Part shown: positions 1-64,000 of the stretch, in pieces | Layout of the letters: every line of letters starts with the position of its first letter | Position numbering within the stretch: position 1 is the stretch's first letter | Origin: an uncultured Clostridia bacterium | GTDB lineage: Bacteria > Bacillota > Clostridia > Christensenellales > Pumilibacteraceae | Direction: 5' to 3' | Length of the DNA stretch: 64,000 bases | Assembly (NCBI GenBank): GCA_947066105.1 | Contig: CAMSYM010000002.1 | Span: 148,390 to 212,389 of the forward strand | Program-made: the position numbers and the translations under genes | The notes under the pieces: generated by a model | Seen by the model: only the letters and a program-made list of their open reading frames with translations | The model's database searches: none | What the model was told of the DNA's origin: nothing

Positions 1-67
1 CCCGCTGTGATAATCGGCGGGGCGTTCGTTATTTTGCTTTATATTATCGGATCGTTACTTGACTCGA

Positions 68-3631
<3,564 letters not shown>

Positions 3632-3687
3632 TTACGTGTTTAAGCGTCGGCGCGTGAAAATTATGTAACGCCCGACACGCCTTCTAT

Positions 3688-3716
3688 ATTATATATCTAT
3701 CTACGGACAAAGTCAA
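3688..3716 (-). promoter_or_regulatory. Sigma-A promoter for PFOR
   Basis: Minus strand TTGACT - 17 bp - TATAAT, upstream of the PFOR start. Confidence 0.7.
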
Positions 3717-3840
3717 GACCATAGCCGAAGTTTATACGATTTTAAGCGTAAATAGTCGGGTCGCCGTCAATCGATTGACAGCGCGGGCGGCTTGGTGTTA
3801 AAATAACGTTCGGTGACTTTTTGGCACGGAGCGTTACGAA

Positions 3841-4035
3841 ATGATAAGACCCACGACCGAACGGATAATAAGCATAGCCGCCGAGATCGGACTCGATCTG
3901 ACGGCGGACGAGCGGGCGACTATGCCCGACCATTTGCAAAGGCAGGTCGAAAAGTTTTCGGCGCTTACGGAGATCGACGTCGACGGCGTTTCGCCGTTGT
4001 TCGACGTTTTTCGCGACGGGACCGACGGGCGGTGA
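3841..4035 (+). CDS. gatC: Short GatC-like subunit of aspartyl/glutamyl-tRNA amidotransferase
   Basis: 64 aa; IISIAAEIGLDLTADERATMPDHLQRQVEKFSALTEIDVDGVSPLF resembles GatC; 4 bp upstream of gatA. Confidence 0.7.
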   Translation: MIRPTTERIISIAAEIGLDLTADERATMPDHLQRQVEKFSALTEIDVDGVSPLFDVFRDGTDGR

Positions 4036-4039
4036 GCGT

Positions 4040-5371
4040 ATGGAAATAACCGACCTGTCCTTGTCGGAGCTTGCGGCGGCGTTGCGCGAAAAACGCGTTT
4101 CCGCCGTCGAAGCAACGCGCGCGTGCCTGGACAAAATACATAAAACGGAAGATCTGAATAATTTCATCACGCTGTGCGAGACTCGCGCTATGCGCGCCGC
4201 GGCGAATGCGGACGAGCGGCTCGCGCGCGGGGATTTTTCTCCGCTGTGCGGCGTGCCTGTCGCCGTTAAAGATAATATAAGCGTGCGCGGAGTACGCTGT
4301 ACCTGCGGTTCGCGGCTGTTCGACGGGCATGTGTCCGACCGCGACGCGACGGTCGTGCAACGGCTGGAAAGCGCAGGCGCGGTTATAATAGGCAAGACCA
4401 ATATGGACGAGCTTGCGATGGGCAGTACAAACGAAAGCTCGGCATACGGTGCGGTAAAAAACGCGCTCGACGTTACGCGCGTGCCGGGCGGAAGTTCGGG
4501 CGGGTCTGCCAATTGCGTTGCGGCAAAACAGGTGTTCGGCGCGCTCGGCACGGACACGGGCGGATCGATCCGTCAGCCCGCGGCGTATTGCGGAACGGTC
4601 GGGCTTAAACCGACGTTCGGCGCGACGCCGACCGACGGGTTGACGGGGTTTTGTCGTTCGCTCGATACGATAGGCGTTTTCGCGCGCGATTGCGACGACG
4701 CCGCGACGCTGTTCGGTGCGGTGTGCGGTCGCTGCGAAACGTGTTTGCTCGACGGCGACGTTCGCGGTAAAACGATAGGCGTTGCCGACGAATTTTTCGC
4801 CGCGCCCGTCGACGACGGCGTGCGTTGCGCATTCGACGGCGCGGTAAAGCGCTTGCAAAGGGCGGGCGCAAAGATCGTGCGCGTGTCTTTGATCTCGTTC
4901 GACGCGGCGTTGTCTGCATATCATGTGTTATCGTCGGCGGAAGCGGCGGAGAGCATATTGCGGTTTTTCGGCGACAATAAAAGCATGCTCGATAAAGCGG
5001 GCGCGGAAGTCCGTAGGCGGATAATGACGGGGACTTACGTAAGAACGGGCGAGAATTACGATGAAATATACGTGCGTGCCGCAAAGGTGCGGGCGGTTAT
5101 AAAAAGCCGATACGAAAGCGCGCTCGAACTGTGCGACGCGGTGGTAAGTCCCGCGACTTCTTCCGCGGCGACAAAGCTCGGCGAAAAAAACGATCCGATA
5201 AAAACGCACAACGGCGATTATTTTTTGGCGGGCGCGAGCCTTGCGGGATTGCCCGCGGCGAGCGTGCCGTGCGGCGTTGCGGACGGATTGCCCGTCGGCA
5301 TGCAGATAATAGGCGGGCGAGACCGCGAACGCGAAATATTGAATATCGGCAAAGCGGTCATGCGGTATTGA
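4040..5371 (+). CDS. gatA: Aspartyl/glutamyl-tRNA(Asn/Gln) amidotransferase subunit A
   Basis: Amidase signature: VAVKDNISVRG (Lys) and GGSSGGSANCVAAKQVFGALGTDTGGSIRQPAAYCG (Ser-cisSer-Lys). Confidence 0.93.
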   Translation: MEITDLSLSELAAALREKRVSAVEATRACLDKIHKTEDLNNFITLCETRAMRAAANADERLARGDFSPLCGVPVAVKDNISVRGVRCTCGSRLFDGHVSDRDATVVQRLESAGAVIIGKTNMDELAMGSTNESSAYGAVKNALDVTRVPGGSSGGSANCVAAKQVFGALGTDTGGSIRQPAAYCGTVGLKPTFGATPTDGLTGFCRSLDTIGVFARDCDDAATLFGAVCGRCETCLLDGDVRGKTIGVADEFFAAPVDDGVRCAFDGAVKRLQRAGAKIVRVSLISFDAALSAYHVLSSAEAAESILRFFGDNKSMLDKAGAEVRRRIMTGTYVRTGENYDEIYVRAAKVRAVIKSRYESALELCDAVVSPATSSAATKLGEKNDPIKTHNGDYFLAGASLAGLPAASVPCGVADGLPVGMQIIGGRDREREILNIGKAVMRY

Positions 5372-5464
5372 CGGTCGATATCGAATACGCGATAGTCGAT
5401 AGATCATTTTTATACGATAGTCGGTTGCGCGCATTATTAATCGGCGAATGCGCACAATATCGGT

Positions 5465-6877
5465 ATGGAAAATGTCGAGCGGATAAAGGGCAAGTTCGAA
5501 ACGCCCGAAAATATAACGACTCACGAATTTAAATGCGGGCAAAAGGACTGCGCCGTTCTCGTTCATCCCGACCTTAGCGACGTGCAAACCGTGCGCGCCG
5601 TTATTTACGCTATCAAGCGTTGCGACAGAAAGATAAATACGCTCGACGATTTTTCCGAATTCGCCGTTCTCGAATACGATATAAACATATCGTCGGACGT
5701 TGACGACTGCACGAACAAGCTTCTTAACGGCGACGTTATACTGTGTATCGACGGCGATCGGCGTTACGCAGTTATCAATGCGCGCTCGTACACGACGCGC
5801 GGCATAACCGAGCCGCCCACCGAAACGGTTATGCGCGGTCCGCGCGAAGGGTTTATCGAGGATTTAAAAACCAACCTTTCGCTGTTGGAGCGTCGGCTCA
5901 AAACGCCCGACTTCGCCATAGAACGGATGGAGATAGGGCGAAAAACAAAGACCAACGTCGCGCTGTGCTATTTAAAATCGGTCGCCGCGCCGCGCGTTGT
6001 CAAAAAGATAAAACAGCGGCTTAAAAAGATAGACATCGACGGCATAGTCGACAGCAATTATCTGTTGCCGTATCTCGAAGAAAAACCGTACTCGTTGTTT
6101 TCGCAAGCGGGCATAAGCGAAAAACCGGACGTCGTGGCGGCGAAAATGCTCGAAGGACGCGTAGCGCTCGTCGTGGACGGTTCGCCTATGGTCGTGACAT
6201 TGCCCTTTCTTTTGATAGAGGAATTTCAGTCTGGCGAAGATTATTATCAACGCTCGATGTACAGCACGTTCGTACGCGTGTTGAGATATTTGGGGCTGAT
6301 ACTCGCGACGCTGTTGCCGGGCGCGTACGTCGCGTTGCAGAATTTTCATTACACGCTGATACCCGTGCGGTTCATGATAACGCTCATGACCGCAATAAAG
6401 GGCTTGCCGCTGTCGCCCATGGCGGAAACGTTGTTCGTTTTGGTGCTGTTCGAGATAATACGCGAGGCGAGCGTACGCATGCCGCGCGCCGTCGGCATGG
6501 CGATGAGCATAGTGGGCGCGCTCGTTTTGGGCGAGACCGCCGTCAATGCGGGCATAATAAGCTCGCCCGCGGTAATGGTGACGGCGCTGTCGTCGATCGC
6601 GTTGTTTACCGTGCCTAACCTTATAGGTCCCATGAGCGTTTTGCGGCTTATATACACGCTCGTCGGCGGACTGTGCGGGTTGTTCGGGCTGACTATCGCC
6701 GTGCTGTTCAGTCTGCATTACGTTTGCGCGCTCAATGCGTACGACGCGCCGTATCTTGCGCCGTTCTCGCCGTTAGTGTATTCCGATTTCAAGGACGCCG
6801 TCGACCGCGCGCCGTTGATTCAAATGAAAAAACGCCCGCAAAGCATTCCCAACATCAACGAGACGCGTCAAGGGTGA
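5465..6877 (+). CDS. Spore germination protein, GerA family (GerAA/GerKA-like)
   Basis: TVMRGPREGFIEDLKTNLSLLERRLKTPDF plus C-terminal multi-TM region; typical gerA-B-C gene order. Confidence 0.9.
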   Translation: MENVERIKGKFETPENITTHEFKCGQKDCAVLVHPDLSDVQTVRAVIYAIKRCDRKINTLDDFSEFAVLEYDINISSDVDDCTNKLLNGDVILCIDGDRRYAVINARSYTTRGITEPPTETVMRGPREGFIEDLKTNLSLLERRLKTPDFAIERMEIGRKTKTNVALCYLKSVAAPRVVKKIKQRLKKIDIDGIVDSNYLLPYLEEKPYSLFSQAGISEKPDVVAAKMLEGRVALVVDGSPMVVTLPFLLIEEFQSGEDYYQRSMYSTFVRVLRYLGLILATLLPGAYVALQNFHYTLIPVRFMITLMTAIKGLPLSPMAETLFVLVLFEIIREASVRMPRAVGMAMSIVGALVLGETAVNAGIISSPAVMVTALSSIALFTVPNLIGPMSVLRLIYTLVGGLCGLFGLTIAVLFSLHYVCALNAYDAPYLAPFSPLVYSDFKDAVDRAPLIQMKKRPQSIPNINETRQG

Positions 6878-6927
6878 TATGACCGTTTTTCTTAAATTAC
6901 GCACTATGCATCATGCATTATCTACAT

Positions 6928-8097
6928 ATGGATAATCAAGCGACAAACACGGATAAGCTCGAAACCAAGCAAGCTACGGGCAAGCAGTTTACGGCGATAA
7001 TATTCATACTCGCGCTCGCGACGAAAATGTTTTTATTGCCCATATTTTTGATACAGGCTACGGGACGCGACGCGTACATCGTCATGGCGATAGGCGGTGC
7101 GTTCGACCTTGCGATGCTGGGCGTGACGATAGCCGCCGTATGTTTGAGCGGAGAACGCAATCTGTTTGAACTGTTGACCGCCGTTTTCGGAAAAGTCGCG
7201 GCAAAGACGATCACGGCGGTGTTTGCGCTGTTTATGTTTTTCAAACTGAATATCTGCGTAGCCGAAGCGCTGTTGTTTTATGCGGATAACGTGTTTACCG
7301 ATTTCAGCGTGTCCGTGCTTATATTCGTTTTGCTGTTCTTTTTCGTTGCGGTAGGCAAGCACACATTGCGCGCGCTGTGTCGACTCAACGAGTTGATAAT
7401 ACCGATAGTCGTGGTGTGCCTTGCCATATTGATCACGATAGTGCTTATGACGGGGTTCGATCTTGCCAATATTTTTCCGTCGTTGCGCGATCCCGCGGCG
7501 TTCAAAAGCGGGTTGTTCAGGCATTCGGCGTGGTCGGGTGATTTTACGCCACTCATACTGTTTATAGGTCGTACCAAAACGAAGAAATTTACCGGACTTT
7601 TCGGCGCGGCGAGCGGCGTTTCGGGCATGTGCGTCGCCGTGTTTTTTACGCTCGTAATGAGCGCGGCGTTCGGCAACGTGCCTGTGCTCGTGGACACGAG
7701 CACCAACCTTTCGAGCATTCTGCAATTTTCGATAGGCAACGTTTACGGGCGCATCGACATGTTTTCGTCGGTGCTGTGGAGCGTGTCGGTGTTTATCGAA
7801 AGCGCGCTGTTCTTTTACGCGACGTGCCGTTGCGTAGCGTTCGTTATAGGAAAAAACGCGCATGTCGCCATATCGCTCGGCGTATGCGTGCTGTTGTATT
7901 TTTCACAGGTGTTTTTCATGACCGATCAAACCATATTTTCGTTCGTTGTCACGTCGTACGCGAGCGCGATCGCAACGCCGACGCTCGCCGCGGTCATCCC
8001 GTTGCTGTCGCTCGTTTGCGTGCTTATCGGGCGTAAAAAGCACGACGGGAGCATGTCGCCCGCGCAAACGGGAATGCGTGCGGAGGAAAGCAAATGA
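6928..8097 (+). CDS. Spore germination permease, GerAB/GerKB-like (APC superfamily)
   Basis: Multi-TM protein of about 390 aa between GerA and GerC homologues. ORF begins 6913; MDNQ at 6928 is the likelier start. Confidence 0.85.
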   Translation: MDNQATNTDKLETKQATGKQFTAIIFILALATKMFLLPIFLIQATGRDAYIVMAIGGAFDLAMLGVTIAAVCLSGERNLFELLTAVFGKVAAKTITAVFALFMFFKLNICVAEALLFYADNVFTDFSVSVLIFVLLFFFVAVGKHTLRALCRLNELIIPIVVVCLAILITIVLMTGFDLANIFPSLRDPAAFKSGLFRHSAWSGDFTPLILFIGRTKTKKFTGLFGAASGVSGMCVAVFFTLVMSAAFGNVPVLVDTSTNLSSILQFSIGNVYGRIDMFSSVLWSVSVFIESALFFYATCRCVAFVIGKNAHVAISLGVCVLLYFSQVFFMTDQTIFSFVVTSYASAIATPTLAAVIPLLSLVCVLIGRKKHDGSMSPAQTGMRAEESK

Positions 8098-9281
8098 CGA
8101 CGCAAAAGAAACTGTTGATATATAAAATACTGATATTCGTTTTCGCGTTCATAGTCGCGTTTTTGCCGACTACGGTATCGCGCAGTCGCGAAGTCAACAG
8201 CCGCGTCATAGTCGAGATCCTCGGCATAGACGGCGGCGAAGAAATAGGCGTGACTGCGCAATACGTCATGCCGACGGGCGCGCAGGGTGCGACGAGCAAG
8301 GACACCGTGTCCGTCAAAGGCAAGACCTTGCAAGAAGCCGTGGAAGCGCTGTCCACCGCGCTCGGGCGAAGAGCCGAGCTCGGACACTGTTCGATGGTTA
8401 TAGTGGGCGAGAACGTCGAACCCGAATTGCTCGGCACGCTCATGACGGCGACCGACGTTACGGCGGACGTGTATCTTGCCGCCGCCGAGAGCAAGGCGGA
8501 AGAGCTTGTGGGACAATTGACCGACTTCATGAAAAAGACGGGTGCGACCGATGCCGATTTTATAGCGTACGGCGCAAAAAAGTCGCACGTCGCGACAAAT
8601 ACGCTTTTGGGATTTTTGTGCGACATAGGCAGTGCGTCGCAAAGCTCGTTCATGCCGGTAGTCACCATGATAGAAAATTCCGACAAGCAGTCCGCGCAGA
8701 GCGGCGACGACGGCGGCGAAGGCGGGGGCGGCGAAGGCTCGCAAGGCGACGGAAGCGGCAAACAGGGCGGCGACGGCGGCGGCACGGGCATGAACGTGGA
8801 AAAGCTCGCGCTGTATTCGCCCGACGGACGATTGGGCGTGATCGACAAGGACGCGGCGCGCGGCGTTGCCTGGGTAAGCTCGCCGATAGAAAAGGGGATA
8901 GTGACGGCGACCGTGCAGGCGGACGGCGAAACGGTCGCCGAAGTGTCGGCGCGGCTTTTGAAAAAGCACGTCGATATAAAAACGTACGCAAAAACGAACT
9001 CGGCGAAGATCAAGGTGCGGGCGATAATCGAGCCGCGCGGCGATAAGTTCAACAAGCTCGACGCAAAGAACAGCGCGGCGGCGAGCAAGGCGATAAAGGA
9101 CGGGTTTTCCAAAGCGATAGAATCCGAACTGCGCGCGGCGAAAGAAAGCGCGGCGCTATACGGGTGCGACCCGCTGTTCATAGGCAAGACGTTTTACCGC
9201 TATTCGCCCGATTATTTCGAAACCGAATACGACGCGGGTTCTGTGGATATCGATTTCGACGTGGAAATAGTTATCAAGTGA
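8094..9281 (+). CDS. Ger(x)C family spore germination protein
   Basis: Third gene of the gerABC arrangement; overlaps the permease stop by 4 bp; N-terminal hydrophobic segment then SREVNSRVIVEILGID. Confidence 0.83.
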   Translation: MTTQKKLLIYKILIFVFAFIVAFLPTTVSRSREVNSRVIVEILGIDGGEEIGVTAQYVMPTGAQGATSKDTVSVKGKTLQEAVEALSTALGRRAELGHCSMVIVGENVEPELLGTLMTATDVTADVYLAAAESKAEELVGQLTDFMKKTGATDADFIAYGAKKSHVATNTLLGFLCDIGSASQSSFMPVVTMIENSDKQSAQSGDDGGEGGGGEGSQGDGSGKQGGDGGGTGMNVEKLALYSPDGRLGVIDKDAARGVAWVSSPIEKGIVTATVQADGETVAEVSARLLKKHVDIKTYAKTNSAKIKVRAIIEPRGDKFNKLDAKNSAAASKAIKDGFSKAIESELRAAKESAALYGCDPLFIGKTFYRYSPDYFETEYDAGSVDIDFDVEIVIK

Positions 9282-9344
9282 CGACGCTCCAACGAAGCGG
9301 TATCATAGATCCGTCGAATATTTGTAAGACAGCCGTAAAAAAAC

Positions 9345-9373
9345 TTGACAAAGGTACTGCTGTCTTGTATAAT
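9345..9373 (+). promoter_or_regulatory. Sigma-A promoter for rpsU
   Basis: TTGACA - 17 bp - TATAAT, perfect consensus. Confidence 0.85.
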
Positions 9374-9414
9374 GTATAAGCATTCGGTATCCCGACGTGA
9401 AGGAGGTGTGAATA

Positions 9415-9588
9415 ATGGCAGTGATCCGTGTAGGAGAAAACGAATCTCTCGACAGCGCGCTCAAACGTTTTAAGCGTAAATGTCAAAAGGATAACATTCT
9501 CGGCGATATGCGCAAAAAGGAGTACTACGAAAAGCCCTCCGTCAAACGCAAGAAAAAGAAGGAAGCCGCTCGTAAGCGTTTCCGTTAA
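9415..9588 (+). CDS. rpsU: 30S ribosomal protein S21
   Basis: 57 aa ORF (below the ORF-track cutoff): [57 protein letters not shown]; strong RBS GAAGGAGGTG. Confidence 0.95.
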
Positions 9589-9839
9589 GCACATATGCTT
9601 CGACATATACGGCGTCAGCCGTCGCACCGCTCTCGGTCGTGTAGGAGGATCTACACTCCCGCCGCTCGGTGTTCGGACTTCCTTGTCTATGTCGCGCCTA
9701 TGCGCTCAATGCGCTTTGTGATAAGTACCGTGCGGTACGGTGTTCAAAATCAAGAAGAATTATATACGGCTGTTGCCGTACTTAATTTATATCCGCGGCG
9801 TCGAGTTCGGCGCCGCTTTTCTGTTGCTTTATTTCAAAT

Positions 9840-9846
9840 TGTCGAA
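9840..9846 (+). promoter_or_regulatory. Candidate Spo0A box (TGTCGAA)
   Basis: Exact TGTCGAA in the context TTGTCGAAAAAA, upstream of the Spo0A-C-like gene. Confidence 0.4.
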
Positions 9847-9941
9847 AAAATTGTTTTTATGTGTTTTTCCGTTACACTATATATTCTTATGTGGTTTGAC
9901 GGCAAAACACAGCATATTGCGTTACACATAAATACACATAA

Positions 9942-9948
9942 TTCGACA
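9942..9948 (-). promoter_or_regulatory. Candidate Spo0A box (TTCGACA = TGTCGAA on the minus strand)
   Basis: Exact inverse 0A-box core about 90 bp upstream of the ATG at 10036. Confidence 0.4.
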
Positions 9949-10035
9949 AAATGGACCGCATTTTAACCGTTGACTTTTCCAATGATATGCGATTTAATGG
10001 GATTACTCTTCGAGCGATCGAAAAAGGAGGTAGCA

Positions 10036-10362
10036 ATGGAAAGACGCGATTTTATAGTCGGAACGTTAGTGCGGACGGGATTCCGTTCGTCGCTCAAAGG
10101 TTTCGGACAATTCTGTATGTGTGTTGAAATGTACACCGACGACCGTTCGGCAACCATAGAAAGCATATACTCGCGCGTGGCGCGGTATTGCAATTGTACA
10201 AAAAGCTCGGTCGAAAAGAATTTGCGCCGACTGTTTGAGAGTTCCAATGCGCGTTCGGCGATAGGCGGGTTGTTCGGTATGGATTGCACCGAATCGGGCA
10301 ACAAAGAGATCGTCGCAACGTTTTCCAATTATGTGGAATTGCAACACGACGAGTACGCTTAG
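10036..10362 (+). CDS. Stand-alone Spo0A C-terminal (DNA-binding) domain-like protein
   Basis: 108 aa from the ATG at 10036 (RBS AAAGGAGG). Pattern LKGFGQFCMCVEMYTDDRSATIESIYSRVARYCNCTKSSVEKNLRRLFESS resembles the Spo0A C-terminal region (hIKGY..LREAI...Y......ITK.LYP.IAK.FNTT.S.VERAIRHAIE). No receiver domain. Confidence 0.72.
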   Translation: MERRDFIVGTLVRTGFRSSLKGFGQFCMCVEMYTDDRSATIESIYSRVARYCNCTKSSVEKNLRRLFESSNARSAIGGLFGMDCTESGNKEIVATFSNYVELQHDEYA

Positions 10363-10375
10363 TACGTTGCAATAC

Positions 10376-10409
10376 AAAAACGCGCGTCGTTACAACGACG
10401 CGCGTTTTT
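10376..10409. terminator. Bidirectional rho-independent terminator
   Basis: Perfect 15-bp stem AAAAACGCGCGTCGT-TACA-ACGACGCGCGTTTTT between convergent genes. Confidence 0.93.
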
Positions 10410-10430
10410 GTATGTGCGTAAATATTCGGT

Positions 10431-11807
10431 TTATTTTGTACTTTTCACCGCCGCGCGCAGGACGCTTATTTGGCGTTTAAGCTCGTCGGGCGCGCAACCG
10501 CCTATCGTTTTACGCCTTGCGACGGCGCTTTGCGGCAGTACGGCTGTTTTTATACCGTCGTCGAACAGGTCGGAAAACGCTTTGTACTCGGCTGCCGTCA
10601 TGTCTTGCAGAGTTTTGCCGTTTTGTATGCACCACAGCACGATCTTGCCCGTGATCTCGTGCGCCGTGCGGAACGGCAAGCCCTTGCTTGCGAGATAGTC
10701 GGCGCATTCCGTCGCGCACGAGTATCCGCCCGCGGCGGCGGCTGTCAGCTTGTCGCGTGCGAACGTCGCTTTTGGTACGAACGCGGTAAAAACGCGCAAG
10801 CACAGCGACAGCGTTTTATGCGCGTCGAAAATCGGTTCTTTGTCTTCCTGCATGTCTTTATTGTAGGCGAGCGGCAGACCCTTCATCAGCGTGAGCACGG
10901 AAGTAAGATCGCCCAAAACGCGTCCGCACTTGCCGCGGAGCAGTTCGTTTACGTCGGGATTTTTCTTTTGCGGCATGATCGACGAGCCTGTGCTGTATTC
11001 GTCGGGCAAGATCAAGTAGCCGAATTCTTCGCCCGACCAGTACACGAATTCCTCGTTTATGCGCGAAAGGTGCAACATTATCTGCGCCGCGCACGACAGA
11101 TATTCGATAACGAAATCGCGGTCGCTCACGCCGTCCAAAGAGTTTTGCGTAACGCCGTCGAATCCGAGCAGTTTCGCTGTCAGTACGCGGTCGATGGGGA
11201 AGGTGGTGGACGCGCACGCGCCGCTGCCGAGCGGCAATACGTTTACGCGCTTGCGGCAGTCTGCGAGCCGTTCAGAGTCGCGCAGGAACATAAACGCATA
11301 CGCGCTCAAATAGTGTCCGAGCGTGGTGGGCTGTGCTTTTTGCATGTGCGTGTATGCCGGCATGGCAGTCGCGCTCTCGCTTTCCGCCTTGTCCGCAAGC
11401 GCGGTAACGAGCGATCTCAACAGCGCGATCGTTTCGTCGATCGCGTCGCGCACGTACAGCCGCGTGTCCGTCGCCACTTGATCGTTGCGGCTTCTCGCGG
11501 TGTGAAGTTTTTTGCCGACGTCGCCGACGCGCGAAACGAGTTCGTTTTCGACAAACGAATGTATGTCTTCCGCATCCGTTACTTCCAGTTTGCCGTCGTC
11601 TATATCGGCGAGTATGCGTTCGAGCGCGGTCTTTATCGTTTGCGCTTCCGACTTTTGTATTATGCCGCATTCGCCGAGCATGGTGCAGTGCGCTATCGAG
11701 CCGTTTATGTCCTGACGGTACATTTCGCGGTCGAACGGCAAAGAGTCGTTAAACTCTTCGGCGAGCGAGTCCAGTTGTTGCGTAAATCTTCCCGACCAAA
11801 GCTTCAT
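10431..11807 (-). CDS. argH: Argininosuccinate lyase
   Basis: MKLWSGRFTQQLDSLAEEFNDSLPFD...; GSSIMPQKKNPDVNEL signature. Start at 11807 (internal to the ORF 10431..11858). Confidence 0.97.
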   Translation of the reverse strand: MKLWSGRFTQQLDSLAEEFNDSLPFDREMYRQDINGSIAHCTMLGECGIIQKSEAQTIKTALERILADIDDGKLEVTDAEDIHSFVENELVSRVGDVGKKLHTARSRNDQVATDTRLYVRDAIDETIALLRSLVTALADKAESESATAMPAYTHMQKAQPTTLGHYLSAYAFMFLRDSERLADCRKRVNVLPLGSGACASTTFPIDRVLTAKLLGFDGVTQNSLDGVSDRDFVIEYLSCAAQIMLHLSRINEEFVYWSGEEFGYLILPDEYSTGSSIMPQKKNPDVNELLRGKCGRVLGDLTSVLTLMKGLPLAYNKDMQEDKEPIFDAHKTLSLCLRVFTAFVPKATFARDKLTAAAAGGYSCATECADYLASKGLPFRTAHEITGKIVLWCIQNGKTLQDMTAAEYKAFSDLFDDGIKTAVLPQSAVARRKTIGGCAPDELKRQISVLRAAVKSTK

Positions 11808-11881
11808 TGTATTACCTCGTGTGTGTTGTTTGCAGAAACGGATAAGAATGCCGCGCAAGCCCGATCTGCCGATCCTATACG

Positions 11882-11918
11882 AAAAAGCGAATATATCGAA
11901 TCGATACGTTCGCTTTTT
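11882..11918. terminator. Hairpin with flanking A/T runs in the argG-argH intergenic region
   Basis: AAAAAGCGAA...TTCGCTTTTT arms enclosing TATCGAATCGATA. Confidence 0.65.
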
Positions 11919-11947
11919 GCGCGTGGGAAATAAAAAGCATCCCTGCG

Positions 11948-13156
11948 TTATTTCTTTGTTCTTTCGAGCATTTTTGCGCGTACTTTCAGCGGCAAGCCGA
12001 ACAGATTGATAAAGCCCGCCGAATCCTTTTGGTCGTAGACTTCGTCCTCGCCGAAAGTGGCTATATCTTCGTCGTACAGCGAGTACGGGCTTGTCATGCC
12101 TGCGGGCGAGATCTTGCCCTTAAACAGTTTGAGCTTGGTCGTGCCCGTGACGTATTCCTGCGTGCTGTCTACGAACGCCGACAACGCTTCGCGGAGCGGG
12201 GTATACCACTTGCCGTCGTAAACGAGTTCGGCGAATTTGAGCGCGATATGCTCTTTAAAGTGCGCGGTGTCGCGGTCGAGCGTTATCTCTTCCAAATTCT
12301 TATGCGCCGCGTAGAGTATCGAGCCGGCGGGGTTTTCGTACACGCCGCGCGACTTCATGCCGACGAGCCTGTTTTCCACCATGTCGTCGACGCCCACGCC
12401 GTTGCGCGAGCCTATCTCGTTGAGCGCTTCTATTATTTTAACCGGCGAAAGCTTTTTGCCGTTGACGGATACAGGTATGCCTTTTACCCATTCGATCGTA
12501 ACGTATTCGGCAACGTCGGGCGTGTCCTTTATGGGCTTGCTTATCATGAGCATTTCGTCTTTGGGTTCGTTGGCGGGGTCTTCGAGATCCATGCCTTCGT
12601 GCGACAAATGCCAAAGATTGCGGTCCATGGAATAATTTGTCTTTTTGGTGACGGGAACTTCCAGCCCGTGCGCTACCGCATAATCGATCTCCTCGTCGCG
12701 CGACTTGATGTCCCAAATGCGCCACGGCGCGATTATCTTCATTTCGGGCGCGAGCGCTTTTATGGACAGCTCGAAGCGCACTTGGTCGTTGCCTTTGCCT
12801 GTGCAACCGTGGCATATGGCGTCCGCTTTTTCTTTTTTGGCTATTTCGACCAAGCGTTTGGCTATGACGGGGCGAGCGAACGACGTGCCGAGCAGATATT
12901 TGCCTTCGTACACAGCGCCCGCTTTGAGCGTGGGGAATATGCAGTCGGTGACGAATTCTTCGGTAAGGTCTTCTATGTACAGCTTTTCCGCGCCGCTCTT
13001 TTTGGCTTTTTCGTGGAGCGGAGCGAGTTCTTCGCCTTGCCCGACGTCGGCGGCTACCGCTATGACTTCACAGTCGTAGTTTTCTTTGAGCCACGGAATG
13101 ATTATGGTAGTGTCGAGTCCGCCCGAATACGCCAAAACGACTTTCATTTTTGCCAT
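11948..13156 (-). CDS. argG: Argininosuccinate synthase
   Basis: [44 protein letters not shown]. Confidence 0.98.
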
Positions 13157-13301
13157 GATATGATGTTCTCCTTATATATAGTGTGATTATACCGTAAGTA
13201 CACGATAAGTATACAACATCGACGGACAAAACGCAATTGTTTTCCGCAGAAATCGCGGCATTGCGCATGTGAAAAAACGCCGAAATTTTTTGCGATAACG
13301 G

Positions 13302-13330
13302 TTGACAATATATCATGCATATGATATAAT
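13302..13330 (+). promoter_or_regulatory. Sigma-A promoter with internal inverted repeat
   Basis: TTGACA - 17 bp - TATAAT; TATATCAT-GCAT-ATGATATA (13309-13328) lies across the spacer and -10. Confidence 0.8.
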
Positions 13331-13438
13331 ACGTCAAATAAAATATCGTCAATCAAGCACAAAGGCGTGCAAGCGTGTTTTTTTCGAGCGTGAAAACGGC
13401 ATCGAAAATTTTTTTATATTACTCTGTCGAGAGGTCGT

Positions 13439-16400
13439 ATGAAAAACAGTAAGTTCAAAAATTTAATAGCGGTGTTTATACTCGTTGCGGTCGCGGCGGC
13501 GTTTGCCGTCGTTTGCACCGCGTGCGCGGGAGACGCGCCCCCCCCCGTGGCTATAACCGTTACGTTTATGGACGGATCAAGGACCATATCGAGCGTTACG
13601 GGCAAGGCGGGCGATCCGCTCGCGCCGCCGACGGCGGAGCAGATCGAAAAGGCGGGGTACTCGTTTGACGGTTGGCTCGATGCCGACGGCAAGGCGGTCG
13701 ATCTGCCCCAAAAGTTCCCCGATACCGACGCGCGGTTTTACGCGAAGTATACCGCCGACGGCGAACAGACCGAAGATACGTACAAAATAATTTATAACGG
13801 TAATTTGGGTTCGATCTCCAAGGACGATGAGCTTGCGCCGTCGGTAGGCAAAACCGGCGAGACCGTCAAGCTCAAAGACGGAAAAGATTACCTTATGGTC
13901 GGGTACAGATTTCTCGGCTGGACGAAAACTCCCATCTATGTGTACGACGAAAACGACCCGTTCGATCCCTATCTTGCCGACGAAGACTTTGTCATAGGCG
14001 ACTCCGACGTCACGCTGTACGCGCAGTGGGCGACGGCTTATCGCGACGCTGCCGGCAAGAGCGCGGACGTCATATACGTTTTCGAGCCGCTTATCGATCA
14101 CGGGCTGGGCGGCGCGATCTATGCGAGCGCGGGCAAGCCCGATAAGCTCGGTTTTGTCGCGAGCGGCGACAAAACGGAGTCCGGCTATAAAGAGTTCGAA
14201 TTCTATTACGAAGACGGTAACTTTGTCGGCAGGCTTTTGGATAATCGCACTTACGCGACGCCGGGCGAGGAAGCGGGACAATACCTGTACCGCGACTATG
14301 TTGCGGGCGACGGTCCCGATTCCGTCGGCGGCGGGTATCTGATGCTCGACGGCTACGGGCTTGCCGTATATATAGAACAGCTCGGCGATCAAATAGCCAT
14401 GCGCGCGAGCGGTCGTTACGAATACGACGAAAAATACGACGACTATCTTTACGAATACATATACGAGGACGGGTCTGTCGGCGAAACGCATTTCGCGCTG
14501 ACCGACGGCGCGCCGTCCGATACGGAATTCGACGGGCTGTTTTTGTTCCAAGGCTACGAAAGCGGCGCATATTTGTTGTACGGTAACGGCGAGCTGTACG
14601 ATACCGTGCTGATGCTCAACGGCTACGGGTATGCTACGGTCTATTTTTACGATATGGCTACGGAAGAGCTTACGCTTATTTCGAGCGGCAAATATCTCGG
14701 CTCGGCGCAATACGAAGACTATCAGGGCGAATGGGAGTTCGTCGAAACGGACGGCGACTACGGCTCGTTCAAGTTTATAGTAAGCACCGTGAACAGCGGC
14801 AACGACGTTATCGCGATATTCGTGGAGTACGACGAAAGCTTTGCGGGTACGCTCAACGCGACGTCGGGCGACGGAGTTTTGTATTTGGACGGTTACGGCG
14901 GCGCGAGATACACCGCGAGCGGTATCGATTATACGGGCGAATGCGTTATAAGCGAAAGCGGCAATCTGTTGACGTTCGTACCGTATTTCGACGACGGCAA
15001 CGGGAATATCACGGTCGGCGGCACGATGTATTTCAACGTCGATCTTACCGAGCGCACGTTTACGGTCAACACGAGCGGGTTCGTGACCGACGGCACAAAG
15101 ATAGTCGACTATAAAGGCTCGGCGCAAGTGGTGGAGATACCGAACGATATTACTGCGATAGGCGAAAATGCGTTCAATTACGTAAATACCGACGTGTCGC
15201 TGATTTCGGTCGTCATTCCGTCAAGCGTTACCGAGATAGGCGCGCGGGCGTTCCAAAACGATTATACCCTCCGCCGCGCGGTGTTCCTTTCTGAAACTCC
15301 GATATCGATAGATTTTTCCGCCGCGAACGATCCGTTCAGATGGGGCGCGGGCGATTTTATAATAGTTGTGCCGGAAGGCTCGCAGGATGCGTACAAGGCG
15401 GCTTGGAGCGATTGCAAGTATTCGATAAAAGGCAGTGTGGAAGTCACCGTTTTGCCCGAATTCGAGATAGAGAACGGCGTGCTTTTAAGATACAACAAGC
15501 AGGAAGGCAGCGCCGACTTGCTTGATATAGTAATACCCGACGAAGTTACCGAGATCGCTGACAACGTGTTTCTCGGAGCTAAATTTCTGCGCTCGATCGA
15601 TCTCAACAACGTGACCGAGATAGGCGAGACTGCGTTCTACGGTTGCGCCGAGCTTGTCACGGTCAAATTCGCCAATGTCGTCGCGATAGGCGACGGCGCG
15701 TTCGGCGATTGCGTAAAATTGAGATCGAGCGGCGACGGCGAAGCTTTGGATCTGCCTGCGATCGCGCAAATAGGCGATTCTGCGTTTTACGGTTGCGTTG
15801 CGTTACGCCGCGTCGTCGTCGGCGAAAATATCGAGCGCGTGGGAAGCATGGCGTTCCGTGAATGCAATATATTCGCCGCAGATCCGCCGCTGTTTCTCGT
15901 CCTTACGGGCAACGACGTACCCGAAATGGGCGGCAACATCGCTATGGGAAATATCGCGTTCCGCATAGAGATCAACGATATATCGGTCGCGCTGAAATGC
16001 TTTACTACTAACGGCTGGAATGCGTACTGTCGGCATTTGTTCATACCGTCGGGCGACGAGAAGGGCAGTTATTTGAGCGGCGCTGACACGCTGGAATTGG
16101 ACGGCAGAGCGATATATCAATCGTCCGAAAATTGGCTGTACGCTATCGACGGCGAAAAAATAACGTTCTATGCCTACGACAGCGAGACCGCAACGTATAC
16201 GCAATTCGACGGAACGATCGTCGACGGGACAATAACCGTAAAAGTACACGGTGAGGGCGCGGACAGGACGTTCCGCAAAATTACGGGGCGCGTCACGTAC
16301 GTTACCGCCGACGGCAAATACACGCTGGAATGCAATGCCAAAGATCTCGATCCCGAAAGTTACGACGGGTATAGGGGTTATTGCGACGTCGTATTCAACG

Positions 16401-16813
16401 GAAATGCGTTGCAGATGTACGTAAACGGCTATAATTCCAAGACGATAAGCGGGTTTGTCGATGCCGACGGTTTGATGTATACGGCAAGTATTTCTTTCGA
16501 CGGCGATACCCTGGTCGTAAAACTTGTGCGCGACGAACGGCGCGAGAACATAGTCGCCGCGGACGGCAGTGTTTTGAACATACATTTCGACGGCAGTCTT
16601 GTATACGTGTACGGCGAGTTCAAGATCAAGGTCGGAACAAACAACGACGGTACCGATAAATATTTGGCGTTTTCGGAAGTGAGCGGCGTTGTAGCTTCGG
16701 TCGACGGCGATACGTATTCTTTTACTTTCAAATACTTGAACGATATTTATTCCATAACGGCGACGGTATCCGCGGACGGAAATTCGTTTGCTTATACATA
16801 TACGGTAAAATAA
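13439..16813 (+). CDS. Large surface lipoprotein with InlB-type (Listeria-Bacteroides) repeats, LDGYG repeats and BspA-type leucine-rich repeats
   Basis: Signal peptide with lipobox-like TAC (VAAAFAVVCTACAGD); InlB-like YKIIYNGNLGS...GYRFLGWTKTP...DVTLYAQW; BspA/LRR_5-like EIPNDITAIGENAF, IPSSVTEIGARAF, IPDEVTEIADNVF, VTEIGETAFYGCAEL. Confidence 0.85.
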   Translation: MKNSKFKNLIAVFILVAVAAAFAVVCTACAGDAPPPVAITVTFMDGSRTISSVTGKAGDPLAPPTAEQIEKAGYSFDGWLDADGKAVDLPQKFPDTDARFYAKYTADGEQTEDTYKIIYNGNLGSISKDDELAPSVGKTGETVKLKDGKDYLMVGYRFLGWTKTPIYVYDENDPFDPYLADEDFVIGDSDVTLYAQWATAYRDAAGKSADVIYVFEPLIDHGLGGAIYASAGKPDKLGFVASGDKTESGYKEFEFYYEDGNFVGRLLDNRTYATPGEEAGQYLYRDYVAGDGPDSVGGGYLMLDGYGLAVYIEQLGDQIAMRASGRYEYDEKYDDYLYEYIYEDGSVGETHFALTDGAPSDTEFDGLFLFQGYESGAYLLYGNGELYDTVLMLNGYGYATVYFYDMATEELTLISSGKYLGSAQYEDYQGEWEFVETDGDYGSFKFIVSTVNSGNDVIAIFVEYDESFAGTLNATSGDGVLYLDGYGGARYTASGIDYTGECVISESGNLLTFVPYFDDGNGNITVGGTMYFNVDLTERTFTVNTSGFVTDGTKIVDYKGSAQVVEIPNDITAIGENAFNYVNTDVSLISVVIPSSVTEIGARAFQNDYTLRRAVFLSETPISIDFSAANDPFRWGAGDFIIVVPEGSQDAYKAAWSDCKYSIKGSVEVTVLPEFEIENGVLLRYNKQEGSADLLDIVIPDEVTEIADNVFLGAKFLRSIDLNNVTEIGETAFYGCAELVTVKFANVVAIGDGAFGDCVKLRSSGDGEALDLPAIAQIGDSAFYGCVALRRVVVGENIERVGSMAFRECNIFAADPPLFLVLTGNDVPEMGGNIAMGNIAFRIEINDISVALKCFTTNGWNAYCRHLFIPSGDEKGSYLSGADTLELDGRAIYQSSENWLYAIDGEKITFYAYDSETATYTQFDGTIVDGTITVKVHGEGADRTFRKITGRVTYVTADGKYTLECNAKDLDPESYDGYRGYCDVVFNGNALQMYVNGYNSKTISGFVDADGLMYTASISFDGDTLVVKLVRDERRENIVAADGSVLNIHFDGSLVYVYGEFKIKVGTNNDGTDKYLAFSEVSGVVASVDGDTYSFTFKYLNDIYSITATVSADGNSFAYTYTVK

Positions 16814-16835
16814 AAAATAAAGGAGAAATAGGACT

Positions 16836-19082
16836 ATGAAAAAACTATCTCGTGCGATCATCGCGGTCATGCTGTGCGTGACGCTGTGCTTTACGGCTGT
16901 TGCGTGCGGCGATCCCGAAGGCGGCGGCGACGTTACGCCGACCGAGTACACCGTAACGTACGCGCTTGACGGCGGAAGCGGCACGTTGCCGACCGAAACG
17001 GCGAAAAAGGCGGGCGAAAAGTTCGCGCTCGCGTCGGGCGACGGTCTTACAAAGGATAAGCACTCGTTCGACGGTTGGAACGACGGCACTACGAAGTACG
17101 CCGCGGGTGCGGAATATACCATGCCCGCGAAAAACGTGACGTTCACTGCGGTGTGGAAAGCGGACGGTCAAACGCCCGATCCGCAACCGCCCGCTACATA
17201 TACCGTAACGTACGCGCTTGACGGCGGAAGCGGCACGTTGCCTACGGAAACGGCGAAAGAAGCGGGCGAAAAGTTCGCGCTCGCATCGGGCGACGGTCTT
17301 ACAAAGGATAAGCACTCGTTCGACGGTTGGAGCGACGGCACGACTAAGTACGCCGCCGGTGCGGAATATACTATGCCCGCGAGCAACGTGACGTTCACTG
17401 CGGTGTGGGAACTCGATTTGCCGAGCGGAGCTTGCAAGTTTACGGGAAGTTATACGACGCCCGATCATTCGGGTATGTTGCCGTTGCCCGGCGGAACTAT
17501 CGTAGAGATCTATATTGATTTCGAGAACGACGCGGTTTCTTATAAGCTGTCGACAGGCGAATTGAAGTCGGTCGCCGAATTGGATACCGTAAAATCGCCG
17601 AATGACAATAAATTCAGACCTGATAACTACGGTGAAGACGCTTTATATTACGAAGTGAAAATGCAAAGCGTTACTTACTATTTGTTGGTAAAGGCTGATT
17701 TTTCCAAGGTGTGGATCTGCGATCAAAACGATGAACCTATCGTAGGAGCTGAATTTGTACGCGACAACGGCGCGGAAGCGGCTACTTATACGGTCACATA
17801 TGATTTGAACGGCGGTACGGGAACTGTGCCGACCGAAACTGCTAAGGCGCAGGGCGCGAAATTTGAGCTTGCCTCCGCGACCGGATTTACAAAAGAAGGT
17901 CATATCTTCGACGGTTGGAGCGACGGTACGACAAAATATGCGGCCGGCGCACGGTATACTATGCCTGCAAGCAATATAACGTTCACTGCGCAATGGCTCG
18001 ACGAGAGTGAGATCACGAGATATACCGTGACTTATGTTAAGCCCGACGGCGTTACCGGCGACGTACCGGAAACAGTTACGGTAGACGAAGGAACTCAGGT
18101 CACGCTCGCGCCCGCAGATCAGTTTGCCAAAGAGGGATGGACTTTCCAAAACTGGTCTGTCAGCACGTATCCCGCGCTCCGCGCGCCGAATACAAAAATA
18201 ACGGTCAATGCAAATACCACCATAACGCCTGTTTTCGCACAATCGTATACGGGAGATTTAGAAATTATCAAAATACTCGATAACGGTACTCTCGTACATG
18301 ACGGGTATACATATAGCTTTACGAAAAACGGCGATATTCTCACCGTTACAGACTTTTTCGTTACGTATATCAAATTAAACGAAAGCGCTAAGACATACAC
18401 AGTTTCCGATGACATGGAATCCTTTGAATTTACTGCGACTGACGGAACTAAGCTTACGTTTGACGGCTTTGGGGTAGCGATGCTCGGTACGCATAAAGGC
18501 ACATACGCTCTCAACGATCAAGGCTCGGCGATCACGTTGGTATTCGGGGATAATACATATACCGATATTGCTTTTGCGGGAGCATATCCCAATCTTATTA
18601 TAAACGTAACGATCAATGTCGACGGGACGGATTATGTATTCGGCAACGGCGGAGCAACAGGACCCGAAAATCCCGAACCGAGCGATGACAAACTTGCGGA
18701 TTATGTCGGAGCGACAAGCAGTACGGCGGTCGTTTACGGTTATGCTTCCGTTGCCGATGCCGAAAGTGCGAATAACACAATCAGTGCAACAAATTCCGCG
18801 AATGCCGAAAGAACTTTTTACCAAGCAAAAGTTTATAAAAATTACTCTAATAAATTGTTGATAACCATACAAGCCAATGTCGGGAGCGTTAGTACGGTAA
18901 AAGATGGTCAAGGACAGGATATCATTATTGCCGACGATACGCCCAATCAAACGATATATGTGACTTCGGCTTCGTATGCAAATCAATTTATCGTTACTTT
19001 CAGCAAGGATAGCGAAGGAAAGCGCGTTATGACTGTCAAATACGGCGATACGACAGTAACATGGGTCGAAATTACGGCATAG
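16836..19082 (+). CDS. Surface lipoprotein with tandem InlB (Flg_new/Listeria-Bacteroides) repeats
   Basis: Lipobox LCFTAVACGD; repeated YTVTYALDGGSGTLPTETAKKAGEKFALASGDGLTKDKHSFDGWNDGTTKYAAGAEYTMPAKNVTFTAVW. Confidence 0.88.
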   Translation: MKKLSRAIIAVMLCVTLCFTAVACGDPEGGGDVTPTEYTVTYALDGGSGTLPTETAKKAGEKFALASGDGLTKDKHSFDGWNDGTTKYAAGAEYTMPAKNVTFTAVWKADGQTPDPQPPATYTVTYALDGGSGTLPTETAKEAGEKFALASGDGLTKDKHSFDGWSDGTTKYAAGAEYTMPASNVTFTAVWELDLPSGACKFTGSYTTPDHSGMLPLPGGTIVEIYIDFENDAVSYKLSTGELKSVAELDTVKSPNDNKFRPDNYGEDALYYEVKMQSVTYYLLVKADFSKVWICDQNDEPIVGAEFVRDNGAEAATYTVTYDLNGGTGTVPTETAKAQGAKFELASATGFTKEGHIFDGWSDGTTKYAAGARYTMPASNITFTAQWLDESEITRYTVTYVKPDGVTGDVPETVTVDEGTQVTLAPADQFAKEGWTFQNWSVSTYPALRAPNTKITVNANTTITPVFAQSYTGDLEIIKILDNGTLVHDGYTYSFTKNGDILTVTDFFVTYIKLNESAKTYTVSDDMESFEFTATDGTKLTFDGFGVAMLGTHKGTYALNDQGSAITLVFGDNTYTDIAFAGAYPNLIINVTINVDGTDYVFGNGGATGPENPEPSDDKLADYVGATSSTAVVYGYASVADAESANNTISATNSANAERTFYQAKVYKNYSNKLLITIQANVGSVSTVKDGQGQDIIIADDTPNQTIYVTSASYANQFIVTFSKDSEGKRVMTVKYGDTTVTWVEITA
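16947..17156 (+). repeat. InlB repeat unit 1 (210 bp, near-identical to unit 2)
   Basis: Direct comparison with 17199-17408. Confidence 0.9.
17199..17408 (+). repeat. InlB repeat unit 2 (210 bp, near-identical to unit 1)
   Basis: Direct comparison with 16947-17156; 252-bp period. Confidence 0.9.
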
Positions 19083-19105
19083 TTTTTTTCTGTAAACCAC
19101 ATAAC

Positions 19106-19133
19106 AAAAAGGCTCGTTGCGGCGAGCCTTTTT
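19106..19133 (+). terminator. Rho-independent terminator
   Basis: AAAAAGGCTCG-TTGCGG-CGAGCCTTTTT after the lipoprotein gene. Confidence 0.9.
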
Positions 19134-19159
19134 GTTTGCGATAATCGGTAGCTAAATCG

Positions 19160-19189
19160 TTGACAACGGTTTAGCCGATGTGTTACAAT
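19160..19189 (+). promoter_or_regulatory. Sigma-A promoter for rpsO
   Basis: TTGACA - 18 bp - TACAAT. Confidence 0.75.
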
Positions 19190-19282
19190 AATAAGCGTGT
19201 AAACACACATACCTTGTTCTCGGTACTGCGCTCTCCACGCAATTCTGCGATCAAGGCGAATTCTTTTTATCGGAGGTCAATC

Positions 19283-19546
19283 ATGGACAAACAGGTAAAG
19301 GCGGAAATCATTTCCAAGTTTGCAACGCACGAGGGCGACACGGGTAGCCCCGAGGTGCAGATCGCGCTTCTTACGTGGCGTATCAATCACCTTACGGATC
19401 ACCTTAAAACGCACCCGAAGGATCACCATTCCCGTCGCGGACTTTTGCAAATGGTAGGTTCGCGCCGCAGTCAGCTCAACTATCTCAAAGGTATAGATAT
19501 AGAGCGTTACCGTAGTCTTGTTGCTAAGCTCGAACTGCGTAAATAA
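19283..19546 (+). CDS. rpsO: 30S ribosomal protein S15
   Basis: [79 protein letters not shown]. Confidence 0.97.
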
Positions 19547-19548
19547 TT

Positions 19549-19713
19549 AAAAACCGCCGTGATAATGCCCGCACGCGGTCTTGCTATCGTTTTCGGCGCT
19601 GAATGCGTTGCTTATCCTTGCCGATAGGGCAAGGCTATCGGCGGCGGTCATGCGCCTGTTTATCGCTCGAAAACGTCGACGCAATCCCGCATATAGCATT
19701 ATGGCGGTTTTTT
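19549..19713 (+). ncRNA. Structured intergenic RNA / leader candidate ending in a terminator-like U-tract
   Basis: Outer stem AAACCGCC(gtg)ATAATG (19551-19567) with CATTATGGCGGTTT (19697-19710) then TTT; internal hairpin GCCGATAG-GGCAAGG-CTATCGGC (19620-19642). Confidence 0.55.
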
Positions 19714-19761
19714 GCTTGATGCGCACATATCAACAGGTTTATTATTTTAGGAGAAACATAT

Positions 19762-21975
19762 ATGGAATGCAATGTCTTTAAGACAGAGATCGGCGGAAGG
19801 GAAGTTATCGTCGAAACAGGCAAGTATGCCGGACAAGCCAACGGCTCGTGCATCATTCGTTGCGGCGACACGGTGGTAATGACAAACGTCACCATGGCGG
19901 ACGCGCCGCGTCCCGGCATGGACTATTTTCCGCTCGGCGTTGACTTTGAGGAAAAGCTTTACGCCATAGGCAAGATACCCGGCAGTTTCAAACGTCGCGA
20001 AGGACGCGGCAGCGACAAGGCGATACTTACGTCGCGCCTTATTGACCGCCCCATACGCCCGTTGTTCCCCAAAGGTTTGTTCAACGACGTGTCGGTCGTG
20101 GCGACCGCGCTTTCGGTGGACACCAATATCCCGCCCGAAGTTTTCGGCATGCTCGGAAGCTCCGTTGCGCTTTCGATATCGGATATACCGTTCATGGGAC
20201 CTACGGGTTCGGTCGTCGTCGGTTGCGTCGACGGTAAGTACGTCATCAACCCCGACAACGAACAACGCGCCAAAAGCACCATGCACGTTTACGTATCGGG
20301 TACGGCGGACGCCATCATGATGGTGGAAGCGGGCGCGCAGGAAGTTTCCGAAGAAGAAATGCTCGGCGGCATACTGTTTGCGCACAAAGAGATCAAAAAG
20401 CAAGTCAAGTTCATCAACGACATAGTCAAAAAAGTGGGCAAGCCCAAGCTCGAACCCGATCTGTACCATATCGGCGAAGACGTGGACAAGGCTGTGCGCA
20501 AGTATGCGGACAAGGCGCTCGACAAGGCGCTCGACACGTTCGACCGCACCGAGCGTCAAGCCAATCAGGACGCGGTGCAGGCGGATGTCATGGCGCATTT
20601 CGCCGAAGAGTTCGCGGGCAGAGAACGCGAGATAGGCGACACGCTTTACTACATGACCAAGGAGAAAGTGCGCGAAAAGATATTGATCAAGGGCATTCGT
20701 CCCGACGGACGCAAGACCACCGATATCCGCGACATTTGGTGCGAAGCGGGCGTATTGCCGCGCACGCACGGTTCGGCGGTGTTTACCCGCGGTCAATCGC
20801 AGGCGCTTTCCATTTGTACGCTCGGCACGGCGCGCGACGCGCAAAAGCTCGATAATCTCGACGACGAAGAGACCAAGCGCTACATGCACCAGTACAACAT
20901 GCCGCCGTACTCGACGGGCGAAGCCAAGCCGCTTCGCGCGCCCGGTCGCAGAGAGATAGGTCACGGCGCGCTCGCGGAACGCGCGCTCGAACCCGTAATT
21001 CCGAGCGAAGACGAATTCCCGTATACCATTCGCGTGGTGTCGGAGATACTTTCGTCCAACGGCTCGACTTCGCAGGCGAGCGTTTGCGGAAGTACGCTGT
21101 CGCTCATGGATGCGGGCGTACCCATCAAAGCGCCCGTCGCGGGCATTGCCATGGGGCTTATCAAGGACGAAGCCAAAAACAAGCTCGCCATACTTTCGGA
21201 TATCCAAGGGCTCGAAGATTTTTTGGGCGATATGGACTTTAAGGTCGCAGGCACCGAGAAAGGCATCACCGCCATACAGATGGATATAAAGATCAAGGGC
21301 ATAAGCGAAGAGATACTTCGCACCGCGCTCGAACAGGCGCGCGTCGGCAGACTGCACATACTCGGCAAGATGCTCGCCGTTTTGGACAAGCCGCGCGCAA
21401 GCCTTTCGCCGTATGCGCCCAAGATCATCATGTTCAATATCGATCCCGAAAAGATCGGCGACGTTATCGGCAAGTCGGGCAAGACGATCAACAAGATCGT
21501 CGACGACACGGGCGTCAAGATCGATATCGAAGAGGACGGCAGAGTGTTTATCGCGGGCATAGACGAAGCGATGACCGCCAAAGCCAAAGAGATAATACTC
21601 AATATCGTCAAAGATCCCGAGATCGGCGACGTATACGAAGGTCCCGTTGTAACGGTGCGCGACGATCTCGGCGCGTTCGTAGAGCTTGCGCCCGGCAAGG
21701 ACGGCATGATCCATATAGCAAAGCTCGGCAAGTTTGTCGGCAAGCGTTTGGAATCGGTGTCCGAAGCGCTCAAAGAAGGCGATACCGTGCGCGTCGAAGT
21801 GGTCAGCTTTACCAAACAGGGCAAGATCGACCTTAAACTTTTGGAAAAGCTTACCGGCGAGCCGTTGGTCAAAGCCGCGGAAGGCGAGTGGGAAGAGGAC
21901 CGTCCCGCACGCGCGCCCCGTCGCGATCGTCCGCGCCGCGATAAAAAATTCGGCGATAAAAAAGACAAAAATTAA
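19762..21975 (+). CDS. pnp: Polyribonucleotide nucleotidyltransferase (PNPase)
   Basis: Two RNase PH-like domains, KH (IGKSGKTINKIVDDTGVKIDIEEDG) and S1 domains; rpsO-pnp synteny. Confidence 0.98.
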   Translation: MECNVFKTEIGGREVIVETGKYAGQANGSCIIRCGDTVVMTNVTMADAPRPGMDYFPLGVDFEEKLYAIGKIPGSFKRREGRGSDKAILTSRLIDRPIRPLFPKGLFNDVSVVATALSVDTNIPPEVFGMLGSSVALSISDIPFMGPTGSVVVGCVDGKYVINPDNEQRAKSTMHVYVSGTADAIMMVEAGAQEVSEEEMLGGILFAHKEIKKQVKFINDIVKKVGKPKLEPDLYHIGEDVDKAVRKYADKALDKALDTFDRTERQANQDAVQADVMAHFAEEFAGREREIGDTLYYMTKEKVREKILIKGIRPDGRKTTDIRDIWCEAGVLPRTHGSAVFTRGQSQALSICTLGTARDAQKLDNLDDEETKRYMHQYNMPPYSTGEAKPLRAPGRREIGHGALAERALEPVIPSEDEFPYTIRVVSEILSSNGSTSQASVCGSTLSLMDAGVPIKAPVAGIAMGLIKDEAKNKLAILSDIQGLEDFLGDMDFKVAGTEKGITAIQMDIKIKGISEEILRTALEQARVGRLHILGKMLAVLDKPRASLSPYAPKIIMFNIDPEKIGDVIGKSGKTINKIVDDTGVKIDIEEDGRVFIAGIDEAMTAKAKEIILNIVKDPEIGDVYEGPVVTVRDDLGAFVELAPGKDGMIHIAKLGKFVGKRLESVSEALKEGDTVRVEVVSFTKQGKIDLKLLEKLTGEPLVKAAEGEWEEDRPARAPRRDRPRRDKKFGDKKDKN

Positions 21976-21991
21976 GGGTTGGAACTAATAT

Positions 21992-22032
21992 AACACCCCG
22001 ACTGCGAATATAGATAGTCGGGGGTGTTTTTT
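21992..22032 (+). terminator. Terminator-like hairpin directly abutting the next start codon
   Basis: AACACCCCGACT...AGTCGGGGGTGTT then TTTT, then ATG at 22033; one bulged G. Confidence 0.75.
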
Positions 22033-22758
22033 ATGAAAGACAACCGTAAGCTCAAATTTTTAAGCGTTGTATTGGGCAACATAGTAATATGCGCGACGGT
22101 AGCCGCGTTATTGTTTGTTACCGTAACGCCCAATGCGGAAAACACCGCGGTGCAGGGCGGCGACAAGCCGCACTATTCGGGCGAATCCGAAAGCTGTGTG
22201 TCGCTGATGGTCAATGTGTACTGGGGTACGGAATATATCAAGCCCATGCTCGATATTTTCGCCGCGCACGGCATGCAAACGACTTTTTTCATAGGCGGGT
22301 CTTGGGCGGTAGGCAATACCGAAACGCTCAAAGCGATAGCGGCGGCGGGACACGAACTCGGCAATCACGGATACTATCACAAGGATCACAAAAAGCTGGA
22401 CGCCGCGTATAACCGCAAGGAGATATCGTCGACGCACGATGTTGTAAAAGAGATAACGGGCGTCGATATGACGTTGTTCGCGCCGCCGTCGGGCGCGTTC
22501 GGCAACGTCGCGTTGGCTACGGCGAAAGAGCTGGGCTATAAAACGGTCATGTGGACGCGCGACACTATCGACTGGCGCGATCACGACAGCGAACTCATTT
22601 ATAAGCGCGCGGTGCGCGATATCAAGGGCGGGGATCTGATCCTGATGCATCCTACGGACAGCACCGTCAAAGCGCTCGACAGGATAATAACGACGATAGA
22701 AAACGCGGGGCTTTCCGTCGCGCCCGTGAGCGTAACGCTCGGCGGCGGTACGGCGTAG
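22033..22758 (+). CDS. Polysaccharide deacetylase family protein (YlxY/PdaB-like, sporulation-associated)
   Basis: TM anchor; VNVYWGTEYIKPMLDIFAAHGMQTTFFIGGSWA, HELGNHGYYHKDH; located between pnp and an M16 peptidase as ylxY is in Bacillus. Confidence 0.88.
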   Translation: MKDNRKLKFLSVVLGNIVICATVAALLFVTVTPNAENTAVQGGDKPHYSGESESCVSLMVNVYWGTEYIKPMLDIFAAHGMQTTFFIGGSWAVGNTETLKAIAAAGHELGNHGYYHKDHKKLDAAYNRKEISSTHDVVKEITGVDMTLFAPPSGAFGNVALATAKELGYKTVMWTRDTIDWRDHDSELIYKRAVRDIKGGDLILMHPTDSTVKALDRIITTIENAGLSVAPVSVTLGGGTA

Positions 22759-22791
22759 GATAGATATTGCCCCCGAAAACGGAGATGTAAC

Positions 22792-24048
22792 ATGGCAACA
22801 AAAGTATTCGACAGCGGCTTGACCGTTACGGTAGAGGAAAACCCCGCACTGCGCTCGGTGTGTTGCGGCATAATGGTCGGCGCGGGCAGCGCGTACGAAA
22901 CCGCCGAGAACAACGGTATTTCGCATTTTATAGAACACGTCAATTTCAAAGGCACGGAACGGCGCACGGCGCAAGACATCGTGTCGGAGTTCGACAGGGT
23001 GGGCGCGTCGTTCAATGCGTTCACGGGCAAGGAATATACCTGCTATTACTTTAAATCGATAGACGAAACGCTCGAAACTTGCTTCAACGTTTTGTGCGAT
23101 CTGTTTTTGCATTCCAAGTACGATAAAGCGGAGCTCGACCGCGAGCGCAAGGTGATACTCGCCGAGATCAATATGAGCAAGGACGATCCCGACGGCGTGT
23201 GTTCGGACGTGCTGTACGGCACGGCGTTCAAAAACGGATCGCTCGGCATGGAGATACTCGGCACTAAGGAAAACGTAGCGCGGTTCGGCAAAGCGGATAT
23301 CGACGCGTACAAAAAGATCAATTACGTGCCGAGCAATACCGTCGTGGCGTTTGCGGGCAATATCACCGTCGACGGCGCGGTCGCGCTCGTCGAAAAATAC
23401 ATGCCGGAGCTTGTCCGTGCGTCGTATTCGCCGCCGCGCACGCTCGAAAAACAAACGTTTTGTTCGGGCTACGGCGAGTTCATCCGCGATTACGAACAGA
23501 CCGAAATATCCATTTCGTTCCCTGCGTTCGAGTACGGCAACGCCTGCGCCGAAACGTTGTCTGCGATAGATTGCTTGTTCGGAAGCGGCATGAGTTCGCG
23601 GCTGTTCCAGAGATTGCGCGAAAAAATGGGCTTGGTATACAGCGTGTACACTTCGCCGTGGTTGGGCAAGACCAACGGTATGTTTTCGGTATGCGCCAAC
23701 GTCAATGTGGAAAACGTAGCGCCCGCCGTGGAAGCGATAAAAAACGAAATAGACATTCTCGTGCGCGACGGCGTTACCGACGAGGAGACCGAAAAAGCGA
23801 AAATGCAACTCAAAGTCGCGACTCTGTTCGGCAAAGAAAACACGCTCTCGTATATGCATTCGCTCATGCGTCGACGCATATTGCTCGGCATCGACAGGAG
23901 CATAGACGAATTGATAGCGCGGATCGAAGGCGTGACTACCGATAAAATAAACGCGCTCGCGCGCGACATGTTCGCGCAAAAAGCGGCGATAGCGTATGCG
24001 GGCAAAAAGGCGCCCGAACGCATAGACAAGGTTTTTTACAAGGAGTAA
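22792..24048 (+). CDS. M16 family (pitrilysin/insulinase-like) zinc peptidase (YmxG/MlpA-like)
   Basis: HFIEHVNFKGTERR (HxxEH) motif; pnp-linked synteny. Confidence 0.92.
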   Translation: MATKVFDSGLTVTVEENPALRSVCCGIMVGAGSAYETAENNGISHFIEHVNFKGTERRTAQDIVSEFDRVGASFNAFTGKEYTCYYFKSIDETLETCFNVLCDLFLHSKYDKAELDRERKVILAEINMSKDDPDGVCSDVLYGTAFKNGSLGMEILGTKENVARFGKADIDAYKKINYVPSNTVVAFAGNITVDGAVALVEKYMPELVRASYSPPRTLEKQTFCSGYGEFIRDYEQTEISISFPAFEYGNACAETLSAIDCLFGSGMSSRLFQRLREKMGLVYSVYTSPWLGKTNGMFSVCANVNVENVAPAVEAIKNEIDILVRDGVTDEETEKAKMQLKVATLFGKENTLSYMHSLMRRRILLGIDRSIDELIARIEGVTTDKINALARDMFAQKAAIAYAGKKAPERIDKVFYKE

Positions 24049-24052
24049 CGAA

Positions 24053-24445
24053 ATGGATACGACCGAAAAACAGGGCAAGCAAGAGGACAAGCTCGACGTG
24101 CTGTTCCGCATGCAGGCGGGGCTGGACGCTTACATACGCGAAAAGCGCGAGCTTGATTTTACCAAAGGCGAATGGGTGTGCAAAAAGGCGCTCGCGCTCA
24201 TTGTCGAGCTGGGCGAAGTGGTAGACGAAGCCAAGTATAAATGGTGGAAAAACAATACAGAGATAGACGACGCAAAACTCAAAGAGGAAATAGTCGACGT
24301 ATTGCATTTCTTTTTGGGCATGTGCATTGACAGCGGCATGACGAGCGACGAATTGTTCGATATTTATCTCAAAAAGAACAAGGAAAACTACGACCGTCAA
24401 AACGGCTTGTCGCAAAAAACGGGATACGAGATAAATAAGAAATGA
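24053..24445 (+). CDS. All-alpha dimeric dUTPase / NTP pyrophosphohydrolase-like protein
   Basis: ELGEVVDEAKYKWWKNN and LKEEIVDVLHFFLGMCIDSGMT match the ExxE...ExxD layout of the dUTPase_2 family. Confidence 0.8.
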   Translation: MDTTEKQGKQEDKLDVLFRMQAGLDAYIREKRELDFTKGEWVCKKALALIVELGEVVDEAKYKWWKNNTEIDDAKLKEEIVDVLHFFLGMCIDSGMTSDELFDIYLKKNKENYDRQNGLSQKTGYEINKK

Positions 24446-24488
24446 TTTGCGGTCCGCACTCAGGAATGATTTGCGGTCCGCACTCAGG
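24441..24488. repeat. Perfect tandem duplication of a 24-bp unit (AATGATTTGCGGTCCGCACTCAGG x2)
   Basis: Read directly; each unit holds the near-palindrome TGCGG-T-CCGCA. Confidence 0.95.
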
Positions 24489-24676
24489 ATCGCCGATCGA
24501 TATCGATGATTATATCCGCACGTCGCGCTTGTTTTTAGGCATGCGGTAAAAGCGAGCGTTCGGGCAAATTTTGAGCCGATACGTCGTGCATTGTGCAGGA
24601 TAAAAACAGCGGTGTGAGGCGTTTACGACGACGCGAAACGGCGTACGTCGCAATATATCGTATGATAAGAAAAAAC

Positions 24677-24705
24677 GACAGCGGTCAATAACATTGACCG
24701 CTGTC
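24677..24705 (-). terminator. Rho-independent terminator of the PP2C-kinase operon
   Basis: GACAGCGGTCAAT...ATTGACCGCTGTC; followed by CGTTTTTTCTT on the minus strand. Confidence 0.88.
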
Positions 24706-24717
24706 GCGTATACGAAA

Positions 24718-26184
24718 TTATTTCTTTTTAAACAGTTTGGAAAATATACTGCCGCTTTTTGTTTTGGTCGTCGTGATCGCGTCCTGTTTGGCTTTTGGAT
24801 CGGCGGACGGCTTTTCGGCGACGCTCTGTTTAGCCGCAGGCGTCGATTTTGCCGTTCTGCTCGTCGCCGGCGGCGTTTTGGGCGCGGCGGCTTTTTGCGT
24901 AGAAGCGGGCGTTGCGGCTTTTGCCGTACTCGGCTTGGCGGATCGCGCGGCGGCGGGCTGTTGCTTATCCGCCGAAGTCGCGCCCGTCGTTGCGGCTTTG
25001 CCGCTCGTTGCGCGGGCTGACGATGCGGACGGCGTTTGGCGCGCCGCGCCGCTCTTTGCCTGCGCCGTTTGTTTCGCGGCGGGTTGCGGTTTTTCGGGTT
25101 CGGGCGGAGTTATGCCCGTAGCGGTGCGGGGGATAGCCGTCTTTTTGGGCGCGGTCGCGGCGGGCGGCGGAGTAGCCACCGATACCGCTTTACGCGGAGC
25201 GCGCGGGTTGTACAGCCCGTTTATCATGCTTTGAACGTCGGGATGACGTTTTTTTCTGTCTACGGCAAGACATTTCATGAGCGCGTTTTCGACGCCCGCA
25301 TCGATAGCAATGCCTAATTCGGACGGGCGTTTTATGGCTTCCTTGCCCATCATGACGCGTATGGATTCCGGCGGGAGCGTTCCCGTTATCGCGTAGTATA
25401 TAGTCACGCCCAATGCATACACGTCCGTCCACGGTCCTTGCTCGCCGTGCGTGTCGTACTGTTCGGGCGGGGCAAAGCCTTGTTTTAACACGATAGACAT
25501 CGATTTGCCGTCGGGATTGCTGTATTTTGCCGCGCCGAAGTCGATGAGCTTGACTTCATTGAATTTTGTGATAAGTATATTGTCGGGCGATATATCGCGG
25601 TGGATAAGCCCTATTTTATGTACCTGCGTCAACGATTCCATGACGGGGCGCATGATGGTAAGCACTTCGTCGACGGGGAGCTTGCCGCCCTTGCGTTGCA
25701 GATACTTTTTGAGCGACACGCCGTCGAGAAACTCCATGACTATATACGCCGTGCCGTTGGCGGAAAAGAAGTCGCGCACGTTGACTACGCCCGCGAGATT
25801 TTTTATCTTGGCGAGCGCACGCGCTTCTTCCACGAAACGTTTGAGTCCGCGATTGCTCGCGGCTTGGTTCTGCTTGGAATTGATTATTACCTGATTGACG
25901 CCGGCTACGCGCGTAACATAGCCCGACGGGAAGTATTCCTTGACCGCGACCTTGATGCCCTGTTGAAGATCCCACGCCATGTACGTTATGCCGAACCCGC
26001 CTTCGCCGAGCGCTTTGCCTATAAGGTAACGGTTTTGCGTGCCTATAACGGTGCGCTGGGGCAGGTGATGCGGCGGCGACGGGGAATCGTCCGCCTTGTG
26101 GTGGCAGTTCATACATACGCGGTTGGAGTCGAGATCGCCGAAGCAGTATAAGCATATGTTTTTATTGGTTCTGATCCTTGCCAT
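24718..26184 (-). CDS. Serine/threonine protein kinase with N-terminal zinc ribbon and Ala/Pro/Lys-rich C-terminal tail
   Basis: CLYCFGDLDSNRVCMNC zinc ribbon; GEGGFGITY P-loop, VAVKEYF, HRDISPDNILI, DFGAAK; tail ends GSIFSKLFKKK. Confidence 0.92.
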   Translation of the reverse strand: MARIRTNKNICLYCFGDLDSNRVCMNCHHKADDSPSPPHHLPQRTVIGTQNRYLIGKALGEGGFGITYMAWDLQQGIKVAVKEYFPSGYVTRVAGVNQVIINSKQNQAASNRGLKRFVEEARALAKIKNLAGVVNVRDFFSANGTAYIVMEFLDGVSLKKYLQRKGGKLPVDEVLTIMRPVMESLTQVHKIGLIHRDISPDNILITKFNEVKLIDFGAAKYSNPDGKSMSIVLKQGFAPPEQYDTHGEQGPWTDVYALGVTIYYAITGTLPPESIRVMMGKEAIKRPSELGIAIDAGVENALMKCLAVDRKKRHPDVQSMINGLYNPRAPRKAVSVATPPPAATAPKKTAIPRTATGITPPEPEKPQPAAKQTAQAKSGAARQTPSASSARATSGKAATTGATSADKQQPAAARSAKPSTAKAATPASTQKAAAPKTPPATSRTAKSTPAAKQSVAEKPSADPKAKQDAITTTKTKSGSIFSKLFKKK

Positions 26185-26188
26185 ATCG

Positions 26189-26938
26189 TCAGTCTTTTAC
26201 CATCGCGACTATCGCGGAATAATTATCGTTGAACTTGGTCACTCGCGCGAGCAGGCGTTGCTCCATTTTGGCGATCGCCTCTTCGGGCGTTTGCGAAGAT
26301 GCGAGATCCTCTTCCATTTCTTCTTCGTACACGTATTCCCAAAACCCGTCGGTGCAGAGTATGAACGCGTCGCCGCTCTTTAACGGCGTGTTGTAAATAT
26401 CGCAGTCGGGCGGAATGTAATAGTCCGAGCCGAGCACGCGCGTGAGCTTGTTTTGATCCTTGTCGGAGCGAATGTCGCGGAGCGGGATCTTGCCCATTTC
26501 CACCGAGATCTGCGAAAGCGAGTGATCGCGCGTTTGAAAGTGCAGTTTATTGCCCGTAAACAAATAAATGCGCGTGTCGCCTATGTGCGAAATGACCGTC
26601 GATTTGTAATCGGTTGTCACGCACGCGACGGTGGTGCAGGACGACCGTATCTTGGGGTTTTTTTCTTTTTCGTCCACCACGTGATTGTGCGCGGATTGTA
26701 TGTAGCTTTGGCAAAATTCGGGTTTGACGGCACGCGCGGGATCGAGCTGTTTGACTTGCGAGTACGCCTCGATTATCTTGGTCGCGCAAATACGACTGGC
26801 GACCTCACTGCCGTAGTACGAGCCGAGCCCGTCGCAGACGACAAGGCATGCGCCGTCGGGCGCGACTATGAGATCGAGATAGTCCTGATTGTATTCGCGT
26901 CCGCCTTGCTTGCATATGGAACTTGTAAGTAGTTTCAT
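26189..26938 (-). CDS. PP2C-family protein phosphatase
   Basis: MKLLTSSICKQGGREYNQDYLDLIVAPDGACLVVCDGLGSYYGSEVAS...VISHIGDTRIYLF...CTDGFWE; adjacent to the kinase in one operon. Confidence 0.9.
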   Translation of the reverse strand: MKLLTSSICKQGGREYNQDYLDLIVAPDGACLVVCDGLGSYYGSEVASRICATKIIEAYSQVKQLDPARAVKPEFCQSYIQSAHNHVVDEKEKNPKIRSSCTTVACVTTDYKSTVISHIGDTRIYLFTGNKLHFQTRDHSLSQISVEMGKIPLRDIRSDKDQNKLTRVLGSDYYIPPDCDIYNTPLKSGDAFILCTDGFWEYVYEEEMEEDLASSQTPEEAIAKMEQRLLARVTKFNDNYSAIVAMVKD

Positions 26939-26972
26939 AATAACTCCGTGTGGTTGAAACTGTATATCATAC

Positions 26973-27001
26973 ATTATATAGTATGCGCGCCGTTTAGTCA
27001 A
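26973..27001 (-). promoter_or_regulatory. Sigma-A promoter for PP2C-kinase operon
   Basis: Minus strand TTGACT - 17 bp - TATAAT. Confidence 0.75.
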
Positions 27002-27212
27002 GGATTTTTGGAATTATGTGCGAATAATTCGACCGTATATCGAGCGCGTGTCGTATAAACCGCGTAAATACGCAGATCGCGTTGCCGATCGCGACTCAGG
27101 TATGCGGTTGCGCCGATGCAAGCGTTTGAAATATCTGATACGAGTTTGCTTAAAACGCTCGCGGGATAGTTTTCGCGGCTTTTATCGTACGGCAAAACGC
27201 CCGTTAAAATAA

Positions 27213-27242
27213 TTGACAAATAAGCCGTGTGTGTATTATAAT
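27213..27242 (+). promoter_or_regulatory. Sigma-A promoter for pur cluster
   Basis: TTGACA - 18 bp - TATAAT upstream of purE. Confidence 0.8.
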
Positions 27243-27270
27243 TGAGATATACGTTATGCGCGAGGTAACA

Positions 27271-27765
27271 ATGCTCAAAGTCGCAATAGTTTTAGGCTCG
27301 AAATCGGATTTCGACAAGGTACGACCGGCGCTCGAAATTTTCGATAAATTCGGCGTGCCGTACGAGGCTCGCATATTGAGCGCGCACCGTACGCCCGACG
27401 AAGCGCACGCTTTTGCGGCGTCCGCCCGTAAAAACGGGTTCGGCGCGATAATAGCGGTGGCGGGCAAGGCGGCGCATCTCGGCGGCGTGCTTGCCGCGGC
27501 GACAACTCTTCCCGTAGTGGCGTTGCCTGTTTCGACATCGTTTCTCGACGGATTGGACAGCGTGCTTTCCATACTGCCTATGCCGAGCGGCGTGCCCGTT
27601 GCGGTGATGGGCGTAAACGCGGGCGCAAACGCCGCGTTGTTCTGCGTGAGAATGCTTGCCGCGACCGATGCGGAGCTTGATAGAAAATACGAACGATATG
27701 TTTGCGAGATGAAAGAGAAAACGCTCGCCGACGACAAAGAACTGCAAAAACTTCTCGGCAAATAG
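27271..27765 (+). CDS. purE: N5-carboxyaminoimidazole ribonucleotide mutase
   Basis: VAIVLGSKSDFDKVRPALEIFDKFGVPYEARILSAHRTPD; GKAAHLGGVLAAATTLPVVALP. Confidence 0.96.
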   Translation: MLKVAIVLGSKSDFDKVRPALEIFDKFGVPYEARILSAHRTPDEAHAFAASARKNGFGAIIAVAGKAAHLGGVLAAATTLPVVALPVSTSFLDGLDSVLSILPMPSGVPVAVMGVNAGANAALFCVRMLAATDAELDRKYERYVCEMKEKTLADDKELQKLLGK

Positions 27766-27830
27766 ATCGGCAACAGGTCGGTCGAACGAAAATCCGAAAA
27801 ACGTATTCCGAATTTAAAAGGAGTTGCATA

Positions 27831-28544
27831 ATGCAAGTCGAACAAAAGGAACAACTGTACGAAGGCAAAGCCAAAAAGGTTTACGCCACGAGCGACCCCG
27901 ATTTGGTGATAGTCGATTATAAAGACGACGCGACGGCGTTTAACGGTCTTAAAAAAGGCACTATCGTCGGTAAGGGCGTAGTCAACAACAGGATGAGCAA
28001 TTATCTTATGAAAATGCTCGCCGAACACGGTATCGAAACGCATTTGGTCGAAGAACTCGACGACCGTCGCACGCTCGTCAAGCACGTCGAGATCGTTCCG
28101 CTCGAAGTCATCATGCGCAATATCGTCGCAGGGTCTTTGAGCAAGCGCACGGGCAAGCCCGAAGGCGAAGTTCCGTCGACGCCCGTACTCGAACTGTACT
28201 ACAAGTCGGACGAGCTTGGCGATCCCATGATAAATTCCGATCATGCGCTCGCTTTCGGTTGGGCGACGCGTGACGAACTCGACCAAATAGAAAAAATGGC
28301 GCGCAAGATAAACGACGTGCTTAAAAAGTTCTTTGCGGGCGTAGGCGTCGATCTTGTCGACTTCAAAATAGAGTTCGGCAGATACAAAGGCAAGATAATA
28401 CTCGCCGACGAGATAAGCCCCGATACGTGCAGGTTCTGGGACAGCAAGACCAAAGAAAAACTCGATAAAGACAGATTCCGTCGCGATATGGACGACGTCG
28501 AAGGCGCATACCACGAAATGATGAAGCGTCTGGGATTAAAATAA
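27831..28544 (+). CDS. purC: Phosphoribosylaminoimidazole-succinocarboxamide (SAICAR) synthase
   Basis: LYEGKAKKVYATSDPDLVIVDYKDDATAFNG; VPLEVIMRNIVAGSL. Start at 27831 after AAAAGGAG. Confidence 0.97.
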   Translation: MQVEQKEQLYEGKAKKVYATSDPDLVIVDYKDDATAFNGLKKGTIVGKGVVNNRMSNYLMKMLAEHGIETHLVEELDDRRTLVKHVEIVPLEVIMRNIVAGSLSKRTGKPEGEVPSTPVLELYYKSDELGDPMINSDHALAFGWATRDELDQIEKMARKINDVLKKFFAGVGVDLVDFKIEFGRYKGKIILADEISPDTCRFWDSKTKEKLDKDRFRRDMDDVEGAYHEMMKRLGLK

Positions 28545-28662
28545 TAAAACAAGGCGCGTAGTGTATACGCGCTTTATTAATTATCGAGCTAACGCAAACG
28601 CTTGCGCGACGTGTTGCTCGTTATGTCGTATATTACGTAATCACACAATCAAGGAAAAATAC

Positions 28663-29691
28663 ATGGACAACGATCAAAAAAAGATAACCTACGCCGATGC
28701 CGGCGTGGATGTGAACCGCGGTTACGACGTGGTCAAAAAGATCAAGGCGCACGCCGCGTCGACGTTCAATAAAAACGTCTTGCAGGGCTTGGGCAGTTTC
28801 GGCGGGTTTTACTCGCTTGACGGCGAAAACGGCGACGTTTTGGTCGCGGGTACGGACGGAGTCGGTACAAAGCTCAAATACGCGTTCTTGTCGGGCAAAA
28901 ACGATACAGTCGGTATCGACTGCGTGGCTATGTGCGTGAACGACATTGTATGTCAGGGCGCAAAGCCGTTGCTGTTTTTGGACTACATAGCGACGGGACG
29001 CATAAATCCCGATACCGTGGCGGACGTAGTTAAGGGTATCGCCGACGGTTGCAGTCAGGCGGGTTGCGCGCTCGTCGGCGGCGAAACGGCGGAAATGCCG
29101 AGCATGTACGGCGCGGGCGAGTACGACCTTGCGGGGTTTTCCGTCGGTATAGTCAAGCGCGACAAGATAATCAACGGCGCGACGATAACGCCGGGTTGCG
29201 CTCTTGTCGGGCTTGCTTCGAGCGGATTGCATTCCAACGGGTTCTCGTTGGTGCGGCGTTTGCTCGGCGAGGACGTGGAAAAGCTCGAAGCGGACAAGTC
29301 GATAGGCGGTTCGCTGTTGGACGTGATCCTTACGCCCACGCATATCTACGTTAAAAACGTGCTTGCGCTGTGCGGCGAGTTCGATATTTTGGGTATAGCC
29401 AATATTACGGGCGGCGGATTTATAGAGAATATCCCGCGCATATTCCCGAACGGTATCGGTTGTAAGGTCGATATAAGATCGTTCCCGCGCCCCGATATTT
29501 TTTCGTTGCTTGCCGAAAAGTCCAAGCTTTCGGACGCCGAGCTTTACAACGCCTTCAATATGGGTATCGGCATGGTGCTTTGCGTCAAGGATACCGACGC
29601 GGACGCGCTTGTCAAACGCGCGAACGCACTGGGCGAAAAAGCGTACGTCATAGGCGAAACGATCGCGGGCAGCGGAGTGATGCTGAGTTGA
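28663..29691 (+). CDS. purM: Phosphoribosylformylglycinamidine cyclo-ligase (AIR synthetase)
   Basis: ITYADAGVDVNRGYDVVKKIK; GTDGVGTKLKYAF; LVGGETAEMPSMY. Confidence 0.97.
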   Translation: MDNDQKKITYADAGVDVNRGYDVVKKIKAHAASTFNKNVLQGLGSFGGFYSLDGENGDVLVAGTDGVGTKLKYAFLSGKNDTVGIDCVAMCVNDIVCQGAKPLLFLDYIATGRINPDTVADVVKGIADGCSQAGCALVGGETAEMPSMYGAGEYDLAGFSVGIVKRDKIINGATITPGCALVGLASSGLHSNGFSLVRRLLGEDVEKLEADKSIGGSLLDVILTPTHIYVKNVLALCGEFDILGIANITGGGFIENIPRIFPNGIGCKVDIRSFPRPDIFSLLAEKSKLSDAELYNAFNMGIGMVLCVKDTDADALVKRANALGEKAYVIGETIAGSGVMLS

Positions 29692-29800
29692 ATTCGGAAT
29701 GCGGAATTGATGGTCGATTAAGAATGCAGAATTAAGAATTAATGGCAATTAAGAATTCGCAATGCGTAATTGTATGACCGCTACGCGGTGAAAAATAGAC
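29690..29800. repeat. Dispersed intergenic repeat (AATTCGGAATGCGGAATT / GACCGCTACGCGGTG type) between purM and purN
   Basis: Shares AATTCGGAAT..., TTAAGAATT and GACCGCTACGCGGTG modules with 30434-30560, 32225-32320 and 41460-41980. Confidence 0.7.
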
Positions 29801-29848
29801 ATATAATAACGTTTGCCGATAGGCAAGCAAAAAACACGGAGCAAAAAT

Positions 29849-30433
29849 TTGAAAAACATAGCGGTAATGTTTTCGGGCAACGGCACCGATTTTCAAGCTC
29901 TTATAGACGGCGAGAAAAACGGCGCGTTCGACGGAAAAATAGTCGTTGCGATTTCGAGCAATAACGAAGCGTACGGCATTCGGCGCGCCAAGGCGGCGGG
30001 CATTCCTTGTTTTGTGTGTCGCAAGACCGATTTTCGCGATACCGTCGCGCGCGACAATGCCGTGCTCGAAATATTTTTAAAGTACAACGTCGAGCTGATC
30101 GTGCTTGCCGGGTATCTCGGCATTCTCACTTCGCCGCTGATCGACAATTATAAACGTCGCATAATCAATATCCATCCGGCGTTGTTGCCTAAGTTCGGCG
30201 GCAAAGGCATGTACGGGCTTAACGTGCATAAAGCCGTTATCGCGGCGGGCGAGAAAAAAAGCGGTGCGACCGTACACTATTCCGACGGCGGTATCGATAC
30301 GGGCGATATAATCTTACAACGCGCGCTCGACGTTTTGCCGAGCGATACGCCCGAAAGCCTGCAACAACGAATTCTCAACGAGATAGAACACCCGTTGCTG
30401 GTGGAAGCGGTGTCAAAGCTGTGTAAAGAATGA
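29849..30433 (+). CDS. purN: Phosphoribosylglycinamide formyltransferase
   Basis: IAVMFSGNGTDFQALIDG; NIHPALLPKFGGKGMYG. Probable TTG start at 29849 after CACGGAG (ORF track ATG at 29813). Confidence 0.93.
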   Translation: MKNIAVMFSGNGTDFQALIDGEKNGAFDGKIVVAISSNNEAYGIRRAKAAGIPCFVCRKTDFRDTVARDNAVLEIFLKYNVELIVLAGYLGILTSPLIDNYKRRIINIHPALLPKFGGKGMYGLNVHKAVIAAGEKKSGATVHYSDGGIDTGDIILQRALDVLPSDTPESLQQRILNEIEHPLLVEAVSKLCKE

Positions 30434-30560
30434 TCGCGTAATGACGGTCGAATTAAATTCGGAATTCGGAAGGCTGAATTCGGAATTAAGGACGATTAAG
30501 AATGCGTGATTGCGGTCGATCGATCGTTTGTCATTCCGAGCGAAGCGAGAAATTACAACA
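30434..30560. repeat. Dispersed intergenic repeat between purN and purH
   Basis: AAATTCGGAATTCGGAAGGCTGAATTCGGAATTAAGGA and GTCATTCCGAGCGAAGCGAGAAAT modules. Confidence 0.7.
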
Positions 30561-30598
30561 TTATCAATAACAAAATAAACCTTTGGAGATAAATAAAC

Positions 30599-32227
30599 AT
30601 GGCAGTAAAAGCAACGAAACGCGCTCTGGTGAGCGTAAGCGACAAGACGGGCATAATCGAGTTTTGCCAAAAACTGGAAAAGCTCGGTTACGAGATAGTG
30701 TCGACGGGCGGCACGCTGAAAACGCTTAAAGACAACGGAGTCAAGGCGATATCCATATCGGACGTCACCGGCTTTAAAGAGTGCTTGGACGGGCGCGTAA
30801 AAACGTTGCACCCCGCCGTGCATGCGGGGCTTTTGGCGCGACGCGACGAAAAAGAACACATGGACAGCCTTAAAGAAATGGGCTACCGCACGATCGATCT
30901 TGTCGCGGTCAATCTTTACCCGTTTAAGCAGACTATTCAAAAGCCGAACGTTACGCTCGAAGAGGCTATCGAAAACATCGATATCGGCGGACCTACCATG
31001 CTCCGCAGTGCGGCTAAGAATTACCGCGACGTGCTTGTCGTTTGCGAGCCTGCCGACTATGCCGAGGTGCTTGAACGCATAGAAAAAGGCACGGACGATC
31101 AAACGTTCCGTTTGAGCCTTTCGTACAAGGTCTACCGTCATACCGCGGCGTACGACTCGCTTATTTCGTCGTACATGCAAAGGCTGTTGGGTATTGAGTT
31201 CCCCGAACACATAACGTTCGCATACGATAAGGCGCAGGACATGCGCTACGGCGAGAACCCGCAACAAACGGCTGTGTTTTATAAAGAACAGCTTCCGCGC
31301 GCGGGCGCGCTCACTTCCGCGGAACAGCTCTGGGGCAAGGAGCTTTCCTATAACAATATCAACGACGCAAACGGCGCGCTCGAACTTCTCAAAGAATTCG
31401 ACGGCATTCCCGCCGTGGTCGCTTGCAAGCATGCCAATCCGTGCGGCGTCGGCACGGGAAAAAGCGTATACGAGGCGTATATGCGCGCGTACGAATCCGA
31501 TCCCGTTTCGGTGTTCGGCGGCATACTCGCGATAAACGGCACGGTCGATGCTGCGACTGCGACCGAGATAAATAAGATCTTCATCGAGATCGTCATGGCG
31601 TCCGACTATACGAAGGATGCGCTCGAAATACTCGAAAGCAAAAAGAATATACGGCTTTTGAAGATCGCCGACATCACGGCAAAGCGCGCGGACACCGCGT
31701 ACGATATGAAAAAGGTGTACGGCGGTCTGCTCGTCCAACAGTACGACGAAACGCTTATAGCGGGCGAAGACATGAAATTGTTCTCGACCAAAGCGGAAGT
31801 GATAACAGGACAAATGATCAACGGTAAGACCAAAGTTGTGTACTGTAACGGCGTGGTGACCGATCGCATGCCGACGAAGGAAGAGATCGATGCGCTCATG
31901 TTCAACTGGAAGGTCGTCAAGCACACCAAGTCCAACGCCATAGTGATAGGCAAACAGGGCAGGACGACGGGTATAGGTATGGGACAGACCAACCGTATTT
32001 GGGCGGCGAAACAGGCGATCGAGCATGCGGCAGGCGAAGCGAAAGGTTCGGTCATGGCGAGCGATGCGTTTTTCCCGTTCGACGACGTTGTACACGAGGC
32101 GGTCAAGGCGGGCATTACCGCCATAATCCAGCCGGGCGGATCGTTGCGCGATGCGGATTCTGTCAAAGCCGCGAACGACGCGGGCATAGCTATGGTGTTC
32201 GTGGGCGACAGGCACTTTAAACATTAA
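30599..32227 (+). CDS. purH: Bifunctional AICAR transformylase / IMP cyclohydrolase
   Basis: RALVSVSDKTGIIEFCQKLEKLGYEIVSTGGTLKTL; RYGENPQQTAVFY. Confidence 0.97.
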   Translation: MAVKATKRALVSVSDKTGIIEFCQKLEKLGYEIVSTGGTLKTLKDNGVKAISISDVTGFKECLDGRVKTLHPAVHAGLLARRDEKEHMDSLKEMGYRTIDLVAVNLYPFKQTIQKPNVTLEEAIENIDIGGPTMLRSAAKNYRDVLVVCEPADYAEVLERIEKGTDDQTFRLSLSYKVYRHTAAYDSLISSYMQRLLGIEFPEHITFAYDKAQDMRYGENPQQTAVFYKEQLPRAGALTSAEQLWGKELSYNNINDANGALELLKEFDGIPAVVACKHANPCGVGTGKSVYEAYMRAYESDPVSVFGGILAINGTVDAATATEINKIFIEIVMASDYTKDALEILESKKNIRLLKIADITAKRADTAYDMKKVYGGLLVQQYDETLIAGEDMKLFSTKAEVITGQMINGKTKVVYCNGVVTDRMPTKEEIDALMFNWKVVKHTKSNAIVIGKQGRTTGIGMGQTNRIWAAKQAIEHAAGEAKGSVMASDAFFPFDDVVHEAVKAGITAIIQPGGSLRDADSVKAANDAGIAMVFVGDRHFKH

Positions 32228-32395
32228 ATTCGGAATTCGGAAAGCGGAATCGACCGTAATCAAGAATTAAGGACAATTAAGAATATGTAATTGATCGACC
32301 GCTTTGCGGCGATTAAGAAAAGCGATCCCGATCACCGTTATCACATCTGTTCTTTTTGTCATGCTGGCGAAGGAAGATCTCAACCTTATACATAT
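32225..32395. repeat. Dispersed intergenic repeat between purH and purD
   Basis: AAATTCGGAATTCGGAAAGCGGAAT, GACCGCTTTGCGGCG and GTCATGCTGGCGAAGGAAGATCTCAAC modules. Confidence 0.65.
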
Positions 32396-32405
32396 CGGAG
32401 TTTAA

Positions 32406-33725
32406 ATGGATAAAAAAATCATGCACGGCGCGCGCTATATCGATCTGCGCGAAGTAAAAGCGGACGGCGACGACATATTGATAGTCGGCGGCGGAGGCAG
32501 AGAGCATGCCATTGTCAAAAAATTACGCGACGGCTCGGGCGTCGGCGAAATTTACGGCGCGCCCGGCAATGCCGGTATGGACGTGATCGAAACGGGTATC
32601 GGCGCTACCGATATTGACGGCATATTGGATTTCGTGTCGACGCACGACAATATCAAGCTCACCGTAGTAGCGCCCGACGATCCGCTTTCCATGGGGCTTG
32701 TCGACAAGCTCGTTGCGGCAGGCTTTCGCGCGTTCGGACCGACCAAAGCGGCGGCAAAGCTCGAATGGTCCAAAGCGTACGCCAAGGCGTTCATGAAAAA
32801 ATACGGCATTCCCACCGCCGATTACGGCGCGTTTACCGACATCGCGCAAGCCAAGGCTTTTGCGGAAAACAGCGAAATGCCCGTTGTGGTAAAGGCGGAC
32901 GGGCTGGCGCTCGGCAAGGGCGTTATCATATGCAATACAAAGGCGGAAGCATTCGCCGCTATCGACGAGATAATGCAGGATAAAAAGTTCGGCGCGGCGG
33001 GCAACGAGGTTGTCATCGAGCAATTTTTGACGGGCTACGAAGTGTCGTTGCTGGCGTTTGTCGACGGTAAGAATTATAAACTGATGCCTACGTCGTGCGA
33101 TCATAAGCGTGCGCTCGACGGCGACAAAGGGCTTAATACCGGCGGCATGGGCGCGTATTCGCCGTGTCCCGCGTTTACCGAAAGCTTGCTCGAAACGACG
33201 GTAAAGACCATAGTCGAGCCTACCGTCGACGGTATGATACGCGAAGGCGCGCCGTTCAAGGGCGTGCTGTACTTCGGGCTTATGGTGGACGGCGAAACGC
33301 CGCGAGTACTCGAATACAACGCGCGGTTCGGCGATCCCGAAACGCAAAGCGTTCTGCCGTTGTTGCGTACGGACTTGTACCGAATATTCAATGCGACGAT
33401 AGACGGCACGCTGGACAATATCGATATAGAGTGGTCCGACAAGAAGTCGATCAACGTAGTGCTTGCGAGCGGTGGATATCCGCTCGGCTATAAAAAGGGC
33501 TGTGAAATTACGGGACTCGACAAGCTCGACAATTCGGTCGACGTATACTTTGCGGGCGTTACGCGCGGCGAAAACGGGTTTAAAACAAACGGCGGACGCG
33601 TATTGTGCGTTCATTCCATGGCGGACACGTTCGCGCAGGCTAAAAAGCAAGCGTACGATAATATCGCCAAGATCGAATTCGACGACTGCTTTTACCGCAA
33701 GGACATCGGCAAGAATTTAAATTAA
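32406..33725 (+). CDS. purD: Phosphoribosylamine-glycine ligase
   Basis: ILIVGGGGREHAIVKKL; ATP-grasp; EYNARFGDPETQ. N-terminus about 22 aa longer than usual. Confidence 0.96.
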   Translation: MDKKIMHGARYIDLREVKADGDDILIVGGGGREHAIVKKLRDGSGVGEIYGAPGNAGMDVIETGIGATDIDGILDFVSTHDNIKLTVVAPDDPLSMGLVDKLVAAGFRAFGPTKAAAKLEWSKAYAKAFMKKYGIPTADYGAFTDIAQAKAFAENSEMPVVVKADGLALGKGVIICNTKAEAFAAIDEIMQDKKFGAAGNEVVIEQFLTGYEVSLLAFVDGKNYKLMPTSCDHKRALDGDKGLNTGGMGAYSPCPAFTESLLETTVKTIVEPTVDGMIREGAPFKGVLYFGLMVDGETPRVLEYNARFGDPETQSVLPLLRTDLYRIFNATIDGTLDNIDIEWSDKKSINVVLASGGYPLGYKKGCEITGLDKLDNSVDVYFAGVTRGENGFKTNGGRVLCVHSMADTFAQAKKQAYDNIAKIEFDDCFYRKDIGKNLN

Positions 33726-33758
33726 CTAACATTGTAAATATAAGAATAAGGGTTTATC

Positions 33759-36700
33759 ATGATTAAACGTATTTATACAGAAAGACAAGCAAGCAACAAG
33801 GCGCTCATGAGCGATCTTGCCGAAACGCTGGGAATAACGGCGGCGGCGCGTATGTTCATACGCTACGACGTGGAAGGGCTTACCGACGAGCAGTTCGCGT
33901 CGGCGGTACCCGTTGTATTTTCCACGCCCGCGACCGATACGGTATACGACGAAAGCTTGCCGAAAGTCAAGGGCGAGCTGTTCGCTACCGAATATTTGCC
34001 GGGGCAATTCGATCAGCGCGCGGACTCCGCGAGCAGTTGCGTACAGCTGTTGCTCGGATGCGCGCGTCCGCAGGTGCGATGCGCGTGCGTGTACGCGATA
34101 GACGCGAGCGAAAAACAGCTCGACGCTATAAAGGCGTATCTCGTCAATCCCGTGGAGAGCAGGCTCGCGTCGCCGGACAAGCCTACAACGCTCGAACAAA
34201 AGATCGCGCCGCCCGAACCTGCGCGCACGGTCGACGGGTTTACGCAAAAGAACGCGTTGACGCTCGGACTTTTTTATAAAGAACAGGGCTTTGCGATGAG
34301 CCTTGACGATCTGGAATTCGTGCGGCAGTATTTCAAGGGCTTGCACCGCGATCCGACGTACACCGAGCTTAAAGTAATAGATACGTATTGGTCGGATCAT
34401 TGCCGTCACACCACGTTTTTGACGGCGCTCAAAACAAAGATAAAGTCCGACAACCCGCATATCGAAAAAGCGTATGCCGATTATTCGGCTATGTTCGACG
34501 AGCTTTATGCGGGACGCGACGACAAATATCACTCGCTCATGGACGTGGCGACCATCGGCGCGAAGCTTTTGAAAAAGCAGGGGCGCGCGGACGACGTCGA
34601 CGTTTCGCTGGAGATAAACGCTTGTACGATCAAGCAGGACGTAGTCATGAAGGACGGGTCGGTCGAGCCGTGGTACGTGCTGTTTAAAAACGAAACGCAC
34701 AACCACCCGACGGAAATAGAACCGTTCGGCGGCGCGGCTACCTGTTTGGGCGGCGCGATCCGCGATCCGCTTTCGGGCAGAGCGTACGTTTATCAAGCCA
34801 TGCGCATAACGGGCGCGGCGGATATCAACGCGCCGTTCGATAAAACGCTCGCGGGAAAGCTTCCGCAACGCGTCATCAGCAAGCGCGCGGCAAAGGGTTA
34901 TTCTTCGTACGGCAACCAGATCGGTCTGGCGACGGGCGAGGTGCGCGAATACTATCACGACGGTTACGCCGCCAAACGTTTGGAAACGGGGTTTGTCGTC
35001 GGCGCTACGCCCGCGGCTAACGTCGTGCGCGAAGTGCCGCAGGCGGGCGATATCGTCGTGCTTATCGGCGGCGAAACGGGCAGAGATGGATGCGGCGGCG
35101 CGACGGGGTCGAGCAAACCGCACGACGCGCATTCCATAGAAACGTGCGGCGCGGAAGTGCAAAAGGGCAACGCGCCTATCGAGAGAAAGCTTCAAAGATT
35201 GATGAAAAACGGCGAGTTTACGCGGCTCATCAAGCGTTGCAACGACTTCGGCGCGGGCGGCGTGGCGGTCGCCGTCGGCGAGCTTGCGCCCGGACTCGAT
35301 ATCGAGCTTGACAAAGTTCCCAAAAAGTATGCGGGATTGTCGGCTACCGAAATAGCCATCTCGGAAAGTCAAGAGCGCATGGCGGTCGTCATAGCCGCAA
35401 AAGACATAGATAAATTCACCGCATTGTGTCACGAGGAAAACGTCGACGCTACGGTGATAGCCAAGGTGACGGATACCGACCGTATGCGCATGTATTCGGG
35501 CGGCAAGCTCATAGTCGATCTCGAACGCGAATTTTTGGATACCAACGGCGTGCGTCAGGACGCGACCGCGCTTATAAAAGATCCAAAGCCCGAATATTTC
35601 GGCAGTCTTAGCGACAAGCGCGCCGCACTGTACGAAAAGGGCGACTATACCGCGCTTATGAGCGATATACTTTCCGATTATAACGTTTGCTCGCAAAAAG
35701 GCTTGGGCGAAACGTTCGATTCTACGGTAACGGGCGGCAGCGTGTTTATGCCGTTCGGCGGAAAAAATCAGTTGACTCCGACCGAAGTAATGGCGGCAAA
35801 GCTCCCCGCGGACACCGATTTTTGTACGGTTTGCGCGCACGGGCTGTCCGCCGTATTGCCCGAATCGCCGTTTGCGGGCGGCATGTATTCGGTCATCCTT
35901 GCCGTGGAAAAGCTCGCGGCGGCGGGCGTGCGGCTCGACCGCATTTACCTTACGATGCAGGAATTTTTCGCGCGCTGTACCGATTCCGAAAAATGGGGCG
36001 CGCCCATGTCCGCGCTTCTCGGCGCGCTCACGGCGCAGGTCAAGCTCGGACGTGCGGCGATAGGTGGCAAGGATTCGATGTCGGGCACGTTCGAAAAAAT
36101 ATCCGTGCCGCCCACTTTGATAGCGTTCGGTTGCGGTGTGGCGGACAGCGCGGTAGTTATCGACAACACGTTCAAAACGGGCGGCGAGCGCGTGTACAGA
36201 TACAGCCTTAAACGCGACGAGTACGGCATGCCCGATTTTGAAAATCTTGTCGGATTTTTGACGCTGTTGGCCGACGAGATAGGCAGACAGAACGTTACCG
36301 CGGCGGCGGTCGTCGAGCGCGGCGGCGCGGCGGCAACGGCGCTCAAATCGTGTTTCGGCAACGGCTTGGGTTTTGCGTTCACGTCAGCCGACAGGAATTT
36401 GTTTGAAGAAAGCGAAGGCGATATAATTTTTTCGGCGCGCGCGTGCGACGATTTTTTCGGATACGATCTCGACCTTTTGGGCTTGACTACTAACGACGGA
36501 AAAGTGCTGTTCGGCGCAAACGTGACCCGCACCGCAGACGATACCGATATAGTGTTCGACGGTAAAGCGGCGGACGAAAAACGGTTGCTCGACAGCTTTA
36601 CCGGCACTTTCGAGAGCGTGTATCCGACGACTGCGGCGGCGGACGGCGACGTTGCCGACGTTAATTATTCGGGCGAGGGCGAAAAGCGCGTTCGCATCAA

Positions 36701-37517
36701 GCACGGCGGAAAAGCAAAGGTGTTTATCCCCGTGTTCCCCGGAACGAACTGCGAAGTCGAAACTGCGAAACAGTTTAAAGAAGCGGGCGCGGAGCCGCAG
36801 ATATTCGTCGTTAAAAACCGTACTCCGCAGGAAGTGACCGAATGCGTGCGGGCGATGGCAAAGGCGATAGGCGATAGCAAAATATTGGCTATCCCCGGCG
36901 GTTTTTCGGGCGGCGACGAACCCGACGGAAGCGCAAAGCTCATAGCGGCTTTTCTGTCCAATCCCGAAATCGCCGAAGCCGTGGAAACCATGCTGTATAA
37001 ACGCGACGGGCTTGCGATAGGCATATGCAACGGATTTCAGGCGCTCGTCAAGCTCGGACTGTTGCCGTACGGACATATAGTCACACCGTCGAAAGCCGAT
37101 CCCGTACTTACATTCAACAATATCGGACGGCACGTGTCGACGCTCGTCGACATTCGCGTAAGCTCGACGTTCAGTCCGTGGCTCTCGCACTTGAAGGTCG
37201 GCGACGTTTATCAAGTTCCGGTATCGCACGGCGAAGGTAAATTCGTTGCGGATGACTCTACGCTCGAAAAGCTCATTGCCTGCGGACAAATAGCTACGCA
37301 GTATTGCGACGGCGCGGGGCATGCGACAATGCAAAGCCCGTTCAATCCCAACGGCTCGACGCTTGCCATCGAGGGCATAGTAAGCCCCGACGGCAGGGTG
37401 TTCGGCAAGATGGGACACAGCGAGCGCGTGGGTGAGTTCTTGCTCAAAAACGTGGCTGAGTGCTACGCCAAGACCGATATGGGCTTGTTTAAAGCGGGCG
37501 TCGGATACTTCAAGTAG
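33759..37517 (+). CDS. purL: Phosphoribosylformylglycinamidine synthase, single-chain with C-terminal glutaminase domain
   Basis: 1252 aa; SDHCRHTTF; GGGATGSSKPHD; C-terminal GATase VFPGTNCEVETA...IGICNGFQALVKLGLL. Confidence 0.97.
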   Translation: MIKRIYTERQASNKALMSDLAETLGITAAARMFIRYDVEGLTDEQFASAVPVVFSTPATDTVYDESLPKVKGELFATEYLPGQFDQRADSASSCVQLLLGCARPQVRCACVYAIDASEKQLDAIKAYLVNPVESRLASPDKPTTLEQKIAPPEPARTVDGFTQKNALTLGLFYKEQGFAMSLDDLEFVRQYFKGLHRDPTYTELKVIDTYWSDHCRHTTFLTALKTKIKSDNPHIEKAYADYSAMFDELYAGRDDKYHSLMDVATIGAKLLKKQGRADDVDVSLEINACTIKQDVVMKDGSVEPWYVLFKNETHNHPTEIEPFGGAATCLGGAIRDPLSGRAYVYQAMRITGAADINAPFDKTLAGKLPQRVISKRAAKGYSSYGNQIGLATGEVREYYHDGYAAKRLETGFVVGATPAANVVREVPQAGDIVVLIGGETGRDGCGGATGSSKPHDAHSIETCGAEVQKGNAPIERKLQRLMKNGEFTRLIKRCNDFGAGGVAVAVGELAPGLDIELDKVPKKYAGLSATEIAISESQERMAVVIAAKDIDKFTALCHEENVDATVIAKVTDTDRMRMYSGGKLIVDLEREFLDTNGVRQDATALIKDPKPEYFGSLSDKRAALYEKGDYTALMSDILSDYNVCSQKGLGETFDSTVTGGSVFMPFGGKNQLTPTEVMAAKLPADTDFCTVCAHGLSAVLPESPFAGGMYSVILAVEKLAAAGVRLDRIYLTMQEFFARCTDSEKWGAPMSALLGALTAQVKLGRAAIGGKDSMSGTFEKISVPPTLIAFGCGVADSAVVIDNTFKTGGERVYRYSLKRDEYGMPDFENLVGFLTLLADEIGRQNVTAAAVVERGGAAATALKSCFGNGLGFAFTSADRNLFEESEGDIIFSARACDDFFGYDLDLLGLTTNDGKVLFGANVTRTADDTDIVFDGKAADEKRLLDSFTGTFESVYPTTAAADGDVADVNYSGEGEKRVRIKHGGKAKVFIPVFPGTNCEVETAKQFKEAGAEPQIFVVKNRTPQEVTECVRAMAKAIGDSKILAIPGGFSGGDEPDGSAKLIAAFLSNPEIAEAVETMLYKRDGLAIGICNGFQALVKLGLLPYGHIVTPSKADPVLTFNNIGRHVSTLVDIRVSSTFSPWLSHLKVGDVYQVPVSHGEGKFVADDSTLEKLIACGQIATQYCDGAGHATMQSPFNPNGSTLAIEGIVSPDGRVFGKMGHSERVGEFLLKNVAECYAKTDMGLFKAGVGYFK

Positions 37518-37562
37518 TTTTACGGTCGACAGTCATAAAAAATTATTGTAGTTCCCAATACG

Positions 37563-37590
37563 ACCGCCCGCTTGACAATCGGGCGGTTTT
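37563..37590 (+). terminator. Rho-independent terminator after purL
   Basis: ACCGCCCG-CTTGACAAT-CGGGCGGT then TTT. Confidence 0.8.
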
Positions 37591-37600
37591 GCTTTATAAT
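37572..37600 (+). promoter_or_regulatory. Sigma-A promoter overlapping the purL terminator
   Basis: TTGACA (37572-37577) - 17 bp - TATAAT (37595-37600); the -35 is in the terminator loop. Confidence 0.75.
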
Positions 37601-37607
37601 GTGGAGT

Positions 37608-38213
37608 ATGGTCGGCTATTGGATAACCGTGATCATCACGGCAATAATATCGTGCGCGACGGCGGCTGTACTTATCGAAAAATCGGTAAAGCTGATAAAG
37701 CGTCAGGTCGAATTGTATCATTCGATCGTTTTGGTCGAACTCAAAACTCGTAAGCTGATATATTGGATATTCGCGGTAGTCGTAGGCTTTTTGATATTTT
37801 ACACCGTCATGCAAATGGCGGACGCGCATTCGCCGAGCGTGGAGGAGTTCGATAAACTGTTCGGCGTCGGGCGGTTGGCTACGAATATCGCGTTGATGTT
37901 CGTATTGATTGTCATGATCGCGGCGGAGTTGTTCATGATAATGCTCGGCATCAGCCGTAATGCGGTCGTCGATAAGGGCGTATATACTAATTTCGATATG
38001 CTCGATTGGCATTACGTTCGCGATTATATAATCGACGAAGAGCGCGGAACATTGATGCTTTCGGCGGACAAAAACACGTTTTCTACTTTGCGCAATCTTA
38101 CTACGCCTTTCCGTGTGGCGAAGACGGATATACAAAAACTCAAATTCATCCTCAATAAAAACAAGAACAAATTTTCGGATTTCGATCTGCCGATAGACGC
38201 CGACGAAACGTAA
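37608..38213 (+). CDS. Hypothetical integral membrane protein
   Basis: At least 3 hydrophobic segments (VGYWITVIITAIISCATAAVLI; LIYWIFAVVVGFLIFYTVMQM; IALMFVLIVMIAAELFMIMLG) and a C-terminal soluble domain. Upstream in-frame ATGs (37572, 37599) lie in promoter elements. Confidence 0.7.
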   Translation: MVGYWITVIITAIISCATAAVLIEKSVKLIKRQVELYHSIVLVELKTRKLIYWIFAVVVGFLIFYTVMQMADAHSPSVEEFDKLFGVGRLATNIALMFVLIVMIAAELFMIMLGISRNAVVDKGVYTNFDMLDWHYVRDYIIDEERGTLMLSADKNTFSTLRNLTTPFRVAKTDIQKLKFILNKNKNKFSDFDLPIDADET

Positions 38214-38262
38214 AATTTTGTTTGGACGTATAATTTCTTTACGGTAAGTGTAAATATTAATT

Positions 38263-38781
38263 ATGGCTAAAACTTTGGAACAGATCATAGACGAGTCGGT
38301 CGTGCCGGATATGGAATGCGCGCCCAAGGGCATGGACGGTCCGGGGCGGCGCGCATCGACCGTTACCGTCGATCAAATACCCGAAGTGGTCTTGCCCAAG
38401 ACCAAAGCGGAAGTTTACCGTGAAGCAAAAGGCAGGCTCACGCAAAAGACCAAGGCGGTGTCCAAGCGCGAGACCGACAAGCGCAAAACATCTACTGCGC
38501 GCGGCGACAAACGCGCCAAGGTGAAAACCGTCGAGCTGGAAATAGCCGCCGTTACCGAGACCGTCGGGCAGGCGGAGAGCGAAAAGATAAAGTATCGAAA
38601 AAACAGCCTTAAAAATCCCGACGTCGAACCCGTGTGGGTGGGCAGTCCCGATGAGATCGTGCCGTTCGCCTGGCGTTTTCCGCTTTTGCCCGATCTGAAA
38701 CGTCCGAGCAAGTTTTACCGTCAAGCGGTAGTCAAAGCGGATAAAAGCTTGTTTTTGCCCGCGCCGCGCGACAAGAATTGA
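38263..38781 (+). CDS. Hypothetical basic protein
   Basis: 172-aa ORF, codon usage and spacing consistent with neighbours; no family recognised. Confidence 0.65.
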   Translation: MAKTLEQIIDESVVPDMECAPKGMDGPGRRASTVTVDQIPEVVLPKTKAEVYREAKGRLTQKTKAVSKRETDKRKTSTARGDKRAKVKTVELEIAAVTETVGQAESEKIKYRKNSLKNPDVEPVWVGSPDEIVPFAWRFPLLPDLKRPSKFYRQAVVKADKSLFLPAPRDKN

Positions 38782-38814
38782 ATGCGTATTAAGTACTTAG
38801 GATAAGGTGTACCG

Positions 38815-39801
38815 ATGGATTGGAATGAGTTTTGGAATTCGATAAAAACATTTTTTACCGATAACGTGTGGAACATCGTGTTGTTCTTTGCCGTCTTGAT
38901 ACTCGGTATCGTGGTCATCAAGATAACTATAAACATCATAAAACGTATATTCGCAAAGAGCAAGGTGGAAAAAATAGCGCAACAGTTTATAGTTACCACT
39001 ATAAAGGTGCTGTTGTATCTCATACTCGTTTTGGTATTGTTGAGCTTGATCGGCGTGCAGATAACGGGCATAGTCACGGCGCTCAGCGCGCTGTTGCTCG
39101 CCGTCGGCTTGGCGCTCGAAAGCAATATCGCCAATCTTGCCAACGGCATAGTCATAGTCGCGACCAAAATGTTCAAGAAAGGCGATTATATTTCCGTCAA
39201 CGGCGTGGAAGGCAGTATAGTCGACATCAATTTCTTGTTCACCACGCTCGACACGACGGATAACAAAAAAGTGACTATTCCCAACAGCACCATAGTCAAC
39301 AGCAGTGTGCTCAACGCGGGCGCGAACGCGCGGCGCAGGGTGGAAACGACGTTTTCTGTGGCGTACGAAACGGACGTCGAGCTTGTGAAAAAGATCGTCA
39401 CCGACGTGATGAAAAGCAACGGCAAAGTTTTTCTCGATCCCGAACCGTTTTGTCGGCTCAAAGTGTTGAATGCGAGCAGCCTGGATTTTTTCTGTCATTG
39501 CTGGTGCGATACCGAGGATTATTGGGACGTGTATTACTACGTCGTGGAAAACGTCTACAACGAGTTTAAGCGTAACGGGATATCCGTGCCGTACAGTCAA
39601 CTCGAAGTGCGCAACCGCACCGACGAAGTCGTCATGCCGATCGTCGCAGAACCGTTGCCCGAGCGCGTGGAAAAGGAACGCGTCGACGCCAAAAAATTCG
39701 ATCTCGAAAGCGCGGGACTTTCGGACGTTTTGCATATCGGCAAAAAGCAAAAACACAAAAAAACCAAACAAACGGAAAGCGAACAAAAAACCGATCGATA
39801 G
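38815..39801 (+). CDS. MscS-family mechanosensitive ion channel
   Basis: TALSALLLAVGLALESNIANLANGIVIVATKMFKKGDYISVNGVEGSIVDINFLFTTLDTTDNKKVTIPNSTIV. Confidence 0.94.
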   Translation: MDWNEFWNSIKTFFTDNVWNIVLFFAVLILGIVVIKITINIIKRIFAKSKVEKIAQQFIVTTIKVLLYLILVLVLLSLIGVQITGIVTALSALLLAVGLALESNIANLANGIVIVATKMFKKGDYISVNGVEGSIVDINFLFTTLDTTDNKKVTIPNSTIVNSSVLNAGANARRRVETTFSVAYETDVELVKKIVTDVMKSNGKVFLDPEPFCRLKVLNASSLDFFCHCWCDTEDYWDVYYYVVENVYNEFKRNGISVPYSQLEVRNRTDEVVMPIVAEPLPERVEKERVDAKKFDLESAGLSDVLHIGKKQKHKKTKQTESEQKTDR

Positions 39802-39857
39802 CTCGCGACAAGCGACACTTTTTTCGGGCAACGATCGTATTGATCTATTTAAAAAAA

Positions 39858-39881
39858 CGACGGGCTTTTTTTCGCCCGTCG
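39858..39881 (-). terminator. Terminator-like hairpin (T-run on minus strand)
   Basis: CGACGGGC...GCCCGTCG flanked by AAAAAAA at 39851-39857, i.e. TTTTTTT on the minus strand. Confidence 0.5.
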
Positions 39882-40044
39882 CATGCGTCCGTATGGCGAT
39901 ACGTTGCTGCGGACGTTTTGTTTTGCGCAAAATTCGACGCGCGCCGAAAATTTTTGTCGGTACGTGACTGTTTTTGCGTGAGCCTACCGCCGCAGCCCGC
40001 AGTGATGTACAATACGGGTATACATACACGCGGGGTAAGCGGTC

Positions 40045-41385
40045 ATGCGTTTGAGTAAAAGTCAATTGGCGGTGATCACCGTTTTGAACGTCGTTATAGC
40101 GGCACTGCTGGCGACGGTGTTTTTATTGCCTAAATTCGGTTTGGGACTCGGCGGTGGCGGGGGCGTGAACGATCCCGACGACGGCACGCACGTGGATACG
40201 CCCGTCACGCCCGATCACGATAAGCTTCGCGGACCGAGCGCGGGGCGCGTCGACGGGATATTGCGCGAAACGCGGTTGATGGGTTCGGGCGACGAACGCA
40301 TAATCGATGCGTTCGAGAAAAACGGCATGCTGTACGTATTCGGAAACGCGACTGTGGGCGATTACGACTTCGACGCGTACGGCGGGTTTTTATGCAGGAT
40401 CGACGGCGGCGGAAAGATATGCGCTTTCGAATATTTTACGGGGCGCATGACGGCTGTCGGAGTGGTCGACGACGGATATGCGGTCGCTACGGTCAGCGAT
40501 ACCGGCACGGACAATGCGCGCAACAGGCTGTATCACGTAGGTCACGGTTCGACCCCGCGCGAAGTAGCTACGCTCGGCGGGACGGCGGTCGGCATAATTT
40601 CGGTGTCCGCCGGCAAGGTCGCGGTGGTGACGCGCAAGACCGAAAATTCGTTGCGGCTCACCGAGTATGCGGTCGGCGACGGAGACTGGGCGGCGGGGCG
40701 AAATACCGATATTTCGAGCGGATACGCATTGGAATACTTCGATTGCTATGTGCTCGGCGACGCATACGTTATGGCGGCGCGCGCGAGCAGTTTGCCGCGC
40801 TACGATTCGGTAGTGTTTTTCACGTTCGAAGCGGGCGGCGATCCGTCGGCGCATTTTTACGGCGGGAGCGGCGACAGCATGCTGCAACCGTATGCGGTCA
40901 TGCCGTGCGACAGCGGGTATGTGATACTTTGCAGACGCAACGGTACGGCGACGATAGTCAGTCTTAATTATGCGTTTACGAGCTATCACAGGGATATTCT
41001 CGGCTTTGCGTTCGACGACGCGCGGCTTGTGTTTTCGGGCGATAAATATTACGCGTGCTTCGACTGTGCGGACGGCGCGCAAACGTATGAGTTCGACGCA
41101 AAGCTCCAAGTGCGAAAATTACTGTCTGCGACGGGCGGCGCTATTGTCGACGCGCCGGTCAAAAACGCGCCGTCGTTGATAGCGTGTAAAACTAAGACCG
41201 CAACAGCGGTGATAAGCGTTGCGGGCGATAAAAAAGTATCGTTTGATATAACGAACGCCGAAGTGCGTTTTGCGCAAAAAAACTCCGACGGAACGGTCAC
41301 GCTCGTGCTTTCGGCGACAGGCGGCGCGGCGGTTTCTGCGCCGACAGGCGGACGCGATATTTACGTGGTTTGCATAGAAGTTTGA
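40045..41385 (+). CDS. Hypothetical membrane-anchored extracellular protein, possibly beta-propeller-like
   Basis: N-terminal TM, Gly/Asp/Thr-rich linker (LGLGGGGGVNDPDDGTHVDTPVTPD), then repeated short beta-rich segments. Confidence 0.6.
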   Translation: MRLSKSQLAVITVLNVVIAALLATVFLLPKFGLGLGGGGGVNDPDDGTHVDTPVTPDHDKLRGPSAGRVDGILRETRLMGSGDERIIDAFEKNGMLYVFGNATVGDYDFDAYGGFLCRIDGGGKICAFEYFTGRMTAVGVVDDGYAVATVSDTGTDNARNRLYHVGHGSTPREVATLGGTAVGIISVSAGKVAVVTRKTENSLRLTEYAVGDGDWAAGRNTDISSGYALEYFDCYVLGDAYVMAARASSLPRYDSVVFFTFEAGGDPSAHFYGGSGDSMLQPYAVMPCDSGYVILCRRNGTATIVSLNYAFTSYHRDILGFAFDDARLVFSGDKYYACFDCADGAQTYEFDAKLQVRKLLSATGGAIVDAPVKNAPSLIACKTKTATAVISVAGDKKVSFDITNAEVRFAQKNSDGTVTLVLSATGGAAVSAPTGGRDIYVVCIEV

Positions 41386-41490
41386 CGCGGAATATAGGGC
41401 AATTAAGAATTCGTAATGGATAATACGTAATGTGTGATCGATGATACCCGTGGGGTGAGAAAGAATTCGGAAAGCGGAATTCGTAATGCG

Positions 41491-41587
41491 GAATTGATGA
41501 CCGCTACGCGGTGAGTGAGCAATGTGCGGCTACGCCTAGATCTCTCCACTACACTCGCATACGCTCGTTTCGGTCGAGATGATGGGG
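41491..41587. repeat. 97-bp direct repeat, copy 1
   Basis: GAATTGATGACCGCTACGCGGTGAGTGAG...CGTTTCGGTCGAGATGATGGGG, matched by 41880-41976. Confidence 0.9.
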
Positions 41588-41604
41588 GGGGGTAATAATT
41601 TACT

Positions 41605-41688
41605 TGTCATCCTGAGCAAAGCGAAGGATCTCAACTTTATTGAATAAGGTAGAGATTCTTCACTGCGCTACGCTTGTTCAGAATGACA
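41605..41688. repeat. Palindromic MITE-like element, copy 1
   Basis: TGTCATCCTGAGCAAAGCGAAGGATCTC...GAGATTCTTCACTGCGCTACGCTTGTTCAGAATGACA imperfect inverted repeat. Confidence 0.8.
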
Positions 41689-41879
41689 ATAACATGGTAT
41701 ACACATGTATGAAAAAACCGCAACCAACTTCCCATCATTTCGAGCGGAGCGAGAGTAAAAGCAGTATATTGATTTATTCGTAATAACGATTAGCTGTAAT
41801 TATAGAAAACTAAAACTACGCGTAGCCTTCGGCTACCGAGAAATCAAGGCTATCCGCCGCAATGAGAGTTCGGAATTCG

Positions 41880-41976
41880 GAATTGATGACCGCTACGCGG
41901 TGAGTGAGTAATGTGCGGCTGCGCCTAGATCTCTCCACTCCACTCGCTAACGCTCGTTTCGGTCGAGATGATGGGG
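41880..41976. repeat. 97-bp direct repeat, copy 2
   Basis: Near-identical to 41491-41587. Confidence 0.9.
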
Positions 41977-41998
41977 CTAGTGGTTGGGCTTATCCTTT

Positions 41999-42085
41999 TG
42001 TCATTCCGAGCGAAGCGAAGAATCTCAAACTTAAAAAATAAATAAAGATGAGACTCTCACTGCGCTTTGCTAGTTCGGAATGACA
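41999..42085. repeat. Palindromic MITE-like element, copy 2
   Basis: TGTCATTCCGAGCGAAGCGAAGAATCTC...GAGACTCTCACTGCGCTTTGCTAGTTCGGAATGACA. Confidence 0.8.
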
Positions 42086-42159
42086 AATATCGGTGCGGCG
42101 CGATTATTTATTATATCTGAATTGACCCACATGGGTCAATAATTACGCATTACGCATTT

Positions 42160-43191
42160 TTAATTATCTTTCAGCTCGCTTTCTATTATTTCGCAAATGC
42201 GCGAAGTGCCGTCGGGCTGTATCGTCGACATGGTCGCGATATACTTGCTTTTGCCGTTGTACAGTTCGAGCGCGGCGGCGGGCAACGACGTTTCGGTCAT
42301 GTCGCATTCGCGCAAGACCTTGATCGCGCCCATGTCTCCGAAGTACCGTGCGTTTTGCACTTGATCGCCGCGCGACGCTTTTTCGAGCGGAACGGCGAGC
42401 GTCGGTATTCTGAGCGCGACGCATTCGGCAAGCGCGTTTGCGCCTGCGCGTGTGATGACGACGTCGCTTGTGGCGTACAGCTTGGGCATATTGTTTTCGA
42501 ACTCGACGGGGCAGTAGCCCTTTTGTTTTTGTCCGCCCGATTTGTTTTTGCCTGTAACGTGGATAACGTCGAACGTTTTTAAAAGAGTGGGCAGTGCGGC
42601 TACGGTACAAGCGTTTAGCGTCGCCGCGCCGGACGAGCCGCCTACTATCGTAAGCACGGGCTTGTTCCCGCTAAGCCCGTACGTCGCTCTGTCGCGGTCG
42701 CCGTTGTACAGCGCGGGGTCGAGCGGCGCGCCGCAGTGTTCGGCGCGTTTGATCTTGCTCGCGCAATCCGAGAATGAACACAGTATGCGTTTGCTTTTTC
42801 GCTTTGTCAATTTCGTAGTGAGTCCGGGCGAGAAGTCGCTTTCATGGCTGATGACTGGAATGCGTTTTGCCGCAAGCACTACGGGGAGCGCGGCAAAACC
42901 GCCCTTGCTGAAAATAAGGTCGGGCTTGATCTGAGCGAGCACCTGTTTAGCCGAATCGACGCACGACACCAGCTTGAACGGAACGGCTATGTTTCCGAGT
43001 TTTTTGTCGCGGCGGAGCTTGACTGTTTTTATTTCGTAAAACGGTATGCCGCGCTTTTCGCACAGCGTTTTTTCCATGCCGTCGCCGCCGACGTAAACGC
43101 AGTTGTATTTGGATCTCAGTTCGGCTATAAGCGCGAGATTGGGCATGACGTGTCCCGCCGTACCGCCGCCCGCAAAGACTATCGTTTTCAT
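42160..43191 (-). CDS. murG: UDP-N-acetylglucosamine-N-acetylmuramyl-(pentapeptide) pyrophosphoryl-undecaprenol GlcNAc transferase
   Basis: MKTIVFAGGGTAGHVMPNLALIAEL; GGFAALPVVLAA; HESDFSPGLTTKL; GGSSGA; ITRAGANALAEC. Start at 43191 after AAAGGAG. Confidence 0.95.
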   Translation of the reverse strand: MKTIVFAGGGTAGHVMPNLALIAELRSKYNCVYVGGDGMEKTLCEKRGIPFYEIKTVKLRRDKKLGNIAVPFKLVSCVDSAKQVLAQIKPDLIFSKGGFAALPVVLAAKRIPVISHESDFSPGLTTKLTKRKSKRILCSFSDCASKIKRAEHCGAPLDPALYNGDRDRATYGLSGNKPVLTIVGGSSGAATLNACTVAALPTLLKTFDVIHVTGKNKSGGQKQKGYCPVEFENNMPKLYATSDVVITRAGANALAECVALRIPTLAVPLEKASRGDQVQNARYFGDMGAIKVLRECDMTETSLPAAALELYNGKSKYIATMSTIQPDGTSRICEIIESELKDN

Positions 43192-43213
43192 GATCGCTCC
43201 TTTATTTCCGAGA

Positions 43214-43242
43214 TTGACAAAATATCGGAATTGATGTATAAT
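43214..43242 (+). promoter_or_regulatory. Sigma-A promoter for hydrolase-trmL operon
   Basis: TTGACA - 17 bp - TATAAT. Confidence 0.8.
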
Positions 43243-43357
43243 ATACAAAACGGACGCGGCGCGCGCGTTTTTGCGTCGAAGCATGATGCGTGCAAGCCGT
43301 TTGCCGTTTCATATATATAATATATTCTTAAAATACGTTTTTATTATCGGAGGAATC

Positions 43358-44281
43358 ATGACGATCGAATTCGTTACTATGCGCGACGGTAAGCGCGTTG
43401 CGGTGAGCTATTGGGATAACGTCGCTACGCCGCGCGCGGCGATAGTTATGGTACACGGCATGTGCGAGTATATAGCGCGCTACGACGACTTTTGCAAGTT
43501 TTTGGGGCATAACGGCTATAACGTTATCGGAATGGACAACCGCGGCTTCGGCGATACCGATGCGGATACGCGCGGCAAGGGCTATGCCGACATGTTCGAA
43601 AACACCGTCGACGACATCAAGCAGGAAGTAGATATCGCCAAGTCGCGCTGGAACGTCGAGCGCGTGTACGTGATAGGTCACAGCTATGGCAGTATATTGA
43701 CGCAACGGTTTATCGAAAAACACCATTCGGTTGTCGCGGGCGCGATACTTTGCGGTTCGACGTTGCAAAGCGGAGCGATGCTCGCTTTGGGTCGAGCGCT
43801 TGCGTCGGCGCATGCCAAGACCGATCCCGACGGCGACGGCAAGATCTTTGCCAAGCTGACTTTCGAGAGCTATGATAAAAAGCTGAAAGACGGCGTAAAC
43901 GGTTGGATCAACCGCGACAAGGCGGCGGTAGAAATTTACAATGCCGACGAGAAATGCGCGGGAGTCGGTATATGCTCCAACATGTTTTATAAAGAAATGT
44001 TCGACGGCATCAAGCGTATAAACGCGCACCGCGGCGACGTGCCGAAAGATTTCAAGCTGATGATAGCGTCCGGTTCGGACGACGGCGTGGGCGGTTACGG
44101 CATGCTCGTTAAAAAGCTTTGTCGCGCGTACGAAAAGTTCGGATTGGCGCCCGTTTTCAAGCTATACGACGGCGGTCGGCACGAAATACTCAACGAGATA
44201 AACAAAGGCGAAGTTTACGAAGATTTCGTCGGGTTCATCGATAAGTGCGAAAGCGAATACGCGGGAGACGGCAATGTTTAA
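43358..44281 (+). CDS. Alpha/beta hydrolase (serine aminopeptidase S33 / monoacylglycerol lipase-like)
   Basis: IVMVHGMCEYIARYDDFCKFLGHNGYNVIGMDNRGFGDTD; GHSYGS nucleophile elbow; start after GGAGG. Confidence 0.9.
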   Translation: MTIEFVTMRDGKRVAVSYWDNVATPRAAIVMVHGMCEYIARYDDFCKFLGHNGYNVIGMDNRGFGDTDADTRGKGYADMFENTVDDIKQEVDIAKSRWNVERVYVIGHSYGSILTQRFIEKHHSVVAGAILCGSTLQSGAMLALGRALASAHAKTDPDGDGKIFAKLTFESYDKKLKDGVNGWINRDKAAVEIYNADEKCAGVGICSNMFYKEMFDGIKRINAHRGDVPKDFKLMIASGSDDGVGGYGMLVKKLCRAYEKFGLAPVFKLYDGGRHEILNEINKGEVYEDFVGFIDKCESEYAGDGNV

Positions 44282-44735
44282 CATCGTGCTTGTAGAACCC
44301 GAGATCCCGCAAAACACAGGCAATATATCGCGCACTTGCGCTTGCACGGGGAGCGCGTTACACATAGTCAAACCCATGGGCTTCGAGATAACCGACGCGA
44401 AACTGAAACGCGCGGGACTCGATTATTGGGACAAGCTCGATCTGACGTATTACGATAATCTCGACGAGTTTTTCGAAAAAACGCGCGGCGGGCGGTATTT
44501 TTATCTGTCCAAAAAAGCGGACAAATGCTATTCTGATATAGAATTTCGCGACGGCGACTATCTGCTGTTCGGCAAGGAAACGAAAGGCTTGCCCGAAAAA
44601 CTCGTATTCGACAATCCCGAAAACGCGTTGCGCATACCGATGGCGCAGGGCTTGCGCTCGCTCAATCTTTCCAATACCGTCGCGCTCGTACTGTACGAAG
44701 CATTGCGCCAAAACGGGTTTAAAGGGCTTGTGTAA
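44274..44735 (+). CDS. trmL: tRNA (cytidine(34)-2'-O)-methyltransferase
   Basis: MFNIVLVEPEIPQNTGNISRTCACTGSALHIVKPMGF; LLFGKETKGLPE; IPMAQGLRSLNLSNTVALVLYEALRQ. Confidence 0.95.
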   Translation: MFNIVLVEPEIPQNTGNISRTCACTGSALHIVKPMGFEITDAKLKRAGLDYWDKLDLTYYDNLDEFFEKTRGGRYFYLSKKADKCYSDIEFRDGDYLLFGKETKGLPEKLVFDNPENALRIPMAQGLRSLNLSNTVALVLYEALRQNGFKGLV

Positions 44736-44840
44736 TTTTTCAAGAAATACTTTTTAATCTTAATCAGCGGCAGTAAATTATCAAAACAAAGCTTGTTGGT
44801 TTTCAAGTTTTGTTGGCGCCGAAAAACCCTTTTTATTTAC

Positions 44841-44869
44841 TTGAAAAATTTATCGGTATGTGCTACAAT
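44841..44869 (+). promoter_or_regulatory. Sigma-A promoter for topoisomerase genes
   Basis: TTGAAA - 17 bp - TACAAT. Confidence 0.7.
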
Positions 44870-44899
44870 AAATAGTACGTTTAATTTCGGAGGATCACT

Positions 44900-46846
44900 A
44901 TGTCGGAATATAACGCCGGTAATATACGCGTGCTCGAAGGGTTGGATGCGGTAAGGCTTCGCCCCGGCATGTATATCGGAACGACGGGTGTAAAAGGATT
45001 ACACCATATATTATGGGAAATAGTCGACAACTCGATAGACGAAGTAGCTAACGGTTTTGCTACGAGCGTTACCGTTACCATTCATGCCGACGGAAGCGCG
45101 TCTGTCGAAGACGACGGTCGCGGTATCCCCGTCGACATACATCCGCAACTCGGCGTGTCGGGCGTGGAAGTCGTTTTTACGCAGTTGCACGCGGGCGGCA
45201 AGTTCGATACCAGCAACTACTCGCATTCGGGCGGACTTCACGGCGTCGGCGCGTCGGTAACGAACGCGCTTTCGGAATGGCTCAAAGTCGAAGTTTTCAA
45301 AAACGGCACGACTTACCGCATGGAGTTCGAGTCCAAGGAAGTCAACGGCGAAGTCAAGGGCGGCATTCCCAAATACAGTCTTATAGACACGGGCGAAAAG
45401 ACGGACAAGCACGGCTCGTTTATTCGGTTCATGCCCGATAAACGTATATTCGAAACGGTCATATTCCAATTCGATATGATCTCGCGTCGGCTCAAAGAGC
45501 TTGCGTTCCTTAACCAAGGCGTAAAGATAAAACTCATTGACGAGCGCATACGCATAGGCGAAGGCTACCGCACGCTCGAATACTGTTACGACGGCGGAAT
45601 AGTCGACTTCGTTAAATATATCAACGAGGCGCGCACCATGCTGTACAACGAGCCGATAATGATCTCGGGCGAGCGCGACGGTATATCGATGCAACTTGCG
45701 TTCCAGCACACCGACGCTTACACCGAAAACCTGTTTTCGTATGTCAACAACATTCCCACAACGGAAGGCGGCACGCACGAAACCGGCTTTAAAGCGGCGT
45801 ATACCAAGGTCATGAACGACTTTGCTCGTCGCGTCGGAATGCTCAAAGACAAGGACGCCAATCTTTTGGGCGACGATTACCGCGAAGGGCTTACGGCTGT
45901 GTTGTCCGTGCAAATGACCAACGTGCAGTTCGAGGGACAGACCAAAACCAAGCTCGGCAATCCCGCGGCGCGTATCGCGCTCGAAGGCATCGTAACGCAG
46001 GTACTCGGCGAATACTTTGCCGATCCCGCGCATTCGGCTGTCGGCGAAGCAATACTTAAAAAGGGTATGCTTGCCGCCAAGGTGCGCGAAGCGGCGCGCA
46101 AGGAAAAAGAGATAACGCGCGCCAAAAACGCGATCGATAACTTCAATCTCGTAGGCAAGCTTACGCCGTGCACCGGCAAAAAGCCGGAGAACAACGAGCT
46201 TTTCATCGTCGAGGGCGACAGCGCCGGCGGAACTTGCAAGCAAGCGCGCGCTCGGTCGTATCAGGCGATATTGCCGTTGCGCGGCAAACCGTTGAACGCC
46301 GAAAAAAAGCGTATAGACCAAGTGCTTGCAAACGAAGAGATACGCACGCTCATTTCCGCGCTCGGATCGGGAATAGGCGAGGACTTTAACGTCGACAATC
46401 TTAACTACCACAAGGTGATAATACTTTCCGATGCGGACGTCGACGGATACCATATCCGCGCTATATTGTTGACTTTCTTCTTCCGCTATATGAAAGAGCT
46501 TATCACGGAAGGTCACGTTTATATAGGCTTGCCGCCGCTTTACAAGGTGGAAAAGGGCAATCAAGTGGAATATTGTTATGATGACGCCGCGCTTGCGGAC
46601 GCAAAATCCAAGCTCGGCAAGGGCGCGCTCGTTCAGCGCTATAAAGGTTTGGGCGAAATGAGCGCCGATCAGCTTTGGGAAACGACGATGAATCCTCAAC
46701 AGCGCTCGCTCATGCAGGTGTCTATCGACGACGCCGCGGAAGCCGAAAAGCTGGTGTCCGTTTTGATGGGCGACGCCGCAGACCTTCGTCGCGAGTATAT
46801 AATCGAACATGCGGACTTTAACAAGGTAGATACGTTCAATAAGTAA
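44900..46846 (+). CDS. gyrB: Type IIA topoisomerase subunit B (GyrB/ParE)
   Basis: EGLDAVRLRPGMYIGTTGVKGLHHILWEIVDNSIDE; EGDSAGGTCKQARARSYQAILPLRGKPLN; YKGLGEMSADQLWETTMNP. Symbol is by general similarity; ParE is not excluded. Confidence 0.9.
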   Translation: MSEYNAGNIRVLEGLDAVRLRPGMYIGTTGVKGLHHILWEIVDNSIDEVANGFATSVTVTIHADGSASVEDDGRGIPVDIHPQLGVSGVEVVFTQLHAGGKFDTSNYSHSGGLHGVGASVTNALSEWLKVEVFKNGTTYRMEFESKEVNGEVKGGIPKYSLIDTGEKTDKHGSFIRFMPDKRIFETVIFQFDMISRRLKELAFLNQGVKIKLIDERIRIGEGYRTLEYCYDGGIVDFVKYINEARTMLYNEPIMISGERDGISMQLAFQHTDAYTENLFSYVNNIPTTEGGTHETGFKAAYTKVMNDFARRVGMLKDKDANLLGDDYREGLTAVLSVQMTNVQFEGQTKTKLGNPAARIALEGIVTQVLGEYFADPAHSAVGEAILKKGMLAAKVREAARKEKEITRAKNAIDNFNLVGKLTPCTGKKPENNELFIVEGDSAGGTCKQARARSYQAILPLRGKPLNAEKKRIDQVLANEEIRTLISALGSGIGEDFNVDNLNYHKVIILSDADVDGYHIRAILLTFFFRYMKELITEGHVYIGLPPLYKVEKGNQVEYCYDDAALADAKSKLGKGALVQRYKGLGEMSADQLWETTMNPQQRSLMQVSIDDAAEAEKLVSVLMGDAADLRREYIIEHADFNKVDTFNK

Positions 46847-47070
46847 GCGTCGCTTATCAAGCTCATTCGGCAATATCGCTGTCGATTTCCGCACTGCGTG
46901 CGTTGCGTCGCTCTCGACGTATGTTTGATCATATACGACTTCGAGCGCCGCGCCTTCGTATCACGAAAATCGTTTGTGCGATCTTGCTCGCATCGCTTGA
47001 TAGCGCCGCTCAACAACACGCATTATTTTATCAATAAATTCCCAATCCCGAAATCACAAAGAGGACAGAT

Positions 47071-49530
47071 ATGGCACAGGATAACGATAAAAATACGGAA
47101 GTAACGCAAGCTAAACTCGTCGTGTCCACAATGGAAGACGTGATGCGCGACTCCATGATCCCTTATTCGGAGGCGGTCATACTGGATCGCGCGCTTCCGC
47201 GCGTCGAGGACGGCTTGAAGCCCGTTCAGCGTCGAATATTGTACACTATGCAACAGCTCGGCATTACGCCGGACAAGCCGTATAAAAAGAGCGCGCGTAT
47301 AGTCGGCGACTGCTTGGGTAAGCTCCATCCGCACGGCGACAGCTCGGTATATCAAGCTATGGTACGTATGGCGCAACCGTTCAATATGGGCGCATGCCTT
47401 GTAGACGGACACGGTAACTTCGGCTCTGTCGACGGCGACGGCGCGGCGGCTATGCGTTATACGGAAGCGCGGCTCACTCCGCTCGCGCTCGAACTTTTGC
47501 GCGATATAGACAAAAACACGGTAAAATGGAGCTGGAACTTCGACGACTCGTTGATGGAGCCGGATATGCTTCCCGGACGGTTCCCCAATCTTTTGGTAAA
47601 CGGCGCGACGGGAATAGCGGTCGGGCTTGCGACAAACATTCCGCCGCACAACCTTATGGAATGTATCGACGGCGTTATAGCGTATATCGATAATCCCAAA
47701 ACGACGTTGAAAGAGATGATGAAGATCATCAAGGGACCGGACTTCCCGACGGGCGGCGTTATAATCCCCACCGAGCTTGCTCACGCATACGAAACGGGCA
47801 AGGGCAAGATCAACGTTCGCGCCAAGCTCCATATCGAAAACGACAACGATAAAAAGATCATCGTAATAGACGAGATACCTTACGGCGTAAACAAGTCGCA
47901 GCTGTTGGAAAGCATAATCAAAGTTCGCGAGGATAAAAAGGGCGTTTTGACCGGCATAACCGACGTAGTGGACGAATCCGACCGCGTAGGCATGCGCGCC
48001 GTCATAAAGACAAAGCGCGACGCCAATCCCAAGGATATCGTCAACGCGCTGTTCAAGTATACCAATCTGTCCACCAACTTCTCGTTCAACATGGTCGCTA
48101 TCGCCGACGGCAAACCGCAACTCATGGGGTTGTTGGACATCATAGCGTATTACGTAAACTACCAGCGCGAGATCGTTTTACGCCGCACAAAGTACGAACT
48201 CGAAGCGGCGAAAAAGCGCGAGCATATTCTCGAAGGCTTGGTCATCGCCGTCAGAAATATCGACGAAGTGATCAAGATCATCAAGGAAAGCCCCAACACG
48301 ACCGCCGCAAAAGAAGCTTTGCGCAGGCGGTTCGGCTTGTCCGAGATCCAAGCGCAAGCCGTTCTCGATATGCGCCTTGCGCGGCTCACGCATTTGGAGA
48401 TATTCAAGCTCGAAAAAGAGCTTGCGGACGTTAAAAGCGAAATAGCGCGGCTTGAAGCTATCGTCGCGTCCAAGAAACTGCAAATGGAGCTTGTAAAGAC
48501 CGAACTTTTGGGCATCAGAAAGCAGTATAAAGAGAACAGAAAATCGGCTATCGTCGCGTCCGTCGAGCAGTACGTTATTCCGAGCGACGATGAAAAACCG
48601 ACGTTCGAATACGTGATCGCCGCCAACGCAAACCGTCAGGTCAAAAAGATGCTTGTCAAAAACTTCACTATGGCGAGCAAGGATTTTTCGGACAATTCGA
48701 CGCTCAACGAGATATGCAATTGTATCGTTCGCGCCAAGTCCAACGACCGAGTGTTTTGCTTTACCAATCTCGGCAATTGCTACAAGCTGGACGTCGAGGC
48801 TATCCCCGACGGCAAGTGGCGCGAAAAAGGCGCGGAGCTTAAAAAGATCGTCGCGGACGCGCTGGACGGGGAGTATCCCGTATATATGCGCGTAGTGGAA
48901 GAAAAATTGCCGAAGGGCAATTTGTTGTTCTATACAAAGCTCGGCATGGTCAAAAAGTCGCCGTGGAGCGAGTACAACGTCGTCAAGTCGGCATACGCCG
49001 CGACCAAATTGCGCGACGGCGATACAGTTATAGGCATAGAGGACGAGACGGAAGGCAGTTCGCTGATGATAGTCACCAAGTACGGCATGTGCCTTAACGC
49101 CGATATGTCCGACGTTCCCAGCCAAAACAGGATAGCTACGGGCGTGCGGTGCATGTCGCTCGCCGACGGCGACGAGTGCGTGCTTATAAAGCAGGTCAAC
49201 GGCGACGGCGAGATCGCGCTTTGTACCGATCGCGGCTACGCAAAGCGGTTGCTCGTAAGCCAGATAGACGTTATGGGCAGATACCGCAAGGGTATACGCG
49301 TGATCGACTTTGCAAAGGGCAAGACCGATAACGGCAGTTGTATAGCGTACGCCACGGTGGTCACCATGCCGTTCAAAGTGGTGTTCAACGTCGACGACGA
49401 GTATTTGACTGCGTATTCGACCGAAAACTTCTCGATAGAAAACCGCACGCATGCTGGCAAACCGCTTCTCAAAGGCAAGCACAATATCGTAGCGGGCTAT
49501 GCGTATAAAGATGCGCTCACTTATAATTGA
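47071..49530 (+). CDS. gyrA: Type IIA topoisomerase subunit A (GyrA/ParC)
   Basis: [58 protein letters not shown]...[15 protein letters not shown]. Symbol is by general similarity; ParC is not excluded. Confidence 0.9.
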
Positions 49531-49575
49531 TAACGAATAAACCGAGCGGTCGTTTAACGAATGACCCGTAAACAA

Positions 49576-49615
49576 AAAGCTCGCTACGCTTCGTTTCCGA
49601 AGCGTAGCGAGCTTT
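49576..49615. terminator. Strong hairpin after the topoisomerase subunit A gene (terminator-like, no U-tract)
   Basis: Perfect 18-bp stem AAAGCTCGCTACGCTTCG-TTTC-CGAAGCGTAGCGAGCTTT. Confidence 0.6.
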
Positions 49616-49735
49616 ACTCTACGGCAAACCGTATTTTTATCGAATGAAAATGAAACGGTTTGTTTTTGCCGTATATTGCGACGGCGCAATGCGTCGGGCA
49701 TAATAATTAGCGTGTGCGGAACATAAACTACATAC

Positions 49736-50242
49736 ATGAGAAAAAGCAGGGTGATTACGTGGCTTGCGGCGGGGTTCGCTTGCGTAGCCGTAGCGATAGC
49801 GGTTGCGATATGTATCGTGTTTCCCAATAAGTACGCGTCGAGCATCGACGCGGCGGCGGACGAATTCGGGCTTGACCGTGCGCTCGTGCGCTCCGTAGTG
49901 TGGGCGGAAAGTAAGTTCAAAAGCGACGCTGTGTCCGACAAGGGCGCGACGGGGCTTATGCAACTTATGCCCGAAACATTCGACGAATGCGCGACCGCGC
50001 TTTATATACCGCGCGGCGAAAACGCCATGATCGATCCCGAAAATTCGTTGCGTTGCGGCTGTTATTATCTGTCGTTGTTGATCGATAAGTTCGACGGCGA
50101 TACGTCCGCCGCGCTCATGGCGTACAATGCGGGCGAACTCAACGCGCGCAAATTTTTGAGCGGCGAGCCTGTGTTTAAGGAAACGCGCAAGTATCTCAAA
50201 GACGTCGCGCTTGCACAAAAGGTTTACGGGTTTTTCGCATAG
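49736..50242 (+). CDS. Lytic transglycosylase (SLT domain)
   Basis: N-terminal TM; ALVRSVVWAESKFKSDAVSDKGATGLMQLMPETFDE; ALMAYNAGELNARKFL. Confidence 0.92.
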   Translation: MRKSRVITWLAAGFACVAVAIAVAICIVFPNKYASSIDAAADEFGLDRALVRSVVWAESKFKSDAVSDKGATGLMQLMPETFDECATALYIPRGENAMIDPENSLRCGCYYLSLLIDKFDGDTSAALMAYNAGELNARKFLSGEPVFKETRKYLKDVALAQKVYGFFA

Positions 50243-50302
50243 GCGTATCGTATATACAAACATTAAGATTTCATTAAAAATCAAGGTAACGCCGAAAATA
50301 TG

Positions 50303-50330
50303 TTGACAATAGTCGGGGGGGGGGTATAAT
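50303..50330 (+). promoter_or_regulatory. Sigma-A promoter with G10 tract in the spacer
   Basis: TTGACA (50303-50308) - AATAGTCGGGGGGGGGG-type 16-bp spacer - TATAAT (50325-50330). Confidence 0.8.
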
Positions 50331-50401
50331 CTTTTTATAGACAAACATGTCGGCGTAAATGCGTCGGCGTTTTGTCTGATATCAAATCGGGAGAGTAAAG
50401 A

Positions 50402-53400
50402 ATGTTAGAAGTAAAGCATTTGCGCAAAGAGTACAGGACAAAGAACGGTGTTATAACCAAGGCGCTCGACGACGTGTCATTGACTTTTGCCGAAACGGGG
50501 ATGGTTTTTATTCTCGGTAAATCGGGTAGCGGCAAGTCGACGCTTTTGAACGTTTGCGGCGGGCTCGACAGAGCGGATTCGGGCGAGATAATAATCAAAG
50601 GGAAAAGCAGTAACGAGTTTTCGGGACAGGACTTCGACAGCTACCGAAATACATACGTCGGGTTTGTTTTTCAGGAATACAATATTCTCGAAGAATTCAC
50701 CGTGGAAGAGAACATCGCGCTCGCGTTGGAGCTTCAAAACAAAAAGCGCGATAAAGCGGTGATCGAACGGATACTCGCCGACGTCGACATGACGAGCTTT
50801 GCGAGCCGTAAGCCCAACACGCTTTCGGGCGGACAGAAACAGCGCGTCGCGATAGCGCGTGCGCTCGTCAAAGAGCCGGAAATAATAATGGCGGACGAGC
50901 CTACCGGCGCGCTCGACAGCAAAACGGGTCAGCAGGTTTTCGACACGCTCAAAAAGCTGTCCGAAACAAAGCTCGTCATAGTGATATCGCACGACCGCGA
51001 TTTTGCCGAACAGTACGGCGACCGCATAATAGAGCTTAAAGACGGAAAGGTGATATCCGATCAGACCCGCGCGGAAAGCGGCGACGGGGCGAAGAACGTA
51101 CGGTTTTTCGGCACGGACACGGTGTGCGTGACGCGCGGCGCGGAGCTTACAGACGCCGATATGCAAAGCATAAGGCAATTTTTGAACAAGTCGGGCGGTG
51201 CGGCGGTCATATCCACTTCGCGCGAACGCATTTCGGAAATGAAGCAGGACTTGCCCGAGCTGAGCGTAGGCGCGTTTGAGGATGTAAAGGAGCAGCCGCA
51301 GAGTAAAGCGTATCCGCAGCAAAAGCTTATACGCTCGCACCTGCCCGCGCGGCACGCGATAAGAATGGGCGGGAGCAGTCTTAAAACCAAGCCTGTGAGG
51401 CTCGTGTTTACGATACTTTTATCGGTCATCGCGTTCATACTGTTCGGACTCGCGTCCACGCTCATGCTGTTCGACGGTAAGTCGGTCACCAAAGAAACGC
51501 TTAACAATGCGTCCGACGAGCAGTTGGTCCTTTCCAAAGCGTATTGGGAAACGACCAAAGTGTACGATGGCGATAAGCTCGACCACGAATACGAAAACAA
51601 GCGCGAAACGCCGTTTACTTACGACGAGTTTTTGAAAATACGCGAAAAATATACGGGCGCGTTGGCGGCTGTCGGCGCAAACATATATTTGAACGAAGTA
51701 TCGATGCCGAACACAGTGCAACAGTTTTATACGACTTCGCTCGACGGACTTATCATCAACGACGATTCGCTCGAATATATTGCGGGCAAAGCGCCCGCCG
51801 CGCTCGACGAAGCGGCGATAACCGATTTCGTTTTAGACGGACTTAAAACGGATAAGACCGAAGTGACGATGTTTTCCGAAAAGACGAACAATAGCGTCGT
51901 CGTCGACGTAAATACCGCGACGGATATAATTTATACGGCGGAAAATCCCGTAAAGATTTCCGTCGGCGGAAGTTATTTCAAGATAGTCGGTATATATAAG
52001 GGCATGGCTGTGCCTGCCGAATACGTCGCGCTCAAAGAAGCGGCGGACAAGTGTTTGCAGTATGACGGCGATTATCAGTTGACGTGGCAGTGGCAGCAAG
52101 CGCGAAGCAGCGGCATGTATGCGCGTGTTGCCGTCACAAAAGAGCTTGCCGACGAGTATGTAAGCGCGGGCGGCGGCAATAATGACGATATCGATATATA
52201 TAAATATTTCGACAGCGGTTACGCTTCCGTCCAGTTGGGATTTAAAGACGATAACGACGTATTCGTTACCGAAAATTACGTGGGTAATTTCGCAAAATAC
52301 GGCGAGCGCGACGGATTGCAGCCGTTGGATATTTTCGATAGCAACGGCGACAAAGTAACTGCGTTGCCGAGCGGCAGCGTCGCAGTCAACTATACGGTGT
52401 GGGCTGAAATGCTGAGTCGAAAAATGAACGACGCGGTTTGGGGCGCAAACAACGAAACCGCCAATCGCGTATACGAAGAGTGGCGAAGCTCGGCCGCGCA
52501 AGCAGCTCGCGAAGAATACGAAAAGCTTAATCCCGAGCCGTCGCAGAACGATTGGGATGAATGGAACGAATGGAATATCGCGCTCAACGATTATATATGG
52601 AAGGTCGTCGACGAGCAAGACCCTATAAGCTCTTTGCGCCGCGTAGCATACGGTGAGATCGCCGATATGAAGACGATCAAGAGCGTGATAAAAAGAGCGG
52701 GCGATATGGCGGCGAGAATGGAAGTCGACGCATCTTGCACCATTTACAGCGAATATAACGGCGAAGAACGTCCTGTAACTTTAACCGCAATGTTCTTTTT
52801 GGGCAGATATGATTACGTTGCATATCTTTCCGACGAGCTATACGATCTGTATTACGTCTCGCAGTCTTATGACAACGATTGGCATAGCGAGTATTCGACT
52901 GATTACGTTGTACCCGAAGATGCGTTTATTTCCACGGTGTTTATACCTAAAAGTTCAAGCGCCGTCAACGAGTTTGTCGATCTCACTTACGAGCGCGGTA
53001 ATGACGATTCTACTTTCATGATAAGAAACACCGTTATGTTGCAGCTCGATATGCTTATCGGCATGGCGGGCGCGCTCGAAACGGGATTTTTGATCGCGGG
53101 CTTGGTGCTTGCGCTGTTCGCGTTCCTGTTGATGTTCAATTTCATTTCGGCGTCTATTACAGCCAAAAAGAAAGAGATAGGTATATTGCGAGCCATAGGC
53201 GCGAGAACGCTCGACGTGTTCAAAATATTCCTTTCGGAAGCGATGATAATCGCGCTTATTTGTTTTATTATTTCGACGGCGGGCGCGTTCGGCGCGTGTA
53301 TATTGCTTAACACGACGTTGATAACGGATACTTTTATCAAGGTCAGCGTTTTCGTATTCGGTCCGCTGTCGGTGGCGTGCATACTCGGCATAGCGTTAGT

Positions 53401-53479
53401 CACTGCGATAGTATCGACGGTGATCCCTGTCGGCTTGTATTCGCGCAAGCCGCCCGTCGCCAGCATCAGAGCGTTGTAA
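50402..53479 (+). CDS. Fused ABC transporter ATP-binding and FtsX-like permease protein (MacB-like)
   Basis: [18 protein letters not shown] Walker [33 protein letters not shown] signature/Walker B, then TM segments and large extracellular domain; C-terminal FtsX-like TM bundle. Confidence 0.93.
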
Positions 53480-53538
53480 AAACGCGATCGATAACGATAT
53501 CGGACGGATATTGTAAGAGAAAGACATTATTTAAGATC

Positions 53539-53580
53539 GGTGCGGATCGATAAGTTACTTGGAGTTCCGCACCGTTTTTA
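53539..53580 (+). terminator. Rho-independent terminator
   Basis: CGGTGCGGA...TCCGCACCG then TTTTT. Confidence 0.85.
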
Positions 53581-53687
53581 TTTGCGCGATAAAGTTTATG
53601 TTATATCGAATTCTCGGTTTTATTTGCGTATGATCGTTGCCGAATGACAAAAATTTCGGCAATCGGCGAAAATCGGTACAAAAAGCC

Positions 53688-53716
53688 TTGAAAAGTCGTG
53701 CGCGCTATGCTATAAT
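53688..53716 (+). promoter_or_regulatory. Sigma-A promoter for ftsK/spoIIIE
   Basis: TTGAAA - 17 bp - TATAAT. Confidence 0.75.
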
Positions 53717-53772
53717 GATATGTGCGTAGAAAAGCGTTCTGTTTTTTTGTGACTTTTTACGGGGAGTGCGCT

Positions 53773-56700
53773 GTGGCTAATAGCAGAAATAGGAAAAAGA
53801 ATAACAAAAGCAAAAGCGGTAATCACGACGCGTTGGGAATGACGCTCGTCGTCGTTTCGGCGTTTTTATTGTTATGCATAGCGATCAAGCCTGTTCTCGG
53901 CGTATTCAGCGAAGCGATTTTCGGCGTTATGCTCGGCGTGTTCGGCATAGCGGCGTATCCCATGCTTTTAGCCAATCTTTTGCTCGGCGTGTTCATTCTT
54001 CTGCGGCGGTCGTTGAGCGCGTCAAAAAAGACGATAATTTGCACGTCGCTTTTGGCGTTTTTCGGTTTGGTGATATTACAGCTTGCGTCTACCCATCATT
54101 TTTTGAGCGGCACGTTCAACGAGTATATCGAAAACGTTTATTATGCAAAGTATTCTGCGGGCGGCGTGATCATGGGCGTGATCGCTTTCGGACTGAAAGC
54201 GGGCATAACGGAGATCGCTTGTTACGTAGTGTTTTCGCTTGCGGTGATAATAACCGTGCTTGTGATGACTTCGGCTGTGTCGCGCATCAAAAACGCGATC
54301 GCAAACCGCAAGACGTCCAAAGCCCCGACCGAACCCAAGCCTGCGCCGCACAGCATGCTTTCCGACGACGAAGCGCGGCGAGTGATAGCGGTCGGTCCGC
54401 GCGGCGGGTTGTTTGTGGAACGTATCGAGCGTTCGTCGCCCGATTTCGCCGTCGAAACGGGGGTAGCCAGCGAAGCGCCGACGTCCGAAAAGCGCAACGT
54501 CAGCAATTATTCGGCTACGTCCGTTATGGACGGACGCGCGTCCGATCCCGACGAGAGCCGCAACACCGCGCGTTTTCGGTTGTTCGGCGACGCGGACGAA
54601 ATAAAGCGTCAGTCCGCCGAGGAATTCAGCAAGGCGTCGCGCCCGGAACCCAAGCCCGCGCCCAAAGCGTCGCAACGAGTGCGCGAGTACGAATTCACCG
54701 ACGATACCGACGGAATAGCGGAGCCGTACGAGCGCGTCAATACCGACGCGCAAAATGCGGACAAGCCGCGCAGAGTGGATTTCGACGGCACGCCGGGCAG
54801 TTTGAGCGCGCTTTATTTCCCGCCCGAAAAGGATATTCAGTTTAACGACGACGGTATAGAAAACGTCGACGAAATGCGCGCTCGCGAACGCAAGGCGAGC
54901 GAACGCTCTATATTCGAGCGCGCGTCCGCACCCGTGTTCGACATACCCAAGTACGACGCGCCGCGCGAAAACGTGGAAAAAATAATCGACGCGTCCGCGC
55001 CGATAAAGCCGCCGACCCCGTCGTTCGATCCGCCGCCCGCGCCGACTCTCGGCATATCCGCGGAAGATCGGTTCATGGCGGCGTTCGAGGATCTGCACAA
55101 AACGCCGCCGCCGCTCGAAACGGAAAGATTTTTGTCTCAGGACGATATAATAGACGCATACGAAGTGCGTTCGCGTTATGCCGTTCCCGACGAGCCGTCC
55201 ATACCCGTAGACGACGAGCCGCTCGAAGACATAGTGATCGCGAGCAATCCGCCGCAGCGTGCTTTCGTCGCGCCCGCGGTCGATCCGCACGTACCCGACG
55301 ATTTTTCGGACGGTATAACGGACGGCTCGCTCATTATATCGGACGAGCCTGCGATAGACATGTCGGAAACGCACGATAACGTCAGCGATCTTATAAGCGG
55401 CGACGATCTTTCTGGCATGTACCTGTCCGCGGACGACGCGCCGACGGCGCAAAAGCCCGCGCCGCCGCCCAAGCGTGCCAAAAACGCGCCGCTCGAAAAT
55501 CAGATCACCATAGACGGCATGCTCAAAGAAAAAGCCGAAGGCTCGGTAGTCGGCGCTATCGGCAAGCAGTACAAAAAATACAATTATACGCCGCCGCCTA
55601 TCGATCTTTTAAAGGTATACGACAAGATCGAAGCGTCGCAGGAAGAGCTTAACGCCAGCGCGCAAATTTTGGAAGACGTGGTTTCGCGGTTTTTGAAAGC
55701 GCAGGTTAAGGTGTTGGAAATAGTTCCGGGTCCGCAGGTAACGAGATACGAACTCGAAGTGCCGTCGGGCGTTACCGTGCGCAGTATCGAAACGCGCAGT
55801 GCGGATATCGCGTACGAGATGGCGGCTGTCGGCGGCGTTCGCGTGCAAGCGCCTATTCCCGGCAAGCGCGCGGTCGGTATAGAGATACCCAACAAGAACA
55901 AATCGATAGTCGGACTGCGCGAAGTAGTCGGTTCCAATACGTTTACCAAGCACAAATCGCCGTTGATATTTTCGGTCGGTAAGGACGTAGGCGGTGCGAA
56001 TATAGTTTGCGATCTCGAAAAAGCCCCGCACTTTTTGATAGCGGGACAAACGGGCAGCGGCAAAAGCGCATGTCTTAACAGTCTTATAGTGAGCTTGTTG
56101 TACAAGTCCAGTCCCGAAGATCTCAGACTGATGCTCATCGACCCCAAACGCGTCGAGTTCAGCAAGTTCAGGGGTATGCCGCACCTGTTGTTCGAAAAAA
56201 CGATCACCGAGCCTAACGAAGCGCTCAACGCGCTCAAATGGGCGGCGACCGAAATGGACAGGCGCTATACGATAATGCAAAAATATACGTGCAGTAAGAT
56301 CTCCGAATATAACGGACTGCCCGACGTGATTGCGGGAAAGCTGAACAAGCTCCCGCACATAATCATCATAATCGACGAGCTTGCCAACCTTATGCAGTCG
56401 GCGGTATCGGGCGAGATAGAAAGCAAGATAAGCTCGATAGCGGCGCTCGCGCGCGCGGCGGGTATCCACCTTATAGTCGCGACGCAACGTCCGTCTGCGG
56501 ACGTCGTGACCGGTACGATCAAAGCCAATCTCGGCAGTCGTATCGCGTTTAAAGTTCCCGACGCTACCAACTCGCGCATCATAGTCGACGAAGTGGGTGC
56601 GGAAGCGCTCGCCGGGGACGGCGATATGCTGTTTTTCCCGCAGGATTATTTGACGGCAAAGCGCGTGCAGGGTTCGTTCGTGAACGGCGACGAAGTTGTT

Positions 56701-57057
56701 GCCGTAGTCAATTATTTGAAAGAACATTACGAATGCGACTTCGACGACGACGCCGAGAAGTACGTTTGCGGCAACGGCGGCAGCGGTAGCGCGAACGGCG
56801 GCGACGGCGAAGGCGGCGGAGCGCTCGATCCGCTCGCGGCGCGAGTCATGGCGCACGGCATAAAGACCAAACAGCTTTCCACTTCGGTCGTACAGCGCAG
56901 GTTCAGTATAGGCTATGCGCGCGCGGCGCGTATCATAGACACGCTCGAAGACAGCGGGTATATAGGACCGAGCACGGGCAGCAGTAAGCCGCGCGACGTT
57001 ATCATGACGCCCGAAATGTACCGCGAAGTGTTCGGGCACGATCTCGAAGACAGTTGA
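53773..57057 (+). CDS. FtsK/SpoIIIE DNA translocase
   Basis: Four-TM N-terminus, long acidic/proline linker, IAGQTGSGKSACLNSLIVSLLYKSSPEDLRLMLIDPKRVEF, gamma domain TKQLSTSVVQRRFSIGYARAARIIDTLED. Likely GTG start at 53773 after GGGGAG. Confidence 0.95.
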   Translation: MANSRNRKKNNKSKSGNHDALGMTLVVVSAFLLLCIAIKPVLGVFSEAIFGVMLGVFGIAAYPMLLANLLLGVFILLRRSLSASKKTIICTSLLAFFGLVILQLASTHHFLSGTFNEYIENVYYAKYSAGGVIMGVIAFGLKAGITEIACYVVFSLAVIITVLVMTSAVSRIKNAIANRKTSKAPTEPKPAPHSMLSDDEARRVIAVGPRGGLFVERIERSSPDFAVETGVASEAPTSEKRNVSNYSATSVMDGRASDPDESRNTARFRLFGDADEIKRQSAEEFSKASRPEPKPAPKASQRVREYEFTDDTDGIAEPYERVNTDAQNADKPRRVDFDGTPGSLSALYFPPEKDIQFNDDGIENVDEMRARERKASERSIFERASAPVFDIPKYDAPRENVEKIIDASAPIKPPTPSFDPPPAPTLGISAEDRFMAAFEDLHKTPPPLETERFLSQDDIIDAYEVRSRYAVPDEPSIPVDDEPLEDIVIASNPPQRAFVAPAVDPHVPDDFSDGITDGSLIISDEPAIDMSETHDNVSDLISGDDLSGMYLSADDAPTAQKPAPPPKRAKNAPLENQITIDGMLKEKAEGSVVGAIGKQYKKYNYTPPPIDLLKVYDKIEASQEELNASAQILEDVVSRFLKAQVKVLEIVPGPQVTRYELEVPSGVTVRSIETRSADIAYEMAAVGGVRVQAPIPGKRAVGIEIPNKNKSIVGLREVVGSNTFTKHKSPLIFSVGKDVGGANIVCDLEKAPHFLIAGQTGSGKSACLNSLIVSLLYKSSPEDLRLMLIDPKRVEFSKFRGMPHLLFEKTITEPNEALNALKWAATEMDRRYTIMQKYTCSKISEYNGLPDVIAGKLNKLPHIIIIIDELANLMQSAVSGEIESKISSIAALARAAGIHLIVATQRPSADVVTGTIKANLGSRIAFKVPDATNSRIIVDEVGAEALAGDGDMLFFPQDYLTAKRVQGSFVNGDEVVAVVNYLKEHYECDFDDDAEKYVCGNGGSGSANGGDGEGGGALDPLAARVMAHGIKTKQLSTSVVQRRFSIGYARAARIIDTLEDSGYIGPSTGSSKPRDVIMTPEMYREVFGHDLEDS

Positions 57058-57087
57058 TGACAAGGACGAAAGGACTATCGGTAACGG

Positions 57088-58404
57088 ATGAAGAACATCG
57101 CAGTAATTTCACTCGGTTGTGATAAAAACAGGATCGACACGGAACGCATGCTGTACCGCATTGTGCGGGACGGGCATGCTATTGTCGATTTGCCCGACGC
57201 CGAAGTCGTCATCGTCAATACCTGCGCTTTTATAGAAAGCGCGCGGCAGGAAAGCATAGACAATATTCTCGAATGCGCGCGGCTCAAAACGGACGGGAAA
57301 TGCCAAAGGCTCATCGTTACGGGCTGTTTGCCGCAAAAGCACATGTCCGAGCTTAAAGCGGCTTTGCCCGAAGTCGACGCGTTTTTGGGCGCGTTCGAAT
57401 ACGACAGGATATGTTCGGAGATCGATCGAACGGAATATCGTTCAAACGTCGATACGGACGGGTATTCCGCGTTTTGCGCGGACGAAAACTGCGGGCGGGT
57501 GTTGACTACCTTCCCGCACGTCGCGTACTTGAAAATAGCCGAGGGCTGTAACAATAAATGCACGTTTTGCACCATTCCGTCCATACGCGGCTCATACAGG
57601 TCGCGTCCGATATCCGATATCGTGTCGGAAGCGGCGGGGCTTGTAAAGGACGGCGTCAGAGAGCTTATTCTCGTGGCTCAGGACGTGACGCGTTACGGAA
57701 CGGATATAGGCGTATCGCTTATAGGACTTTTGGACGAGCTTGAAAAACTGCCCGTCGACATGATAAGGCTGTTATACTGCTATCCCGAACGCGTCGACGA
57801 CGAGCTTATCGAAAGGATAGCGTCGTCGCGCAAGATAGTCAAATATATAGATATCCCGTTACAGCACGCGTCCGATAAAATACTCAAACTCATGAACCGC
57901 AAGACCACCGGCGCGCAGGCGTCGGAGCTTATAGAAAAGCTCCACGCGCGCGGTATAGCGGTGCGCACTACGCTAATGGTCGGATTCCCCGGCGAAACGC
58001 AAAAAGAATTCGACGAGCTGTGCGAGTTCGTAAGGCGAGTAAAGCCCGAATATGCGGGTGTGTTCGCCTATTCCAAGGAGAGCGGAACGCCCGCGGCGCG
58101 CTTGCCGGAACAGGTCAAACGCGCGGATAAGATAAAGCGCGTAAAGACGCTCGGCGCGATATGTACCGACGTAACGCGCGAGTTCAATAAAAGCCTTGTC
58201 GGCAAAACGATAGACGTTTTGTACGAGGACGTAGACTTCGATAAAAACAAATTCGTCGGGCGCGCCCGATTCCAAACGCCGAGCGTCGACGGATGCGTAT
58301 ACTTCGAGTGCGCGCAGGCAGACGTAGGCAAGTCGTACAATGTGAAAATAACCGATTGCGACGATTACGATCTTTACGGCGTCTGTTCGGACGACGATAC
58401 ATAA
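57088..58404 (+). CDS. rimO: Ribosomal protein uS12 methylthiotransferase
   Basis: ISLGCDKNRIDTERML; VNTCAFIESARQESID; radical SAM CNNKCTFCTIPSIRGSYRSR; TRAM domain. Confidence 0.95.
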   Translation: MKNIAVISLGCDKNRIDTERMLYRIVRDGHAIVDLPDAEVVIVNTCAFIESARQESIDNILECARLKTDGKCQRLIVTGCLPQKHMSELKAALPEVDAFLGAFEYDRICSEIDRTEYRSNVDTDGYSAFCADENCGRVLTTFPHVAYLKIAEGCNNKCTFCTIPSIRGSYRSRPISDIVSEAAGLVKDGVRELILVAQDVTRYGTDIGVSLIGLLDELEKLPVDMIRLLYCYPERVDDELIERIASSRKIVKYIDIPLQHASDKILKLMNRKTTGAQASELIEKLHARGIAVRTTLMVGFPGETQKEFDELCEFVRRVKPEYAGVFAYSKESGTPAARLPEQVKRADKIKRVKTLGAICTDVTREFNKSLVGKTIDVLYEDVDFDKNKFVGRARFQTPSVDGCVYFECAQADVGKSYNVKITDCDDYDLYGVCSDDDT

Positions 58405-58452
58405 AGCAAAACGTCGACAGCGTTGTCGGCGGCGGAGGTATTTTACGCAAGC

Positions 58453-59043
58453 ATGAAAATGAATTTACCAAACAGACTGACGGTGTTCAGGATTTTATTG
58501 ATACCGGTGTTCATAGTGTTGTACTTCGTCGAGTTCGAGGGGCATACGTTTGCCGCCGCGCTCGTGTATCTTGTCGCGTGCTTCACCGATTTCTTTGACG
58601 GCTATCTCGCGCGCAAGCATGACCTTGTCACCAATTTCGGCAAGTTTATCGACCCGATCGCGGATAAAATGCTTATCGCGTGTTCGTTGATAGCTGTGTG
58701 CGTCACCGCGCCGATAGCAGAGCCTGCGTTTGCGTATACGGTGACGATAGCGGTCTGCACTATGTGCATATTGTCGCGCGAACTTATGATAAGCGTTTTT
58801 CGTACCGTCGCCGCAGACAAGCATGTGGTGCTTGCCGCGGATATGGCGGGCAAGCTGAAAACAGTCGTGCAAATGATGGCGTTGTTCGCGCTGTTGCCCG
58901 TGACCGATTTTTATGTTTGGAACAAACTCGCGGGCGAAGTGTTCTTTTACGGCGGGTTCGCGCTGTTGGCGCTCGCCACGCTTTTGACGGTAATATCGGG
59001 CATACGGTATATAGTGATGAACAAGGCGGTTTTGGAGGATTAA
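58453..59043 (+). CDS. pgsA: CDP-diacylglycerol-glycerol-3-phosphate 3-phosphatidyltransferase
   Basis: MKMNLPNRLTVFRILLIPVFIV; CDP-OH-P motif DFFDGYLARKHDLVTNFGKFIDPIADK. Confidence 0.94.
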   Translation: MKMNLPNRLTVFRILLIPVFIVLYFVEFEGHTFAAALVYLVACFTDFFDGYLARKHDLVTNFGKFIDPIADKMLIACSLIAVCVTAPIAEPAFAYTVTIAVCTMCILSRELMISVFRTVAADKHVVLAADMAGKLKTVVQMMALFALLPVTDFYVWNKLAGEVFFYGGFALLALATLLTVISGIRYIVMNKAVLED

Positions 59044-60126
59044 ATGAGAGTCGGATTTTTATCTGTCGACCGCTCGACCGTCGATAAACGCGAAGCGGAA
59101 ATAGCGATGTTCGACAACGGGCATACCGCCGACGTATTCATGATCGTGCAAAGCGCGGACATCGATCGGGCGGTGACCGACCTGCGCGCTATTTGCGACG
59201 CGATAATAATAGACGGCAATGTGGCGGCGTTTTACGACGCGTACAAGGACACTTTGTCGTCGCGTCCCGATCACTTCGAGCTTGACGGAAAGCTCCACAG
59301 CGTCGTGCGCACGGTCACGCCCGAATACTTGGCGGACAGGTTTTTGCCGTTGCTCAACAAAAAGGGCAAAAAGCGTTATGCGACGGTCGTTTTCAAAACG
59401 TACGGTAAGTCGGAGAGCGAGCTTAGGATATTGCTCAAAGAATACTTGACTAAAAAGAGCAAGGTGCAGATAGGGTTTTTTCCCGAATTTTTGGAATGCG
59501 AAGTCCATGCGCGTTGCGCGACGAACATGGCTAAGGAAGAAATGAACGCGCTGTCGCAAAAGTTGGACGGTATACTCGGCGCGTTTACTTACGCTTACGA
59601 ACGCATAAGCTTGCAGGAATGCGTCGCGCAAATGCTCAAAGAGGAAGGACTGAAACTCAAAATAGCCGAATCGTTCACCGGCGGCGCGCTTGGCGCGACG
59701 TTCACGGCTTTGGCGGGCGCGAGCGAGTATTTGGTCGAGGACGTAGTGGCTTATTCTGTGGCGTCCAAGCATAAGCGACTGGGCGTGCCTATGGAAGTGA
59801 TAGCCGAAAAAGGCGCGGTCAGCGGCGACACCGCTTACAATATGGCGCTCGGTCTGATGTCCGCGGGCGATTGCGATATAGCCGTCGCAACGACGGGCAA
59901 CGCCGGTCCTGCGGCGCAAAGCGGGGCTGTTGGGCTGTGCTATATCGCGCTCGGGATAACCAAACAAAAAAGCATAGGCGTATTCAAATACGTGTTCGAC
60001 GGCGACCGCGTCGACAATATTCAAAGCGGCGTCAAGAACGCGTTGTTGCTGATATACAGCGGTATACTCGAATACAAAAAATCGTCCGCATCCGTTCAGA
60101 CCGACGCGGCGTATTCGGGTCAATAA
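59044..60126 (+). CDS. Divergent CinA-like protein (C-terminal PncC/CinA amidohydrolase domain)
   Basis: ESFTGGALGATFTALAGASEYLVEDVVAYSVASKHKRLGVP...GAVSGDTAYNMALGLMSAGDCDIAVATTGNAGPAAQ; located directly upstream of recA. Confidence 0.85.
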   Translation: MRVGFLSVDRSTVDKREAEIAMFDNGHTADVFMIVQSADIDRAVTDLRAICDAIIIDGNVAAFYDAYKDTLSSRPDHFELDGKLHSVVRTVTPEYLADRFLPLLNKKGKKRYATVVFKTYGKSESELRILLKEYLTKKSKVQIGFFPEFLECEVHARCATNMAKEEMNALSQKLDGILGAFTYAYERISLQECVAQMLKEEGLKLKIAESFTGGALGATFTALAGASEYLVEDVVAYSVASKHKRLGVPMEVIAEKGAVSGDTAYNMALGLMSAGDCDIAVATTGNAGPAAQSGAVGLCYIALGITKQKSIGVFKYVFDGDRVDNIQSGVKNALLLIYSGILEYKKSSASVQTDAAYSGQ

Positions 60127-60162
60127 CAGTTAATACACGGGTCACCGTAAAAGAGGTATAAA

Positions 60163-61245
60163 ATGGATAAGAAAGAAAAATTCAAAGTTTACAACACCGA
60201 CATGTCGCCCGAGGAAAAAGAAAAAGCGCTCGCCGACACCATTGCGCAGATCGAAAAAACGTACGGCAAAGGCTCGATCATGCGCATGACCGATTCGGTC
60301 GCGACGCAGGTCGACGCGATACCCACGGGCTGTCTTTCGCTCGATCTCGCGCTCGGCATAGGCGGACTTCCGCGCGGCAGGATAGTGGAGATATACGGTC
60401 CCGAATCGAGCGGTAAGACCACGCTTTCGTTGCACGTCATTGCGGAAACGCAAAAGGCGGGCGGCATGGTCGCGTTCATCGACGCGGAGCATGCGCTCGA
60501 TCCCGTATACGCGCAAAGACTGGGTATCGATCTTTCGCGGCTTTACATATGCCAGCCCGACAACGGCGAACAGGCGCTCGACATCGCCGAAGCGCTCGTG
60601 CGTTCCGCCGCCATGGACGTGGTGGTCATCGACTCGGTAGCGGCGCTCACTCCGCAAGCGGAGATCAACGGCGAAATAGGCGAAAGCCACGTCGGACTTC
60701 AAGCTCGGTTGATGTCGCAGGCGTTGCGCAAGATCGCTGGCGTTTGCAACAAGACCAAGACGTGTATCATATTCATCAACCAATTGCGCGAAAAAATAGG
60801 CGTTATGTACGGCAACCCCGAAGTAACGCCCGGCGGCAAAGCGCTCAAATTCTATTCGAGCGTACGGTTGGACGTGAGAAAAGGCGAAGCCATTAAGGAC
60901 GGCGGCAACGTTATAGGCAACCGCACAAAGGTCAAGGTCGTAAAAAACAAGCTCGCGCCCCCGTTCAAAACGGTCGAGTTCGATCTTATTTTCGGCAAAG
61001 GCATTTCCAACGAAGGCGTTGTTTTGGACATGGCTATCGATAACGGTATAATCGTCAAGAGCGGTTCGTGGTTCTCGTACAACGACGAACGGCTCGGTCA
61101 GGGCAGAGAAACGGTCAAGCAGATAATACTCGGTCGTCCCGAACTTATGCAGGAGCTGGAAGTCAAGATCAAGGATCTCGTCGCGCAAAAGGGCGGCATA
61201 GGCTTCGATACGGGCGACGAAGATAAGTCCGACGACGACGAATAA
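60163..61245 (+). CDS. recA: Recombinase A
   Basis: [70 protein letters not shown]. Confidence 0.99.
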
Positions 61246-61279
61246 TAATAAATACCATGGGATATGGGATCGGCATAAA

Positions 61280-61332
61280 TTAAAAAGACTTTTAATTCCG
61301 CATTCCGCATTCCTAATTCCGCATTTAATGTG
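61280..61332. repeat. Short AATTCCGCATTCCGCATTCCTAATTCCGCATT repeat upstream of ruvA
   Basis: Reverse-complement relative of the AATGCGGAATTCGGAATT intergenic modules. Confidence 0.55.
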
Positions 61333-61334
61333 TT

Positions 61335-61907
61335 ATGTTTGATTATATTTCGGGTAAGATAGCCGCCGTCGGCGAGAGCCGCGTGGTGATAGACTGCAAC
61401 GGCGTCGGGTTCGCGCTTACGGCGTCCGCTTTCACGTGCGCCGAATGCAGTCGCAAGACCGAAGTCAAACTGCCCGTATATCTTGCGGTGCGCGAGGACG
61501 CGTTGGAGCTTTACGGGTTTATCGACGACGGCGAACGCGAATTGTTTTTACAGCTCATAAACGTTTCGGGCGTAGGTCCAAAGCTCGCCGTATCCGTACT
61601 CGGCGGCATGCGCAAGGACAGATTGATATCGGCTATCGCTTGCGCGGACGTCGCGGCGCTTTCGTCGATAAAAGGTGTGGGCAAAAAGACGGCGGAACGC
61701 ATCGCGCTCGAATTAAAGGGCAAGCTCGCGGACGCCGTCGACGGCGTTGCCGTTGCGGACGTGTCGGGCGGAGTTGCAGACGAAAAGGCTGTGCTTGCGC
61801 TCGTCAGCTTGGGCTACGACAAAAAGGAAGCGGAAGCCGTCGTCAAAAAAGTCGCCAAGCCAGATATGACGACCGAACAGATCGTGCGCGCGGCGCTTGC
61901 GGGGTAA
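61335..61907 (+). CDS. ruvA: Holliday junction branch migration protein RuvA
   Basis: MFDYISGKIAAVGESRVVIDCNGVGF; FLQLINVSGVGPKLAVSVL; GVGKKTAERIALELKGKL. Confidence 0.96.
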   Translation: MFDYISGKIAAVGESRVVIDCNGVGFALTASAFTCAECSRKTEVKLPVYLAVREDALELYGFIDDGERELFLQLINVSGVGPKLAVSVLGGMRKDRLISAIACADVAALSSIKGVGKKTAERIALELKGKLADAVDGVAVADVSGGVADEKAVLALVSLGYDKKEAEAVVKKVAKPDMTTEQIVRAALAG

Positions 61908-61910
61908 TGT

Positions 61911-62957
61911 ATGGACGATAAAAGGTTTATTGCCAATAAAGCGCTTATCGAGGATGACGGCGACGTATCGTTGCGCCCGACTACGTTCGACGAGTATATA
62001 GGACAGGACAAAGTAAAAGCCAATCTTAAAGTTTACGTCGCGGCGAGCAAGGCGCGCGGCGAAGCGCTCGATCACGTTTTGCTTTACGGTCCGCCGGGCT
62101 TGGGCAAGACCACGCTCGCGCACATAATCGCGTCCGAGCTGGGCGTCGAGATAAAGGTCACGAGCGGACCGGGCATAGAGCGCGCGGCAAATCTCGCGTC
62201 GCTTTTGACTAACATGCAAGAGCGCGACGTGCTGTTTTTGGACGAAATACACAGGCTCAATCATTCGATAGAGGAAGTGCTGTATCCCGCAATGGAGGAC
62301 TTTGCGCTCGATATTTCGACGGGCAAGGGCGCGGGCGCGACTTCTATAAGGCTCAATCTGAATAAGTTTACTCTTATCGGCGCTACGACGCGCGCGGGCA
62401 TGCTTACAGGTCCTTTGCGCGATCGGTTCGGCGTTATATGTCGGCTCGAACCGTACTCGTCGGACGATCTGGTGCGCATCGTTAAGCGTTCGGCTAAGCT
62501 ATTGAAAATCGCGATAGACGATGATGCGGCGCGCGAGCTGGCGTCGAGATCGCGCGGCACGCCGCGAATAGCCAACAGACTGTTAAAGCGCGTGCGCGAT
62601 TTCGCGGAAGTTTATAACGACGGGGTAATTAGCCTTGCCATAACGAGAAAGGCGCTTGCGGATATGGAGATCGACCCGCTCGGACTCGACTATAACGACA
62701 TGAAATTGCTCGGTGCGCTCGTCAAAAAGTTCGACGGCGGACCGACGGGGTTGGACACTCTCGCGGCGGCGATAAACGAGGACGCAGGCACGATAGAGGA
62801 CGTTATCGAACCGTATTTGATACAGCTCGGTTTTATAGCCCGTACGTCGCGCGGACGTGTCGCGCTCAAAGCAGCGTACCGACATTTGAACGTTGCGCCC
62901 ACGAAAAAAGCGAGCGAACAGCTTTCGTTTTTGACCGACGATAACAAAGATGAATAA
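61911..62957 (+). CDS. ruvB: Holliday junction branch migration helicase RuvB
   Basis: [75 protein letters not shown]. Confidence 0.98.
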
Positions 62958-64000
62958 GAGCGATTTTTATTACGATCTTCCGCAAGAACTGATAGCACAA
63001 ACGCCTATCGAACCGCGCGACGCGTCGCGGCTTTTGGTATACGACAAAACCGCCGATAAAGTGTCGCACCGTCATTTTTACGATCTGCCGAAGCTGTTGC
63101 GCAAAGACGATCTGCTCGTGATAAACAATACAAAGGTCTTGCCCGCGCGCGTTACCGGCGAAAAGACGGACACGGGCGCTAAAATATCGTTTTTACTGCA
63201 TAAGCGCATAGACGCGCATACCTGGGAAACGCTGTGCCGTCCCGCAAAGCGCGCCAAGCTCGGCGCGCGACTGGTGTTTTCGCCCGATCTTGCGGGCGAG
63301 ATAGTCGGCGTCGGCGACGAAGGCGAGCGCACGTTGCGATTCGAGTACGACGGAGTTTTCGAGCAAATACTCGACCGTATCGGCGAAGTGCCGTTGCCGC
63401 ATTATATCCATGATCGACTTAAAACGATAGATCGGTACCAAACGGTGTACGCCAAGGACGTCGGCTCGTCCGCCGCGCCGACAGCGGGCTTGCACTTTAC
63501 GCCGCGGCTCATGGACGAGCTTAAAGCCATGGGGGTGGAGTTTGCCGAAGTGCTGTTGCACGTGGGACTCGGCACGTTTTTGCCCGTCAAGACCGACGAT
63601 GTGGAAAACCACAAAATGCACAGCGAGTTTTATCAAGTGACGGAAGCCGCCGCGCAGAAAATAAACGCCGCGCGTTCCGCGGGACGGCGAGTGATAGCCG
63701 TCGGCACGACGAGCGTGCGCGTACTCGAATCGAGCTCGGACGAAAACGGAACGGTGCGCGCGGGTAGCGGCGATACGAGCATATTCATATATCCGCCATA
63801 TAAGTTCAAAGCGGTTGACGGCTTGATAACCAATTTCCACTTGCCCGAAAGCACGCTCGTCATGCTTGTGAGCGCGTTTATAGGCAGAGAAAAAACGCTC
63901 GAACTTTATAAAACGGCGGTGAAAGAGAAGTATAGATTTTTCTCATTCGGCGACGCGATGTTTATTGTAGGCAGGAGCGATGATGATAAAGATAAACCGC
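62950..64000 (+). CDS. queA: S-adenosylmethionine:tRNA ribosyltransferase-isomerase (3'-truncated by window end)
   Basis: Open frame from the ATG at 62950 to the window end: [32 protein letters not shown]...[14 protein letters not shown]...[16 protein letters not shown]...[14 protein letters not shown]...[11 protein letters not shown]. Absent from the ORF track because no stop is reached. Confidence 0.96.

Follow-up and report, generated by a model that had tools for sequence, protein, structure and literature searches.

The genome of a member of the genus Anaerocaecibacter (family Pumilibacteraceae) carries, between a germination operon and argH-argG, a gene whose product resembles the DNA-binding output domain of Spo0A and nothing else of that protein. 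It raises the question of what such a domain does when it is made without its receiver, and which protein reads its promoter. The DNA analysed was a stretch of 64,000 nucleotides of one contig (the window), in which the following features were recognized around the gene, designated P0001 after its product:

9795–9822, forward strand: rpsU intrinsic terminator, separating rpsU from the P0001 gene
9840–9846, forward strand: TGTCGAA, probably incidental, not conserved in orthologues
9914–9921, forward strand: conserved ATATTGCG(G) element (TTGCGGT in 13 of 17 upstream regions)
9926–9951, forward strand: array of three half-boxes spaced by 10 bp, ACATAA / ACATAA / ACAAAA (TTTTGT on the reverse strand), a zero-mismatch pattern match
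9942–9948, reverse strand: TGTCGAA, an exact 0A-box core lying within the array, by sequence match; its CGAA half varies among orthologues
9970–9998, forward strand: predicted sigma-A promoter TTGACT-N17-TTTAAT, from conservation among orthologues
10024–10030, forward strand: ribosome-binding site AAGGAGG, read from the sequence
10036–10362, forward strand: P0001, a stand-alone Spo0A_C-domain protein of 108 aa, supported by Pfam, fold match, orthologues, and dN/dS

The original prediction had called this reading frame with a strong ribosome-binding site, and both calls were correct. Pfam assigned P0001 to PF08769 (Spo0A_C) with an E-value of 1.9e-10 and 41.1 bits against a curated cut-off of 25; residues 10–95 aligned to positions 4–99 of the 104-position model, and the single domain spanned nearly the entire length of the protein. 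No receiver domain with a phospho-acceptor Asp was detected by Pfam in this one-domain protein, and the Spo0A equivalog model TIGR02875 gave 13.7 bits where 200 are required. On these two grounds P0001 is classed with the Spo0A output domain yet outside Spo0A proper. A sequence search of the PDB returned two Spo0A-C entries alone, both weak. The AlphaFold model, built from 12 orthologues, was confident (pLDDT 91.7), and its top seven PDB fold matches were Spo0A-C chains of 1LQ1 and 1FC3 with TM scores of 0.68–0.81; apart from these chains, the fold comparison yielded no close match. Thus, the Pfam match and the structural check proposed with the original prediction both bore out its view of the protein as a Spo0A C-terminal domain without a receiver. 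The C-terminus, described there as divergent, has indeed diverged, and loops have become shorter, yet the fold retains all six helices. Identity to Spo0A is about 22%. The helix (S/A)VEKN(L/I)RR, nearly invariant among P0001 orthologues, corresponds to RVERAIR (RVER..R) of Spo0A, whose residues we take to be the base-contacting ones; Glu and the last Arg are kept, while the first Arg is replaced by Ser and the second by Lys.

The whole source genome contained seven Spo0A_C matches in Pfam searches: a full-length Spo0A on contig C15, whose presence elsewhere in the genome was to be checked, the P0001 frame, and five other stand-alone Spo0A_C-like frames; two of the stand-alone frames scored below the Pfam cut-off. 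One Spo0A_C-like gene lies inside a 583-bp repeat present in 97.8% identical copies (C4:80979 and C8:65500; L004/L005), as though it had moved as a cassette. At C3:32635 and 33133 (L065), two Spo0A_C-like genes stand in tandem, the first with its own 10-bp-phased ACAAAA array. Elsewhere in the window, at 13439–19082, two large predicted proteins contain repeated YTVTY-L-GG-like stretches, probably surface repeats.

Orthologues of P0001 were found in 16 of the 19 other genomes of the genus searched (57–100% identity); beyond Anaerocaecibacter, no clear ones were found. In the 11 other genomes with fetched flanks, the orthologues had the gerAA-AB-AC germination operon upstream and argH-argG downstream, synteny being judged only as far as the contigs reach. 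In the window, rpsU sits between the gerA operon, whose identity was confirmed by Pfam, and the P0001 gene. In genome G010, the gene next to argH is a different one, which means that the P0001 gene is absent from that place, and a search for argH in G011 and G012 gave no match. The orthologues are under purifying selection, with dN/dS far below 1 (for example, dN 0.04 and dS 0.89). SpoIVA is present in 17 of the 20 genomes of the genus, which shows sporulation genes to be part of the lineage's repertoire. A gene tree built from 75 domains was poorly resolved overall; in it the P0001 orthologues formed a clade (100/99), and the other stand-alone Spo0A_C genes of the genus formed a separate one (95/86).

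Judging by its sequence, the rpsU terminator ends upstream transcription before the P0001 gene. A TTGA(C/T)-N17-TTTAAT-like element with small variants is present upstream of every syntenic orthologue; its copy in the window, whose second hexamer has no A at position 2, was not listed by a consensus scanner. The two TGTCGAA boxes of the original prediction are present as described. They were placed in a long leader, whereas they lie upstream of the deduced promoter, and the leader would be about 30 nt. The 9840 box is probably incidental: the nearest orthologue lacks it despite a 100% identical protein, and so do the other orthologues. That orthologue (G006, L008) has coding DNA 98.5% identical to the P0001 gene, and the two upstream regions clearly differ, insertions and deletions included. 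Over the whole window, TGTCGAA was not enriched (15 copies versus 12.3 expected), and counting it on this scale proved uninformative. There is a third copy at 9599, and all three non-coding copies of the window lie between rpsU and the P0001 gene; with permuted 7-mers, a count of three non-coding copies arises in 7% of cases.

The second box fared better. When the orthologue upstream regions were aligned on their promoter, ACAAAA stood at a fixed 18 bp upstream of the −35 hexamer, every one of its positions being identical in at least 14 of the 15 aligned orthologues, and further half-box copies continued upstream of it in 10-bp steps. In the window, the half-boxes begin at positions 9926, 9936, and 9946, and the exact 0A box TTTTGTCGAA at 9942 takes in the third of them. 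Accordingly, the TTTTGT half is conserved, phased, and fixed in place, whereas the CGAA half is found in part of the genus only. The period-10 score averaged 15.4 in the orthologue upstream regions versus 12.2 in shuffles (sd 0.2, which overstates independence since the orthologues are related), and none of the other periods from 6 to 15 scored above 13.5. A ATATTGCGG element precedes the promoter-proximal ACAAAA by 14 or about 24 bp, two spacings that differ by one helical turn. An Rfam search gave no match. The ATTGCGGTGCATAAA block was discarded as a regulon marker, since most of its matches away from the P0001 gene fall within coding sequence, and TTTGTCGAA was only weakly over-represented genome-wide (78 versus 61 for the reversed control).

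The array is shared with sister genes. The pattern AYAWAAN4AYAWAAN4ACAAAA, built from the promoters of P0001 orthologues and searched with one mismatch allowed, gave 59 matches in the 20 genomes of the genus versus 18 for the reversed control. Six were at P0001 orthologues, and 17 were at 15 other Spo0A_C genes, none of which had been used in building the pattern; by estimate, well under one match was expected there by chance. Thirteen of these 15 genes were verified on fetched DNA by means of a home-made profile; G000:C3:32477 was checked via its upstream sequence, and G005:C54:84804 was assigned from coordinates. Also counted among the 15 is a G013 gene (C14, L202) with a receiver-like and a Spo0A_C part, distinct from Spo0A, which has a reverse-orientation array some 40 bp before its start. 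The remaining 36 matches were away from Spo0A_C genes, mostly at miscellaneous places, and no convincing regulon was recognized among them in the 20 genomes. A leaderless lipoprotein-like gene, oriented divergently from secE/nusG, is matched repeatedly (L204, L207) and is possibly a regulon member; matches in G009:C22, G010:C78, and G012:C27 carry similar array letters. In class-B sister genes, the spacer of the promoter contains a TTGTCGAA-like box. The spo0A promoter of the genus carries, in most genomes inspected, a single NNCGACAAAA box (TTTTGTCG) and no array; by eye, it is 28 bp from the −35 hexamer in the genome of the window, a distance in helical phase with 18 bp.

Phasing extends beyond the genus. 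Over the order as a whole, the regions upstream of stand-alone Spo0A_C genes had a mean period-10 z of 0.95 versus −0.06 in controls, which were crude upstream regions of neighbouring ORFs (p 3e-7); in the AT-rich subset the values were 0.81 and 0.08 (p 0.003). Phased TTTTGT triplets, a score chosen after the target sequences had been seen, occurred in 6 of 44 such regions and in 1 of 173 controls. In G023, from another genus, stand-alone Spo0A_C genes (L098, L103) are preceded by CCC(A/G)AAA-like units repeated roughly every 10 bp, so that the half-site differs and the phasing is similar. Within Anaerocaecibacter, the evenly spaced Spo0A-box-like sites at the promoters of many stand-alone genes suggest an undescribed control circuit.

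P0001 is probably a phosphorylation-independent DNA-binding protein of the Spo0A-C type, with a promoter read by Spo0A-type proteins, be it Spo0A, P0001 itself, or a sister. The second part is suggested by the conserved 10-bp-phased array, common to paralogous genes and containing one exact 0A box. The original prediction of an autoregulated or Spo0A-controlled gene therefore stands insofar as the upstream region looks read by a Spo0A-type protein, though on evidence other than that offered. Spo0A-C binds direct repeats, such as those at abrB, about one helical turn apart, and the array spacing matches this geometry. As a single-domain protein derived from the Spo0A output domain, P0001 would not be a direct target of the phosphorelay, in agreement with the original prediction. 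The isolated DNA-binding domain of Spo0A binds its targets without phosphorylation, the receiver being normally inhibitory (PMC3485338); hence, P0001 should bind DNA whenever it is made, with its activity set by abundance. Its level would be set at the sigma-A-type promoter of its gene: adjacent Spo0A-type proteins, spaced by one helical turn, may occupy the half-box row that ends 18 bp before the −35 hexamer. Through related sites, P0001 probably modulates Spo0A-type control in the genus, tuning it or competing with it. The sign of the regulation is a matter of inference; in B. subtilis, the 0A boxes at spo0A were modelled as mainly repressive (PMC12090719). Against this reading, the array shows no conservation among orthologues of bases C4 and G5 of TGTCGAA, which the isolated Spo0A domain contacts together with G2 (PMC3485338); the Arg of RVER is Lys in P0001; and 36 of the 59 pattern matches lie away from Spo0A_C genes, with no convincing regulon among them.

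As to which protein occupies the array, Spo0A~P is a possible reader because the spo0A promoter of the genus carries the same box. That Spo0A~P is the sole reader, and P0001 an ordinary Spo0A target that regulates unrelated genes with a specificity of its own, seems rather unlikely to us. The exact box in the window, the class-B spacer boxes, and a sister gene in G010 that keeps its array though the P0001 gene is absent beside argH all agree with it. On the other hand, spo0A itself has a single box instead of an array, and box bases 4–5 vary (CG, CC, or AT) in step with P0001 helix residues 55–56 among the genus orthologues while the DNA-binding helix of Spo0A is invariant across the genus. 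The latter favours P0001 as a reader; since the species tree shows no more than about two such changes, the covariation fails as a test and serves as a hint. Tentatively, and with less confidence than in the reading of P0001 given above, we propose that a genus-wide set of receiver-less Spo0A-C proteins would line up head to tail along 0A-like arrays with 10-bp phasing in one another's promoters and form a phosphorylation-independent auto- and cross-regulatory circuit beside Spo0A, protein and box specificities co-evolving.

Phased A-tracts can bend DNA without any regulator, which counts against an array read by Spo0A-type proteins, and the A-tracts, their 10-bp spacing, and their place upstream of the −35 hexamer would suit intrinsically curved DNA or a UP element. 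We regard an array of this kind with no specific regulator as improbable: the C of ACAAAA is kept in 14 of 15 orthologues and another C 10 bp downstream in 15 of 15, the pattern is concentrated at Spo0A_C genes, and upstream regions of neighbouring genes have no period-10 excess. Slightly less probable still is an origin of P0001 in a phage or mobile element, followed by fixation in the chromosome. Spo0A_C-only proteins are known from gut phages, and two sister copies of the source genome lie in the 583-bp repeat; however, no phage or plasmid record matched P0001 by sequence, and the synteny of its gene is fixed in the chromosome. A functionless, decaying fragment of Spo0A, to which the weak overall similarity might point, is refuted by the intact and syntenic frame across the genus, the low dN/dS, and the conserved promoter and helix.

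The Spo0A_C domain is well known, and Spo0A_C-only proteins have been annotated, including in gut phages. One survey reported enrichment of PF08769 in gut mobile elements (PMC6907783). Among the matches listed, tallied by hand from open-frame lengths, stand-alone Spo0A_C was present in at least about 43 of the order's 61 genomes versus at least about 9 of the 112 genomes from the rest of the class. In the open-access literature we found no description of a chromosomal stand-alone Spo0A_C family, of its abundance in the order, or of phased promoter arrays. If these proteins bind 0A-like DNA unphosphorylated, they would add an extra layer to sporulation control in these gut bacteria. A named strain of the genus exists (Anaerocaecibacter muris CLA-AA-M11), so this should be testable. 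Compared with the Spo0A-C domain (1LQ1/1FC3, PF08769), P0001 is alike in fold and, in part, in recognition-helix pattern and, by prediction, likely alike in its 0A-like DNA target; it differs from Spo0A in the missing receiver, the low identity, the shortened loops, the Arg-to-Lys change in the helix, and a partly different box. With the laboratory-isolated DNA-binding domain of Spo0A (PMC3485338) it shares the single-domain form and should share phosphorylation-free binding, but it is a natural, separately regulated gene. The Spo0A_C-only proteins of gut phages known from BFVD models (for example, Myoviridae sp. ctSGm32) likewise have a single Spo0A_C domain and a similar size; they are phage-borne and were not found by sequence search, whereas P0001 is a fixed chromosomal gene.

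Follow-up and report, generated by a model that had tools for sequence, protein, structure and literature searches.

A G10 tract in the promoter spacer of an ABC transporter gene of an uncultured Clostridia bacterium: a candidate slippage-tuned promoter

The transporter locus and its promoter

The window, meaning the whole 64,000-nucleotide stretch of DNA that was analyzed (GC content ~53%), contains a gene for a fused ABC transporter in which an N-terminal ATPase domain (PF00005) is combined with a permease domain (PF02687) (Table 1). The best solved relative of the transporter is MacB. Judged by its sequence, it is a member of the MacB/LolCDE/BceAB superfamily without assignment to a specific subfamily, and none of the best 25 NCBIfam matches listed passed the cut-off of its model. 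A lytic transglycosylase gene lies on one side of the transporter gene and an ftsK/spoIIIE-type gene on the other.

The predicted promoter of the transporter gene reads TTGACA-ATAGTC-G10-TATAAT, so that, as in porA-type promoters, a long homopolymer is located between the −35 and −10 elements. This anatomy, with a 16-bp spacer whose G10 adjoins TATAAT and an ATG at 50402, had been given in a preliminary description of the locus and was re-read as claimed. The same description held that this is the only consensus promoter upstream of the transporter, in agreement with our search, in which TTGACA-16 bp-TATAAT was the sole 12/12 promoter-like site within 49400-50700. The end of the −10 element is 71 bp from the transporter ATG. 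A strong predicted leader hairpin begins 8 bases past the −10 element and is also present in the nearest relative (G006), where the stem has a different sequence; no Rfam family matched the hairpin. Its position fits the predicted transcription start near 50337-50340, which supports the use of the G10 promoter.

Table 1. Features of the transporter locus in the window, and transporter-family promoters with their own G run in other genomes
Feature	Position	Strand	Remarks
Lytic transglycosylase gene (SLT)	49736..50242	+	upstream neighbour, outside the proposed switch
−35 element TTGACA	50303..50308	+	from sequence; TTGAC kept at the matching place in 12/12 genus orthologues
Spacer, 16 bp (ATAGTC then G10)	50309..50324	+	from sequence; orthologous spacers 17 bp
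G10 homopolymer, candidate slippage tract	50315..50324	+	from sequence
−10 element TATAAT	50325..50330	+	from sequence; TATAAT also in the nearest relative (L064)
Leader hairpin at predicted mRNA 5′ end	50338..50378	+	z −4.0 here, −4.5 in the relative
Ribosome-binding-site-like GGGAGAG	50389..50395	+	sequence reading
Fused ABC transporter gene, 1025 aa	50402..53479	+	ATPase + FtsX permease
G084 promoter, TTGACA-AATATTTTC-G9-TACACT			spacer 18 bp
G070 transporter-family promoter, G9			spacer 17 bp
G077 transporter-family promoter, G8			spacer 17 bp
L102 transporter-family promoter, G10			spacer 18 bp

Poly-G tracts in the genome and across the lineage

There are nine G5 or C5 runs in the window, none of 6 to 8 bases, and three of 9 to 10 bases. 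In the 2.05-Mb genome we identified, from searches and the sequence flanking tracts, 49 distinct G9-G11 tracts, ~39 of which are outside a dispersed repeat, and the genome-wide G6 count implies that G6-G8 runs are few. Extrapolation from the G5 rate yields an expectation of ~0.03 runs of G9 or longer for the whole genome. A large excess of this kind, concentrated in promoters, surface genes or regulators, is what characterizes a phasome. The preliminary description had taken the transporter tract to be without counterpart in the unique DNA of this genome; this premise was wrong, and its correction strengthens the idea of phase variation.

By our own classification, nine of the tracts fall in promoter spacers, nine within or bordering LytTR response-regulator genes, ten in the dispersed repeat and 21 elsewhere, 13 of these last inside scored reading frames. 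Eight of the spacer tracts are present as coding-strand G runs and one as a C run; the genome-wide expectation for spacers is ~0.4, under a rough model that allows one 17-bp spacer per gene. The genome contains 19 LytTR genes (20 match rows, as a tract splits one gene). In twelve of the 19, the gene or its promoter carries a run of at least nine G, as compared to ~0.5 expected (hypergeometric p ~1e-15, assuming 1900 genes). The LytTR tracts are positioned in response-regulator promoters, at regulator-kinase junctions and inside the regulator, and at a junction a change in tract length would be expected to alter both how the regulator ends and how it is coupled to the kinase gene.

Two further tracts of the window lie away from the transporter. 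A C9 run at 13538-13546, in the predicted lipoprotein gene at 13439-16813, encodes PPP directly past a lipobox-like region and is, from its sequence, a candidate coding contingency tract; the nearest relative has G9 at the matching place. A G9 at 41584-41592 ends a copy of the dispersed intergenic repeat (GATCTCTCC...TCGAGATGAT-Gn) that holds ten of the 49 genome tracts.

We searched related genomes for the promoter pattern TTGAC-N(0-12)-G8-N(0-10)-TATNNT, using the same pattern reversed as a control. Of the 74 family genomes 42 contained the pattern, as did 64 of the 247 genomes of the order, and the reversed pattern had no match in either set. Among 299 other phylum genomes, sampled evenly, 12 contained the pattern and reversed matches were about as many, indicating that in this sample it is near chance level. 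A C-run version was much rarer (10 of 74 family genomes). The position of the G run is variable, adjoining the −35 element, the −10 element or neither, and its length ranges from G8 to G15. Genes located 3′ of these promoters in the relatives, inspected by eye at their N-termini, resemble those for lipoproteins, ABC transporters, membrane proteins and response regulators. In one genome (G027), around a dozen promoters are near-identical and differ in part by whether they have G8, G9 or G10. The C-run promoters TTGACATA-C9, C12, C17-GTG were considered as orthologues of different length and rejected; because the genes downstream of them differ, they are not used here as evidence of length variation.

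Loss of MutS was ruled out as the cause of the tracts: the source genome has an open MutS gene, as do 36 of the 37 genomes searched, so that absence of MutS does not explain them. Alternatively, G9-G11 runs may tend to grow by mutation in this lineage, as runs which promoter spacers merely tolerate and whose length changes were never selected as a switch. The ten tracts in the dispersed repeat and several others without a clear role fit such a tendency, as do the tract numbers, which within a single genus differ widely between species (zero to dozens). Set against it are the strong bias to spacers and to a single orientation (coding-strand G, with the reversed control empty), the share of LytTR genes that carry a tract, and the recurrence of tracts in transporter-family promoters (Table 1). 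We consider this explanation unlikely.

Spacer and tract lengths among relatives

The G tract of the transporter promoter is absent from 12 orthologues in the genus, and the spacer is exactly 17 bp in all 12. The source promoter has a 16-bp spacer, and thus a single extra G (G11) would give 17. Transporter-family promoters with their own G run occur in four other genomes (G084, G070, G077 and L102, Table 1); G070 and G077 belong to the same genus, and their tract may have a single shared origin. We observed a second recurrence at the promoter of another ABC ATPase gene, with runs of G15, G12, G10 and an interrupted G10 in G002, G013, G015 and G003, respectively, and spacers that we read as ~22, 15, 19 and 22 bp. 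In G082, a related transporter (L179) has a G10 ~9 bases 3′ of the −10 element, a position outside the spacer and in the initially transcribed region.

The spacers of G-tract promoters (99 sites) are spread mostly across 15-20 bp, whereas ordinary promoters from the same set of sequences show a sharp peak at 17 bp. Within the 14-20 bp range, a 17-bp spacer was found in 12 of 91 G-tract promoters and in 63 of 107 ordinary promoters (Fisher p ~1e-11), with the reservation that the related genomes are not independent and that roughly a dozen of the ordinary promoters are orthologues of the transporter promoter, each with a 17-bp spacer. The contrast is still large after removal of a dozen transporter-promoter sites. 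In a smaller set, drawn from the loci around tracts, 7 of 28 G-tract promoters have a 17-bp spacer (p 0.0025).

A static G run, serving as a protein-binding site or as a helical-twist stretch that suits promoters, would give length change no role. Some orthologous promoter tracts do keep their spacer total, as in the L003 promoter, where 6+G10 is matched by 5+G11 and a one-G difference is compensated by a T. A static element is hard to reconcile with tracts that vary in length and in their placement between the −35 and −10 elements and leave the spacers scattered, and with like tracts within coding sequence, where they cannot serve a promoter; we regard it as improbable.

The nearest relative (G006) has 92% protein identity to the source genome (G000). 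Orthologous tracts of G000 and G006 have lengths of 10/11, 9/8, 10/9 and 9/11 at several loci, some of these differences being offset by flanking indels, and several other orthologous tracts are equal in length; tract lengths in short-read MAGs can be erroneous. A LytTR response regulator (L058, G000 C21:17423) has a G10 that shifts the frame, yielding a protein of 188 aa that ends inside the DNA-binding domain. Its counterpart in G006 (L211) has G9, is whole at 236 aa and is 96.6% identical. Tract length decides gene integrity here, as in a phasome; the comparison is between species, showing that a one-G difference decides integrity rather than that switching occurs within one population. In two response-regulator regions (L020/L204 and L056/L219) G000 and G006 are 99-100% identical, as compared to ~78-96% for most other orthologous tract regions, and this near-identity may be due to recent exchange, strong conservation or cross-binning.

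At the transporter promoter, positions 1-47 of the G006 contig (CANDGE010000089.1, L064/L093) are Illumina adapter joined directly to TATAAT. The adapter ends exactly at the 3′ edge of the tract, so that the G006 tract length is unreadable there. Other G006 contigs end in, or turn into, low-complexity G/C junk at tracts. Both observations are what would be seen if the G run or its exact length were a sequencing or assembly artefact, but the G10 tract lies inside a 212-kb contig and its flanks are coherent, a genome assembled separately has orthologous tracts at matching positions, and an artefact would not favour promoter spacers or a single orientation. We judge an artefact very improbable. 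A scan of genome contigs found no second genome of the source species and gave the contig of the nearest relative, and no same-species copy was found in viral contigs.

A proposed slippage switch and known systems

We propose that the G10 run is a contingency tract in a sigma-70/sigma-A-type promoter and that its slippage probably tunes transcription of the ABC transporter, as in porA. Slipped-strand mispairing in replication would gain or lose one G and so shift the spacing of the −35 and −10 elements around the 17-bp optimum, which would raise or lower transporter transcription in a heritable and reversible manner. The assembled state, G10, has a 16-bp spacer, and G11 would give 17 bp, as in the tract-free relatives. 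The transporter promoter would then belong to a group of about nine such promoters and 49 tracts, a set also concentrated on LytTR regulators. We infer slippage at the G10 tract within the source species, and its effect on transcription, from comparisons of sequence.

The suggestion of a phase-variable promoter in the preliminary description gains strong indirect support from the 17-bp orthologues, the recurrent tracts, the scattered spacers and the pair of broken and intact regulators. The uniqueness premise that accompanied it has fallen, as noted above. Counting against a switch are the G000 and G006 tracts that are equal in length and the L003 spacer total that is unchanged; in addition, intact MutS would slow slippage. 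For the order, we lean toward a large poly-G contingency system with MutS kept, in which a genome would combine as many as ~20 slippage-tuned promoters with phase-variable LytTR two-component regulators and single-base slips would rewire whole signalling circuits in addition to single envelope genes.

If this is true, common uncultured gut commensals would diversify within the host via single-base slips in promoters and two-component regulators, and this would account in part for heterogeneity at strain level. Existing metagenomic reads allow tract lengths to be counted directly at about 49 sites of the genome, with the caution that at such tracts MAG contigs can break and gene calls can split. 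The switch mechanism itself is already known; its scale, the lineage and the concentration on LytTR regulators appear to be unreported. No report of such switches in this order was found in the open-access literature, and this is weak evidence of novelty given that the search was limited to open access.

Homopolymer phase variation has been studied best in Gram-negative pathogens. In the porA promoter of Neisseria meningitidis, 11 G residues lie between the −35 and −10 elements, variants with 9 G and 10 G arise, and the level of expression changes in steps instead of switching ON/OFF (PMC3639595). Poly-G between the −35 and −10 elements is thus common to porA and the transporter promoter (PMC3639595). 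The porA case concerns a porin gene of a Gram-negative pathogen, whereas the present candidate concerns an ABC transporter of an uncultured Clostridia bacterium with about nine such promoters in its genome.

Phase variation of coding genes by homopolymeric tracts is known in Helicobacter, Campylobacter and Neisseria, and in a survey of 99 genomes poly-G of 7-8 was overrepresented in the coding genes of only 9 (PMC2831843). As in those systems, G runs of ~8-11 set the reading frame in the L058/L211 response regulator. The genome described here differs in that its tracts are concentrated on LytTR two-component regulators, its GC content is ~53% in the window, and MutS is kept. The sortase-pilus switch of Bifidobacterium breve is described as an ON/OFF switch by replication slippage in a Gram-positive gut commensal (PMC9187656). 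The switch acts on pilus clusters of an actinobacterium, and replication slippage in a Gram-positive gut commensal is the feature that it would share with the promoter proposed here (PMC9187656).
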